DNA of 64,000 nt from Heligmosomoides polygyrus polygyrus. Lineage: Eukaryota; Nematoda; Chromadorea; Rhabditida; Heligmosomidae. Shown here one piece after another: positions 1 to 64,000 of this stretch. The DNA lies in NCBI GenBank assembly GCA_947396885.1, contig OX377202.1, positions 5,208,001 through 5,272,000 on the forward strand, written 5' to 3'. Positions within the stretch are counted from its first letter, which is position 1. Each line of letters begins with the position of its first letter. The notes beneath the pieces were generated by a model. That model was not told where the DNA came from. It saw only the letters and a list, made by a program, of their open reading frames with translations, and ran no database searches. Position numbers and translations under genes: made by a program.

Positions 1-426
1 GTACAAGGCCTACGAAGTCTCAGAAGGCGATGATGACCAGGGTTTTCCCGTCCTGTTGCCAGTCTCACAGAATCTCTACGCTCTACAGCTCTACAGGTCA
101 CCAGTCGAGGCGAAAATCGGTCATTATTTTCGCGTGACGTACCCTTCTGAGACTTTGTAGATGACATATGGGACGCAGCATCATTCAGGGACGTCGTTGG
201 AAATGGCAAGAGCATCTTACTGTTCCACTGAGTAGTGTGTAGTAATTCCCAAGGCTTACATATGTATACGGTTCTGTGCGGCGAGACTGCGGAACCGTCG
301 CGCGAAGTGAAAACGCAGGCGCCGCGCGGTTCTAACAAACGCGCCGTTGCCCGGAGTGACGTTGGGCGAAAATCAGGCGCCATGAACTGAGGAGAGCAAA
401 GTACCCTGAAACCTAAAGCTATAATC
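1..426. other. no recognised gene
   Basis: I see no conserved coding segment or complete repeat here. The next exon of the RGS gene (minus strand, so toward lower coordinates) was searched for by its expected Ala-Cys-Glu codons after the Trp and was not found. It probably lies beyond the left edge of the window. Confidence 0.4.
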
Positions 427-599
427 GAATCTATCCCAGTTGGAGGGGTGTACCACTAGAAAAGAGAAAGAGATGTGAAGAAAGCGGCTAATTCCGGGTA
501 GGAAATCGCAAAGCAAGATCCTCTCGCAGGTCACGTCACGCTTCCAACCCGTTATCAAATAGTCAGAGTGGAGTGCCCCCCCCCACTAGGAAAGGTTCC
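427..599. mobile_element. short GAATCTATCC-end MITE, degenerate
   Basis: The left end GAATCTATCCCAGTTGGAGG followed by CACTAGAAAA matches the left end of the element at 31809. The right end has a poly-C run followed by ACTAGGAAAGGTTCC, a decayed form of the ACTAGGATAGATCC terminus of this family. It has no coding capacity, and no target duplication could be recognised. Confidence 0.5.
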
Positions 600-887
600 T
601 TTAATTTTGTACGCGCGCCCCTTCCGTGCTAGCAGCCAAGACGACATTCGCCCTACTTCATTCTAGGCGACAGGGCGTAGGTTAAAACCACGCAGTGCCT
701 GCTTTCCTAATTCGCGCGGCGATGCCGCACGATGCCGCAGTCTTCCCGCATAGTACCAATACATCCTCTGTAACCCCTACCCAACCTGGTTAAAAAGCCA
801 TGGCGCTATTATCTTCGCGGTAAAGCCTGTCCATCTTGGTCTTCCGTAACCCAGTGAATCATAAAGACACTAAATGTAGCCGGTTGG

Positions 888-972
888 GGGGCGTGTAGCG
901 CAGTCGAAGGAGGCGTCGGCTGTCACGTGCACCCTAAATCGAGGTTGTTGGTTCGAGTCCCACCCAGGCCAC
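888..972 (+). repeat. tRNA-derived SINE, head only
   Basis: It contains a box A-like TAGCGCAGTCGAAGGAGGCG and a box B-like GGTTCGAGTCC followed by CCACCCAGGCC, matching the 5' head of the SINE family found throughout the window. The body and tail are missing. It resembles a tRNA but does not fold as a plausible functional one, so it is called a solo SINE head, not a tRNA gene. Confidence 0.7.
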
Positions 973-1266
973 CGTATGTCATTGTATCGAACACGCACGC
1001 GTTTAGAACAAAGTACAATAACGTCGGACTTTAGCCTTATCTCTACAGAATAGGCCAGGCGCTTTACTTCCCTGTTCGGCAGAGGTCAAGCGGACGAAAA
1101 CACGCCTACTCGGCCGGAACACGGCGGCAAAAGCAGCGGCAGCAGCCTCTTTTGCATCTCATCTCGAACTAAGTGAATTTTGAGACGGATTCGACGGCGG
1201 CGCCGGCGGTGGCGCTGCCGCAGACGCCCCTCTTCACACCCCTTCACTTCTCCTCACTCAACTCAC

Positions 1267-1494
1267 CAGAATAGTATGTTCTCCTCGGAGTACTCGGACT
1301 GCAGAAATTTCGTGAATTGCGCCCGGCCGTCCGCATCCGAGATGACGTGGTCGAACGCGAACTGCCACTCATTCGGGCTGAAAAGCACACGATCGACGGT
1401 GATACGAGGCTGCGCTGCTTGGCCGGGCAGCGTGTCAGCGATAAGATCGTGATGATGATGAGCAGCTGCGAAGGCTTCAGCCTTCAGCTTCAGA
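1267..1494 (-). CDS. RGS-domain protein, internal exon (partial gene)
   Basis: The exon encodes about 76 residues ending in GRAQFTKFLQSEYSEENILFW-type sequence, the hallmark of helices 3-4 of an RGS (regulator of G-protein signalling) domain. The preceding NEWQFAFDHVI matches the usual W..SF..L segment that opens the domain. RGS proteins speed GTP hydrolysis by G-alpha subunits at the inner plasma membrane. The 3' boundary is a consensus donor: the exon ends ...TTCTG followed by GTGAGT (1266-1261), splitting the Trp codon. Two in-frame acceptors are possible: ...CAACATCAG (exon start 1494, 228 nt) or the stronger ...GTGCTTTTCAG (start 1377, 111 nt). Both keep the same phase, so alternative use is possible. 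A His-rich stretch (HHHH) lies in the longer form. The remaining two thirds of the domain must lie on exons to the left, outside the window. The family is clear; the RGS subfamily is not assigned. Confidence 0.85.
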
Positions 1495-1820
1495 CTGATG
1501 TTGTTGCGTCACAGAGAGAAAAAGAGAGATACAGTTGATGGAGAAAAAATGGATTGGCAACGAAGATGACGTCATTCGAAAAAATTGAAAGAAATATTTT
1601 TATCAATATTTTAGGGCATTTGTATACAAAGGTCTTACTTAAGGAACAGTTTTACAGGTTAAACTCACTACTAGAGCTCACGACCGGTTAGGTTTCCTAC
1701 AAGAGACGAAGATTAGAAACGCTGTCGCATGGGACAAGTCGTCGAAAATTAGGTTGGCCAACCGCGCAATGTACAAGAGCTGTCAGCGACTGGAGTCCGT
1801 GGGATCTCAGAGAACACTAG

Positions 1821-1997
1821 GGCGCACCAAGGTGTTTGCCTAACTTCTTCGTGAAAGCCCTGAACAACCGATATGACGCTCTTCGTGTCCCTCGAGCGAG
1901 GAGGGTCCAATGGAGCACTCTGGCACGCGACAGGGACGAATGGAGACGCTGCAGGCGGCCGCTCGAGCAAGTCGATGATCAGTGGGATGACAGGTGA
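1821..1997 (+). pseudogene. LINE reverse-transcriptase C-terminal remnant
   Basis: Frame 1821 reads ...[18 protein letters not shown]..., then [17 protein letters not shown], and ends in a TGA at 1995. Arg/Trp-rich ends of this form ([11 protein letters not shown]) are typical of the C-terminus of nematode non-LTR retrotransposon polyproteins. Only about 58 codons remain, with no endonuclease or RT core upstream, so this is a 5'-truncated insertion. The same tail recurs at 46542 and, more decayed, at 37250. Sequence flanking it (AAATCGTCGAAAATTAGG, about 2051-2068, and a similar GTCGTCGAAAATTAGG at about 1738-1753) is directly repeated and may mark the insertion. The family assignment rests on motif recognition only. 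Confidence 0.6.
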
Positions 1998-2304
1998 CAC
2001 GGCTGATACAGGTCCGTTGAAGTTCAATTACCGTAGGCCATTGCGTTTACACCAAATCGTCGAAAATTAGGTGGGCCAGTCAATCTAAGAGCTTCACTCG
2101 GCGACCCACTGACGAGAACTGTAACTGAGTTTGTTTGAAGGAATTGGCGACTGCTTCTAAAGAACGCCAGGAACCCCACAACGCCTCGGTCGGAACTCTT
2201 CAAGGGAGCGTTCATCGACCGGTATACAGCTGTTCGTGTTTAAGAAGTCGTGGATCATTCTGGCACACGATAGAACAATCACTAAATGTGCCAGACACCA
2301 TGAG

Positions 2305-2352
2305 AATGCGTGGCACATTCCATGAAGGAACTCATGGAATGTGCCACGCATT
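2305..2352. repeat. perfect 21-bp hairpin
   Basis: Arms 2305-2325 and 2332-2352 are perfectly complementary around a 6-nt loop (AGGAAC). The arm contains AATGCGTGGCACATTCC, a variant of the SINE 3'-end motif (AATGCGTGGCGCATCCC). It most likely formed from two inverted SINE-tail fragments, but the absence of any mismatch suggests a recent or selected structure. Confidence 0.7.
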
Positions 2353-2783
2353 GTGCCAATTGCCATGCCTTATCGCTAGCATATCCGGCTCTCTACCAGT
2401 TCGTTAAGCTCAAAAATGTTCCACGGAGAGCAATGAATTTTTTAAAGTACATTCTCTATGTTTAAAAGTTGAAGTAAAGAAATAATTGATAAGAATAGAA
2501 AATATCCTCACATCCAATTTTGAAAACAAGGCGTAAAGTGAGGGAATTAACAAAACTAGCTTACATGTCATCGCTGATTTCTATTATCTATTTTAATCTA
2601 TTTTATTATCTTTCTGATAAATATTATCTATTTTTCTATTAAATTTCACAACAAATAATTATAGCTAAGTCTCTTGTATTTTTTTTACAAAAAATTCACA
2701 ATTAGTTTTTAATCAAAATTCATTTTCCTTTTTTCACCATTAACATAATTTCATTTGTTATTTATTTTACAATTGTTTTTAAG

Positions 2784-3040
2784 TGGGCGCGTAGTAGCGC
2801 AGTCGGAGGCTGTATGGCCGGATTTCCCACCCAGGCCAAGCAACCTACCATCCGTCCGGTATCGGTGAGTCGCTACCAGACTTGTCTGGGAAGAGTAAAG
2901 CACTGACTTGTCCATCGGTTGGCCACCTCAAGTCGTTGTATAGGCCAAATATGTATTCTGATTGCCTCCACGATATCGAGCAGAGGTAGAATGGCGCATC
3001 CCAAATGTGATTGAATAACGCGGCCTTTTCATCCCTTATG
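2784..3040 (+). mobile_element. tRNA-derived SINE
   Basis: The copy begins GTGGGCGCGTAGTAGCGCAG (head with part of the box A-B interval deleted), passes through CCCACCCAGGCC and CCAGACTTGTCTGGGAAGAG, and ends AGAATGGCGCATCCC...TTGAATAACGC, the standard 3' end. Divergence and the internal deletion mark it as old and inactive. Confidence 0.75.
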
Positions 3041-3084
3041 CTTGGCACATTTCGTGACGTTTATCGCTTTTTGTTATACAGCTC

Positions 3085-3256
3085 GGTACAAGTCGCGAGG
3101 ACGCATCGTGGGGTTGCGGGACCGTTGCAATTACCGTAATCGCAGGAGCAAATCATGTGCCCCGCGGCTGTGCCGGTTCCTGATTGGCCGCCGCCGTTAC
3201 GGTAGTACAAACGGTACGTTCCCGGACCTCTCCTGTGCGTCTTCGCGACATGTACC
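3085..3256. mobile_element. palindromic MITE (GTCGCGA family)
   Basis: Ends GGTACAAGTCGCGAGGACGC and GCGTCTTCGCGACATGTACC are inverted repeats. Inside, TTACCGTAATCGC and the matching GCCGTTACGGTAG face each other, with a CTGATTGGC motif between. A close relative lies at 59338-59520. No ORF. Non-autonomous; the mobilising transposase is unknown. Confidence 0.65.
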
Positions 3257-4032
3257 AGCAAATCCAAACTTATCTCCTGATGGTGTCCTCGTCCGACGCA
3301 GCAGATTCCAGGGGTTGGAGTGCGCACCGTAACGCTTTGCAGATGTTCCCCTTGTTACACTTCTACCCTAATCTCAGCAGAGACGCATAGATTCAACAAT
3401 TTCCTCCTCGGGTGGTCGTTGTATTGTTTCATAGCGCTCTAGGCCGATAAGCTTTCTTTTGGCTGCACAAGAGTTCATCTCAAAATGCACTTTTCGTTTA
3501 ATGGAGGCGAGTGAACATGTGAGCGAGGGCTGCCAAAATATTTGGCTAATCTTGTCGGTCTTATATACGAAGGAAATGTGACGAATCCTCAGAAAAAATC
3601 GCTCTCAGAAGCGAGCTCAACTAGAGGCGACAGCATTGCGCCGCAGGCAAAATACCCATTCAATCTCCACGAAATCCCGTAGAGGTAGAATGCGTGGCGC
3701 ATCCAACAGGGATTGAGTTACGCCGTCCTTTACCCTTTTATCCCTTAAGTGGTAATAACAGTTGCACCCCTGACTCGACCTGCGCCCTCCACCTTTTCTC
3801 TGGCTTACGTAATGTGGTTGATTCCGAGAGTCTTTCTCACTCAAAATTGGTTCACATGAACCCTTAAACACAAGAGCGCATGTCCTCCACCACAGCCAAC
3901 AACGAACGTCGTCACTTCCGTGTTTACCTCCCACAGGCGGAAAAAACCGAGCGATACCTATGAATGGAATTACATTGCCGGGCACGCGGACAATTGCCAG
4001 ACAAATGACGAAGCATTGAATGGCTGACTTTT

Positions 4033-4520
4033 TGATAACAGGGAACTGAGCTGCTCTGTCGCTCACGTCAAATTGGACACTCTTCTAATTTGGAAGGTGT
4101 TCAGTTCGATTACAAGGGCGTAACGCTTTTGAAATCGAACTGAACACCTTCCAAATTGAAACTGGGCGCTTTTCACGTCGAGTTGGACACTTTGAAATCT
4201 AACTTGACTTCAAAAACCTGATCAAACTTCACTAAAGAGCCACGGGAGAAGCGTAACACAAAGCTTCATTTCGTCACTGTCTTCAGACAAACCTTTGTGT
4301 TACGCTATCCCGTGGCTCTTCAGTGAAGTTTGATCAGATTTTTGAAGCCATGTTTGATTTCGAAGTGTCGAATTTGACGTGAAAAGTGTATATTTTGACT
4401 TGAAAAGCGTCCAGTTTCAAATTGGATCGTGTTCGGTTTGATTTCAAGCGCGTTACGCTTGTTTTGAAGGGTGTCCAGTTTGGCGTGAGCGACAGAGTAA
4501 CTCAGCTCTCTTTTATCAGA
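4033..4520. repeat. 0.49-kb palindrome in the loop of the larger foldback
   Basis: Outer ends ACTGAGCTGCTCTGTCGCTC and GAGCGACAGAGTAACTCAGC pair, and near the centre CACTAAAGAGCCACGGGAGA pairs with the complement around 4300-4325. The spacer at the centre is about 45 bp. Arms are built from GTGTCCAGTTTGACG-like motifs, the same motif that fills the foldbacks at 5540, 11425, 21590 and 24110, so this is a diverged member of that family. Confidence 0.75.
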
Positions 4521-4535
4521 AACAATCTGACAATT

Positions 4536-4833
4536 TTTTGTTGCGATCAAAACTTCTAGCGCCAGGCGGGACTCGAAGCCGCACCTCCCTCTTACCGGGC
4601 GGGAATGCTCTACGCCATTACACCACCGGCACCGTTTGATCGAACGCAACATCCACACCTCGTGGGACCGATCAGCACCCACCCGTGTCCGGGATGAGCT
4701 GGCCGCTGATGTCAGCATGGGACCAGTTAAGCTGATGGTCTTGATAGAAAATGGCGTAGAGCATTCCCGCCCGGTCAGAGGGAGGTGCGGGTTCGAATCC
4801 CGCCTGGCGCTAGAAGTTTTGATCGCAACAAAA
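4536..4833. mobile_element. foldback with tRNA-like arms
   Basis: Arms 4536-4620 and 4749-4833 are about 85-bp inverted repeats with few mismatches. Read outward on the minus strand, the left arm starts GTGCCGGTGGTGTAATGGCG (acceptor 5' strand and box A) and continues to GGCTTCGAGTCCCGCCTGGC (box B, T arm and acceptor 3' strand). The right arm has a better box B (GGTTCGAATCC) but lacks the acceptor 5' strand. The anticodon arm is degenerate, so neither is called a working tRNA. The spacer resembles that of the copy at 36849-37102. Confidence 0.7.
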
Positions 4834-5539
4834 CATCGTTGTGACATCTTACAACCTCGATACCAGCCAATTGAGGCTTAAAGAAACTGATTTGAATCTG
4901 ACAATTGTCCGTGTGACTGGCAGTCTAATTCCATTCACAGGTGTCGCTCGGTTTTTCCGTCTGTTGGAGGGAAACACGGAAGTAACAACGTTTGTTCCAG
5001 GATGCGGTCTCTTGTTCTCGGGTTCATGTGGTACCCACTGTTTGAATTTTGAATGCGAAAGACCGACGGAATCATCCACATTCCGTAGGTCAGAGGAAGG
5101 ATGGAGAGTGTAGATCGAGTCTGGGGTGTAACTGTTGTTACCACTAAACGGATAAAAGGATAAAGCACACTTTACTGAATCTCGGTTTGGGATGCGCCGT
5201 GCACTCTACTGCAACGGGATGTCGTAGGAACAGTTTGAATGCGTATTTTGTCTGCGGCGCAATGCTGGCGTCTCTATTTGAGAAGGCTTCTGAGAACTAC
5301 TTTTTCTAAGGATTCGTCACCTTTTGTTTGCATATAAGGCCGACAAGATTAGCTAAATATTTGGCAGCCCTCGCTCACATGTCCCTTCGCCTCCTTTAAA
5401 CCTTCGAGATGATTAGAATAACTTTTAAGCAATATTTTTTATATTTTTAAAAGAATTTCAACATTTTTCATTCGTCTATAGTTAAAAATGTTTTGACATT
5501 TTACATCTTTCATTACTTCTATGAATTCCTACCATTCTT

Positions 5540-6935
5540 ACATTTTATACTGACACTTTTCACGTCAAACTGGACACTCTTCTAAACAAGCCTAACGCTT
5601 CTGAAATCAAACCGAACATCTTCCACATCAAAACGAGCTCCTTCCTAAATATATGGAAACTTTTCCGGTTAGAATAAATTTCTTTGTTCCAGGAAAATTC
5701 CATGTGACTTTCTTTGAAGTTTAATTCACCAGTCCTATAAGTGAAGACACTATTTGAAATTTTATAAAATTCTTATTTTTTGAGGAAAAATAATGGTGTA
5801 AAGCTTGTTTCAAACAGCAGGAAGGCGGCTGTTTTTAGCTTCAAACGAGGAGAATGCGCCATGTCCTCTTCCAAGACATCAAATCATCATCGATTTATGC
5901 TCGTTTGATAGCAAAATCTCTGATTATATGCAGTTTCACACCTGTAAACGGTAAAGAAAAAACAACTGTAATGAACACACATTTCTGTAAGCAGAATTTA
6001 TAATACGCTATCAATCAATAAAAAATCGCAACGAGCTTTTCGAGTGCATGGCGCGATCTCGTTTTTTAATACACTAAACGACTGCCAACTTGTTGCGTTT
6101 TAAACAAGATTTAATGTATATTTTCTCAAAAAATAAAACGTTGATAAAACTGTTAATCATTCTGGCAGCTGAACTAAACAGTTTCAAAGAAAGTTATCCT
6201 AAAATTTGGATCTATCCTAGTCCGGGGGGGGGGCACATAACTGCATTATATGTGACAAATTCACTCAACACCTACAGAGCGGCTCCTACAGAACAACACA
6301 GGACCTAAGAAAAACAAGAAAAAGTCACAAAGAACAAAAACGAAAAAATTGCATTTGTTACGGTTGTAAGAAGTCAAAGTTGTGTGCCCTCCTCACCATG
6401 TTAGATCCTGGTTATAACATGTCAAGCGACAGTCAGCACGCGGCATGCGGCTTCATGCGCCCTTTCCACCATGTTAGATCCTGGTTATAACATGTCAAGC
6501 GGCGGTCAGCACGCGGCATGACTCTATTCCGTCGCTCTCTGACCGACGAGAAGGTTGTAAACCGCGGCGATTTTTTTTATTTTTTTGTTTGTTCGTCCGT
6601 TTTTTGGTTTTTTTAGGTTAGGTTTCGTTCTCTAGGAGCCGCTCGGTAAGTATTAATTCATTTTGTTGCCTAGTTTTTAGTTATGTGGCCCCCGGACTAG
6701 GATAGATCCTAAAATTTTCCTTAGTCCTTGAAAAATTTCTTTAAGAAATTATTCTAACCATCTTGGAAAGTATGTAGTTTAACCCGTAGGAAGCTCGTTT
6801 TGATTTGGAAGACGTCCACTTTGATTTCAGAAACATCAAATTTGTTTAGAAGAGTGTCGAAATTTGACGCGAAAAGTGTCCAAATTGAGGTGAAAAGTGT
6901 CCAATCTGATGAGAAAATTGTCTATATGAGTTTTC
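5540..6935. mobile_element. large foldback (GTGTCCAATTTGA family), interrupted
   Basis: The left arm opens CTTTTCACGTCAAACTGGAC. The right arm ends in repeats of AGTGTCCAAATTGAGGTGAA. The internal order (SINE-motif block, TTTTGAGGAAAAATAATGG, then its complement) is the same as in the copies at 11425, 21590 and 24110. The right arm is split by the 8-bp-TSD element at 6208-6709. No transposase was seen. Confidence 0.65.
6208..6709. mobile_element. 502-bp TIR element with internal minisatellite (copy A)
   Basis: The ends are GGATCTATCCTAGTCCGGGG and CCCCGGACTAGGATAGATCC, inverted repeats that continue discontinuously for about 85 bp (shared GAGCGGCTCCTA and TAGGAGCCGCTC). An exact 8-bp target duplication, TAAAATTT, flanks it (6200-6207 and 6710-6717); 8-bp duplications are typical of the hAT and P superfamilies. 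Inside are two units of a roughly 74-bp repeat around CCATGTTAGATCCTGGTTAT. It is inserted in the right arm of the foldback at 5540-6935, so it is younger than that element. Confidence 0.8.
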
Positions 6936-7039
6936 AGGCTCTCTACCTACCCTACAGACAAACAGCTAGAGAAAGGGTTCCTTTGTTTCCGTGCGGGTCA
7001 ATCGAGTTCGGTTCCAAACTCGGGCTAACTGATCTCTCT

Positions 7040-7220
7040 ATCCTTCTCCACCAGCCCTGAAGGGATGGAAGATTTGGTTGGCCTGGGCGGGACTCGAACT
7101 GAGAAACTCGATTCGGGGCGCTGACGCCTCCTTCGTCACCTTTTCTTCGTATGCTAAGCCCACAAGATTACTCAAATACTGGTTAGCTCTCGCTTACATG
7201 TCCGTTCGCCTCCATTAAAC
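7040..7220 (-). repeat. SINE 5' part joined to a foldback arm end
   Basis: Positions 7040-7142 are a minus-strand SINE 5' region (GGTTGGCCTGGGCGGGACTC and the head through GACGCCTCCTTCGTC). From about 7130 to 7220 the sequence matches the terminal arm of the 3498-5400 foldback (AGCTCTCGCTTACATGTCCG). The junction shows that the foldback arm and SINE head co-occur in a mobile or rearranged unit. Confidence 0.55.
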
Positions 7221-7879
7221 GAAATGTGAATCTCTGGACGATTTCTCGAACCCGGAGGAGAGCGCCGTCCACTTTGGCGCTTCGAAACAACACCACTCGA
7301 AGGGAGAATAATGGAATTCACGTGTGTCCCAGGAGATTGTGATAGAAGTAGGACACGGAAAATGCTTGCCAAGACCTAAGGTGAGCAGTAGAACCCAACG
7401 GATCTGGTGCCTGAGAAAAAAGATCGTTAGAATCTCTGCTAGAACTCCATGGGAAGATAAAGTTTGAAGGGTCGAACAGAAGCGGCAAAAGTCACTCCAT
7501 ACCCACATCAAGCATACATCCTAAAGTGCCGCAACAATGAGACGTAGACGTTGAGTGCATGGCGTATCCCTAGGCGTCCTTCTCTTAACAACATCTTTCC
7601 CCTAAGCCTTCAGTAGCCACTGATTTCCCTTCGCTAAAGAGACTAACACAAAAGCTTCTCGATTTCGCTAAACAAATGGGGAGGACGCACGATCAGACAC
7701 ACGGACAGAGTTAGATTACCAGAACTCAGTCAGCCTCTCATTGTCTATACGGCAGAGCTGTAGAAGAGGCTTCGAATTATGTCCACTGCTTTCCATGTCG
7801 ACCGAGTATATTAACATTCAACCCTTGCGACCAGTACCATGCTTCACTGAAGCGCCTGGATGGACTCCAAGGGCCTTTG

Positions 7880-8225
7880 CTTAGCTTGACAGTTATTAGT
7901 ACTTGAATAATGGACAAATTTTGATCCATGTCGCGAATGTGGCCACCATTGTGAGGTGGAAGCGCGTCAGCCAATCATATTCAATCAGGCAGACCAGGTA
8001 CCGACCGTGCACCTCCTCTCTGATTGGTATGCTTGCTTGACGTGGCTTGACTGGCTGTCGCACCCCACCTCCCAATGCTGCCCACAATCGCGACCAGGTC
8101 CGTACTTTTCATCAAAAATTAATTTTAGAACAAGGAAAAACAACAGAAATACCTATCTGACGCAGCAGAGAAGTGCTACAAGAGGAGGAGAACAGCCGAT
8201 ATGCATCTGAACCGACTGGTTTCTT
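7880..8225. mobile_element. palindromic MITE (GTCGCGA family, long form)
   Basis: The inverted repeat core is 7924-8104: CATGTCGCGAATGTGGCCAC versus CCACCTCCCAATGCTGCCCA and ATCGCGACCAGG. CCAATCA and CTGATTGG motifs lie inside. Flanking sequence on both sides also matches the copy at 13405-13730 (e.g. GCAAAGAAGTGCT/GCAGAGAAGTGCT), so the mobile unit extends beyond the palindrome. Confidence 0.65.
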
Positions 8226-9438
8226 AAACCGATGAGCGTCATCGTGAAAACTCCTGGACATAAAAGTCGTTAAAGTGGCCTAAATAAGGAGACGGGAGCA
8301 CGCTTTCGAATCGCAACCAATAAGAGCAGCGATAGTAAGCCAAGGGCCAATCATGGCACTGACCACACATCCACATCTGTCTGTGAAGAACGTCCGTTCG
8401 ATGCAGCTGAACTGGTCTCTGAGGCGCTTTCCCTCGCTATGTAGGCCACATTAACGACTAGTACCCTCGATGGGATAAAAACCGGAAGCATCACAACTAG
8501 GGGCTATTTCTGGAGCCAACCTGAGCCGAGCTTTCCCTGTAAATCTGCTGGTCCCATGCGGAAAGCCTGTCAAACAGTCTCGCAATCAACGACGTAGACG
8601 CCTGGATTCTTCCCAATTAAACTGCCAGAATTTGCCTTCTAACACGCACAGCGGTTCCCGAGGAAAAAACGCCTTCCGAATCGCTCAACTCGCGCGCGCC
8701 AAATTCTCGCCATCAGCTGCTGACGTCAGTCGAGCGCAATGGGACGTCGCGACAGGATAAGGGAGCCGAGGAAAAATAGCCGAAAAATCCATTATGAAAC
8801 GGCCCTAATGGCCTGCTGTCCGACTGCTTGAGCGAACCGCGAGCTCAGTAAATCTCCAGGCTAAACGGCTGCCATATAACCTCCCTCCTTCTACGATCGG
8901 CGTCTCCAAGGAGAGTTCTTTCGGGAGAAAATTGCTGTGTTGGCATAGCTCCCTGGACTCCTTCGGACCGGAAGATCGCGCCGGGGGACTAGGTTACACT
9001 CAGGAACTCTTCCAACCATTCCTAGTGCACCAAACAGCTACCAGCTACCATACCCCCGTATATATTTCGCTGACCGATGTTCATTCCGAACACAACGCTA
9101 TTAAACGGAATTGAGCTCGCGCTTTCCGAGTGACGACGACGACGACGTGCACACGTGAAAAAGCCATCGACGACGACGGCGAAGAATTACATCAATTAAT
9201 CCTGATGGCTTATTCGGCACATCGTTCAGCGGTCGTCGGCCGTGGGTGGGGTGGCGAGTGGTCTCTGGCACTAGGAGTACGGCGAGACGCCAGCAAATGA
9301 TTCCTAAGCTTCGCTACAATGGTCGGAAACTCGTACCTTCGCCATCAAACCTTCGTCCAACCAGAATTCGGAAGAACGACGGAAGGTTATAACTCTCGGA
9401 GAGAGGAACTTCAAAGCATGTGGCGAATGGTCGCTATG
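8226..9438. other. no recognised gene; GC-rich patch with CRE-like site
   Basis: A half copy of the second MITE family (TAGGCCACATTAACGACTAG) ends near 8462. Around 8700-8740 the sequence is GC-rich and contains the palindrome TGACGTCA, the canonical CREB/ATF site, but no adjacent first exon was found. Positions 9127-9142 are a short GAC repeat. Confidence 0.3.
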
Positions 9439-9451
9439 GAGTTCGGCAAAT

Positions 9452-9747
9452 AAAGGATAAAGGATAAAGGACGGCGTTACTCAATCCCTTCTGGGATGCG
9501 CCAGCGCATTCTACTTCTACGGGATGTCGTGGAGGCGACATGAATGCGTATTTGGCCATACAATGACTTGCGGTGGCCAGCCGATGAACCAGTCAGCGCT
9601 TTATCCTTCCCGGACACGTCTGGTACCAATTCACCGACCCCGGAGGGATGGAAGGCTTGGTTGGCCTGGGCGGGAAACCCGAACCAGGAACCTGGTATCG
9701 GATGCACGTACAGGCGGCGCCTCCTCCGACTGCGCTACACGCACCCA
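9452..9747 (-). mobile_element. tRNA-derived SINE with target duplication
   Basis: This is a full-length copy: the tail of TAAAGGA repeats is at the left, and the head (GACTGCGCTACACGCACCC, complement of box A) is at the right. It is flanked by GAGTTCGGCAAAT (9439-9451) and GAGTTCGGTAAAT (9748-9760), a 13-bp target duplication with one mismatch, as expected for LINE-machinery retroposition. Subfamily markers GCGCCAGCGCATTC and GCGACATGAATGCG are shared with the copy at 45610. Confidence 0.88.
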
Positions 9748-9799
9748 GAGTTCGGTAAATACACGGTAAGAATGGCAAAGGTCGGCATTGGCCAATCTG

Positions 9800-9990
9800 A
9801 TTCCGGAATGCGCCACGCATTTTACTTCGATGGGATATCGAGGAGCGATTTGAATGCTCTATAAAATGACTTGTGGTGGCCAGCCCATGCGCAAATCAAT
9901 GTTTCGTCTTCACAGGCATCCCGTAGAAACAGAATGCGGCGCGCATACCCCAGGATTCACTAACGCCGACCCTTATCGTTCTTTATGCAA
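9800..9990. repeat. two SINE fragments in inverted orientation
   Basis: Positions 9800-9913 are a minus-strand SINE 3' half (GAATGCGCCACGCATTTTAC). Positions 9919-9990 are a plus-strand SINE 3' end (GCATCCCGTAGAAACAGAAT...ACGCCGACCCTTAT). They form an imperfect foldback of SINE tails. Confidence 0.6.
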
Positions 9991-10130
9991 GTAAGAGGGG
10001 CAGTTATTTCTGTTCGTAAAATTGGTGACGCTAAAATTGAACTTAGGTTTATTACATAAAGTTATCGCTCAAATCAGCTGAAGAGAAGGAAGTACAATAC
10101 AACTTCCCATCCCGGCGACGTCATCCTGTA

Positions 10131-11371
10131 CATGGTGTCTCAAAAAAATGTATACACTGTTTGAAAGGCGATAACTTTGCTCACAATAAAGGTAACGAAG
10201 AAGTTGAGAGCACATGTGAAAGCTTAAGAAAATGTAAATTTTCTGACATATGAGCGGTGTGGAATGCGCCATGCACTCGGCTGAACTGTTGCATTTTACA
10301 CTTGATCGATTGTGTTTCGCTTGAATATTGTTATAATTTCTTCACATAGTGGCAGAGTATCGATTGATCTGTGCTTCTTTTAAAGTTTAAAACTTAAAAA
10401 CACACTACGGATTGCAAAAAATGCAGGTACTATTTGAAAGGTTCTAACATTGCTGCTACTGAAGTTTTTGAAGATGTTTGAAGCTCATATAAAAGCGTAG
10501 GGTTACGAGATTTCCGCGTAAATAGTCAAGATTGCGAGATGCCACCGCCCAAAACCTTGCATTTCGGACTCGTTGATTGTGCATAGGCTAAGTGCTTGTC
10601 ACAGTCTTGATACTACTTAGCCATATTAACCAGTGCTGTGCTTCTTTCAACGCTGGGAAGCTAACAATGATGTGAAAGACATGCGGTATACAAGTTTATT
10701 GATGTCACAATCTGAGAAGGAGCCGCATTTTTCAAGACGGATTCTGTGGACGGATGAAACAACATTCAAGCTGAATGAAGAGGGAGGCTAATCGGCATAG
10801 TTGCAGCTACTGGTTGACGGAAAACGTTAAAAGAAACCCAGTACAGGTTAATCTGGCCAAGTAGTAACAAGACTGTCACAAGCATTCAGCCCATGCACAA
10901 TCAATCGAGTCTGAAATGCAGGGTTTTAGGCAGGGGCGTTGCGCGATCTCGACTATTTACACTCCACAGAAATCTCGCTACGCTATGTTTTCAAACAAGC
11001 CTCACATATCTTCAAAAGCTTCACGATCAGCAATGTTAAAACTTTTCAAATAGCACCTACATTTTTTAGGATACCCTGCATTTTTTGAAAACTGTAGTGC
11101 GTTTTTGAGTTATAGACCTTGAGAAAAGTTCAAATCAGTCGAAACGGCCATTTTGCGAAGAAATTATAGCAAGTATTCAAGCGAAACACAATCAATCGAG
11201 TGTAAAATGCAAAATATCAGACGAGCGCATGGCGCATTCTATACCGCTCATATGTCAGACAATTTCTATTTTTTAAGCTTTCATGCGGCAAGCCTTCAAC
11301 TTCTTCGGTACCTTTACTGTGAGCAAAGTTATCGGCTTTCAAATAGTGCATAGATTTTTTGAGACACCCTG
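10131..11371. mobile_element. 1.24-kb foldback of IS630/Tc1-mariner type (copy 1)
   Basis: The ends CATGGTGTCTCAAAAAAATG and ...TTTTTTGAGACACCCTG are inverted and sit between TA dinucleotides (10129-10130, 11372-11373), the target of Tc1/mariner/IS630 transposases. Arms of about 550 bp continue the complementarity (GACATATGAGCGG versus CCGCTCATATGTC). The loop carries a transposase relic (10739-10866). The copy at 27977-29216 has the same length and architecture; a single arm is at 41527. Confidence 0.8.
10739..10866 (+). pseudogene. IS630/Tc1-type transposase relic
   Basis: Reading ...RRILWTDETTFKLNEE then, after disruption, CSYWLTENVKR. WTDE.TF.LN followed by N/DRH..YW..EN is the signature around the first catalytic Asp of the DDE_3/IS630-Tc1 transposases. 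Stops interrupt it (TAA before the RH motif, TAG at the end). The second copy at 28611-28730 keeps VDRHKCSYWATENVKR in better shape, which confirms the reading. Only about 40 codons survive, so the element cannot move itself. Confidence 0.65.
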
Positions 11372-11424
11372 TATGTATTTTAGCGGTGCTCTCCCCCACC
11401 TCAGTGGGATAGATCAGAAAAACC

Positions 11425-12375
11425 CGTTCGAAAATCCATTTTCACCAACTTCACGTCGAACTGGACACTTTTCAAATCAAATTGGACCACTCTTCCAAGC
11501 ATGAAGAGTTTTGAAATCGAAGCGAACCCTTCCAAACTGACACGAGCTTCTTTTACGTAAAACCAAAGACTCCCCAAAGGAGTCAGAATAACTTTTTGTA
11601 CAAGGAAAATCTTTCTTTGAGGCTTTATTTCGCTTTCCAATAAGTGAACACATTGTTTGAAATTCTATAAAAATTTTATTTTTTGAAAAAATAATGGTTT
11701 AAAGCTTGCCTTAAACAACAGGAAGGCAGCCATTTTTAAACTGCGCCATGCCTTCGTCCAAGACGTCGTGATTTTTATTCTATTGGTAGCGGAATCTAGT
11801 ATTAAAAAGGAATGCCCTCATCTGAGCGCCTCTGTTATTTCATTTTATTTATTTATTCTCTTTACTTCATCTCTCCTATTTTTGTTCGTTTGATAGCAGA
11901 ATTACTGTTTGGATGGAGTGTTAGACCAAAAAATACAACTGTAAAGGACACTCATATCCTCATTTAGACGCTTCATATAGGCATCATTTACACTATCAAT
12001 CAAATAAAAATTGCCGAGAACTTTTTGAGTGCATGACGCGATCTGATCTCTTAATGCGCCATTTGCCTGCTTTTTGCTGTGCTTTGAGACAAATTCTAAT
12101 TTTTTTACTAAAGATAAAAATTTCATAAAAATCTTACACTTATTGGGGCAGGTGAACTAGAGAATTTCGAAAAAAAGTTATACCACATTTTAATAGAACA
12201 AAAATTATTCTAACCGTCTGATTGAATCCGCAGTTTGACCTACCTGAAGGTCATTTTTAGTTGGAAGAGCTCATTTTGATTTCAATAGTCTTAGGCTACT
12301 TATAAGAGTCTCCAGTCTATTTTGAAGAGTGTCCAATTCGACATGAAAATGGTATAAATGGAATTTCGAACGGGA
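11425..12375. mobile_element. large foldback (GTGTCCAATTTGA family)
   Basis: The left end CACGTCGAACTGGACACTTT and the right end AGTGTCCAATTCGACATGAA are inverted, with arms of roughly 430 bp. Inside both arms is a CATGGCGC/GCGCCATGC-type block (11745; 12030). This is the shortest uninterrupted member and the best reference for the family. No ORF. Confidence 0.7.
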
Positions 12376-12879
12376 ACTGGAAGGAGATGGTGGCAATAAA
12401 TGAGCGTGTGAGGCTTTTCTCATTCAAATAAATAAAAATATTTCGTTGGTGCCGATGGTTCGTCTAAATCCGATTTAGCCCGATATTTTTTGGCATTTGG
12501 ACGCAAAAATATTCGCTCAACCAGCTCCACTAGCTCTACAGAGCCAGGAATCTGTGACAAATTAACGCTTCTTGTGAAAAGGCAGGTCGCCCTGATCGCA
12601 GCCTTTCATTACTGCGACGGGAAACTCGCTCATCTTTGTCACTGTAGGATGCCGTTTATACTTCCCATGTCTTGCGACGCGATGCCATGTATAGTGGAGG
12701 TATTGATCGACATCGATTTTTGTCGCGCGGTCGGCCGACATTAATCGATACGTATGCTTTGCACGAGCGACTGAGTCGTGCGTGTCGCTCACATCGGACC
12801 CTAGGCAAAAACAGCAAAACAGGAAGAGATTTCGCTCAAAATCTAAGCTACTTGAACTATGACAGAGCTGCGAAGATGA

Positions 12880-12932
12880 GTCAACGGCGATTAGCGGATA
12901 AGGATTATCCTCGAGATGATCCTTATCCGAAT
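12880..12932. repeat. short hairpin
   Basis: GCGGATAAGGATTATCCTCG is followed by GATGATCCTTATCCG. The two ATAAGGAT blocks pair around a short loop. Flanking 12376-13189 otherwise shows no gene or repeat that I recognise. Confidence 0.4.
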
Positions 12933-13189
12933 CAGCCTACGTCCCCTCCAAACGGACCAAGTACTCGCGATGCTTCTGACGTCGAGCACGCGATATATCA
13001 CATGCCATCCGGAGGCATAAGCCTCATCTAAATCACCTGCCCCGCATTATGACTCTTAGATGCCGTCCTTAAGAAAGTCTGTCCTAGAGGCTCTGGTCAA
13101 AGAGGGGCAATTTAGCGCTAGGAATCCTTCTACCGACGGACGTTTCCGAGCGAAAGCCGACGGGCGACAAAAACAAAAACGCCTTTCAC

Positions 13190-13262
13190 CACACGTCAGT
13201 CAAATCCGCTATTAAAGGACATCGCAATGGTGTCGTTTAATAGTGGATTTGAGCGACGTGTG
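13190..13262. repeat. 33-bp-arm hairpin
   Basis: CACACGTCAGTCAAATCCGC...TAAAGGACA pairs with GTGTCGTTTAATAGTGGATT...CGACGTGTG with few mismatches and a loop of about 5 nt. Probably a tiny MITE; no target duplication was identified. Confidence 0.6.
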
Positions 13263-13404
13263 CTGGAATGGAATGTGGATTTGCCTTTTAATGGTCTGCA
13301 TTACGGTACCGTTGATAGCCTTGCGTGTTTAGACTTCTCAGTGGGCTCTTAACAGTTGCGGCTTGCTAGAACTTGTATCTCTCAATGTCCTTTCGTGGAC
13401 AGTT

Positions 13405-13730
13405 ACTAGTACCTGAATAAAATAATTTTGGTCCATGTCGCGAATTTGAGCAGCATTGGAAGGTAGGAGCTCTCCAGCCAATCATAGTCAACTAGGCACG
13501 TCAGCGAGTCAACCGTACACGTCCTGTATGACGGGGATGCCCATCCGATGAGGCATGATTAGTTGCCGCGCCTTAGCCTCCCAATGGTGGCCACATTCGC
13601 GACTAGGATCGTAATTTTCCCCAAAAATAAATTTTAAACAAAAAATTTAAAAAATGTGCATTTAACGAAGCAAAGAAGTGCTCAAAGAGGAGATGAGCAG
13701 GCGATATGTCTCCGAAACGATTGGTTTCAA
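13405..13730. mobile_element. palindromic MITE (GTCGCGA family, long form)
   Basis: Core 13429-13615: CATGTCGCGAATTTGAGCAG at the left and GGTGGCCACATTCGCGACTA at the right. It matches the 7880-8225 copy inside and outside the palindrome, including GCAAAGAAGTGCT and GGCGATATG. CCAATCATAG lies in the left arm. Confidence 0.65.
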
Positions 13731-14235
13731 GGACTAGAACAGTAGGAAAGATCTCGCGACGAAAACAAGGATTACTTTATTGACCTAGTCGATCAGGATG
13801 ATGCTTAAGAACTTCATAAACAGTACCTTAATCTCGGCGAGGCTCCACCGCTACGTTGTTGGCTGGTACCGTTCTCTGCGGAACGCCGCCGTCGTTCGCC
13901 TGAAATGAATTTTTTTATTGAAAATTTGAAGAATTTCGCAAAAATTAAAGGTTTCACTTAAACAGGCCACAGAGCGGGGGAATTTTAGTACTGCTAGTGA
14001 TACCGCTAGTTACCTCTATGAATTGAGAGCTGTTTGAGAAGCTTTCGTGGTGAACGCATTTGATTCGCGACAGAGGACGACGACTACTACTCCAACGACG
14101 ACGACGGCAGCGACGACGTCAAAGTGCGCAGAGGCTCCGCCCAGAATTGCGGCCGTCGTCGTTGAGTGGAAAGCGGAGGGGCGTGGCTGTGCGTGGCGTG
14201 GGAAAAATCTGCCCGATGCCTATGATGCGCACAGC

Positions 14236-14445
14236 ATGCTAATCAAGCCCCCTGCCCATGAACTGGTACCGGATGAGAGGCAAACCAAGAGGAAGAAGCT
14301 GCGCGGAGGGCAGGAGTACGGTAGCGATGGAGAAATGGTTCGACAACTCCGACAGCTCGAAAAGATCTTCTTCACTCAAGCCGTTCAGGAGCGCAAGGAA
14401 ACCTTAATCAACTCGGTGTTGCCTAATGCTGCAGTGGAAATGTAG
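14236..14445 (+). CDS. possible coding exon, unknown product
   Basis: An ATG at 14236 opens 69 codons to a TAG. The protein is strongly charged (RQTKRKKLRGGQEYG, then GEMVRQLRQLEKIFF) with a helical, coiled-coil-like middle; about 60% of third positions are G or C, higher than in random frames here. The same frame is open upstream to 14047, but that part is a Thr-rich translation of an ACG repeat and looks non-coding. GGTGAGC shortly after the stop is a donor-like site that would not be needed. No family recognised. It could be a last exon, a small gene or chance. Confidence 0.3.
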   Translation: MLIKPPAHELVPDERQTKRKKLRGGQEYGSDGEMVRQLRQLEKIFFTQAVQERKETLINSVLPNAAVEM

Positions 14446-14955
14446 CACAAAAAATCGAAAAACGAAAAAAGGTGAGCTGCGAAAAAAGTTGAAAATCTTG
14501 CAATTTTGATTCTGAAGACGACTTTATACAAGAAAGGCAGGGTTAGTTCCTATTACCCATAGTTGTGGTTACCCAAGGCACCGGTAGTGCAGGAGGACAT
14601 AAGGTACGAAAAGATTCGAGTCCGATATTGGATCCAGGCAAAGCAACAGTTTTTAACCTCTAACACATCTCTACGTTCAGCTCTTCCCATCAGACAACAG
14701 ATGACATTGAACAGATCAAATACGCATCCAATCAACATCCAGAATTCCAGGTGAAAGTGACATGCATGGCGTTACCAAACAGGATTGCTTAACAAACGCC
14801 CTTGTGAAGCCTGTAAACGATCCTTACAGACCGAGCTGGTTTTTAAAACTTAGCATCATATATAATAATCCGCTAAGGGATGAGTCATAAAACACGGGGA
14901 AATTACGGGCGCAAATTAAGGGGCGCGAAAATAGCGGAAAATACTTCTTCTATGT

Positions 14956-15110
14956 GTCTGGGGAGTCATAAGACGTCCCAAGCACGTCATCCAATGTGCT
15001 TGGGGATTCAGAAGATTGCCGAGCATGTCGTCGAACGGGCTGGGCTTCAGAAGACGTGTCGAACACGTCGTCCTCTAAGGGGTTTCATTGAGAGGGACCA
15101 GTACCAGTAA
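14956..15110. repeat. 41-bp minisatellite with palindromic core
   Basis: Three units beginning about 14963, 15004 and 15045 share GGG.(A/T)TCA.AAGA, then a GACGTGTCGAACACGTC-type palindrome. A fourth unit recurs at about 15311 after a direct duplication of flanking sequence (ATCCGCTAAGGGATGAGTC at 14868 and ATCCGCTGAGCGATGAGTC at 15208). Confidence 0.55.
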
Positions 15111-15359
15111 AGAGGGACGAGTTCCAGTAAAGGGGAACCAAAAATGGGGAACCATTACCGGTAATGGAGCACCACTTCCAGTAATCGTCAACATCATATC
15201 ATATAGTAATCCGCTGAGCGATGAGTCGTAAAATAGGTGGGGGAATTGGAGGAGATTAGTCATAAAATAGCGGAAGTTAGCGGAAAACACCCAGACGTCT
15301 TCTTCGTGCCAGGGATTCATAAGACGTGCCGAAGACGTCGTCCAACGTCCCTGTGGATT

Positions 15360-15785
15360 CACACGATCATCGACGGAAAGCCTTCACGGCATGGAGCCAA
15401 TCAATACCGTATTATCGATTTTCCCTCAAACTTATCCGATCAGGGCGGGAGTTATGTGACTATGATCGTCGGTGGAAGGCCTTCACAGAAAGGACGGAAG
15501 ACCTTCAATATCGATCGATATTATTGATTTTCTCTCAAATCTAACCGATCAGGTGGAAGACACGCGAGCGTAGTGGCCGACGAAGTGCTTCACATCAGGT
15601 GGCTAGTTTCAATGGGGAGGCCAATATCGATCGATATTATTGACCTCCTGACCGGTGATTCGGGTTTCTCCTAGATTTAGCCGATCGGTGTGGGAGACAT
15701 GCGGGTATTATGGCCGACGGAATGTTTCTCATCAGGTGGGAAGTTTCAATGGGGAGGCCAATATCGATCGATATTGATGTGATGA
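15360..15785. repeat. tandem array of ATCGATCGAT-centred units
   Basis: Four degenerate units of about 110-135 bp each contain ATATCGATCGATATTATTGA or a relative, a CCGATCAGG block and GGCCGACGGAATG-type sequence. Similar ATCGAT clusters occur at 31080-31660 and 40590-41060. No coding capacity. Confidence 0.55.
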
Positions 15786-15867
15786 CGAAGATACTGCAGC
15801 ATCGCGTGAAGCGCGCAAGTGAGAGGCACGCCGACAGGCGTGACGGAGCACATGTTTATTAATAAGA

Positions 15868-16145
15868 AAAAGGATAAAGGTCGGCATGAGTCATTCTCCC
15901 TGGCGACGCGCGCCACGCACTCTACTTCTACGGCATGTCGTGGAAGCAATTTGAACGCGGATTTGGTCTATACAATGACTTGCGGTAGCCAACCGATAGA
16001 AAAGTCAATGTTTTATCTTTCCTGAACAAGTACAGTACCGACACCAGAGAAATGGACGCCTAGCCTGTTGGAAAAATCGAACCAACAACCTCGATTAGAG
16101 TTGCACGCGACAGCCGGCACCTCATTCCATTGCGCTACCTGGTAC
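15868..16145 (-). mobile_element. tRNA-derived SINE
   Basis: The tail (AAAAAGGATAAAGG) is at the left; the body has GCGCGCCACGCACTCTACTT and CTTGCGGTAGCCAACCGAT; the head reads CGCGACAGCCGGCACCTC and CATTGCGCTACC. Diverged, with no obvious target duplication. Confidence 0.8.
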
Positions 16146-16206
16146 TATTTGTTGTATAGTATTCAGTTTTTGTTACCAATAAAATTTTTCAAAGGGAACA
16201 CAACGG

Positions 16207-16440
16207 TTATTTATTTATTTATTTATTTACGTATTTAGTTATTTAATAGGATGCAGCTACTGGGAAGGCTAAATGCACATTCAATTCGAATCCACAGCAT
16301 AGAATGCATGAGCGTATCCAAACAAAAATTTATATTGAGGTTATTTATTTTATTTATTTATATTTTATTAATTTATTAATAAAATATAAATAAATGAATA
16401 AATTTAATTTATTTATTTATATTTTATTAATTTATTGGGG
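16207..16440. repeat. TTTA microsatellites
   Basis: (TTAT)n at 16207-16228 and longer imperfect ATTTATTTAT/ATAAATAAAT blocks at 16338-16436, which form a local inverted repeat because both strands' versions occur. Confidence 0.8.
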
Positions 16441-16817
16441 TTACTGTTTAGTCAGGTAATAAAAAATTCCAAAGAAATTGATTTAAATACACCATTCTTC
16501 GCCTTTTATATTAACATGATCATTTTTTATTTAATTTCACTAGCCAATTCGGCAACTGACTTATTTTCTTGTTCACTTCGTTACATTACCTACTCATTAA
16601 AATCCAGCTAATACATAAAGTTAGAATAACACAATTTTTGAGGGTTGAAATCGAGTGTTAGACCGATTGTTCAAATTTTCATCTGTTTTTATTGATCTTT
16701 TAATAACCTAAGCTGTAGAAATTAATGAGTGTACTAACTATGTAGCTAGGTTTCCCGAAAAAATCTTTGAAATACAGTAATTTATTCATTCATTTCAATT
16801 AATAGCGGGAATTAATA

Positions 16818-18119
16818 TTAGGTTGTAACGAATTAAATGGCACTGGCTCGCGCCACTTTTTGGCGCGTCTTTACGCGTTTGATCAAGGACAAACCGTAAC
16901 CTGTGGCATATCATTTAGAAGCGCAAACTTTGTTCTACCGGCGAGTACCAAATTTTCTATGTAAAAGTGGGAAAACTTTAGAGTTTTATTGACATTTCTG
17001 CAGATGGACAAAAGGGTAATCCGAGACATTTACTTGTATGAATTCAAGCTGGGCACTACAGCTAAGGAGGCGGACGAGAAGATCAACGCCGCATTCGGTC
17101 AAGGATGTTCCACAATTCGGACGGCGTATCGTTGGTATCAGAAGTTCCGGAATGGAGATGAGAGCTTGGAGGAACATGAAGGTCGTGGGAGGCATAGTGA
17201 TGTTGATGAGGACAAGCTGAGAGATGTGGTAGAGGAGGATCCACACAAAGGTACCAGGGAGATAGCGAAGGTTCTTGGCGTCAGTCACAACACAGCTGCC
17301 CGGCATCTGAAGGAAATTGGAAAGACCAAAAAGCTGGAAAGATGGGTGCCTCACGAGCTGTCTGAGGAGCAAAGAAACCGACGATATGAGATCTCGTCCG
17401 CACTGCTTCTACGGAACGAAACGGACCCATTCCTTGATCGCATCGTAACCTGTGACGAGAAATGGATAATGTACGACAACAGGCGACGATCGGCACAGTG
17501 GGTGGACAGCGATGAGAGCCCCAAGGTTTTTGCGAAGCCGGAATTGCACCAAAAGAAAGTAATGGTGACAGTATGGTGGTGTTCGCTGGGAATTATTCAC
17601 CACAGCTTCCCCCCCCCCCCTCCCGGTGGATCCATCACGGCAGAGAAGTACTGCATTGAAATTGAAGAAATGATGAAAAAGTTGAAGGATATCCGGCCGG
17701 CCTTGGTAAACCGAAGGCGAGTTCTCCTTCTGCTCGACAATGCTCGCCCCCATGTAGCACGAATGACGTTGCAGAAGTCGAATGAGCCGAGCATTGAAAC
17801 TCTACCACATCCTCCTCCGTTTTCTACCGACCTCTCCCCAACAGGCTACCATTTCTTCAAGCATCTTGGCGACTTCTTGGTAGGGAAAATATTCAAATAC
17901 CAACAGGATGCCGAAAGTGCCTTCGAAGGTTTCGTCAATTCCAGAAATTCTGATTTTTATGCTACTGGGATAAAAAAGCTTGTGTCACGTTGGCAAAGAT
18001 GTGAAGAATCAGAAGGTTTTTATTTCGATTCATAAACTTGCCTACAAGCCGAGAAACTGTTTAATATTAACTGTTTAAGTTTACAGTGGTTCAGTGCCAT
18101 TTATTTCGTTACAACCTAA
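16818..18119 (+). mobile_element. complete 1302-bp mariner element
   Basis: Terminal inverted repeats of 28 bp (16818-16845 and 18092-18119), beginning TTAGGTTGTAACGAA, match at 27 of 28 positions. TA dinucleotides at 16816-16817 and 18120-18121 form the target duplication. TTAGGTTG ends are shared with Hsmar1-type mariners. One long ORF fills the interior. Near-identical ends and an unbroken ORF point to a fairly recent insertion. Confidence 0.93.
17004..18035 (+). CDS. mariner transposase, catalytically altered
   Basis: 343 residues, the normal length for the family, from the ATG at 17004 (just after the 5' UTR inside the element). The N-terminal third is the paired helix-turn-helix DNA-binding region (about 1-110). 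The conserved linker WVPHEL is at 114-119. The DDE domain follows: TCDEKW gives the first Asp (D151) and LLLDNARPH the second (D245). The third position, normally the second D of SPDL.PTDYH, reads STDLSPTGYHFF: Gly281 replaces Asp, and one extra Pro makes the spacing 35 instead of 34. A run of five prolines (203-207) comes from a C10 tract at about 17610 and replaces the usual short loop. By family knowledge, loss of the third metal ligand should abolish strand transfer. DNA binding could persist. Confidence 0.93.
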   Translation: MDKRVIRDIYLYEFKLGTTAKEADEKINAAFGQGCSTIRTAYRWYQKFRNGDESLEEHEGRGRHSDVDEDKLRDVVEEDPHKGTREIAKVLGVSHNTAARHLKEIGKTKKLERWVPHELSEEQRNRRYEISSALLLRNETDPFLDRIVTCDEKWIMYDNRRRSAQWVDSDESPKVFAKPELHQKKVMVTVWWCSLGIIHHSFPPPPPGGSITAEKYCIEIEEMMKKLKDIRPALVNRRRVLLLLDNARPHVARMTLQKSNEPSIETLPHPPPFSTDLSPTGYHFFKHLGDFLVGKIFKYQQDAESAFEGFVNSRNSDFYATGIKKLVSRWQRCEESEGFYFDS

Positions 18120-18480
18120 TAGATTTTCCGAAAAAAAAACGAGCAGCTAGATTATCTGAAAAGAAAACTTTTCAAGTATAGTAATTTATTCATTTATTTC
18201 TATTACTAGTAGAAATTACTAGATTTTTCAAAAAAAGCATGTAGCTAAATTTCAAATACAATTTTAATTAATTCATTTCAAATATTATTAGGAATTATTA
18301 GATTTCACGAAAAAACGAGTAGCTAGATTATCCGAAAAAACTTTTCAAATCCAGTAATTTATTCATTTATTTCAATTATTGGGAGGAATTATTAGATGTT
18401 CCGAAAAAATGGGCAGCTAGATTTTGCAAAAAACTTTTCAAATCCAGTAATTTATTCGTTTATTTCAATTATTAGTTTAA

Positions 18481-18765
18481 AGGGGGCGTGTAGCGTAGTC
18501 GGAGGAGGCGCCGGCTGTCGCCTGCACCCGATACCAGGTTCCTGGTTCGGATTTCCCGCCCAGGCCAACCGAGCCTTCCATCCCTCCGGGGTCGGTGGAT
18601 TGGTACCAGACTTGTCTGAGAAGGAAGAAGCGCTGACTTGTTTATCGGCTGGTCACCGCAAGTCATTGTTCGGCAAAATACACCTTTAAATCGCCATCAT
18701 AAAGTAGAATGCGTGGCGTATCCCAAAAGGGATTAAATAACGCTTCCTTCACCATTACCCTCATG
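18481..18765 (+). mobile_element. tRNA-derived SINE
   Basis: Near-complete plus-strand copy and a good reference: head GGGGGCGTGTAGCGTAGTCG, box B-like CCTGGTTCGGATTTCCCGCC, body GTACCAGACTTGTCTGAGAA, 3' end AGAATGCGTGGCGTATCCC and TTCCTTCACC in place of the usual tail. Confidence 0.85.
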
Positions 18766-20878
18766 GTTCCTTTTCGATGTCCGAATTCAAACGAATATTC
18801 GAAAATCCAGAAATATCGAATATTCGACTATTCGAATAATAGCTCGGATACATTCGTTCGAGAACAACTACGGTAACCCTCACCCTTATACACTTCACCA
18901 GTTCATCAAGACCACTGTCCATGAACGCCTGGAGTCTTCTGAGACACGTCGGTCTTGCTGCACCCTCCTAATTCATCTTCGTCGATATCATGGGGCACTA
19001 ATGGAATTCGGCTGCAAAGCGGCTGCGATTCGGCGATGAGCCTCGTCCGGGCCCAGCCAGAAAAAGCGGCCTCAGCGCGACAAGCCCGACAAATCTAGCT
19101 GTCAACAGCGACGTTTCAGCGGCGAAACTCGTGACACTGGCGTTTTTTCGAGGGCGAACGGCGTTCGAAACACTGCTAAATTAGCTGTCAGGCAAGCAGT
19201 CGGCATCAAAGGCTCGTCGCCACTAATGAGCAGTGTAACAGCGTAGGCCAACTAAGCAGCTGCTTGGAAAGAGATCAATGAACCGTCCAGAAGGCTTCAG
19301 AAGGCTTTTACGGATCCCGGTGAGCTACTTCAACGGCTACATTGCTCACGGTTCGATTCCGCATGTCGGCTGGTCCACCACTCCATAGTGACCTTGGTGA
19401 CCCCATTTTGCCTATGTGCTCCCACAACTTTTGACCGCTACTGGCTCAGCTAGAGATCTGCTTGACTTGCGGCTCGTGAAAATTGGGTTGACTAAACCAC
19501 GAGCCTACCCATCTTCTTATTCTCGTGGTCTAAACCCATATATCTCTAGAAACCAACGATATACGGTTCGTGTTTACCCCATGCGACTTCTCCTCACATT
19601 TCATCGTCAGCGTGCAGTAAGTATTAGGTTCGTCATTTACCTTCGCCGCCACGAAGGCCTTAAATTAAAAATGAGCCCTTTTTGATTAAGGTTTCTTTGA
19701 AATTATAAGGCAAATTGAAGTGTTTTTAATTCAATTAATTTACAATTAAGTAATGTTTCCTATTATTACATTATTTTATTCTTTTTTTTCAGGTAAAGAC
19801 AAACCTAAATGAATATGTATATGAAGAAATATCTAAAAGCAAATTTCAAATAATCACTTTTGATGTCACTATTGTCATTAATGACATCAGTTGAAGTCAT
19901 TAATTCAAAAATAATTATTTACTTACCAATACATAAAGTTAGAAGCGTTGAAATGAAAAGACATTTCAAAACTATATAAAAATATACAAATTAAATGTTA
20001 TAAATTAGTTTAAAAAATTAAATAACTACAAGTTAAGAAATATATAATGAAATATAAAATAAAAATAAAAAAAATAAAAAATGAATAAAAATAATAATAA
20101 ATAAAAATAATATGATAAAATGATATTATATAACGAAGTATTGTATGATATAACACAAGTCATAATAATAAAATGATATAATAAACAAAATAAATAATAG
20201 TAAATAAGCATAAATAATAGGTAAATATTAGTAAATAATAAAATAAGAGATATAAACATATGAAGTGTAACGGAATAAATAAACATGAAACGACAAACCT
20301 AAATAAATATCTGTATGAAAAATAGCTTGAGGTTGATTTTAAATAATCATTTTCATTTTAAAAAATTACGAGTCAACTTATTTATATATTCTTTATATAT
20401 GGGATCTTATATCTTGGGCTTCAATTTTCAATTTCTATATTTATACGTCTCTACCTCGAAAAGAAATCAGAGCAACAGATTAAATAAAGAAAATAAGTGA
20501 GTGTGGTGAAACAAAAGGGGGAGGATAAGAGCAAAGAAGAGAAAATAGGAGAATGATATAGAAGTTGTGGAAAAAAAGAGAAGAACGAGAAAAGAAAGCT
20601 ATGGAAAAGTACTCGAGAAATGGGTTCTTTTCGTAACTATCTTCTGAATCTCAGAAGAATCTCTTGAACTGTTAACAAAATCGACAAACAGCACAGAGCA
20701 TTTGCTATAAAAATTGGTTTTCTATTAAAATTTTCTTGTTATTCGGTAACATAGTCTGACAAAAAAGTAAAGAAAAGTTTCGAAATTAGGCTAAATAGAA
20801 AAAACGAGGTAAAAAAGACAATTTCACTAATTTCACCCTTTCAAGGTTGAACACTGATGTCAACGAAAAGGATATGTC
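18766..20878. other. no recognised gene; AT-rich tract
   Basis: 18780-18850 is a cluster of TTCGAATATTCG-like palindromes. 18880-19400 is GC-richer, with no convincing exon. A consensus donor (GTAAGTAT at about 19617) has no recognisable exon before it. From 19680 to 20830 the DNA is very AT-rich; AAACCTAAATGAATATGTAT (about 19802) recurs as AAACCTAAATAAATATCTGT (about 20296), a direct repeat about 490 bp apart. Confidence 0.4.
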
Positions 20879-21063
20879 AGATCTATCCTGATCGGAGAGG
20901 GGCATATAGTTGTTCGTATCTCCCACCTTGCCTGCGTTTCTACGAGAGCTTCAGATGCTGCCCCGTTTGCGAAGGGTTTTATTTAAAATCAGGAATGTGC
21001 TTGCGAAGTGAGGAGCACGTACGCAGACAGCATTATGGTTGCCCCTCCGGACTAGGATAGACC
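20879..21063. mobile_element. 185-bp deletion derivative of the GGATCTATCC-end family
   Basis: Ends AGATCTATCCTGATCGGAGA and CCTCCGGACTAGGATAGACC are inverted relatives of the 6208 element. The internal minisatellite is absent. No target duplication is evident. Confidence 0.6.
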
Positions 21064-21331
21064 CGAAATATCTGCAAATAGTGTGGCGAACAGATGGAGC
21101 CGCTGCCACGTGTACGAAACGATCTTGAGTTCGTTTCCGCTCCTTTACCGTTATGTATAATCGAGCGACACATCGAGTGTCTGACGCATACTACGGCCGG
21201 TTTGAAACTGTATTTTTTGTTGTCTAAGGAAAAACGTGATGTGATGCAATTTTTCAAAATAACAAGCATATTTTCCATTTAAAAAAGTGGCAGAATTTTT
21301 CAAAAAATTATGCTTCAAAGCAATTCAAATC

Positions 21332-21440
21332 AGTTTCTTTAAGCCTCAATTGGCTGGTATCGAGGTTGTAAGCTGTCACAACAATGTTTTGTTGCGATCA
21401 AAACTTCTAGCGCCAGGCGGGACTCGAACCCGCCTATGGC
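21332..21440 (-). repeat. solo arm of the tRNA-like foldback
   Basis: CAAATCAGTTTCTTTAAGCC...GGTATCGAGGTTGTAAG is the reverse complement of 4834-4895. It is followed by TTTTGTTGCGATCAAAACTT and CCAGGCGGGACTCGAACCCG (box B complement). The copy stops before the anticodon region, so only one arm is present. Confidence 0.65.
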
Positions 21441-21589
21441 ATGCTATGCTTCAAAGCGTTCTTAAAAGCGCGACACCCTGCGGTCCACGTTCAATACACA
21501 AGAGGGGCTGCGCAGTGATACAAGAATAAATCCTCGACGCCCATGTACAAGTAGGAAACATTTGCACTATCAATCAAATAAAAATGTTC

Positions 21590-22745
21590 TAGCCACACTT
21601 TTAAAGTCAAACTGGACTCTATTAAACAAGCTCGACCCTTTTGAAATCAAAAAGCTGAACATCTCACAAATCAAAGCGAGCTCCTTTCAGATTGAGCTAG
21701 AGACTCTTTGATACCATTAAAATAATTTTTCTTTATGGAAAATTTAGTACCATTTTCCTTTAAATCTTCAAAATTCGCCTGCTTTATAGGTGAGCACACC
21801 GTTCAAAAAATAAACAATGCAAAAAAATCAAAAAATTATAAAAAAATTGCTGTTCTATAAAAAAAACTGTTTTACAGCGCACAGAAGCAGCAATCATATG
21901 GTCTATTAAAAAGTGGATCGCACCGTGAACTCAACTAAATCGTCGCAATCATTAATTAGTTGTAAATGCTGCCTACTTGAAAGGGGTTTAAGGAGATGTG
22001 TGTGTGTTCTTTTAAATAAATACTCTTGTTGTGCTGTTTACATTTCTGCCACTCCATGCAAACAGTATCAATCAAATAAAAATAGTCACAATCCAATCGA
22101 ATGCATAGAGCGACCCATTCTTTTAATTAACCAAATGACTGCTGACTTTATGCGCTTTAAAACAACATTTAAATCATTTTTTCTTTAAAATTAGAATTTT
22201 ATAAAGTTTCGAACGGTGTGTTCACTTGATAAGGATGAATTTATTTATTTATTTATTTATTTACACCTCTTAGAAAAAGGTAGAAAAGGTAGAAAAACGA
22301 ATTGAAGGCGGTAGAAAAATATTTTTTAATGGATTTTATTATACTGGATATTGACGTTATTCATTCTAGTGCTGCATTGTCTGAATATTCGATATTTGAC
22401 TTTCTTTATAAGCTATGATCTTTAACTTTAATACGCCATTTTCACGTCCAATTTGACACTTTTTTGGGCATACACTTCAGTTATCTGCCCCAGAGAGGGA
22501 ATTCTTGAGCAGATTAATTGAAATGTTTCACAGAAAGCCATGACAGATTTTCCATACACAAAAACTAAAATATTCTAACCATGTTGGAGAGTCTCTAGTT
22601 TAATCTGGAAACACTCATTTTTACTCGGAAGATGATCACCTTGACCTCAAAAGCGCCAAGCTTGTTTAAAAGAGTGCCCAAACGGATTTCCAAGGTGTCC
22701 AGTTTGAATTGAAAAGAGCCCTGCTTGATGTGAAAATGGTGTGTG
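21590..22745. mobile_element. large foldback (GTGTCCAATTTGA family)
   Basis: Left arm AAGTCAAACTGGACTCTATT; right arm GTGTCCAGTTTGAATTGAAA and CTTGATGTGAAAATGG. It contains the family's internal landmark CAATCAAATAAAAATAGTCA and a TTTA microsatellite (22240-22263) that enlarges the right arm. No coding sequence. Confidence 0.65.
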
Positions 22746-22837
22746 AAGTTAAAGAACGTAATGTTCAGAGTACGAACACGAAAAACCTGCCTGGTCGGGA
22801 TTAATTAACAGCTGCATAGAGCTCTATGCCCGAACAT

Positions 22838-23109
22838 GCGTTTTAGTTTCTTGACGGCTTAGGTTTAAACGCAGGAAGAATGAGCTGAGGATCACCCAAC
22901 GAGCAGTGTCATACCGAACTCTGCGCGTTTGTAGAAGTAAAATGCATGGCGTATTCCTGGAAACACTCAACTTCTTGACGCGTTTTAGCTTCTTGACGGC
23001 TTAGATTACAACGCAGAAAGAATGAGCTGAGGATCACCCAACGAGCGATGTCATGCCGAAACCTTAATCCGCGTCTGATGAAGTAAAATGCGTGGCGTAT
23101 CCCTAGAAA
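22838..23109. repeat. tandem duplication, about 135-bp unit
   Basis: Unit 1 (22838-22979) and unit 2 (22980-23109) share GCGTTTTAG(T/C)TTCTTGACGG, AGAATGAGCTGAGGATCACC and AAAATGC(A/G)TGGCGTATTCC/TCC. High identity suggests a fairly recent duplication. Each unit ends with the SINE-tail motif. Confidence 0.7.
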
Positions 23110-23140
23110 TACCCAAATTTCCTTTTTAAAAGGTTATTCA

Positions 23141-23472
23141 GTACATGTCGCGAAGGTGGGCAGCATTAAGAGGTGCGAAGGCGCCAGCCAATCGGGCCAC
23201 ATCGAACGGGCGTTGGATTGAGAAAGGGGATGTACGGTCGGAATCCTGGGGACAGATTCATTAACCACTTACCGCCCTCTAACGGTGAAGATACCGCCAA
23301 ACCTGATGCTGATGGATGCCATTTCGGGTTTGACGGTATTTGCACCGTTAGAGGGCGATAAGCGATTGATGAAACTGACCTCTGATTGGCTGGCATGTGT
23401 TTGACCAATGCTCTGATTGGTTAGCGCGATTGGCTGTCGCGCTCCAAATGCTGCTCACCTTCGCGACATATA
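23141..23472. mobile_element. palindromic MITE with inner hairpin
   Basis: Outer ends GTACATGTCGCGAAGGTGGG and CTGCTCACCTTCGCGACATA. A nested hairpin near 23264-23365 pairs TTACCGCCCTCTAACGGTG with its complement CACCGTTAGAGGGCGATAA. Several CCAATC/GATTGG motifs lie in the arms. Confidence 0.7.
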
Positions 23473-24109
23473 CAGATTGTTCTCCAGACTTCACTACACT
23501 AACTAGGCCACCAGGCCACCTCAATTCATCTCCTATTCCACGAATCCGTCACTTCTTCTCTTGAAAGTGTCCACCTCAAGCACGTCAGAACGCGATCGAA
23601 TCCGAGGTGTTGGTTTCACTTATCGGAAGTGAGTTCACGCATGAATGCTCGCACTCTCGAGCACGTGCGTTGTTCTTCAGAATTCTCGCCCGATGCCGGA
23701 TGGGACGGCCTTACAGCGGTGTCCGATAACCACCGGCATCCAGTTGCTTACGCACATTGAACGATAGCGCCTCCGAGGATTAAGCCAGGCATTGTCGATG
23801 ACGAACGACGAAACAGAACATTAATTCCTGACTTATTTAATTGAATAGAAAGCAAGCAGTCGGTCTAGCGGTGCAGCAACCTAGCATATTTGTGTACCTC
23901 CCACTGCAAATGATCAATTCTGCGCAAGTTTCGACAGTGTGGAGCTATTTATCGGTCGATTTATACCATTTTTCACCGTAAATCTGGGCACTTTTCGAAT
24001 CTGTTCTAGTCGAAAGGGGGCATGCGGTGTCTGGCTCCTTCTTATCTCCCTTGAATTTGTCACAGAATTTATTACATTGCTCAATAACAATTTTACCGTT
24101 ATCTAATGA

Positions 24110-25660
24110 TACCATTTTCACGTCAAATTTCACACTCTTCTAAAAAAATTATGGTTCTGTTATCGAAGTGAACGTCTTCCAAACCGAAATGAGCTTCTTA
24201 CACTACAGAGCCTTGACGAAAAACGTTTCAAAAACGTACTTCATTCCTCAGTTCAAGCGCTATATCGAGCATTTACTTAAGTTCGACGAAATCTAGGTCT
24301 GGAGATCGACTATATGCAGTGTTTGTTATGGTCGTTTTATTTACTGATGTTCGTTGCTTGTTTGTTTGTTTTCATCTGTTCCATCTCGCGTCTACTCTTT
24401 GTGACGTAATAAACAAACATAAACATAAGCTCTCCAAGATGATTAGAATAATTTTTTGTTCAATATAGATTTGGAATTGTTTCAGCCGCCCGGATGAAAA
24501 TTATCAAATAATCAAAATTTTTTTGAAAAAAAAATCAATCGGACTGTTTGAGCTGTGGAGCCAAGATTGTTATCCAAACTTCACTACACTTATTTTACTT
24601 CCAGGTTTAACGACAGTCAAGTATTAAATTTAATTTCGTTTCAAAGCAATCGTAGAGTGAGAGACCATATCGCGCCGTGGACTCGAAAGGCTCGTCGCAA
24701 TTTCTAATTGATTGATAGCGCAAATGCTGCTTACTTGAGGCATCAAAGAGGGAATATGTATTTACAATATGTTTTTACAATTGCGTTTGTTTCATCGTCT
24801 ATAGAAGTGAAACACTGTTCAGGCAGACATTTGGCTATCAATCGAATAGAAATCGCGACGCCTTGGACGAGGGCATGGCGCATTCTGTTCTTTTGACAAT
24901 AAAAAATGGCCGCCTTTCAGCTCTTTAAGACATGCCTAAACCATTATTTTTCCTTGAAAATAAAATTTTTATGAAATTCAAGCAATATGTTCACTTGTCG
25001 GGAGGTGAATTAAAATTTCAAAGAAACTTCAAAGAATTAATGGCGAAATAGATATGCACCTAAAACCTCGCGTTGGCACAAACACATCATAAACAGCAGA
25101 AACTGCCGTTCCGAGGTTTCAAACAGAGAGAAGAGCTAGAGACCTCAAGGAAAAGGATAAAAAGGATAAAGAACGGCGTTATTCAATCCCCTTTGAGATG
25201 CGCCACGCATTCTACTTCTACGGGATGTCGTGGAGGCGTGTTGAATGCATATTTGGCCATGCCATATTTGGCCTACTTGCGGTGGTCAATCGATGAGCAA
25301 GTCAGCGCTTTATCCTTCCCAGACAAGTCCGGTACCAATTCGCCGACACTGGAGGGATGGAAGACTTCGTTGGCCTGGGCGGCAAATCCGAACTAGGAAC
25401 CTGGTATCGGGTGCACGCGACAGCCGGCGCCTCCTCCGACTGCGCTCCACGCGCCCCTTCAAAGAAGGTTATACCAAATTTTCCCTGAACAAAAAATTAT
25501 TCAAACCTTTTGGAGAGACTCTAGTTAAATGTAGAAGAAGCTCATTCCGATTTGGAAGAGTTTACTTTGATTTCAAAAGTCGTAGGCTTAGGTTTAGAAG
25601 AGTGTCCAATTTGATTTGAAAAGTGTCTAGTTCGACGTGAACATGCTACAAATGGATTTT
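24110..25660. mobile_element. large foldback (GTGTCCAATTTGA family), split by a SINE
   Basis: The left end ATTTTCACGTCAAATTTCAC pairs with the right end AAGTGTCTAGTTCGACGTGA. The right arm is interrupted by about 25020-25457, which includes the SINE at 25149. After the SINE the arm resumes with GGTTATACCAAATTTTCCCT. Confidence 0.6.
25149..25457 (-). mobile_element. tRNA-derived SINE
   Basis: Tail AAAAGGATAAAAAGGATAAA at the left, body GATGCGCCACGCATTCTACT and GACAAGTCCGGTACCAATTC, head GCGACAGCCGGCGCCTCCTC and GACTGCGCTCCACGCGCCCC at the right. A small internal duplication (TTGGCCATGCCATATTTGGC) distinguishes it. It is nested in the foldback above. Confidence 0.88.
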
Positions 25661-25739
25661 CGAACGGGTTTTTCTGATCTATCCTAATGGAGCGGGAAAG
25701 AGCATCGTTAATATGCATATAGCCTGACGAAGAGTTGGA

Positions 25740-25995
25740 CAAATTTCGAACAATGTGTTCACTTATTGGGCAGATGAATTAAAACTTCAAAGAAAGTTAT
25801 GTCAAATTTTCCTTGGACAAAAAATTATTCAACCTTTTTGGAGAGTTTAGTTGGAGCTTGATGTGGAAGGAGCTCGTTTTAATTTGGGAAATGTTCAGTT
25901 TGATTTCAGAAAGCTTAGGCTAGCTTCGAAGAGTGTCCAATTTGACGTGGGAAGCGTCCAATTTGATTTGAAAAGTGTCCAATTTGAAGTGGTTT
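25740..25995 (+). repeat. solo arm of the GTGTCCAATTTGA foldback family
   Basis: It matches the right arm of the preceding foldback in order: ATGTGTTCACTTATTGGGCA, CAAATTTTCCTTGGACAAAA, then GTGTCCAATTTGACGTGGGA repeats. It looks like a duplicated right arm without its partner. Confidence 0.55.
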
Positions 25996-26356
25996 AAAAA
26001 GTCGATACAAAATTGCGAATGTTTGGATTCTCTAATAATACTGCGGTTGAATGCAATGATTTCAACTTTTATATGAAGCAACAACAAGAGGATTCGAACC
26101 ATTGCCCACAGTCTGCCACCCTCCCTCTAGGCCACCGTCCTCCGTCGCGGAGGTCGACGTTTGATTTGTCCGTTTGATTTCAAAGGCGTTAGGTTCGTTC
26201 AAAGGTTGTAAATTTGACTCTTCCAATTTTATTCCAGAAAGATCAAGCACTATGGAAGTCATTCCAGCAAGTCAAATTTTCAACACATTCGCAGCAGATT
26301 TACCGACAACTCGTCTAAGACGAACTAAAAATTTATCTGCTTCAAGGAGCTTTTCA

Positions 26357-26559
26357 GAATTTATCCTAGTCGGGAGGGAGCAACCTTAAAGTTCCAACTG
26401 TGCACATCATCTCAGGTCATACAACCACATCCCCTAAATCCAAACAAAACGCTCGCACCATGGAGCAGCTCCTGAAGATCCCGTAAAAACCTAAGGAAAT
26501 TACTGGAGACGGAAATCACTAGGTGCCCCCCCCCCCTCCTTCCGATTAGGATAGATCCA
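26357..26559. mobile_element. short GGATCTATCC-end MITE
   Basis: Ends GAATTTATCCTAGTCGGGAG and CCTTCCGATTAGGATAGATC; a C12 tract lies just inside the right end. Flanks GCTTTTCA and ACTCTTCA agree at 6 of 8 positions, consistent with an old 8-bp duplication. Confidence 0.6.
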
Positions 26560-26664
26560 CTCTTCAGACTACTACGGGAGGGAAAGCGATGCTTCGTTAA
26601 GGAGGAATTTAGGACCATGTTCTCCTACCTTATGCTATTCACTGACTGCTATTTATAGTAAGAC

Positions 26665-26946
26665 TTGGAAGAAGAACTGATCACGAATTCTGATCATTCA
26701 AAAATTATCCTCATCGGCACTAACCCCGTGCTAATCGCGACGACGCTGCTGAGACGATGCTCAGCTGACTTAGTCCATGTACGCATTCAAAACAACGCTT
26801 CTGACGTCGAAGCCACCAACACTTACGCGGAAACCCCTGACAGTAAGCACGAGGACGTGTCGGATTCTTACTGGGAAGACCCGCTCCCCAACGAGAAACA
26901 CATGCATATACTAGAGGGTGTGGGTGAGCGGGATGTAACGTCGTGA
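26665..26946 (+). CDS. possible coding exon, unknown product
   Basis: 93 open codons with protein-like composition: a hydrophobic start (KIILIGTNPVLIATTLL) followed by an acidic, polar tail (AETPDSKHEDVSDSYWEDPL). No ATG near the start; a stop lies just upstream, so it would have to begin at a splice acceptor such as ...TTGGAAG. It ends in a TGA. No family recognised. Could be chance. Confidence 0.25.
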   Translation: MEEELITNSDHSKIILIGTNPVLIATTLLRRCSADLVHVRIQNNASDVEATNTYAETPDSKHEDVSDSYWEDPLPNEKHMHILEGVGERDVTS

Positions 26947-27215
26947 TGTTAAGCAGGTAGGGGCTCCTGTACTTCTCGTAGATCAGCCAATTTATCAGAT
27001 TGGACGGAAAGTTCTGGCGGTTTTGGTGCAACCGCTTTTCGTTCGTATATTACTGAGTCAATATCTGCATACTTCGCATTTTTATACAATGTCTAAGACG
27101 GAATTCTTCGCTCTATCTGATGAACTAATTTGGGTCTCCCTATGCTTAATAACTGGGTTTCTTCGGAGACTTCTATTGAACAGAATCAGGTGCAAATCTC
27201 TAAATTCAATTATGT

Positions 27216-27635
27216 ATGTTGAAAGAGGAGATCAATTTCAGTTTCAAACTGGGCCAATCCGCCGCCGAAACATCCCTGAAAATCAACCATGTGTGGGGGC
27301 CAATTGCGCTGAGGAAATGACCGTGTAACAGTTCTTCGAGAAATTTCTCTCTCAACCTCGAAGATGCTCCCCAAAACGGCAGACCTACAGCAACCCAGGG
27401 CGACGACCTGAAGACCTTCGTGGAAGCTGATCCATCTCAATCAGTCCGTGAGGTTGCGGAAGGTCTAGGAGTCCGTAAAACTGCTGTTACAAATGCTTTG
27501 AAACGCCTCGGAAAGGTGAAAAAGCTCGAAAGTGGGTGTCACACGATTTGAGCGATCGCCAGAAATGGTCCGCTTCGAGATCTGTTCTTCTTTGCTCTTC
27601 CGGAATCAACTCTACCCGTTTATGGATCATAGCAT
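27216..27635 (+). pseudogene. mariner transposase pseudogene, N-terminal half
   Basis: From ATG 27216 one frame gives FSFKLGQSAAETSLKINHVW, then a disrupted stretch with a stop, and then EDAPQNGRPTATQGDDLK, SVREVAEGLGVRKTAVTNAL and KRLGKVKKLE: the two helix-turn-helix segments of a mariner. A frameshift follows at the WVPHEL-like linker (WVSHDLSDRQKW in the next frame), and the last recognisable piece is RFEICSSLLFRNQLYPF. The catalytic domain is gone; the sequence runs into a TAAA repeat. This is a different subfamily from the mariner at 17004. Confidence 0.85.
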
Positions 27636-27976
27636 AAACAAAATATGATCAAATAAACAAATAAATAAACAAGGAATAGTTGATTAGATAAATTATTATT
27701 GCGTATTTTTCAACCTGTTTCACCATGATGGGGTGGGAGACGCTCTCGCCATTTGCACCCAGGTGATTTGAGACAATTTTAATGCTGATTTTGACTGTAA
27801 AATGCTCCGAAAAGCTGTGCCCATGTTCGCACACTGTCTTGAACAGATGGGAAAGCTGAATAACTTGGCTGTGGAGCAGAACCCGATCGACTAGTACGAT
27901 GTGTCAGTTGCGTCTCTTTCCTCAGTGCTCCAAAACAGCCCCACAAATCTCGGAGGGAGTAAATTGTTCACAATAC

Positions 27977-29216
27977 AGGAGGGTGTCTCGAAAAATGTAT
28001 ACACTGTTTGAAAGGTGATGACTTTGTTCGCAGAAAAGATACGGAAGAAATCAAAAGCTCATATAAAAGCTTAAAAAATAAAAATGTCTGACATATGAGC
28101 GGATTGCGCCATGCACTCGTCTGATATTTTGCATTTTACACTCGAATGATTGTCCTTCGCTTGAATGCTTGAGCACAATTTTTCCACAGAGTAGCTGTAT
28201 CGATTGATTTGTGCTTCTTTTAAGGTTCAAAACTTTAGTTCACAATTTGGCTTGCGAAAAATGCAGAGAATGTCAAAAAATGCGGTGCTATTTGAAAGGC
28301 TCTAAGATTGCTGTTAGTGAAGCTTTTGAGGACGTTTGAGACTCATACGAAAGCACTAGCTGACGAAATTTCTGCGTCATGTAAATGTACAAGATTGCGT
28401 CATGCCCACGCGCGAAACCTTGCATGCCAGACTCGATTGATTGTGCATGGACCAGGGGCCTATTACAGTCTTGTTACTAATTGGGCAGATTAATCAGTGC
28501 TGTGCTTCTTTTCATGTTTAGAACTTTACAACCCCGTGAAAAACAGCCTATCTGCGAGCTTATCAGATTGCGCAGTTTAGATGTGGGCAGGAGTCTCATT
28601 TTATAAGACGGATTTGTGAACTGATGGAGCAACATTCAAGGTGAATAGAGAGGTTGATCGGCATAAATGTAGCTACTGGGCGACGGAAAACGTGAAAAGA
28701 AGCAGCGCTCAGGTTGATGTGGCCAAGTAGTAACAAAGCTGCAACAAGCATTCAGCCCATGCACAGTCAATCGAGTCAGAAATGCAAGGTTTCAGGCGAG
28801 GCATGGCGCAAACTTGAGGATTCACAGTCCGCAGAAACACCGATACCCTGCGCTTCAATATGAGTCTCAAAGGTCTTTAAAAGCTTCAGTTCAGCAGCAA
28901 TGTTAGAACCTTTCAAATAGTACCAGCAATTTTCGCAAGCCGTAGTGTGTTTTTAAGTTGTAAACTTTAAAGGAAGCACAAATCAATCGATACGACCACT
29001 TTGTGAAGAAATTAGAACAAGTACTCAAGCGACAAACAATCAGTCGAGTGTGAAATGCAAGGTTTCTGGCCAGTGCATGGCGCATCCCATACCACTTATA
29101 TGACAGAAATTTCTATCTTCTTAAGCTTTCAAATAAGTTTTTAACTTCTTTAGTTCGTTTACTTTGAGCAAAGTTATCACCTTTCAAACAGTGTATAAAT
29201 TTTTGGAGACACCCAG
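27977..29216. mobile_element. 1.24-kb foldback of IS630/Tc1-mariner type (copy 2)
   Basis: Ends CAGGAGGGTGTCTCGAAAAA and ATTTTTGGAGACACCCAG lie between TA dinucleotides (27975-27976, 29217-29218). Length and arm structure equal copy 1 at 10131-11371. CATGGCGCA-type blocks occur four times (28110, 28395, 28800, 29070), two per arm. Confidence 0.8.
28611..28730 (+). pseudogene. IS630/Tc1-type transposase relic
   Basis: Frame reads TDGATFKVN, then VDRHKCSYWATENVKR and ends at a TAG. It aligns with the relic at 10739-10866 and completes the DE.TF.LN...RH..YW..EN signature. Its central position between the two arms matches copy 1, so the pair descends from one already defective parent. Confidence 0.65.
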
Positions 29217-29399
29217 TATTGTTTACCCTGTTTATGTCGAATCGATCAACTTTAGCTAAAAACCATAGAGATAAGAGCCCAGATTTTTACAATTTTCTTT
29301 GTAAATCGTAGGAATTGACAGCTCTTGAGCTCTGTCAGAGTGAAACAGTAGACCTTAAAAGCTCGCTGGTCTGCCCTTATATCAAAAGACCTCTGTTGT

Positions 29400-29815
29400 T
29401 CAATTTCCAGGAATTCTAGAAGCAAACACATCCACGAAGTGCACCACAGTGCGTCTTCCGCTGAACTTTACGCTCGGCCAGTTCAATTAGTGACCGCCGC
29501 GCCTGCACGGTGGTGGATGGCCTTGTAATCCGATCCAGACCTCCGAATTTTTCTGCAGCCGCCCGATCGGGTTCGCTCGTCCGTTCGTCCGTTTGTTCGC
29601 TCACCTCCATTAAGCTAACTCCATCAGACGGCAGCGGGAGGGGTGACGTGGGTGGCGGCCCGTCCAGCCCACATACACACACGAAATTCTCTCAATGGAA
29701 ATCTGAATATTCGATTTGGACGCGATTTTTGCGACGAACTTCTGCTGCATTCGTAACGTGCTGCAGCGGGCAGGCACGTCGTTGATTGCTCCACATTCAC
29801 TACGGAACTGACTGT
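29400..29815. other. GC-rich patch, no firm gene
   Basis: A minus-strand frame (29682-29416) is open and charged, and a consensus donor (GGAG then GTGAGC) lies inside it. But no acceptor, start codon or family could be matched, so I do not call an exon. It could be a promoter or 5' exon region. Confidence 0.25.
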
Positions 29816-30348
29816 GGTAGCGGCGGCAGCGCGTATGCAGATGACGATGTCAACACGCCGTTTTTAGCTGCTTACGTCGTCGTTTTCTTCCGCCGCGTTT
29901 TCGAATGGAATTCGAGAGGCGTCGCCTAACAGGGCAAGGGGCTGAGGTTTAGCCGCTTCTCTTCTGGGAGAAGGGAAAGCAGGCTAGGTGCCACCACTCA
30001 TGCCACCACTTCATGGAATGCGCCATGCATTCCACTTCTACTGGACATCGTGGAAAAACAAAGAAATACCTAAAAAGGACTTATAAATATGTTCACCCTT
30101 AAAAAATCTATCAAAAACGTCTTGGTAAGAGAAAAATAGGAAAAATTCATGGTTCCCCACTAGTAGGCTCTATAGAAACTGAAGGAAAATCGAATGCATG
30201 GCGTAAACCTGAAGAATTGGCGGATATGGTAGGGGGTAATCCAAACGCATGCATTCATCTACTGCTTAAAATAATATTCCTATAACCGCTCCTAATAAGT
30301 GTACACATTTTTTTCTGAAATAAATACGATAATATATAAAAATGGGCA

Positions 30349-30510
30349 TTAGTCTACAATGTGGCCTACATTCGGAGGCGAAAACCCAGTTGGGTTCAGT
30401 GCTGTACTCCACATCAAAGAGGAAGATACTCAGGCGTGTGCGGTGGGGATGCTCTGATTGGCTGTCACTTCCTTCCCATGCAGGCCATATTGCCGACCAG
30501 TACTGGAAAA
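30349..30510. mobile_element. palindromic MITE (GTGGCCTACAT family)
   Basis: Left TCTACAATGTGGCCTACATT, right CCATGCAGGCCATATTGCCG. The internal CTGATTGGCTG motif matches the GTCGCGA family, suggesting the two families share an origin. Confidence 0.6.
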
Positions 30511-30690
30511 CGCTTCTACTGTTTCTAGATTAAACTCGCCGTCATCTACAAGGTAGTGTTAAAATTCAATCAGTTGTACCCTTAAACTAGGAACTCTATT
30601 TAGTTAAAGTGTAGTTTAAAATTAAAGAAAGTTTAAAAAATATTTAAATTTATCAAAACTAAATAATCTAGTTAGACATTTTGAAATGAA

Positions 30691-30872
30691 TACGATAAAA
30701 GGATAAGGGTAAAGGACAATGTCCCTCAATCCTTTTTAGGATACGCCATGCATTCCACTTCTACTGGACGTCGTGCAGGCAATTTGAATGCGTATACAGG
30801 GACTTGCGATGGCCTGAGGATGAACAATTCAGCGCTTAATCCTTCCCAGACAATTCTGGTGGTAATCTCTCC
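30691..30872 (-). repeat. SINE, 3' two thirds
   Basis: Tail AAAGGATAAGGGTAAAGGAC, GATACGCCATGCATTCCACT and CCTTCCCAGACAATTCTGGT. The head is missing. Confidence 0.7.
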
Positions 30873-31079
30873 GTTTGTCCGCACGTCTGTCCGACCTATC
30901 GTCCCTGAGCGAGCTTCGTATTTCTCCCTGGTTGCTTGATTGACCTCTTCTGGTGAGAAACTCGTGAATATACTTGCCGAATTAGGAAAGGCTTCACCTT
31001 CGATTAGCCGACGACTACCGTTTTTTGTTCTGCCAAAAGCCAATCGAAGATAGAATCAATCCAGGGTTAGTTAGGCTCC

Positions 31080-31660
31080 TGAAGAGGCTTCACGCAAGTG
31101 AAGAATATCGATCTGCCAATCACAATCGATCGATTTCATCGACTTTCCCTAGTGTTTTCCTTGGTGTAGGTGGTTACGCGAAAATAATGACCGGTGAAGA
31201 TGGTGCATGGGCTTCACAACAACATCGATCAATCAATCGCTATTGATCGATTGAATGGTTTTCGTCCAAAGCTGACCGGTTAAAGTGAGAGTAGCGTGAA
31301 CATGACCACTGAAAGACGGGGTCCACATGAATCCAATAGTATCGATTAATATTGACCTGCCCACGACAATCGATAATTGAATTGATTTTTGTCTAATGAG
31401 GGCGACGCGATCCGACGCAGGGCGACGCGATTGGTTGGCTGGCGTCATCGCTGGGTGACGCGATCAATCAGTTTTGCCTCATTGCGTGGCCATCGCGTCG
31501 CGTCGCGACGAAGCATAAACGGGGCGTAACGTCGACCTTTAGAGGTGAGCAAATCGCGGTTATGTTGGCCAATGGACAGGCATTGCAGTGAACAAACAAT
31601 ATCGATCGTTTTTATCGACTTTATGTGGAGTTTAGCTTTGACGTTAGAACCACACAAAAA
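31080..31660. repeat. ATCGAT-rich repeat cluster
   Basis: Repeated AATCGATCGATTTCATCGAC, CGATCAATCAATCGCTATTG and ATCGATTAATATTGACC, with ACCGGT blocks, relate to the array at 15360-15785. Around 31400-31515 a GGCGACGCGAT repeat and a TCGCGTCGCGTCGCGACGAA tract resemble the 58098 MITE arms. Confidence 0.5.
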
Positions 31661-31808
31661 CGATGGCTGATAAAAGGAACGTTAAAAACTTAAACAGTAT
31701 AAATCGGTTACTACAGATATCTGGAGAGAAGCCCTAGCCAGCAGTCAGACTACTGACTGGAGGTTCTCCCAGCATTCTATCGGTGGTTAACGTCTAAACA
31801 GACATTCT

Positions 31809-32202
31809 GAATCTATCCTAGTCGGAGGGGGACGGGGGTATCACTAGAAAAATGACGCAAACGTAAGCAATGTCACTTTCCAGGAAATAAGATTGTAAAG
31901 AAAAGTCGTCTCGTAAACAAGTTCACCTGGTTCATCAACGACTTACGTAACTTTAACGGAGAATTGTAAGCTTACCAAGCGATATGGTGAGCGACAAGCC
32001 GTGTTATCTGAGCTTTTAACGCAACTTAACGCTCACCATATCGCTTGATAAGGTTATAATTCTCCGTTAAAGTTACGTAAGTCGTTGATGAATTCGGCCC
32101 CTGATGTCCTTGTAAACTAGTTTGCTTTCGGCTTTGCCGCCCTTGTCAAACAGTCCGAATGGAACCCCCCCCCCCCCCCCCCTCCCGCACTAGGATAGAT
32201 CC
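31809..32202. mobile_element. GGATCTATCC-end element with large internal palindrome
   Basis: Ends GAATCTATCCTAGTCGGAGG and CCCGCACTAGGATAGATCC; a run of about 20 C lies inside the right end. The interior is the palindrome at 31936-32092 instead of the minisatellite of copies A-C. Flanking octamers match at 5 of 8, so the insertion is old or the boundary is slightly off. Confidence 0.6.
31936..32092. repeat. 60-bp-arm palindrome
   Basis: GTTCATCAACGACTTACGTA...CAAGCGATATGGTGAGCG pairs with CGCTCACCATATCGCTTGAT...TACGTAAGTCGTTGATGAA around a spacer of about 35 bp; only a few mismatches are visible. A very stable cruciform or RNA hairpin is possible. Confidence 0.75.
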
Positions 32203-32324
32203 GAAATGTTTAATAATTTTCCACATTTTTTTATTGTAGTGAACCGAAAAACACGTTATTTTAGATCACAGCGCTGTTTCATTCCAATTTGTGAGGTCAT
32301 TTGGGATTTGGATCTAAGTGCCGT

Positions 32325-32560
32325 GTGACGCAGTCGGTAGAGACGCAGTCTTAAAAAGCAAAAATCGATGGGGTTCGATTCCACTTCCGGGCTCACAATC
32401 GGTCGTTCTTGGCAAGAGAAAGTATCGATGGAAGGTGAATTTATAGGTCACTCTCCAGAACCAACTGTTTAGGTCGTACACCTCGAATTCGAAATGGCAA
32501 CGATATTGAGTGTAATCTCAATGCGTGGCGCATCCCAAGGTGGTTAAACTACGGCGATAT
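32325..32560 (+). mobile_element. SINE, variant tRNA-like head
   Basis: Head GTGTGACGCAGTCGGTAGAG and box B GGTTCGATTCC differ from the main SINE, but the 3' end AATGCGTGGCGCATCCCAAG and GGTTAAACTACGG is the shared one. It shows that different tRNA-like heads are joined to one tail type. Confidence 0.6.
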
Positions 32561-32845
32561 CTGTCGCTTTTTGTTGACCTCTAGGCAAACTCTGGACCAA
32601 TACAACTCTCGTGCGCGACGGTCATCGAACTTCCCCCACCCTCCCCTTCCCCAATCCCTTGAAACAACCAAATCACCGGCAACAAACGCCTACGAGCGCC
32701 GCCAGAACCGGGTGCTCCCCCGGGAGTTGTATGAAAAATCGCCTGCCCATGTGGTTTTTCGCGGCAGAGCCGATGCGTCATCGTCGAACGCGGGGAGATT
32801 CCCCGAGACTCACGCGGCTCCCGCTCTCTTGAGAGATCCAGAGCG

Positions 32846-32966
32846 ATGGCGCCGAGATCAGCTGCTGTTTATTCGGTGGTTGGCTGGCTGGTTGGCCTGA
32901 TCTCCTGGAGGAAGAATCCAAGGAGGCACTGTGGGTTCATTTGTCGCTGTCAGGAACGAGGAGCAG
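32846..32966 (+). CDS. possible first coding exon, unknown product
   Basis: An ATG at 32846 opens 40 codons plus one base up to a consensus donor (GAGGAGCAG, then GTGAGC). The peptide begins MAPRSAAVYSVVGWLVGLIS, a hydrophobic stretch like a signal peptide or anchor, then RRHCGFICRCQ, which is Arg/Cys-rich. The surrounding 32.6-33.3 kb is unusually GC-rich. No downstream exon was identified and no family recognised. Confidence 0.27.
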
Positions 32967-33317
32967 GTGAGCAATCCGTGGCCTAAGAAGACGCCAGACA
33001 CACAGATGCGACTTGGTGAAAGGCTCGGCGAGGTAATTGGGCAACTCGCAATTAATCCCCCACCTCCCCTTCTGCCCTTTTCTCGGTGATTTCCGAACAG
33101 CAGCCAGCGGTCAATGAACGAAAGGACGAAAAACGGTCCCCAGCCCCTTCGGGCGACCACTTCTCATTAAATTCGCACGCGACGACGATTTCGTAGAGCA
33201 TTCGGCCATTTCAACACGCAATGTCCGCACGGACGGCAAAAGTTCGCTGATGGATGGCACAGCGTTTACTCCAGCGCTAGAATAGCAGCGAAGAAAAAGG
33301 CGGCGCTTTTCCATTCC

Positions 33318-33520
33318 TGCACGGGATGCGCCATGAATTCCAATTCTAAGTGGTATTGTGAGGGCAATTTGAGTGGGTTAGGCAATGATTTGCCGGTAGC
33401 TGGCCGTTGGACAAGTCAGTGTTTTACCGTTCCCAGACAAATTTTGCATAAATTCACCGATCGAAGGGTCGATGGAGGACGAGCTTGAGATTCGAGGACC
33501 GAACGGGAGTCATTCTGCAG
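33318..33520 (-). repeat. degenerate SINE
   Basis: GGGATGCGCCATGAATTCCA, CAAGTCAGTGTTTTACCGTT and CCAGACAAATTTTGCATAAA follow the minus-strand SINE order. Head and tail are decayed. From 33521 to 34208 I recognise nothing. Confidence 0.6.
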
Positions 33521-34208
33521 GATCGTTTTGAGAGAGGGGGTCCGTCGTAGAGCGCGTTGGTTTCAGAGAGGATTGTCTCGTGATTTTTTCAGATTTTTAC
33601 GTAGTTTCTGTATCTCTTGACAAGCTGTTCTTTCCAGGTGTGGCTTCGAAAACGTGGAAATTTGTGGGGTTCGTTCACACAAGCAGACATATTATGAACG
33701 TGGAATTGAGTCCCACAAGGTTTTCAGTCCTGATCGCCGTGTGGTTAAAAATAAAGAATTTTTACGGCAGTTTTCGAATCAGTCAAGACGGTTTCAATTT
33801 TTGCCGATTTTCATTGCGCGACACATTTTTCCACCGAACAAGCGACACCTTGTTCTGAAACTCTAGCATATAAACCTTCGATGCTACTGCTGTTGACAAA
33901 GTGATTTTTACGGATTTAAAAGATTTTTTTCAGTTTACAAAGATGTTTTGAAGCGGTTAATGCGAATCAATCACGGAATCGTAATCAGACGCTTGACCTG
34001 TACCTGAAGTAAACATCTTTAGTAGGCGATGTGTTTCGTAAAATTTCGGGCCTCAGTTATTGTACGGTGAAAAAATCAAGCTTTTTTCTTATGTGATCAT
34101 CGATAAAATTAATGGGGATTGTATTCAAAATCATCGTTGATCACGAAAATTATTATTTTTCTTGTTTGAAAGAGACGACATGTAAAAGTAAAACTTTGCC
34201 ACATAGAA

Positions 34209-34330
34209 TTTCGAACTGTGGTTAATAGAAAGGATAACGAATAAAGAACGGCGCTACTCGATCCCTTTTGGGATGCGCCACGCAGTATACTTCTGCGGAA
34301 TGGCATGGAGGCGATTTGAATGCGTATTGC
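34209..34330 (-). repeat. SINE 3' fragment
   Basis: AAAGGATAACGAATAAAGAA then GGGATGCGCCACGCAGTATA and GGCGATTTGAATGCGTATT; truncated before the body. Confidence 0.75.
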
Positions 34331-34440
34331 GGCAAAAATCACGTTTTCTGAAACGACCTATATGATCAGGGGATTAAATTTTTCATCGTCTCCCGGAAAA
34401 AAATCGACGCAAAACCGAAGCTCCTGATTATTTATTTTTA

Positions 34441-34724
34441 AAAAGGATAAAGGACTGTGTTATTCAATCCCCTTTGGGATGCGCCGCGCATTCTACTTCT
34501 ATGTCGTGGAGGTGTGTTGAATGCGCATTTGGCCATACAATGACTCGCGGTGGCCAGCCGATGAACAAGTCAGCGCTTTACCCTTCCCAGACAAGTCTGG
34601 TATCAATTCACCGACCCCGGAGGGATGGAAGGCTTGGTTGGCCTAGGCGGAAAATTTGAACCAAAAACCTGGTATCGGGTGCAGGCGACAGCCGGCGCCT
34701 CCTCCGACTGCACTCCACGCGCCC
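34441..34724 (-). mobile_element. tRNA-derived SINE with perfect target duplication
   Basis: Full-length copy flanked by an exact 11-bp duplication, ATTTATTTTTA (34430-34440 and 34725-34735). Order from the left: tail, GATGCGCCGCGCATTCTACT, CAGACAAGTCTGGTATCAAT, CAGGCGACAGCCGGCGCC, GACTGCACTCCACGCGCCC. One of the two clearest retroposition events in the window. Confidence 0.92.
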
Positions 34725-35420
34725 ATTTATTTTTATATTTTTAGATAAATATATGTATTATATCGAAGATTACTACAGGAAAACTACTAAGCAGTATATT
34801 GAGCCCGGCTCGATATTTTATGTAGTAACAATTCACCTCTATAAGACGTCTATTTAGATAAAAACATCTATTTTCATGAAAAACGACGATATTCAGTACG
34901 ACTCTTTTAATCATATCGAACGTCGCGGCTGAAAAAAATAGGTTTTTTATTATGTAATAAGCACGGATATTTTCCATGACAATCAATCAATCGGGTTTGA
35001 GAAGAACGTTTCGCGTTAGAAATCTGGCAAAAAGTTCTCAAATTACCATTAGAAATTAAATTAGAATTACCATTAGAAATTAGCATTCGATATTTCATGG
35101 AGGATAATATCAGACCAAGGCACTCGTCCATTCAGGTAGAAAAAATGCGTCATGATATTCTGCTAAAATCGGTGACAATTGAACTCGCCCTGATCGATTG
35201 GAGACTGCAGAGTGAAAATCTGCATTTTTAACTGTAGAACAATCAACATTTAAGACTTTACAGAATTAAATTCCACCCTCATAACAGGTCTCCTTCAGTG
35301 AACAAAGCTGCCCGAAAATCTCTACACAGTCGATGCACCACCTGACGCTTATTGCCTCACTAAGAGATACAAAAAAATCACCTAAAAAAGCTGAAAAGCT
35401 GATTGCGACAAACTCAGCCC

Positions 35421-35581
35421 TAGTCGCGAAGGTGGGCAGCGCTGGTAGGTGGGAACGCGCCTTCCGAGACGTCACGTACGGTACGTTCCCTGATTGGCCG
35501 GCGTGTGTTCAATCGGTGCCCTGCTTGGATATGATTAGCTGGCGTACTCCCGCCTCCTAATGCTGCGCACATTCGCCACTT
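35421..35581. mobile_element. palindromic MITE (GTCGCGA family)
   Basis: Left GTCGCGAAGGTGGGCAGCGC, right CCTAATGCTGCGCACATTCG; interior CTGATTGGCCGGCGTG. A GACGTCACGT motif lies at about 35468. Regions 34736-35420 and 35582-36144 show no gene that I recognise. Confidence 0.65.
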
Positions 35582-36144
35582 GAGCCGAAAATCCGTTCCC
35601 AAAACTGAGAAACACTACCCAAACCTTAAGTTTGACCCCGATCCCACTTCTCGGCACGGTGTCGCCTGTGGACGTCTGCTGTTTTTCCGTGACGCATTGC
35701 GCTTGCACAGCAATTTGACTCGATTTCACGGATTCAGTCCGATCGCAACTCAATCGAGTCGCGCGCGCACGAACGCATCTAATTTCGCCAAGTGCTTTCC
35801 GCTGTAGGAAACATGGCCACTAATTCAATGGATCTGTTTTAAATCGAGGTCTCGGCGCACTGTGGTGTTTGCGCGAACAATTGCGAAAATCAGAAGAATT
35901 AAACCGGCTCGACTAAGTGCAGCTGAAACAGAAACGTCACCGTTGGACACGCTCCTACCGTACATCTAGGCGTGCATTATAATGTAAAGGCGGAACCTTG
36001 CGGATATTGCGCTTCAAGTGACGGCATAACGGTGATTTGTGCTTTCGCATCAGAGGGAATATCACATCGAGAAACGCTCAAGCCCATAAACATTACTTCC
36101 GTCTTTGAATACATTCCCTTTTTGTGCAGTACACAAATATAAAC

Positions 36145-36156
36145 AATAAAAAATAA

Positions 36157-36195
<39 letters not shown>
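36145..36195. repeat. (AAAT)n microsatellite
   Basis: About 12 AAAT/TAAA units; a second, complementary-type TTTA tract is at 36470-36520. The DNA between them (an 83-codon open frame from ATG 36213) has no recognised product. Confidence 0.9.
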
Positions 36196-36197
<2 letters not shown>

Positions 36198-36469
36198 GAG
36201 CTTCCATTAGCAATGGGCCAAGTCGTCGATAAAATTGACCAATGGTTGAACACAGTATTTCTCCCCAAATTTCAAAGAAATTCCTACGGAGGAAGTTTGA
36301 AATTTTTGATAAGCCTCATCCCGTTCCAAACTCTTGCTCAAAAGGCTAGTTCGATTTCTGACGAAATTCCGTTGACCTCCAGTGAAATGTCTATTACTTT
36401 TAATTATTTATTTATTTCACATGTTTGTTTTACATGTATTTCTCGATTTGATCCTTTCCTCTAAGGCGA

Positions 36470-36474
36470 AATCT

Positions 36475-36518
<44 letters not shown>

Positions 36519-36520
36519 CT
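36470..36520. repeat. (TTTA)n microsatellite
   Basis: About 12 TTTA units; it forms an inverted pair with the AAAT tract at 36145-36195. Confidence 0.9.
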
Positions 36521-36848
36521 TATATTGTTAACTACAATGGACTAACTACTCAAATGCATGGAAATATAGGGAAAAGAAAAAGGAAAATGATATTTAAAAT
36601 GCACAAAAAACTAGCGGGACAGATTCAGCGCGATGGAAGGAGCCCAGGAAAATGGTGATAGGGAAAACAGTAGAAAACTATTCTCCTAGTGGTTCCTAAT
36701 AGCGTAATAGGCTAATAAGAACATCTGTATCTAGACTAGCTGGCATTGGTACCCTCCTCCCTTAGGTATTTATACTTTGAGCTGAAGCTTCGGGACACGG
36801 GTAAGCCAACCAAGGGTATGCCAAGCAATTCTGCTACAAGACGTTTCG

Positions 36849-37102
36849 TTGCGATCAAAACTCTTGCACCAGACGATACTCGAACCTGCACCTTCCGCTT
36901 TCCGAGCAGTGATGCTACGCCTTACACCACCGGCGCTGTTTGACCTCTCGTAACATACGCGATATATTCGAGGGCTATCAACACACCCGTGATGTCGGGA
37001 TTATCCCGGTCAAACAACGTTGGTGGTGTAAGGCGAGCATCGCCACCCGAAAGCAGAATGTGCGGGTTCGAGTCCCGCATGGTGCAGGAGTTTTGATCGC
37101 AA
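36849..37102. mobile_element. foldback with tRNA-like arms (second copy)
   Basis: Arms 36849-36944 and 37009-37102 are inverted repeats. The right arm, on the plus strand, reads GTTGGTGGTGTAAGGCGAGC (box A region) to GGTTCGAGTCCCGCATGGTG (box B and acceptor). The left arm encodes the same on the minus strand with a possible seven-base anticodon loop TCGGAAA. The 64-bp spacer matches the spacer of the 4536 copy (AACACACCCGTGATGTC). Stem mismatches argue against functional tRNAs. Confidence 0.7.
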
Positions 37103-37249
37103 AAAAAAACATCCTGAAACAACATAGGCCTCTCCACCAGCTGTTCCAGGCTTAAGCAAATGTGTTAAAACCAAGCAGTTTTATTGGAGAACCGTAGTTG
37201 CCCTTGCTGCTGATGACTGAGCAAGGAGGCATTTCCTCTTCAGGTGATG

Positions 37250-37375
37250 ACGCCTTATTCGACGACGATCCACTGGGCTACTTTGGCACGAGACGGGAAT
37301 GAATGGGGACGCTGCTGGCGCCCGACGACGATCAGCGGGACGAAAGGCGATAAGTAAAAGCTGGTAAAGGCAATG
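37250..37375 (+). pseudogene. decayed LINE C-terminal remnant
   Basis: One frame gives WATLARDGNEWGRCWRP, close to [14 protein letters not shown] at 1821-1997. Flanking codons are shifted and interrupted. Same family, older. Confidence 0.5.
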
Positions 37376-37995
37376 CAGTTCACCGACCGAATGAAAGCCC
37401 CGGACCGAGCCTGTTTTACACAGCCCGTCAGCACCAGCGCTCCATAGTAAATAGCTACTCCCTAAGGCCTTGTGCATCCGGAGTTTCGGTGTTTACCAGT
37501 CGAGTGGCTGGTGTCAATTGTTATGTGGCCCCGTCGTCTGTCATACTCATATACGAGAGTGACGACGCAGCCAAAACAAACGGCCTCACTATGACATCGT
37601 CTTCTGGACATCCTGCTCAACGAGATACTCATTCTGGACGCTGTCTTCTACCCATTACAGTCGGATTGGCGATAACAAACCCTAAACGCAGGGCGATAAA
37701 CCATAACTCCTCCAGAATGAACGGCGAAAAGCGAACTTGTTCCTAAGAAAACCCGAGAGCTCGTGGCTTCAATACCAACATTGCTCACTATCAATCGACT
37801 CTATGACTATCGAAGAAATCTAGGTACATGGCGCATACGAAAGCACCCAAATAAGCAAGGAAACCTACTTGAAATATTACTCTTCATATTGAATTATGGC
37901 AATAAATTTTACAAAGGGTACGATAAACAGAACACCTCTTATCGCTAAAACATCCTTGGAATGCGCCATGCGTTCCACGGAACTCTGGCATTTGC

Positions 37996-38286
37996 GAAGG
38001 CGTTGCTAAGATGTCTCGCCAAAAGTTGCCGGAGCTTCGGTGGGAGGTACTGTTCCACTCACCGTATTCGCCGTACGTCCTACCGTCTGTCTACCACCTC
38101 TTCGGGGATCTTAAGCAACATCTGAGCGATAGACACTTCGATGACCAGGTGCAACTAGGATCTGTGAAGATGCAGTTCCTCGAGTCACAGCCGTCTTCAT
38201 TCTTACAGAAGGGAATTCCGGCCGATGACCTGTTCATTAGATCGGAGAAGGTAGTCGATGCCAACGGTGCTTGCTTTGTAGATTGA
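37996..38286 (+). pseudogene. mariner transposase pseudogene, C-terminal third
   Basis: VAKMSRQKLPELRWEVLFHS, then PYSPYVLPSVYHLFGDLKQH and FLESQPSSFL, ending VVDANGACFVD and TGA. This is the mariner C-terminal catalytic segment (normally SPDLAPSDYHLF). Both the Asp of SPDL and the third catalytic Asp are replaced (Y and V). Everything before the second Asp is missing. The last ~17 codons are duplicated in the tandem unit starting 38721. Confidence 0.85.
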
Positions 38287-38317
38287 AATTGAAACTGTAC
38301 ACGTAAAGTAATAATGT

Positions 38318-38417
38318 GGTTTAATTACCCAAGTTTGAGGTTCCCCTTCCGACTAGGAACACGGAAACCGAGTCTGTCTGGGCAATCAGACTTTGAAGAA
38401 GGCGACGGCGCCGAAAC
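38318..38417 (+). ncRNA. SL1 spliced-leader RNA gene or pseudogene (copy 1)
   Basis: Positions 38318-38339 equal the 22-nt SL1 exon used for trans-splicing across nematodes (starts GGTTTAATTACCCAAG, ends TTTGAG) and are followed by GT, the donor of SL RNA. Downstream folding fits a roughly 100-nt SL RNA: GTTT/AAAC and GTTCC/GGAAC form stem 1 across the donor; AGTCTG/CAGACT is a perfect second stem; GGCG-ACGG-CGCC a third. Between stems 2 and 3 is CTTTGAAG, a poor match to the Sm site (AAUUUUUGG-like). A gene, a decayed gene or an SL1-tipped retrocopy are all possible. Confidence 0.6.
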
Positions 38418-38792
38418 ATCAGCCGTATTAAGGTTGATGACAATGTTGGTCATGGTCAACAGCTGAACGATCTCATCATCTATAGATCAAAGCAATAATA
38501 TTTTTTAAATTTATGTTTTGAACTGAAATTTTTAACCCGCTATTTTTATTTATTTTGAACTTGAATTTTAATTAATTTCTCAATAATTTTTATAAATTTA
38601 TTTATTTTTACTTTTGTTTTTCATTTCCTTCATAATGAATTAAAATAATATTTTTCAAAATATTATACAAATTAATAAAATGATATTTGAAAAATTTTCC
38701 GCACTATTGCTAAACATTTCCATTAGATGGGAGAAGTCGACAACAGTGCTTGCTTTGCAGATTGAAATTCTATACATGTAAAGCAATAATGG

Positions 38793-38890
38793 GGTTTAAT
38801 TACCCAAGTTTGAGGTTCCTCTTCCGACTAGAAACACGGAAACTGAGTCTGTCTGGGCAATCAGACTTTGAGGAAGGCGACGGCGCAGAA
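38793..38890 (+). ncRNA. SL1 spliced-leader RNA gene or pseudogene (copy 2)
   Basis: SL1 is again exact (38793-38814) and followed by GTTCC. Stem 1 has one change (GAAAC instead of GGAAC), stem 2 (AGTCTG/CAGACT) is intact, and stem 3 is weakened (GGCG..CGCA). The candidate Sm-site position reads CTTTGAGG. Preservation of the 22-mer against changes elsewhere in the unit hints at constraint on the leader, but two copies are too few to prove it. Confidence 0.55.
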
Positions 38891-38931
38891 ACGTCAGCCG
38901 TAATAAAGTTGATGTCATTCCTGATCAACAG
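38849..38931 (+). ncRNA. hammerhead-ribozyme-like fold
   Basis: TTGAGGA (38868-38874) matches the CUGANGA core except for the first base. GAAA (38888-38891) follows after a short stem II, and CGTCA/TGATG close stem III, leaving GTC (38914-38916) as a canonical cleavage triplet. Stem I can form from ATCAG/CTGAT and CTGT/ACAG with an internal loop. The C-to-U change at the first core base would be expected to cripple cleavage. Unit 1 has the same core but GAC in place of GTC. Hammerheads of this kind occur in Penelope-like elements and retrozymes. Confidence 0.3.
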
Positions 38932-39440
38932 CTGAACGACTCTATCTATAGATTGAAGCAATAATATAATTTTGAATTTTGTTCTGAACAACATATTTGT
39001 ATCTATTTTGAACGTGAATTTTAATTAGTTTTGCAATAATTTTTATTTTTTACATTTGTTTTTCATCTCATTCATAATTTCATTCATAATGAATCAAAAT
39101 AATAATTTTTAAAATATTGTTCTAATTAATAAAATAATCTTTAAAAAATTTCCGTACTGTTGCAGAACTATTCTGACAACCTAATACAGATACATAAGCC
39201 TCCAGTGCTCAGGCGCTGTGATCCCAGGCAGACAACTGGTGACCCTATGGACTTCTTGATCTTGATCAGAAGTGGAGGGCTAACTGAACTCGTGCCTGGG
39301 TTCGAAATTCAAGCCAATTGCAACTGCGCCGACAACCACTGCTCCATCTGGGTGCCGCGTACGTGGAGTTGACAATCAGGAGTTCAGGACAATGTCCAGC
39401 ATTTCATCTACTGTAGAGCCAAAAAAGGACAGGGTCAGCA

Positions 39441-39479
39441 CACTCATTGGCTTGGCTTATATAGACAAGCCAATGAGTG
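39441..39479. repeat. 14-bp-arm hairpin
   Basis: CACTCATTGGCTTG and CAAGCCAATGAGTG are perfectly complementary around an 11-nt AT-rich loop. Surrounding 39173-40590 shows no recognised gene; a GTC microsatellite is at 39952-39980 and a SINE-motif block at about 40395. Confidence 0.7.
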
Positions 39480-39951
39480 ACCGTTCAGAGCCTCATTCCG
39501 GTAAGAAAGCCGTCACTAAGCTGACCAGCTCTTCACTCAGTTACTCACAGGTGACGTTGACTAGAGCAGGTGACAGCCTTACAGCGGCATAGGTGAACTG
39601 GCCAGCATTCTGGTCCAGAAATCACAGGTGCAACTTCTATCTGATGCACCCATCTTTTGATCACGATTCTGATTATCGTCCTCGTGATTTTCCGCAAAAA
39701 TGGGCAAAATATCAAGAATCTCAGCACCCAAAGAACAATCACATTTGATGGCTATAGTTGTCTCCGCCACTCAGTTCAGCCCTCGTTTCAATGGCCCGTC
39801 CTTGAAAGCGCAGTGGATGAGACGCGCTCGGCTAAGCAAGGCAATCTGATGTTTTTGCTCAGCGGTGGCTTATTGTCGACGGTCGCACTCACGTGCGATT
39901 TTATTTCCGCGTTATCGAGCCGGCTCAAAGGCTCAGCGGTGGAGCGGTTTT

Positions 39952-39980
39952 TCGTCGTCGTCGTCGTCGTCGTCGTCGTC
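39952..39980. repeat. (GTC)n microsatellite
   Basis: About nine GTC units, preceded by a GC-rich stretch. It could encode a homopolymer only in a frame without other coding evidence. Confidence 0.85.
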
Positions 39981-40589
39981 CTCGCTACCGCATCATTGAG
40001 CAGCTCCCATGGGAAAGCATACGCGTGACCGGGCGGACGTGGTGGAAGATGGGTCTTGGAGATTAAACCTCTCGCTAGGAGGATTATCTTGAGATCAAAT
40101 GGCTTCTGTCACCCTCCAATGTACAAGGAAATAAGTGGATGAGACTTTCAGAACTCAGAAGGGGAGCATAAAGCTCACCAGCTTGCAGGGTAAACACATG
40201 AGTAGTCTCAGGGTTCGATTCTTTTTGGCTGAGTTTTTGTGTTTCGTTTTTTCGATTTTCCTTTGATTTTTCCCGGTTAACTCCCTCCTTCGTCATAGTC
40301 GAAGTTAGAAACAGCGAAGCACCGGTTCGCCTAGCGCCCAAAGTCTTTTTGCGTCCACTCAGAAAACGACACATTCCAGGGACTACGTACAAGTTCAATG
40401 CATGGCGCAGTCCAACCAGCTGGGTAATAAATACTATTGGTTTCTCTAAATCGAAAAATGTTTAATAAATAAATGAAAACCAATAAAATATGATAAAAAG
40501 TGAAAGCAGTCAATAATTCCAGAAGTGCAACTGCAATAGAAATCGAAAGGGCGTTTATACTTTATCGCACGCGCGACAAGTTCCAGAAA

Positions 40590-41060
40590 TTAATAATATT
40601 GATTGATATTCATCGACCAATCGATGAATATTCACTTAACGTAAAGGTTGTCCACCTACCAAGACTTCCAGGAATTCCCACTTCGACACTTCTTGACAAT
40701 CTAGACAGATATCGATAATATCGATCGCCATCGATTCGCAGACCGGTAGTGCTCAATTGTTCAGAAGGCTTCACACCAACCATCATATTGGTGTAATGAT
40801 CGGCTGAAGCGGTTGAACCCCAAGCAGCATTCACTACAACTCAACCATATCGAATGACTTGTAGTGAATGCTTTCCAGCGGCAATTAATTCTGCGCGGAC
40901 GGACAGATGGACGAGCGGACTGGCGATCGATTCTTGTTTTCTAATCACGAAGCTCGTTCATCGTCGACCGAAATATCCAATGGACTTCCATTTCAACCAG
41001 ACATTTTTGAGCAATAATCGATAGAATCGATCGATATTGACCAGAATGATCATTAATGCG
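40590..41060. repeat. ATCGAT-rich repeat cluster
   Basis: GATTGATATTCATCGACCAA, ATATCGATAATATCGATCGC and ATCGATAGAATCGATCGATA recur with intervening ACCGGTAG; related to 15360-15785 and 31080-31660. Region 41061-41526 is GC-rich but shows no supported exon. Confidence 0.5.
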
Positions 41061-41526
41061 TACTCATTGAGGAGTCTGCCCACCATTCATCCTATTGACG
41101 GGCTGTTAACGCTGAGCAAAAATCGATAACATCAACTGCGTTGTTTGAAAAAAGGTCCAAATGCACTGCAATCAGTGCAAAATGCTGCAATGTGGCTGCA
41201 AAAGTGGCCCCGAGGAGTTTTTCCCGCGTGCGAGCACCACCATCAGTCAGCCGGACACCCACCGCTGACGTCAAACACCGCGTGCACATGTGGCGGACCG
41301 CAACCGAACTCGCAGAAAACCGCTGCGCTTCACCAGATGTGCGTGTGGTTCTTCTCGGTGCTGCACTGTTATTGCACTCCGAATGGCCGTCGTTGGAAAA
41401 AGCCGGTGGTCTATTTTTAGACGCGAAAAAGACAAGCTGGCAATAAATTGGGGTAAATTTGGGGTATGGTAGTAAATAACTCAGCTACTGATTAATAGTA
41501 GATGTTGGTTGTCTTAAAACTAACAA

Positions 41527-42120
41527 ACACAGTGTGTCTAAAAAACTGTTCGGGAGGTTAAATATGTTACCAGTAGAGGTGTTGAGAAAGGTAGGAGCTC
41601 ATATGAGAGCATAAGAAAGTAGAAGTTTACTGACATATTAGCGGTAAGGATTGCGCCACGTTCTCGTCTGAACTCTTGCATTTTCCACTCGACTCATTGT
41701 GTTTCGCTTCAATGCTTGTTAAAAGATCTCCATAAAGTGACTGTATCCATTGATTTGGGCTTGTATTAAAGTTCAAACTTGAAAGCACAAAACTACGTAC
41801 AACTTGCGGCAAATCCTAAAAAATCTTAAAAAAAACCCTTAAAACGCCAAAAGTCCTAAAAATGTGGGTGCTGTTTGAAAGATTCTAAGGTTGCTAGTAC
41901 TGAAGCTTTTGGAGATGTTTGTGACTCATTTGAAGGCACAGGATAAAATTCTGAGACATACAAATGGTCAAGGTTGCGCCATGCATTCGTCCGAACTCCT
42001 ACATTTCAGACTCGATTGATTATGCATGGGCTGAGCTAACCACATTAACCTGTACAGTACTTCTTTCGACGTGTTGATCTTGATAGTGCACTAGAAATTG
42101 TGGCAAAATGCAGAGTATCC
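41527..42120 (+). repeat. solo arm of the 1.24-kb foldback family
   Basis: GTGTCTAAAAAACTGTTCGG at the left end, GACATATTAGCGGTAAGGAT, then GGTTGCGCCATGCATTCGTC follow the left-arm order of 10131-11371. The other arm and the transposase relic are absent. Confidence 0.6.
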
Positions 42121-42625
42121 TGAAGAACCTAGACGCTATATGGAATGCCATACCATACCATTGCCGGCGTATGGAGCATAAACGAAGTAATACCCTTATA
42201 TTTTGATGCCTGATGCGTGCTGGTCCTTGAGCGATTAGCCTGAGTGGACGAGTTTGCACGGCACACCCTCGACAACTCGTCCAACATTGGTGTCCGTGGC
42301 TTTTGGCTGTATATTTTCACGTTGACGTTCCACCTATGGTACCTACATTGCAAGGTTGCTGCTTCAATATCGATCCAATATCTAATATTACACCAAGTAT
42401 CGATCGCGATGATGGCAGATCGCTACGAATGAATGCTGCTGCTAAACGTTGCATTGTTCAAACAGTATCTGAATTTTCTAGGATACAGGGGGGAAGCTGG
42501 CTGAATGTGTGCAAAGCTCCGCAAATTACAAAGATCACGCCCCAAGCCCTAAAGTGAGAAGATATAGCCCTTTTACATCATATACATAGAATTGTCCGAA
42601 TTCCGCTTTCCATGAATCTGGCATG

Positions 42626-43163
42626 GTGACTCAGACAAACACGACGTCTTCTTCGAGCTGTTGACCAACGTTGTTATACGGTTTCATTCCGGCCTATGTT
42701 TCATCGCCGTCACCTTCTTCAAAGCTTGGAAAAGTCGGAAATATTTACGATACTACTCGCTCAAACACCATTTCATCTAATATTTCACTATTCCTAAGAA
42801 AAACGTAGGAAAGAGCCGAGACCAGAGGGCCTGTTCATACTTCGAGCGATAAGAGGCACAAGAGCGACAAGAGCGACGAACATTCTGTGGCGTATGTAAG
42901 TAATTACGTACTGCACACTCCATCCGCGGCGAATGTAGTGTGGAATACGTAATTATTTACGTACACCACACTACGCCCGTCGCCCCAGTCGCTGCAGTCG
43001 CTCTAATCGCTCTTGTGACTCGAAGTATGAACAGGCCGAAAGTTACAAATATTTCCGCTTTTTCCTGGCCCTGATGAAGGCCAAGGTGCCGAAGCGTAAG
43101 CCGAGATGGGACTGTATAACAATCATGGGGTACGGCTCGAAGAAGACGTGTTTGTCCGAGCCC
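42626..43163. mobile_element. foldback whose arms carry a hammerhead-like module
   Basis: The left arm (42626-42750, read on minus) contains CTTTGAAGAAGGTGACGGCG and GAAACATAGG. The right arm (43040-43163, plus) contains CCTGATGAAGGCCAAGGTGC and CGAAGCG, then CGGCTCGAAGAAGACGTGTT. The two align with each other and with the post-SL1 half of 38.3-38.9 kb. The right arm has a perfect CUGAUGA but GAAG instead of GAAA. A palindrome fills the centre. Confidence 0.5.
42828..43037. mobile_element. palindromic MITE with TTCATACTTCGAG ends
   Basis: GGCCTGTTCATACTTCGAG and CTCGAAGTATGAACAGGCC are perfect inverted ends. Inside, TAAGTAATTACGTA faces TACGTAATTATTTACGTAC. The ends resemble those of the 58098 element (TTTATACTTCGACGCCGAGC). 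Confidence 0.75.
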
Positions 43164-43734
43164 TTCTACAGCCAACTCTATCCACAGCCAAATGCCTCCT
43201 AACTGCACCATTATCGCAATCAGAAGCGATGACCACTGGCGTCTTAGAAACAGAAGTGACAGCAAACTCTGCCGCCTGTTGTGTCCGAAGATTTCCGCTC
43301 TTCAGACACAACGAAGGGATGAAGCACCCAGTCCTTCGGCAACATCGTCTCGTCGTCGTATCGTCCATCATTTGGAGCCTCGGATTTTCTCATCAAATAC
43401 GCACCTCGTCGCTCATTCCAGCTGCTCCTGCACCCATACACACACGCATCGCAACGCAATTAATTTGGCACCAGCAGAGACCTTAAGTGTGTTTGATCCC
43501 AGGCGCTGCAGGCGTGTTTTCCGATGCGGAATTGAATCCGAGACGCCAGCTGAGGTTCTGGAGTGTGGCTTCAGTGTTCCCTACCGGTTTCAAGGCGCAC
43601 CAGGGCATCTACAGCATCTCCAGCCGACATATGGAGTGGAGGTGTACAGCGACTTGCTGATAACGGCTATTAGTAGGTCAAGACCCGGAGTTCTCAGCGT
43701 TTAAGGAGCAGCTCCCACTGGCTCTCACTTCTGG

Positions 43735-43945
43735 CTGATGTGGTGCAGTCGGTAGGAAGAGCTGATCCAGCGCTGATCATCAATCGTTTGTTGGTTCGAC
43801 TTCTGCTCATGTCATGTCAGACTAGAACTGGAACTCTCTGCGTGCCCCAGAAGATTTGCATTAAAATGACCTTTCACCTTAAGAAGGAAATCAGAATGCG
43901 TGGCGTATCACAAAGCTGGTTGACTAACTTCCACCCCTATTTTTG
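43735..43945 (+). mobile_element. SINE, variant tRNA-like head
   Basis: Head TGATGTGGTGCAGTCGGTAG with a box B-like TTGGTTCGACTTC; 3' end AGAATGCGTGGCGTATCACA and GGTTGACTAACTTCC. The middle is short. Similar in design to 32325-32560. Confidence 0.6.
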
Positions 43946-44938
43946 CCGTATCTAGGTGGGGCTAAAATACTACGAAACCTTTAAAAACCAACTGAATACC
44001 TAAACACCGCCAAAGCCTTATTGTTACCCAAATCCTTCGGCATACGCCATGCCTTTGATTGAATACTGCGCAGTGTCGTGGATACGTTCTCTTTGAAGGG
44101 CATTTTAACGGCTAATTAGCGTAACCATATGGCCGGCTTGTTCTACCAGTAGAATGCATGGCGCACACCAAGTGTGACTGAACCACTTCCAAATTTTATT
44201 TCCGCAATAATGACATGATATCAGAAAATACTTATTTAAAATTGTAATGTTCTACTCAAAAAAAAAAACAACAAAAGATTTAACATGTCGCTCCATCGAG
44301 AGTCCTCAAATGTTCTTGAGTTTACGCCATGCATTCGACTTTCTATCAAGACGAGAAGTCCCATACCATATTGCATGAATTAATCATATTATTTTTTCGG
44401 TGCTATTTATTTAATTCGTCATTTCTCGTCATTTGTTTAATTATTTACTTTAATACACCAAAATGCGCTCTGATACAATAAATTGAAGAAAAAAAAAAAA
44501 CATTTATCCATTTAATTGCTACATTCCTTCGAAATATCTCAAGATACATCCTGATACCTTAAATTCTATTGCATTGAAATGGAATTATTGAAAATAATAA
44601 AAAATAACTTCTAAAGGCTTAAATACCATATTTCAAACGGTATCGTCCGTAATCCGACCACTTAAAATCTACACCTTTACTCAAAGTTTAACAAAATATT
44701 TTACAAAAAATAAAAATAAACAAAAATAATATAAAATAAAATATCTGATATCCATTGGTTTACGCGATGCATTGATCGCTCAGCGGTAAACATACTATGT
44801 ACGGGTTCATCCACGGTGTACAATCCATGAAGTGTAAATGACAATGTTTATCAATCCCTCTTTAGGACGCGCCATGCGTTCTACTTCTGCGGAATGGAAG
44901 GACGTTTACATGGAATAACCTGAATAATGGATCTATCC
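43946..44938. other. no gene; scattered SINE-tail fragments
   Basis: Inverted SINE-tail motifs occur at about 44040 (minus) and 44150 (plus), with further ACGCCATGCATT-type blocks at 44318, 44758 and 44868. 44380-44740 is AT-rich with no recognisable feature. Confidence 0.5.
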
Positions 44939-45503
44939 TAGTCCGGGGGAGCCACATAACTAAAAAGTAGGCAACAAAATGAAATGAAACTTACCGAGCG
45001 GCTCCTAGAGAACGCGCTGGAACCTAAAAAACCGAAAACGAGCGAACAAACGAAAAAAATAAAAAAATCGCCGCGGTTTACAACCGTCTCGGCGGACAAA
45101 GAGCGACGAAATGGAGGCATGCCGCGTGCTGACCACCGCCTGACATGTTATAACCAGGATCTAACGTGGTGGGGAGGGCGCATGAAGCCGCATGCCGTGT
45201 GCTGACCACCGCCTGACATGTTATAACCAGGATCTAACATGGTGGGGAGGGCGCATGAAGCCGCATGCCGCGTGCTGAACGTCGCTTGACATGTTATAAC
45301 TAGAATCTAACTTGGTGAGGAGGGCACACAACTTTGCCTTTTTACAACCGTAACAAATGCAATTTTTTCGTTTTTTTTTCTTCAAGACTTTTCTTGTTTA
45401 GGTCTCATGTTGTTCTGTAGGTGCCGCTCGGTAAGTCTCAAGTGGATTTGTTACATATAACCCTTTTAGTTATGTGCCCCCCCCCCCGGACTAGGATAGA
45501 TCC
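44939..45503. mobile_element. 565-bp TIR element with internal minisatellite (copy B)
   Basis: Ends GGATCTATCCTAGTCCGGGG and CCCCGGACTAGGATAGATCC; the long TIR continues with CTTACCGAGCGGCTCCTAGA and TGCCGCTCGGTAAG. It contains three minisatellite units (GACATGTTATAACCAGGATC), one more than copy A, and runs in the opposite orientation. Flanking octamers TGAATAAT and CGAAAATA only partly agree. Confidence 0.75.
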
Positions 45504-45609
45504 CGAAAATAATTATTGTATTGTTACTTAATAATTTATTTAAATATTTAAAGACAAAATTTTTCGTAAACTATGATTTGAATTAGGCCAACAGAATGAC
45601 TTGCGGTGG

Positions 45610-45899
45610 CCATAAAGGATAAAGGACGGCGTTACACAATCCCTCCTGGGATGCGCCAGCGCATTCTACTTCTACGGGATGTCGTGGAGGCGACATGAAT
45701 GCGTATTTGGCCATACAATGACTTGCGGTGGCCAGCCGAGGAACAAGTCAGCGCTCTATCCTTCCTAGACAAGTCTGGTACCAATTCACCGACCCCGGAG
45801 GGATGGAAGTCTTGGTTGGCTGGGGAGGAACCCGAACAAAGAACCTTGGTTTCCGGTGCACGCGTTGACCGGCGCTTTCTCCGACTGCGCTACCACGCA
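45610..45899 (-). mobile_element. tRNA-derived SINE
   Basis: Tail AAAGGATAAAGGACGGCG, GATGCGCCAGCGCATTCTAC and GCGACATGAATGCGTATTTG, the same diagnostic variants as 9452-9747, so both belong to one subfamily. The left flank is itself a SINE scrap (GACTTGCGGTGGCCATAAAG). Confidence 0.85.
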
Positions 45900-46541
45900 C
45901 TGCACAGCGTTGTTTGACTGAAAGGTGGCCGGTGCAGTGGAATCGAAGGGCGATCTGACTATAAGACAGGTAGTACTCGGCTCTACATGGTACTGCACTG
46001 CCCGTACCGTTTCCGTTTCGGCGCTTGGCCAAAGGGTTGTATAGGCCACTGTTGAATGCAGCACGGAAATTAGCCTCTGTTTTCCTCCCCTTTCCCAGCG
46101 ATTTGTTTAGGCAACAAATTCCCAGCGCTCTATGGGTGGGCTATATTTTCTGGCGAACCCCGTGCGATGAAACATCGCCGCAGCTGATTGAGAGAAGACG
46201 CTGAAAAAGGCCCGTCGGCGGCGGTGGCCAACAAACTCAACTCATCGCTCATATCTCGGGGCGGCGGACCGACACGAGCCTCCTCAACAAAACACTGGCC
46301 GTCTCTCGAAGGAGTATTACGCTCGAGTGTCGAGCTATTTATCACGGAGTCCGGCCGGGCGCATGCTCGCACCATAGGGCCTTCCCTTGAGACCTCAGAC
46401 GACGTCCGAGCATCACTTGTCAGAAACGGCAAAACGCAGAAGAAACACCAGCAGATTTGGCGGAGCTTCCAGCCACGTTTTCCGCCTGCATCTGAGAGTG
46501 ACTGCGGCCGACTGCAGTGAAACAACAGGAGAAACGAACGA

Positions 46542-46640
46542 TATGACGCTCTTCGTGGCCCTCGAGCGACGAGTATCTATTGGAGCACTTTGGCACGCGA
46601 CAGGGACGAGTGGAGACGTTGCCCGAGCAGCTTGGTGATA
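46542..46640 (+). pseudogene. LINE C-terminal remnant
   Basis: YDALRGPRATSIYWSTLARD, then RDEWRRC, before the frame is lost. Nucleotide similarity to 1873-1960 is high (GATATGACGCTCTTCGTG; GGCACGCGACAGGGACGA). The GC-rich open frames just upstream (46188-46520) are on both strands and are not supported as exons. Confidence 0.55.
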
Positions 46641-46691
46641 CAGGTGATACACGGTACCAGCGGAATAGTGTCCTGAAGTGTAAGCGAAAAT

Positions 46692-46882
46692 GATGGTACA
46701 TGTCGCCAAAGTGAGCAGCATTTGGAGGTAGCGTATCAGGCAATCGGGCCGCATCGAAAAGGCGTGTCATTCAGAGGAGAATTCTATGGTGGGCACAATA
46801 TTGGCTGGTGACGGTGCTCTGCTTGTTTATGATTGACTGACGCGTGCCCACCGCCCAATGCTGCTCATCTTCGCGACATGTA
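46692..46882. mobile_element. palindromic MITE (GTCGCGA family)
   Basis: Left GGTACATGTCGCCAAAGTGA, right TGCTCATCTTCGCGACATGT and ACC. The inner arms contain GGCAATCGGGCCGC and TGATTGACTGACGC. Confidence 0.7.
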
Positions 46883-46924
46883 CCGGGCCAACCAATACAA
46901 CCCCGGCACCAACCCTTTTACTTG

Positions 46925-47215
46925 AGGAACGGTAAGGTGTCTTTAGTGTCATCCAATCCCTTTATGGGATACGCCACGCATTCTACTTCTATGGGACACC
47001 TTGGAGGCGATTCGAACGCTTATTTGACTTGCACAGTGACTATCAATGGTCAGCCGACGAATAATAGTGTGGATTTCTCTTTCAAGACAAGTCTCGCAGC
47101 AACTCTTCGAATTTGGAAGGATAGAAGGCTTAGCTGTTGCGCGCGGGAGTCGAACCAAGGACACGGAATCAGGGCGCAGAGACGGCACCTCTTTCAGATG
47201 CGCTACTACATGCAT
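46925..47215 (-). mobile_element. tRNA-derived SINE, diverged
   Basis: CATCCAATCCCTTTATGGGA, ATACGCCACGCATTCTACTT, CGCGCGGGAGTCGAACCAAG (box B complement) and ATGCGCTACTAC (box A complement) keep the SINE order. Confidence 0.75.
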
Positions 47216-47608
47216 ATTCTCTGCCATAATGGGCTTGAAGGATTAGTTATAAAAGGCACAAAAGTGGAGAGCCTCGGTACGGAAAACACAAATTAATGCC
47301 GAAGATAGGCACGCGCCATGCACTGCACTCCTGGAGAATATTGCAAAAGCGATTTGAAGGCGGAAAAGCCCCAGATTTCACTATGGAGCTACATCGATGC
47401 ACAAGCCACTCACTGTCTTATCCTTCTTCCCGAAGAGATAAAACGGAATTACAGAGGCCAGATACCTCTACGATACCTCCTTACCTCTACGACATCCGTC
47501 AAAAGCAGAACATGCGGCAAACCCTACACACAGATGGTTAATGCCGGTCATTATCTTGGGCTAAAAACACCCTAAAGTTTTCTAGGAAGGAAACACTCAC
47601 CTCGATGC

Positions 47609-47764
47609 AAGTCGTCAATGTGGCCTACATGGGAAGAAAACGCAATAGACCAATCAGGTCGCATCGAATGACCGTGTCACATAGCAACGCGCCTGTATGA
47701 TCGGCACCCTGACTGGCTGGCGTGTTTTCGTCTCACCATGTAGGCCACATTGGCGACAAGTATC
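47609..47764. mobile_element. palindromic MITE (GTGGCCTACAT family)
   Basis: Left AAGTCGTCAATGTGGCCTAC, right TGTAGGCCACATTGGCGACA. GACCAATCAGG and CTGACTGGCTGGCG motifs lie inside. Confidence 0.65.
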
Positions 47765-49606
47765 GAATAACGGCAAATTGATAGGACTACAGCCATGGGA
47801 GCATAGTAACTGTTAGAGATCAGAGCAGGATAATGCAGAAAGCGCCACATTCTTTCTTCTTTGCTTCGTTCTGGATTGTAGAGACCCTATGTGGCATTTG
47901 TTGTGTGAGCCGATTTACACAATATTGTCGGAGGCACTTTAATATTTATATTATTGCCATTATTATAAACACTACCGCCGTATCTGCTGAATGAGATAGT
48001 CGTAGTCTAATTTTAATTTAAACTATTTTTATCCTTTAATATTTTTTATTTTCTAATATTTCCGAAATCCTTTATTCTTATTAGTACATATAGGGGGGAT
48101 TATCGCTAATTTTTTTAAATTTAAGAAACGGCAACATCTAGAAAGATAACAATAGGATAGAGAAAAAGCTTACAACCAAGTTTTTTTAACAGTTGGGTGG
48201 ACCGAGGAGATGAATTAAGAGCAATTTAAAAAAAAGGCATTTTCTCTTTGGAATGAGCCATGCGTTTCAGTTTTGCGGAACATTGTGGGCTCAAGTTGAA
48301 GGCGGACCTTTTGAGAAAGCGTCAGATATAGTACGTTGAAATTTCCTTCAAAAGAACTTTTGAAAAATTGAAATAGGGAACAAAGATAAGACTTCCATGG
48401 TGGCTATCGTGATAGCTCTCTCGTTGTCGAAAATCTAATCAAAAACACAAGGCTGTCAAGTAGCAACGGCACGAAAACTGCTGTCGACAAGTGGGCCCAG
48501 GGCGGATTAGGTGGATTTTTTTTTAAACAGTCCCTTTCTATCCTGAAAATTCACTGCCCGTTGTCCGTCTTCTGCCTGCCACTCCTTTCAGCATGCGATT
48601 CCGCGAGATTACAAAAAGCGAAAATCGGAAATTGAAGTGTCTGAGAGTGCAGAGGAATCAGTGCGGTTTTTCGACAGACTTCTAATTTCCTAGTGCTCAC
48701 TGACTTTCACCAACACAATAAACAATTCGGAAATGAACACTGGAAATGCGTTTCGAATATTCTTTTTGATTGAGCGGAAATAATGGCAGATTTAGCCGCC
48801 ACAATCAACTTCAAATATTCCACTTGAAGACCAGTTTCCTAGGTCAAAAAAACTCATCAGAGAAGCGTCGAAGGTGAAGCCCTAGACTTCTGGAGTCGAT
48901 GAATTCATGGAAGTCGTTTTCGTGCATCGTTCAATGTTTAGACTGTATTGCTATAAAGAGATTACTAGGGCACATAGTTAGATAGCATTCGGATCCAAAT
49001 AGGTCAAGGGCGTTTCCGCTACTGGTTCCGCTCTCTGAGTAGATTTCAAAACGTCCTTTGGAGCAGCATCGCATCATTAAGCGGCCTAACTAAGCAGGTA
49101 GAGCAACTTTTTTTGGTTCTAGACTGACAAAGAACATAAGAGGAAAGCTCAGGCTTTATGTTTCGATGGCAAAATCGCAAGCTCGAGCAAGCTTTTTCAC
49201 CCAAAGAAATTTAATGAAGTCCAACCACATTTTGAGCGTAAATCAGGAAGACTTAGGTCTATCTTTGCATGGTTTCAAGAGACTATTTTTGCGTGCTGTA
49301 ATTCAGTTAGGCTTATTTGTTTTTTATTGATTTTGACATTTATTTTGATATTTTCACGCGTGGCTTCGATCCACATCGTGAAAAAAAAATAAGTAACAGG
49401 ACAAAGGTGGATAATAAATAAAAGACTACGTTATTCAATCCCTTTTTGGGAAGCGGCATATATTCTACCTCTGTGGGATGTCGTGGTGGTAATAAGAGCT
49501 TTATTTAACATGTCGTAGGTCTGCACTACATCTTCTAAGAAGTAGATTCCTATTAAGCCCTATATTTGACTGGGAATCGCCTTTTCCGCTTTTTGCCTGA
49601 TTTCAA
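47765..49606. other. no recognised gene
   Basis: SINE-tail fragments occur at about 48241-48310 and 49413-49497 (minus strand). The rest, including AT-rich 47930-48230, has no exon, RNA gene or complete element that I can support. Confidence 0.4.
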
Positions 49607-50400
49607 TAAATAAATGTTGGCGTTAATTGATCGCTCTTCGGATTGCGCCATGCACTTTTCTACCTCTGTTGGATATCGTGAAGAGAATTTTTGGATCTAT
49701 CCTAGTCTGGGGGCCACATAACTGAGAAGTAGGTAACAAAATGAATTGAGACTTACCAAGCGGTACCTTGAGAATGAGTTGGAACCTAAAAGAAACAAAA
49801 AACTAGCGAACAAACAAAAAAAAATTAAAAAATCGCCGTGTTTACAACCGTCTCGGCGGGCAAAGGGCGAAGGAATGGAAGCATGTCGCGTGCTGACCGC
49901 CGGCTGACATGTCATAACCAGGATCTAACATGGTGAATAGGGTGCATGAAGCCGCATGCCGCGTGCTGACCGCAGCCTGACATGTTATAACCAGGGCCCA
50001 ACATGGTGAGGAGGGCACACAATTTTGCAGGCTTACAACCACAACAAATGCAGTTTTTTCCTTTTTTTCTTCATGACTTTTCTTGTTTAGGTCTCATGTT
50101 GTTCTGTTGGAATCGCTCGGTAAGTCTCAAGTGAATTTGTGACATATAATACTTTTTGGTTATGTGGCCCCCCGGACTAGGATAGATCCGAATTTTTCAA
50201 TGCGTGTGGGCCTATACAATGACAATGAGGAAAACGTCAGTGTTTCATCTGCCCTACGCACGCTTCTTATCGTCCAATCATTTCTTGAAAAAAGGCCCAA
50301 GCCCGCGACTGGCTTGAAAGGGACAAGAACCTTGAGGCATGGGCAGTGGTGCACAACAGATTCGGCGCCTGCTCTGATTGCGCTACAAAAGTCATGGCGC
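49607..50400 (-). mobile_element. SINE split by an 8-bp-TSD element
   Basis: The 3' part (49620-49692, TTGCGCCATGCACTTTTCTA) and the 5' part (50190-50400, with TTGCGCTACAAAAG near the head) are contiguous once the insertion at 49693-50189 and one duplicated octamer are removed. This gives relative ages: the SINE came first. Confidence 0.65.
49693..50189. mobile_element. 497-bp TIR element with internal minisatellite (copy C)
   Basis: Ends GGATCTATCCTAGTCTGGGG and GGCCCCCCGGACTAGGATAG...TCC. Perfect 8-bp target duplication GAATTTTT (49685-49692 and 50190-50197). It has about two to three minisatellite units (CTGACATGTTATAACCAGG). Same architecture as copies A and B. Confidence 0.85.
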
Positions 50401-50692
50401 AATGCCACTATGAGGGGGCCAGCCCACATTTGAACGAGTTTTTACCCGTTTGACCTAGGCCCCTCTCGCTGCAACTTGCATTACACGTATGTACGCGTTA
50501 GTTTGCGTACAATGTGGGAAATCCCCATGGGCTGCTGCCCCCCCCCCCCCGTGGTCAAAGTCAGTAGGACCTAAACAACGATTCAAAATGCCTTTACTAT
50601 TTGGTAGAAGTAGAATGCATGGCGCATTCCGGCATGATTGCCTGATGCCCCGGTTCATCTCACAGTGAGTAAGACAGCAAACACTGCTAGTT

Positions 50693-50970
50693 CAAAAGGA
50701 TAAAGGATAAAGGATGGCGTTATTCAATCCTCTTTGGGATGCGCCACGCATTCTACTTCTACGGGATGCCGTAGAGGCGTGTTGAATGACTTGCGGTGGC
50801 CAGCCGATGTACATGTCAGTGCTTTATCCTTCCCATACATGTTTGGTACCAATTCACCGAGCTTGGAGGGATGGAAGGCTTGGTTGGCCTGGGCGGGAAA
50901 TCCGAACCAGGAACCTGGTATCGGGTGCAGGTGACAGCCGGCGCCTCCTCCTACTGCGCTCCACGCGCCC
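50693..50970 (-). mobile_element. tRNA-derived SINE with perfect target duplication
   Basis: Flanked by an exact 12-bp duplication, ACACTGCTAGTT (50681-50692 and 50971-50982). The tail has two TAAAGGA units; the head is intact except for one change (TCCTACTGCGCTCC). A small deletion after GTGTTGAATG removes the GCATATTTGGCC block. Probably among the youngest copies. Confidence 0.92.
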
Positions 50971-51651
50971 ACACTGCTAGTTTAGGCGTTCTTTTTGTTC
51001 GTTCAGGGTCCTGGATGTTTACATCCGATTGTTCTGTTTGTTGTTGTCGTTCCGCCACATGTTCACGCGTACGCTGGTACAATTATATGAATAATATGCG
51101 GCTAAGTCTAGCCTAGTTCTAAGGATCTTCACGACAACAGCTTTTTGTGGTAATTACTAGTCCTAGGCTTAGCAGCAATCGGCAAATAACTACGGTTGAC
51201 GCCTTGCACTTAATTAACACTGCAATTATCACCCAGTAATCTTAGGAGAACGGTGCCAATTAGTCCACTTGTGCAGTGTCACATGCCCAAAGCACTTTAG
51301 GGATAACCGTAGTAGTCATTAACGACTTCTTTCCAAGCACAGACGCACTGAGTGGGTATTCAGGAAGGTCAACTAACCATAACGGTGTGATTTACAAAGT
51401 GCTAGCACGTCACTGCCGAACGCACTGCCATTACAATCGACCTGCAGATAGATGATGAAGGATAAAAGTCCACCTCAGTCATCACATCTGTGGGTGAGCC
51501 ATGCACTCTACTCCGTAACTTGGCAGCCACCCCAATGGAATCGAGTCGTATGACGAAGGGATACATCTCGAATCAAGACTAGCAGAATTTTCGGTGAACG
51601 CTATGCACCTCACACACATCGAGCAGATTAGAGTACTTATCCAGCTAGTAC

Positions 51652-52771
51652 AGTACCGGGCATGTTCCTCCGTTCATTCGCCGGAAACTCGGAAAGGTCA
51701 ACAATCCCGGAAAGCCTTTTCAAATAACTTTTTAAAAAATTAAGTTCTTGTAAAAAGAAACATATATTTGAGCTCAGCAGCTCAAGCTCTATCTTATGAT
51801 CTATAGATCTCAGAGAGTTGAAAATGCATATAGGCCCGACAGAATCAATCGAGTGTGCGCAACAACCTGTAGAGCGATCGAGCGACAGCTTGAAGAGTGA
51901 GCGTTTGGGGAGTTTTACCACAAATTTGCAGCCGCCCACATCAGGAATTGCTCTAGGACTGTCCAGCGAGCCTTTGAAGTGCGCCGTGCACAATGCATAT
52001 AGGATCGAACCTATCAATCGAGTGGGCTCGACAACCTGTAGAGCGATCGAGCGACACCATGAAGAGTGAGCGTTTGGGGAGTTTTATCACAAATTTGCAG
52101 CCGCCCAACTCAGGAATTGCTCTAGGACTGTCCAGCGAGCCTTTGAAGTGCGCCGTGCACAATGCATATAGGATCGAACCTATCAATCGAGTGGGAGCGA
52201 CCGCTTGCAAATTGCATGCGCGGCCGTGTTCGGAGCACAATAACTCTGTCAAGTCCGAATCGTTTCGGCTGCAACTCAACAACGCACTCCAAAGGCTCGC
52301 TGGACAGTCTTAGAGCAACTGCTGAATAGGGCGGCTGCAAATTTGTGATAAAACTCCTCAGACGCTCACTCTACAAGCTGTCCCCCTCGATTGATAGGTT
52401 CGATCCTATATGCACTGTGCACGGCGCACTCCAAAGACTCGCTGGACAGTCTTAGAGCAATTCCTGAGTTGGGCGGCTGAAAATTTGTGATAAAACTCCC
52501 CAAACGCTCACTCTTCATGCTGTCGCTTGATCGCTCTACAGGTTGTCGCGCCCACTCGATTGATTCTGTCGGGCCTATATGCATTGTTCAACTCTCTGAG
52601 ATCTATAGGTCATAAGATAGAGCTTGAGCTGCTGAGCTCAAATATGTGTTTCTTTTTACAAAAACTTAATTTAAAAAAATTATTTAAAAAGGCCGCTTTG
52701 GACCGTTCCAAAGCGTTGACCTTTCCTTTACAGGATTTCCGGCGAATGAACGGAGGAACATGTCCGGTATC
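51652..52771. mobile_element. 1.12-kb foldback with 169-bp subrepeats
   Basis: Ends AGTACCGGGCATGTTCCTCC and GGAGGAACATGTCCGGTAT are inverted. The left arm has units starting at 51824, 51993 and 52162 (period 169 bp, each opening ATGCATATAGG and containing GCGATCGAGCGACA and GAATTGCTCTAGGACTGTCC). The right arm has two inverted units. The unpaired centre is about 52200-52280. No coding potential. Confidence 0.8.
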
Positions 52772-52904
52772 GTTAGAGCAGTCCACCGTACGCTCCTGGC
52801 TACCGTAATTCATCCGCGAATGCTACAATTTTGGGCCGAAATAGACCGAGTTCGACTTCTTCCGCTACCCACTGCATCCTAGTGGTTTCGATTCAACCAT
52901 ATAG

Positions 52905-53172
52905 GATAAGGACGGCAGTAATCCATACCTTCTAAGGATGCGCCACGCATTCTACTTAGATGGGACATCGTGGAGGCGATTTAAATGCGCATTTGTCCTA
53001 GATACTGAGTAGCGGGGGCAAACCGATAAACAAGCAATTGTTCTATCAGGGAAGTATGATGCCGAATCATCGGCCCGGAGAGGATAAAAGCCTTGGATGA
53101 CCTGGAGAACAAAGGACCTTCGGAGTGCACGCAAAAGTCGGTGCGTTCCCCGACCGTGCTATCACGCGCCCT
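52905..53172 (-). mobile_element. tRNA-derived SINE, diverged
   Basis: AAGGACGGCAGTAATCCATA, GATGCGCCACGCATTCTACT, GACATCGTGGAGGCGATTTA; the head side ends CGACCGTGCTATCACGCGCC. The box B complement is decayed. Confidence 0.75.
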
Positions 53173-53261
53173 ACCCATCCATAATGGCCCCTTTTGATCA
53201 TCGTCTATACTATTTTTTATTAATTGTGGTTGTATTAATATTGACAGGGAAAATTTAGGTA

Positions 53262-53394
53262 CTAGTCGTTAATGTGGCCAGCACTGGGAGCAGTTCATCA
53301 GACGATATATGTACGGTCGGTGCTCAGGTTGGTTGTGATTGGATATAGCATTCTCCTCCTCATGCAGGCCACATTAGCGACTAGCATTAAGATT
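53262..53394. mobile_element. palindromic MITE (GTGGCCTACAT family)
   Basis: Left TACTAGTCGTTAATGTGGCC, right GGCCACATTAGCGACTAGCA. Short member. Confidence 0.7.
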
Positions 53395-53631
53395 TCTAAG
53401 ACCGCTTCCTACCGTCGCAGAAATATTGCTTTCACGCCAAACTTAACTCCACCGTATGCTCCTGCCCATCATAACTCACACATGAATGCTTCAATTCTAG
53501 GCACAAGTGGACCAAATTCGTCTTCTTCTGCTTCGATAGGATCATCTAGAATAATTACGCCTGCTCCACGCCCCACCTCTCAGCCCTTCCCAGTCAACTG
53601 TCGACTCTTCCATAATGGGCCAGAAAATTTC

Positions 53632-53825
53632 AGTACTGGTCTTCAATGTGGCCTACACTGGGAGCTGTGGGGGAAAGCACCATAAGAATCGGTAGCATCG
53701 AATTGGAGTGCCTCCAGGAGACGACGTGTACGGCCGGTTTCCTGATTAGCTGTTGCGGTGCTCTGTTCGGCTGCCATTGGCTGGTGCAATCCCGCCTAGC
53801 CACGCAGGCCACATTAACGACTAGT
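53632..53825. mobile_element. palindromic MITE (GTGGCCTACAT family)
   Basis: Left GTACTGGTCTTCAATGTGGC, right GGCCACATTAACGACTAGTG. CTGATTAGCTG and CCATTGGCTGG lie inside. Two members of one family within 600 bp. Confidence 0.7.
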
Positions 53826-55129
53826 GACAAAGCTTCTAAAACTGCTTCCTAGTCTACAGACAAAAATGGTGGCCACCGTCGTCACATCGAGCATGATTTC
53901 CAGCAGCGTTGTCCCTGAAGGAATTGGTGAATATGCCAGCTGGAGCAGAACAAGGCGCCGGTCTAAGTGAACCGGACAGCGACCGAAACACGAAGATGTC
54001 GGCAATTCTAGAGCTTTTAGAGCATGGCGCCTCTGTTTTTAGTGCTCCTACAAAATGGATGAAATGGTGACGGCTCACAGTCCTCTCCCGTTCAAGCATA
54101 GGGCCTCACCAGGCGCTTCTTCGGGCTACTCCCTGACATTCCACCGATCCGTTCTACCCCTCAGTGCAACGCTCAACAACAACATCACACCCCAGATCTG
54201 ATTGATCACCGTCAACTTGACTGGCAAAAAACTATCAATGACGGATGAGTCTTATGACAGCCAGTTCAACGTAGTAAAGCATAGCGCTTCACGTCTAGGG
54301 AACGACGACAGCCTCACAGCTGTCGTCAGGTGGACACTGGCTGGAGCTGCGGAACGCTGGCTGAGCTATACAGCAGCCAGGTTGACTTTGACGCCGTCTA
54401 TTTGAAGCCAGAGATCTCTAACGGGCTCAAAAAGGACTTGCTTTGGCGCTCTGAGGGAGGACTGCTGATCCAAGGGCGGCCATTCGTTCAGGCCATTGAA
54501 CTCTCAGCTTCCTTTATGGCCCTGAGATACGACTTTCGCGTCTACGAAGCTTCTTGGGAGCTGTCGATGGTCGGCTGAGGGGTTTCAAAGAGCTGTTCAT
54601 ATAGACCAGAAGGCCCTGCGGAAGACTGGAAAACACGAACGGCCACAAGTACCCCTCGCAGCAAAACAACGCTGATCGGTGCCGCTCGGAATTCGCCGAA
54701 ATTGCAAAGCATTGGAGTGACATGCAGTGACATCTGGCAATTAATCGGCCAAAAAAATGCACAGCCTTTTTATCGATCGCGCAAAAAGTGCCGTGAAAAA
54801 TTGGCTCCTTCGGTGCCAAGGAACGACCAATCGTATGCAAATAATCACCCCATATTTAACCATCGTACTGCCTTTCTGTGTGGAAACGCTTGCATAGATA
54901 TTGAAAATTAGGAGAAGAAAAACGCCGAATGGGGCGGCAATGGCCAGCGGCTTCCCGCACAAAGTTCAGAGCTTGGTTCTAAACCAACTGCTCCTTCTAT
55001 TTCCCTTTTCGAATCCTCCAGAATGAGCTGAACATACTCAGCGATGATCGCATGGGACAAATGAATAGCTGGCCTTGCTGGAAGCAAAGCACATAGTGCG
55101 ACGGCTGTCAAACAGTCCAACCAATGCGG
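53826..55129. other. no recognised gene
   Basis: Several open frames of 60-110 codons overlap on both strands, and none matches a family or has convincing splice sites. A GCATGGCGCC motif lies at about 54024. Confidence 0.35.
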
Positions 55130-55880
55130 AGGCATGCTAAATGCATGGCGCACACCAGCGAAATCAGCAGTGGTAGGCAATAGCTGCAAAACTAGAACTC
55201 TAATTTCACGGGTAGACTGCGCTTGCCATTATACGGATACGTATGCAACAAGGACCCTTCCAATCACCTCCACAATTCTCCATGGATGCCAAGTTCGTGG
55301 CGTATTCCTCAATGGTCTAAGGAAATTTGGACGAAATATTGATAGCACTTGCTGACTCAAGGTGTATACTAGGCGATCACAGAATGAGAAACACTACCAA
55401 GTGCTGTTCCAATCGTCTTCATGATTCTGAATAACAGCCAAGTACATGGCGCATTACTCAAAGTGTTAGAGAACATAGCGTAGACCGCGAACGCTGTCAA
55501 ACAGCATAGTCAACTACGTGCACGGCGCACATCTGTAAGGTCAAAACTGATATGTAGCAATGTCTCATAGTTAGACCGGCTCTGTCACTGCAAGTACTTG
55601 TATACATCCTGCTAATCGTTTCCACATTTGTGCATAGAAGCCCAGTGCATGGCGTACACCTCAAAGATGAGTAAAAAAATTACGCCGCTCTTGCTAACGA
55701 ACGGCGTACACTACATAGGTATTCAGAAAAGGTGGAATACAGGACTTTTAATTACATTTGATGTTGTGAAGATATGTATATACTAAGTGCCCTAAGTGCG
55801 CCTTCAATTGGTTCCACAATTCTGAATCGAAGTCAAGTGCACGGCGCATTCCTCAAAGAGTGACAGAGATTTGAGAAAAA
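55130..55880. repeat. degenerate tandem array, about 150-190 bp period
   Basis: Units at about 55137, 55287, 55437, 55640 and 55830 each carry a (T/C)CC(A/T)CAATT-type block followed by CAAG(T)GCATGGCGCATTCCTC-like sequence. A related unit lies at about 56330. The conserved stretch resembles the SINE 3' end, so this may be an array founded by a SINE tail. Confidence 0.5.
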
Positions 55881-57063
55881 TTAGTCAGCACTTGTTAACA
55901 CATGGAATTTACTAAAACAGCAAACAACAGAAATAGAAACCGGAAATCTCTATTGCTTTGGACGCTTCCTCGGGATAAGCCATGCTTTGCATTCTATTCA
56001 GAATAACGCAGCCGATTGATGGCGGACTTGAATCCACAATATACCTACTGTACAAATAGAAATAAATAATGAACCGCAACAGGCCAGCAACCAGTTTTTA
56101 ATTTCTCTCTTTGTAGGCTGGATTAAGCCACGCATTCACTTTCCATGCAACTTGTTGGGCACGATTGCAAGTTGAGCTCGGTCTGTGCATATGTCGGTAT
56201 TATCAGCAGCATGATTAGCTACTGTAGAACGTCCAAAATATTTGGCGCGTTTTGACCTATACTGACCGCGGTCGCCGTTGCCGGGTACCCTTTCAATCAC
56301 ATCGGCGATGTTGCATGTATGTCAAATGCGCAGCGCATTCTGGAAAGTTACGAACTTTAGCTTTCACTAACAGTCGACAACAGTGCTTTTCCACGCAATT
56401 CAGTCATGTAGTCCACACATCGCGACATATGCGAAGCTACGGCCTTTCAAGGCTTTGCTTCAGGATAAGCCGTGCATTTGTTTTTCTTTCAGAGCATGAA
56501 ACTGATAAGAGTCCAGTGGTAATAGAATTTTTCGGTAGCAGTGTGTCAGAAAATAAGATTAACTGGGTCTCAAATGTTCTTGTTATCCTGATGGTCTTCT
56601 CTGACCTTAATTTGACCATACGATGCGCCATGAATTCGATATCTTTGCGAATTCATGGAGATGATTGGTAGTTAAACCGAACCTCGAGAGCATAGTGCTG
56701 CGACTAGCAACTATCGACAACGACGAGAAAACCCCTACTTCTTGCCGGAATCGTTGGCTCTTGGATACAAAAACTTGACTTTTGAGCGAGACGATGGAAA
56801 CGATTGATAAGGGGATTAGAGGGATCAGATCGCTTGTAGACAGCAAGAGCTGCTGACACCCATTTCATCGCTTACCCAAGCATATATCCCCTTGATCCCG
56901 CTTTCCATACCTCAGAATGTCGATTTAAATGAGTCCCGACGATAAAGACGACGGAACCCCCACAAAAAGAGACGACGCCAATTGTTGCTGCGCGTCATTG
57001 GCTAATCTCAGCCGACGAAAACAGGCGTTATACGCCTAGCCAAAGCGTGTCAATTACCCCCAG

Positions 57064-57253
57064 CAACACCCTAAGCAGGAAGCTCTTCGTCGCCGCCGAT
57101 TGTCCTTTGAGGAATTGCCGTTCAGAAGAAATACGGCCTGTAATTAGCCCTGCGGCCAGGCTCACACACCGCCCTGAGACGACGACCGACGACGGCGACG
57201 ACGATGAGAACGCGTCTCGATACAAATCCCCGAGACGAGCCCTAATGGAATAA
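57064..57253 (+). CDS. possible terminal coding exon, unknown product
   Basis: A plausible acceptor (CAATTACCCCCAG, 57051-57063) precedes an open frame to a TAA at 57253. The peptide reads NTLSRKLFVAADCPLRNCRS..., with an acidic patch DDGDDDENASRYKSPRR near the end; G/C-rich third positions. A second frame from the same acceptor (QHPKQEALRRRRLSFEELPF) is also open to a TAG, so the reading is ambiguous. No family recognised. Confidence 0.22.
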
Positions 57254-58028
57254 TGAGTGGGCGATGAATAGGAGGCGCCATCGGTTGCATACGCACAGAT
57301 GAGTGCGGTGATAGCCGGCCGCGTTTGCTTCTGCAGGCTTGTAGGTCTGTCACATGCGCTGCTTGGGTCTGTATGTCCAGAGATCGCACCAGTGTGCTCG
57401 ACATCGGCCGTCTTCGCAGCTGAGAAAAAGTACCCAAATGAGCCACTTCTATGCCTTGAGCTCTGACCACTCGGTCGAAGCGCTGTTAGGCGGCTTCCAG
57501 GAGCGTTAGCACCAAAAGCTTGTTATCTGGTAGCAAAACAATAAACAGATTAAAGTAAGCTGACTAAGAAATAGCTTTTGAAGACATTTTTCTGAAAAAA
57601 AAAACAACAACAGCACGAAAGGTAGCTGCTGGCTGCTGTGAAAAATAATATCAGATGTTAGATGAGGTTTGATGGTGCCTGATGACACTGCTAAGGGCCG
57701 TCTGTGAACTTATTCGAATGCCTCTCAACAAGACTTATAATTGGTCTTGCAGGACATCTAACAAGAAGAATGAGGATGAAGTTTGCCTTCGCTACGGGTC
57801 ATTGGGTGGTCCGTGGTCGAAAAATGACAAAAATTTGCCGCCTAGTAACGCATGGATGGGAGGTCGTGGATAGGACCCGAACGCATTTTTTGATTGTTGA
57901 AGAGGCGTCACTGCCACTTTTTATTACTATTGTTGCTGTTTTCACTAGCTCTATTTTCTTGATTTTTTCTGAACATGATTGCTCCCCTTTATTTTGTTGT
58001 CGGATTTCGAGTACATCTTCTTGAAGTA

Positions 58029-58033
58029 TAAAA

Positions 58034-58068
<35 letters not shown>

Positions 58069-58070
58069 AG
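58029..58070. repeat. (AAAT)n microsatellite
   Basis: About ten AAAT units directly beside the MITE at 58098. Confidence 0.9.
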
Positions 58071-58097
58071 ACTTGGGCAATGCTAACCTAAACATAG

Positions 58098-58222
58098 CCT
58101 TAAGACCCATTTATACTTCGACGCCGAGCGACGCGAAGCTACGCATTGGTGCCAAATTGATCGATCGCGTCGCTCGATCAATGTGGCGTCGCGTCGCTCG
58201 GCGTCGAAGTATAAACGGCCCC
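58098..58222. mobile_element. palindromic MITE with TTTATACTTCGAC ends
   Basis: CATTTATACTTCGACGCCGA and CGGCGTCGAAGTATAAACGG are inverted; the arms are rich in GCGACGCGA. A further end-like block (TGAAGTATAAATCCCGTCTT) at about 58480 suggests a longer or second copy. Confidence 0.7.
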
Positions 58223-59337
58223 TTAGGAGATTCAGGAAGCTCCAAGCGATGTGTTCTACCTCATTTTTCTATAAAAGTTCGACTCGGAGCGAAGGCAATA
58301 CCTAAAGCAACCATGAAGGCAGGGCTATTGATCCCTGGAAGCCATCAAATTCTCGAGTTCCCACATAGTAAGGCGGTAATTGTTTTTGGGCGGGATTTAT
58401 GCTTCCGTCGGGGAACGGCTATCAATATCGATCGTCTGAGCCTCGCAATCAATAGCGGTAGATCTCATAGCACCGTCTGAAGTATAAATCCCGTCTTAAA
58501 TGACCTAGTGAGTCTACTTCTAAATACGACTATTACAGCATCTCGTGGGAGGTTTACCAGACCCTCGGAAAAGCTTAAGGGGTAAGGAGTGACCGTGCTA
58601 GGGTTCCTCCAATGCTCTATAAGGGTAAATCGAATGCACTTCTGAACATCCGAAGGAGGGACGTAAGAGGATGTTTGGAGCTCTATGGCATCGTGACGAG
58701 ACTTAGGTATAGGCACCCTTGGCGATCCGTCAAAGATCTAAACAGCAACTGAAGCTACCAAGGCATCACGAGTAACTCTTGACCCGGCTCACGTGCCGTC
58801 AGGTGTCAAAATATGTGGTCGACCCCGACCCAGTACAGAGACCACAGGAAAAATCGGCCCATTTACTTAAGCACCTCCGTTCTTTCAAGCCGAACAACAT
58901 CGCACTGTGGGCGGCCATAAAAATGGAACGTCAGACGACGTTCCATGAGGCTGGGAAGGGGAGGTCAGATGACGGAAGCCTAAGACGAGCGATTGGCGAC
59001 ACGATGCTGGTCGCCCTCGAAATCTCTTCAGTACTCGTGTAATCCCGTCTTGATTACTACCTCGTGGCGTGAAAGACGACGTAAATCCAGCATGAATGAC
59101 ATAAGCGTTTCGACATTGTCGTCATAGAAAAACCGGTCTCCACTACAGTACCGCCGGCGACAACAATGACATCGAGGATTAGAAGCCGTGGGGAAACCGC
59201 GGTCTGTGAACCTTGAACGACGAGTACTGGAGTAGAATACGCGGGCAGAATTAGTTGAATGTGAAAAAATGTTTGGAAGGTGAAGAGAAAGTAAAAAAAA
59301 ATATGGACCAATACACCTGTTTTTTAGAAAGAAAAAT

Positions 59338-59520
59338 GATACACTTCGAGAGCACGCTCCGCTGGGATCCGGGAACGCGTCGTTGCTGCTACCGTAACCG
59401 CGGCAGCCAATCAGAGACCGGATAATCCACACAGGCAGAACACATGATTTGTTGCTGCGATTACGGTAGGAGCAACGGTGCGTTCCCGCACTACTGCGGT
59501 GCGTCTTCGCGACATGTACC
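59338..59520. mobile_element. palindromic MITE (GTCGCGA family, TTACGGTA subtype)
   Basis: Right end GTGCGTCTTCGCGACATGTA; arms CTGCTACCGTAACCGCGGCA and TTGTTGCTGCGATTACGGTA face each other, with AGCCAATCAGAG inside. Closest to 3085-3256. Confidence 0.65.
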
Positions 59521-60300
59521 GAAAAAAAACACAAAAAAGTACGAGGAAGAGTGACTTGTAGAGATACAAGAAGTGGTTCAGGCTGGACCAGCACAAGAAT
59601 AAATAATCGTGTCATGACACATAAGGGTTCGATTTCTCTCTCATGGTGTGCATGACATCCTCAAATCTACTTCCTTCCTAAAATACCTTTGAAAAAGGCT
59701 TTTAAAAAGAGAACGCTGAACCTGAGGGTCCCACGAGGAACAGAACACAGAGGAAACGGTAGTAAATTAGGAGCGAATGAACGTATGGACGAATGCGAAT
59801 GGAGTCCCTTCCCTTGCATAGCTAAATAAGTTCAATTCGATAGAGAATGAACAAGGAAAAGTGAGGATTTTCAAGGCTTCGGAATACGCCACGCATTCCA
59901 CCTAGCTCTAAATTTCAACATTTAATATAAAAATTACAAAATAACGCATGTCAAGCCATAACAAGCATTACAAGACTAATTAACCTCTGACAAATTCTCA
60001 AAAAATACTTGGAGGAAATGTGACAATAGATAATAACCGTAACAACATGAACAATAATAGAATTATATCAGCATTATTATTAATTTGTTATTATTTGAAA
60101 GAAAACAAGAAAAGCGCCTCTGCTCCACCAAGACATATCATAAGAGACATAGAAGTGTAGAGATGTAGAAGTTCCTAGGCGTATTAAAAATACAAATTCT
60201 ATAAAATGCATAGATTTTTTGCAGTGTTCGCAAAACGAACAAAATTTTGCGATCTAAAAGAAAGAGCGAAAAGATAAGGTTGTGCGAAAACTAATCGGGT
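59521..60300. other. no recognised gene; AT-rich
   Basis: A SINE-tail motif at about 59883 (GAATACGCCACGCATTCCAC) is the only recognisable item. Confidence 0.4.
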
Positions 60301-60503
60301 TTATGTCGTGAAGATGGGCAGCATTGGGAGGTGGTGGCACACCAGCCAATCGTAGTCAAGCAGACCACCGGCCGTACACATGTTAGCCAATCAGAACACC
60401 ACTGATCGCACGGGTGATCTCTGAGTGGCGCGCTAATCTGATGCGGACTGATTGGCTGACGCGCTCTCACCTACCAATGCTGGTCATCTTCCCGACATGT
60501 ACC
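60301..60503. mobile_element. palindromic MITE (GTCGCGA family)
   Basis: Left GTCGTGAAGATGGGCAGCAT, right AATGCTGGTCATCTTCCCGA and CATGTACC; CCAATCGTAG, CCAATCAGAA and CTGATTGGCTG motifs are inside. Confidence 0.7.
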
Positions 60504-60665
60504 GATAATCGACTCATACCCCAACAGTTCCGATTAATCGTTGCAATGCAAGGGTTCTACCTACGTCTTCACGGTCACCAAAGGGTCAGATATCCACTGC
60601 CGGAGCAGGTGAAATGGCTAAAGGGAAGTCTACAGGAAACGTCCATTAGATCCGGAAAAACTCAC

Positions 60666-60845
60666 GCATTCGGCAGGAGATCGCTCCGACGGTGGCGATC
60701 CGCATGTCGCGAAGCTTGAACAGCAACACGTTCACCAGTCGCCGCGACGTCTTACGGAACACCGGCGCCGACACCGATCGCGGAATCCGTTTTGACGTCG
60801 TCGGCATCATCGGCTCGGACGGGTCAGGAGAGGGCTTCGAATGCA
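60666..60845 (-). CDS. probable internal exon, unknown product
   Basis: A consensus donor (exon ...CGAATGC, then GTGAGTTTTT, 60665 downward) and a good acceptor (CACGCTGCTCAG, 60857-60846) bound an open 180-nt frame whose length is a multiple of three (phase 1-1). More than 80% of third positions are G or C, the strongest bias in the window. The peptide is Ser/Pro-rich first (SKPSPDPSEPMMPTTSKR), then basic and hydrophobic (RKTSRRLVNVLLFKLRDMRI). No family recognised. A plus-strand frame is also open here, which lowers certainty. Same strand as the RGS exon, but the phases do not join directly. Confidence 0.42.
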
Positions 60846-61487
60846 CTGAGCAGCGTGGCACGAACAGAGTTCATAGGCGCCACCAGCGTGACGACATCAG
60901 CAATGCATGCGGCTGGGGCGGCGCTTCGAGGGCGCCTACAACCTCGCTGGCCCCTCCCACCGAGCTATTCCTCTGCACAGAATGATGCCGAGAGGTGTTG
61001 TCTGGCCCGGTGCTCTGTGAGCTGGTCGGGGTTTCGAAACGCCGACAGCGGTAACTATAGCTAACAGAACCTGGGCCCAGATTCACCAACGATTTACCGA
61101 TGGAACCTAGCACGAAACCGCCACGTATCGCGATTCTTCAGCTTGGTAGGTTTCCGGTGGAAACTGTTGTCACGGTTATTCGGCTAGAACGTCGGGTAAA
61201 CGACGCGGTGAAGTTATGTTAGCGTTCTACTGCCAATGTCTGACCCAGTGGCAACGAGTTCGGCGCGCTGCCAAGTGTAGACGGACGCAAGCGCGGCATT
61301 CTTCACCGTGTCTTTCGTGAATGACAGCGCCTGTAAGTCTCTGGCAAGGAGCATGCTAGGTAAATCAGTGGTAGCCATTTACCGACTCCTTCGTTGATGA
61401 ACCCGGGCCCTGGTTTTTCGACCTGCAAGCTGCAAATCGCCTAGTCTGGCTTGAACGTTCAGCAATTTCAATAAAATGTATGAAGGT

Positions 61488-61765
61488 AAAAGGATAAAAG
61501 ACTCGATAATTAGGCTTTTGCATGATGCGCCACGCATTCTACATCTACGGAATGTCGTGGAGGTGATAAGAACTGTGCGTTTGACCTTCACCATGATTTG
61601 CGGTGGCCGGCCGACGAAGAAGTCAGCGCTTTGTCCTTCCCAGACAAATCTGGTGCCAATTCACCGACACCGGGGGAATCGAAGGCTTGGTTGGCCTGGG
61701 CGGGAAATCCGAACTTAGTAAGATCTTGGTATCGGGTGCACCTGATCTTCCTTCGACCTGCATGC
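61488..61765 (-). mobile_element. tRNA-derived SINE
   Basis: Tail AAAAGGATAAAAGACTCG, GATGCGCCACGCATTCTACA, CAGACAAATCTGGTGCCAAT, TTGGCCTGGGCGGGAAATCC; the head is decayed after GGTATCGGGTGCACC. Confidence 0.8.
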
Positions 61766-61917
61766 TATACTCACTTAAACGGCAATTTCAATAAGAGGAA
61801 CTAGGGTCGAACATGAAGTCTTCAAGTGAAATTCACGCCCACTGGGACGCGCCATGCATCTGTTTTCATCAGAATTCATTCTCGGGTACAATAGAGCTTA
61901 AGCAGTTCCACTCTGGC

Positions 61918-62170
61918 GGCTCCAGCATTTCCTCTCCTGGAGCGCAATGTAGCGCAGTCAGGGAATTCACTGTCTGTCACATGCACCTCGTGGTTCTTGG
62001 TTCGAACTTATTGCCCGGATGCGGGCCAATCAAGCCCTCCACTACTCCGGGGTCGTTCAGTTGGCACCAGATTTTTCTAGAAAGGTTCATCGACTGGCCA
62101 GCGCATGTCTTTGTAAAAGCCGATTATACATTCATATTACCTCGTCCCGAAGGAATGAAATGCGTGTTAC
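61918..62170 (+). mobile_element. tRNA-derived SINE, diverged
   Basis: Head AATGTAGCGCAGTCAGGGAA, box B-like GGTTCGAACTT, body GGCCAATCAAGCCCTCCACT and CACCAGATTTTTCTAG. The 3' end is lost near 62165. Confidence 0.65.
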
Positions 62171-62572
62171 CACCTGCGCGGAAAATCTGCTTCAGCCTCG
62201 GATTACACAAACTGCTCCAGGCGACGGACCACAAGGTAGAAATGGGCTTAAGCGCTGAAACATCTTACGATTAGATACCTATAGATGCTCCAAGCTGTCA
62301 CTGTTCCCAGGTGGTCCATAATTCAAGGGGTCTATAGCCTAGAACGCTGCTGTAGATTAATCTCCACCGTCTGCTATTCATGAGACGAATAGCAGCCCAA
62401 TTTTTGCACTACGACACCCAGTGCGATGACGGATGACCTTATTAGGTGGAGCGACAAGGACGCCGCTCCCTACCCTCATTCATAAGATATACGAGGTCGA
62501 ATACGTCTTCCAAGCATTGTAAACGTCCAGCTTCCTATAGAGATGGGAGAGTAAACGTTGAGCATCTCCATC

Positions 62573-62749
62573 ATGCAGAATCGCATCCAGGTCACCCCAG
62601 GACCTGTGTTTCTACCAGCAGTTCAAAGAAATAGAGAGGATCGTGAACGGGATCTCGTTTTTGGACCGAAAAATCAAGAGCCTAGCTCTAGAGTAGGATA
62701 CAAGATTCAAGAGTTTCTAGACATTGCAAGAATGGTGACACTAAACCAG
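62573..62749 (+). CDS. possible coding exon, unknown product
   Basis: From an ATG at 62573 (or an acceptor just after it) the frame runs 59 codons to a consensus donor (CTAAACCAG, then GTATGA). The peptide is hydrophilic and protein-like: NREDRERDLVFGPKNQEPSS, then RVGYKIQEFLDIARMVTLNQ. The donor splits cleanly between codons. The overlapping frame from 62446 is also open but ends without a splice signal. No family recognised. Confidence 0.35.
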
Positions 62750-62837
62750 GTATGAACAGACAGCCTTTGTCTTATGGCAGTGACATCCGGCCTTGTTTTT
62801 AAATCAGGGTTACCGTACTTCTATAGATGAAAAGACC

Positions 62838-63100
62838 CTGGTGGCGTAGTCAGAGAGCGCATTGGCTGTTAAGGGCCCTAGCAAGGCTGCCCAAACCTTC
62901 TGCTTCTCCTGTGTCAACGGATCCGCAGTAGAGTTGTGTGAAAGGATAAAACACTGACTTGTCCACTGTTTGGCCAGCAGAATTCATCGTGTAGGCCAAA
63001 CATGTATTAAAATCGTCTTCAGGAAATCCAGTAGATGTGGAATATGTGGCGCACATACCAACAGGAATTAAGCAACGCCATTGTATAGGCCTTTATCTTT
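62838..63100 (+). mobile_element. tRNA-derived SINE, diverged
   Basis: Head CCTGGTGGCGTAGTCAGAGA, GTGAAAGGATAAAACACTGA, CTTGTCCACTGTTTGGCC, 3' end GAATATGTGGCGCACATACC and CCTTTATCTTTT tail. Confidence 0.72.
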
Positions 63101-63109
63101 TGAAAGGAA

Positions 63110-63398
63110 GTATATTAGCACAGTTAGGGAAGTTGCCTGCTGTCTCTGGTTTCAAGTTCCTCGTTCGGAGTCCCCGCCCAGGCCAAACAAGCATTCCATT
63201 CCTCTGGTGTCGACGAACTGGTAGCAGATCTGCGCAGGAAGGACAGAACACTGACATGTTCGTTGTTTGGCCACCACAAATCATTGTTTAGAACAAAACA
63301 CGCATTCTGACTACCTCTACATTATCCCACCCAAGCAGAATGCATGGCGCATACCAATACGGTCTGACTGCCGCCTTTGTAGGCCTTTATCTTTTATG
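63110..63398 (+). mobile_element. tRNA-derived SINE, tandem with the previous copy
   Basis: Starts right after the tail of the 62838 copy: head AGCACAGTTAGGGAAGTTGC, CCCGCCCAGGCCAAACAAGC, CACTGACATGTTCGTTG, 3' end AGAATGCATGGCGCATACCA and a CCTTTATCTTTTA tail. Both end in the same tail, consistent with insertion of one SINE at the tail of another. Confidence 0.75.
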
Positions 63399-63574
63399 TA
63401 TAGAAAAAGCCGAAAGAAGGTCGGTTTCCGTAATGGGCAAGTCTCACAGAGCAAATGGATATGGTTAACGGGTGGCGCAATCGGAAGGAGGGGCCGATCT
63501 CCCATCTGCGAATTGATCTTGATAGTTCCACTTCCCCTCAGGGCAACTTCATAAGCTTTTAATCAGGTCGCGAT

Positions 63575-63645
63575 AGCGAAAGCCACCGATTGGATCTGAA
63601 CCCACATCCGACTGTGAGTTTTTCCGCTGCGCCACCAAAGCCGAC
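63575..63645 (-). repeat. tRNA-like SINE head
   Basis: On the minus strand, TTGGTGGCGCAGCGGAAAAA (box A type) and GGTTCAGATCC (box B type) are about 50 nt apart. Acceptor pairing is poor. Beyond 63650 there is a TTTA-rich stretch (about 63711-63745) and nothing else recognised. Confidence 0.5.
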
Positions 63646-64000
63646 TTAGTTGAGTTCATTTATTCAGGCTTCAACTTCAATTAGATGCTTCTGCTTCTTT
63701 TCTGCCAGTCAGTTCTATTTATTCATTTATTTACTTATTTATCTATTCATCAACGGCAAAGAGTCACTTAGGAAATAGGAATTAAAGGTATTATTGTACT
63801 TTCACTACCAAAAGGTCAAGGAGAGGTCGAGGGGGTTATTTGGGGTGCGGATAAGGAATGTGACATCTATTTTTGAAATTTCGACCGATTACGGTAGGCT
63901 ACGGTAGGTACGGGTGACTAAGGTCATGATCACTGATTTTATGCAAACTTCATCAATGGGGGTTATCTGTGGGTGCTGATCACGAATCTGACAGTCGTTT

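What the first reader, a model, noticed from the sequence alone, without database searches (positions are those of the whole stretch)
38318..38890. Two exact SL1 spliced-leader sequences in a 0.48-kb tandem repeat
The 22-nt nematode SL1 exon followed by GT occurs twice at the same place in each unit of a tandem duplication, with stems that could fold as an SL RNA. The Sm-site position is weak (CTTTGAAG/CTTTGAGG). Either this is a small dispersed SL1 RNA gene cluster away from 5S rDNA, or the SL1 was captured when a trans-spliced transcript was copied into DNA. The leader is identical in both copies although the rest has diverged.
Basis: partly seen in the sequence, partly recalled or inferred. 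Interest (0 to 1): 0.85.

Follow-up and report, generated by a model that had tools for sequence, protein, structure and literature searches.

The report
SL1 leader copies in transposon debris
Two exact copies of the nematode SL1 spliced-leader sequence sit in a duplicated stretch of transposon debris; they look more like a leader copied back into DNA from a processed RNA than like working spliced-leader genes, but this could not be settled without the rest of the genome.

Summary
In detail: the 22-nt SL1 exon is exact at 38318-38339 and 38793-38814 (+), followed by GT, 475 nt apart in a two-copy repeat; none expected by chance. The reading as an SL1 RNA gene cluster is not supported: no spliced-leader family matched in Rfam, folding is no better than in shuffles, and the Sm-like ACTTTG, though well placed, is one T short of a published nematode motif. 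The sequence from that motif onward is related to an arm of a foldback-like repeat at 42.6-43.2 kb that has no SL1. Identity of the leader is not significant (p 0.15). Each unit begins with the tail of a decayed mariner transposase. A 10-11-nt direct repeat brackets SL1 plus module: exact in unit 2 (15 of 5000 shuffles), one mismatch in unit 1. Best reading (0.45): an SL1-capped RNA was reverse-transcribed into mariner debris, then duplicated; no poly(A) is seen. A dead SL RNA gene is the main rival. The host genome could not be searched.

The parts
38002..38286 (+). C-terminal remnant of a mariner-type transposase, ending in a stop; the last part of it opens repeat unit 1
   Evidence: tblastn of the intact window mariner (16965-18035) matches 38002-38277, 32% over 93 columns, E 3.4e-4; ORF 37927-38286. 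Against: Pfam finds nothing in this ORF or in six-frame read-through of 36500-41499.
38233..38717 (+). repeat unit 1
   Evidence: alignment to unit 2, 379 of 421 identical without gaps; BLAST 80.3% over 478 columns
38718..39170 (+). repeat unit 2
38305..38315 (+). 5' copy of the flanking direct repeat in unit 1 (one mismatch to its partner at 38489-38499)
   Evidence: read; the exact-match shuffle test fails in unit 1 (best exact match 6 nt, 3622 of 5000 shuffles)
38318..38339 (+). SL1 exon, exact 22 nt, followed by GT
38340..38488 (+). module after SL1 in unit 1; 38387-38477 is related to a foldback-like repeat arm at 42643-42728 (-)
   Evidence: nhmmer with 38318-38500 as single query, E 1.2e-6; blastn E 2.1e-5 over 63 columns
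38390..38395 (+). Sm-like ACTTTG in unit 1, one T short of the published motif
   Evidence: offset 50 after the exon; strict pattern fails, relaxed pattern passes; published pattern
38489..38499 (+). 3' copy of the flanking direct repeat in unit 1
   Evidence: read
38780..38790 (+). 5' copy of the flanking direct repeat in unit 2
   Evidence: 10 nt exact to 38956-38965; 15 of 5000 shuffles reach it
38793..38814 (+). SL1 exon, exact 22 nt, followed by GT
38815..38955 (+). module after SL1 in unit 2, with the same Sm-like ACTTTG at offset 50
38956..38965 (+). 3' copy of the flanking direct repeat in unit 2
38500..38717 (+). A+T-rich end of unit 1; only counterpart found in the window is in unit 2
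   Evidence: nhmmer E 1.5e-14 to 38956-39168
42643..42728 (-). related copy of the downstream module, without SL1; one arm of a foldback-like repeat
   Evidence: arms compared (117 columns, 73%, E 2e-15)
43065..43129 (+). other arm of that repeat, without SL1
   Evidence: direct match to unit 1 is weak (nhmmer E 0.033; blastn finds nothing significant); tied in through the first arm

Best explanation
An RNA that carried SL1 at its 5' end, most likely a trans-spliced transcript that included a dispersed repeat, was reverse-transcribed and inserted beside the 3' end of a decayed mariner transposase, leaving a 10-11-nt target-site duplication. A stretch of about 0.48 kb holding the mariner tail, the SL1 copy and A+T-rich flank was later duplicated in tandem. 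The copies are relics that drift neutrally. Shown: exact SL1, tandem duplication, mariner tail, relation of the module to a repeat without SL1. Suggested: the target-site duplication. Inferred: reverse transcription and trans-splicing of the parent.
For: Full-length SL1 beginning 2 nt after a direct-repeat copy. Flanking direct repeat exact for 10 nt in unit 2, 15 of 5000 shuffles. Module from 38387 on is related to a foldback-like arm that has no SL1. Insertion lies next to mariner debris. No structure beyond shuffles and no excess conservation of SL1, as expected of a relic. SL-tagged retrocopies are established in dinoflagellates (PMC6050394, passages).
Against: No poly(A) tail at the module's 3' end (read). 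The direct repeat has one mismatch in unit 1, where the exact-match test gives nothing (3622 of 5000 shuffles). GT after the exon and a near-Sm motif at the right spacing are expected of an SL RNA and only coincidental here (relaxed motif at 5.3% of 6903 GT sites in the window). No parent transcript or gene was found. The mariner assignment is weak by Pfam.
Confidence: 0.45

Rival explanations
1. A dead SL1 RNA gene, or a retroposed copy of an SL1 RNA itself (a small-RNA pseudogene): exon, GT, a hairpin, a damaged Sm site, a second hairpin.
For: GT directly after the exon; ACTTTG at offset 50, inside the 40-55 range used for C. elegans; tail-less insertion with a flanking repeat suits a copied small RNA. 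SL RNA pseudogenes are reported in C. elegans and as rife in Ciona (PMC7986045, passages).
Against: No SL family matched in Rfam up to E 10 (no positive control was available). The downstream half is related to a repeat without SL1.
Confidence: 0.3
2. A working, divergent SL1 RNA gene pair away from 5S rDNA.
For: Exact exon and GT in both units; near-Sm motif at the right distance in both. SL1 RNA genes do occur as satellite repeats in Meloidogyne (PMC9673304, passages).
Against: Strict Sm pattern fails in 2 of 2 units. Folds no better than shuffles, while the recalled C. elegans SL1 RNA has z -2.2 by the same script. By eye, two of three candidate stems lose a pair in unit 2 (GTTCC/GGAAC and GGCG/CGCC); the third is unchanged. 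In Meloidogyne exon and Sm site are the conserved parts, whereas here SL1 is not significantly better conserved than its surroundings.
Confidence: 0.07
3. The SL1 piece is part of a short mobile repeat family headed by SL1 (a SINE-like element), of which these are two copies.
For: Flanking direct repeat; related module elsewhere in the window.
Against: No third SL1 in the window, even for its last 15 nt with 2 mismatches; the related copies lack SL1.
Confidence: 0.1

Closest known systems
Spliced-leader-tagged retrocopies of dinoflagellates (passages of PMC6050394)
   Same: A spliced-leader sequence stands in genomic DNA in front of transcript-derived sequence, as a trace of reverse transcription.
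   Different: Nematode SL1; two copies made by DNA duplication; no coding gene or parent identified; no poly(A).
Nematode SL1 RNA genes, such as C. elegans sls-1 (passages of PMC7986045)
   Same: Exact exon, GT after it, U-rich motif at a similar distance.
   Different: Sm motif one T short, no fold beyond shuffles, no SL family match in Rfam.
MelSat01, the SL1b satellite of Meloidogyne (passages of PMC9673304)
   Same: SL1 exon inside a tandem repeat.
   Different: There exon and Sm site are the conserved parts of a large satellite; here two units, weak Sm motif, and conservation of SL1 not above its surroundings.
Mariner-type transposons
   Same: Both units open with the tail of a mariner-type transposase reading frame.
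   Different: Only the last 90 or so residues are recognisable; no inverted terminal repeats were found round this copy.

Membership tests
Nematode SL1 RNA gene | 22-nt SL1 exon | tested here: met
   exact in 2 of 2 units
Nematode SL1 RNA gene | GT donor directly after the exon | tested here: met
   2 of 2 units
Nematode SL1 RNA gene | Sm site AC?T{4,6}G 40-55 nt after the exon (pattern from PMC7986045) | tested here: not met
   ACTTTG at offset 50, one T short, in 2 of 2 units
Nematode SL1 RNA gene | stem-loops | tested here: inconclusive
Nematode SL1 RNA gene | match to the Rfam SL families | tested here: inconclusive
   no match; no positive control, and that SL1 and SL2 models are in the library is recalled, not shown by a call
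Nematode SL1 RNA gene | capped transcript of about 100 nt | not testable with these tools
   no expression data
SL-tagged retrocopy | complete leader at the 5' edge of the insert | tested here: met
   22 of 22 nt in both units, 2 nt after the direct-repeat copy
SL-tagged retrocopy | target-site duplication | tested here: inconclusive
   10 nt exact in unit 2 (15 of 5000 shuffles); one mismatch in unit 1, where the exact test fails (3622 of 5000)
SL-tagged retrocopy | poly(A) tail | tested here: not met
   none at 38480-38500 or 38945-38966; lack of a tail is not excluding for all retrotransposition routes (recalled)
SL-tagged retrocopy | parent locus without SL1 and with an AG acceptor | not tested
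   The genome search unanswered 12 times; the related copies in the window diverge before the junction

The most novel reading that the evidence does not exclude
Transcripts of a nematode repeat are trans-spliced to SL1 and then copied back into the genome, so that SL1 in DNA marks retroposition in nematodes as the spliced leader does in dinoflagellates, possibly as an SL1-headed mobile family in this species.
Probability: 0.25. Interest if true: 0.6.

Novelty: new member of a known kind. Interest (0 to 1): 0.38.

Why it matters
If the retroposition reading is right, exact SL1 in genomic DNA can serve as a tag for reverse-transcribed copies of trans-spliced RNAs in nematodes, and such relics will contaminate counts of SL RNA genes that rest on exon plus GT alone. 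If it is wrong, the locus is an unusual dispersed SL1 RNA pseudogene. A working gene would be a surprise because of the short Sm motif.

Tried and rejected
Chance match: rejected. Coding reading: a reading frame of 50 and 48 residues runs through SL1 in both units, but Pfam finds nothing, a protein search on that part gave 3 candidates and none at E 1 or better. Penelope-like or other retroelement next to the module: six-frame Pfam scans of 41500-46499 and 36500-41499 gave only weak matches of E 0.08 or worse and no reverse transcriptase. Hammerhead ribozyme in the module or the foldback arms: suspected by eye from memory of the core, no Rfam match, one unrelated chance-level pattern match at 48834-48860. 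SL2-like leader (sequence recalled): none within 3 mismatches. SL1 in other collections: 0 in viral contigs and 0 in genome contigs (records near the window's own genome may be left out). nhmmer with the alignment of the three module copies printed nothing; only the single-sequence queries gave results. Literature: seven searches; I saw the listings of all and passages of four papers (PMC9673304, PMC3156134, PMC7986045, PMC6050394). No listed title or abstract start reported SL1-tagged retrocopies in nematodes, but I did not read the other listed papers.

Full report
What is there. The 22-nt nematode SL1 exon occurs twice, exactly, on the + strand at 38318-38339 and 38793-38814, and nowhere else in the window with up to 3 mismatches; shuffles give none. 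Both are followed by GT. They lie at the same place in two units of a tandem repeat, 475 nt apart. The units are 80.3% identical over 478 BLAST columns, or 379 of 421 aligned bases without gaps. That exact SL1 means a nematode is recalled knowledge; the window's organism was not identified.

Surroundings. ORF 37927-38286 ends in what looks like the C-terminus of a mariner transposase: an intact mariner elsewhere in the window (16965-18035, Pfam Transposase_1 E 2.1e-23) matches 38002-38277 by tblastn, 32% over 93 columns, E 3.4e-4. Pfam itself does not recognise this remnant, so the assignment rests on that one comparison. Unit 2 starts within the same tail, by DNA alignment to unit 1. From the stop codon (38284-38286) to SL1 there are only 31 nt. 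The rest of each unit after the SL1 module is A+T-rich and has no other counterpart that nhmmer found in the window. The window holds no 5S rRNA at Rfam's gathering score; the only family reported is a tRNA at 4558-4632.

Is it an SL1 RNA gene? Exon and GT are met. The Sm site is not: the published pattern for C. elegans SL RNAs is 40-55 bases, then AC?T{4,6}G (PMC7986045, passages). Both units have ACTTTG at offset 50, the right distance with one T too few. To weigh that near miss: 5.3% of the 6903 GT dinucleotides of the window pass the relaxed pattern and 1.7% the strict one. By eye on the alignment, one pair of GTTCC/GGAAC and one of GGCG/CGCC are lost in unit 2, and AGTCTG/CAGACT is unchanged. 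The intron part is no more like the recalled C. elegans one than shuffles are (144 and 103 of 300 as good). Rfam gave no SL family at any threshold used, with the caveat that I had no positive control.

Is the leader under selection? All 22 bases agree between the units, but so do 126 of 139 in the module after it (p 0.22) and 357 of 399 in all other aligned columns (p 0.15); an equally long identical run of 27 nt, unrelated to SL1, lies at 38370-38396. This gives no evidence of constraint. It also does not exclude it.

What follows SL1? A single-sequence nhmmer search with 38318-38500 found, besides the two units, 42643-42728 on the - strand (E 1.2e-6, matching 38387-38477) and, below the inclusion threshold, 43065-43129 on the + strand (E 0.033). 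blastn supports the first (E 2.1e-5) and not the second. These two are inverted arms of one foldback-like repeat: 117 columns at 73%, E 2e-15, and 50 columns at 80%, E 2e-9. Neither has SL1, and in both the stretch aligned to the Sm-like motif reads differently (AAGCTTTGAAG and GCCCTGATGAAG). So the half of the supposed SL RNA that holds the Sm-like motif and the second hairpin belongs to a dispersed repeat. This is the main argument against an SL RNA gene.

Insertion signs. In unit 2 the 10-mer AAGCAATAAT ends 2 nt before SL1 and recurs at 38956-38965, the end of the module; 15 of 5000 shuffles do as well. In unit 1 the corresponding 11-mers (38305-38315 and 38489-38499) differ at one base, and the exact-match test there gives only 6 nt, which 3622 of 5000 shuffles reach. 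If units 1 and 2 descend from one insertion, that mismatch is a later change, but that is inference. No poly(A) lies at the module's end.

Mechanism. I think it most likely (0.45) that an RNA with SL1 at its 5' end, including a piece of a dispersed repeat, was copied into DNA beside mariner debris and the locus was then duplicated. A dead or retroposed SL1 RNA comes next (0.30), then an SL1-headed short mobile family (0.10) and a working gene (0.07). The rest is left to readings that I have not thought of.

Known relatives. SL-tagged retrocopies are well described in dinoflagellates (PMC6050394, passages). In Meloidogyne an SL1 RNA gene is part of a satellite and its exon and Sm site are the conserved parts (PMC9673304, passages). 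C. elegans has 5'-truncated SL1 pseudogenes, and Ciona is said to be rife with SL pseudogenes (PMC7986045, passages). My five searches on spliced leaders listed no paper whose title or abstract start reports SL1-tagged retrocopies in nematodes; I read passages of four papers and not the rest.

Limits. Everything on copy number, parent locus and main SL1 genes therefore remains open.

Noticed in passing
window 16816-18121: A near-intact mariner: 30-nt inverted terminal arms 97% complementary with TA at both ends, and a 356-residue open frame with Pfam Transposase_1 (E 2.1e-23) and HTH_48.
   Followed up: partly
window 27237-27627: A second, decayed mariner transposase fragment, tblastn E 1.4e-13 to the intact one, with a frame change and a stop.
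   Followed up: no
window 42643-43160: A foldback-like element with inverted arms of about 117 nt (73%). One arm holds CTGATGAAGGC...GCCGAAGC, which by eye resembles a hammerhead core; Rfam does not support it.
   Followed up: partly
window 4557-4633, 36844-37107, 21381-21433: A tRNA-Thr-like sequence whose surroundings match arms of an inverted repeat at 36.8-37.1 kb and a piece at 21.4 kb: a tRNA-like part of a repeat family rather than a lone tRNA gene.
   Followed up: no
whole window: Dense in dispersed repeats: for instance a family with members near 2.8, 9.5, 18.6, 25.2, 34.5, 45.7 and 50.8 kb (self-comparison, listing cut at 80 rows).
   Followed up: no
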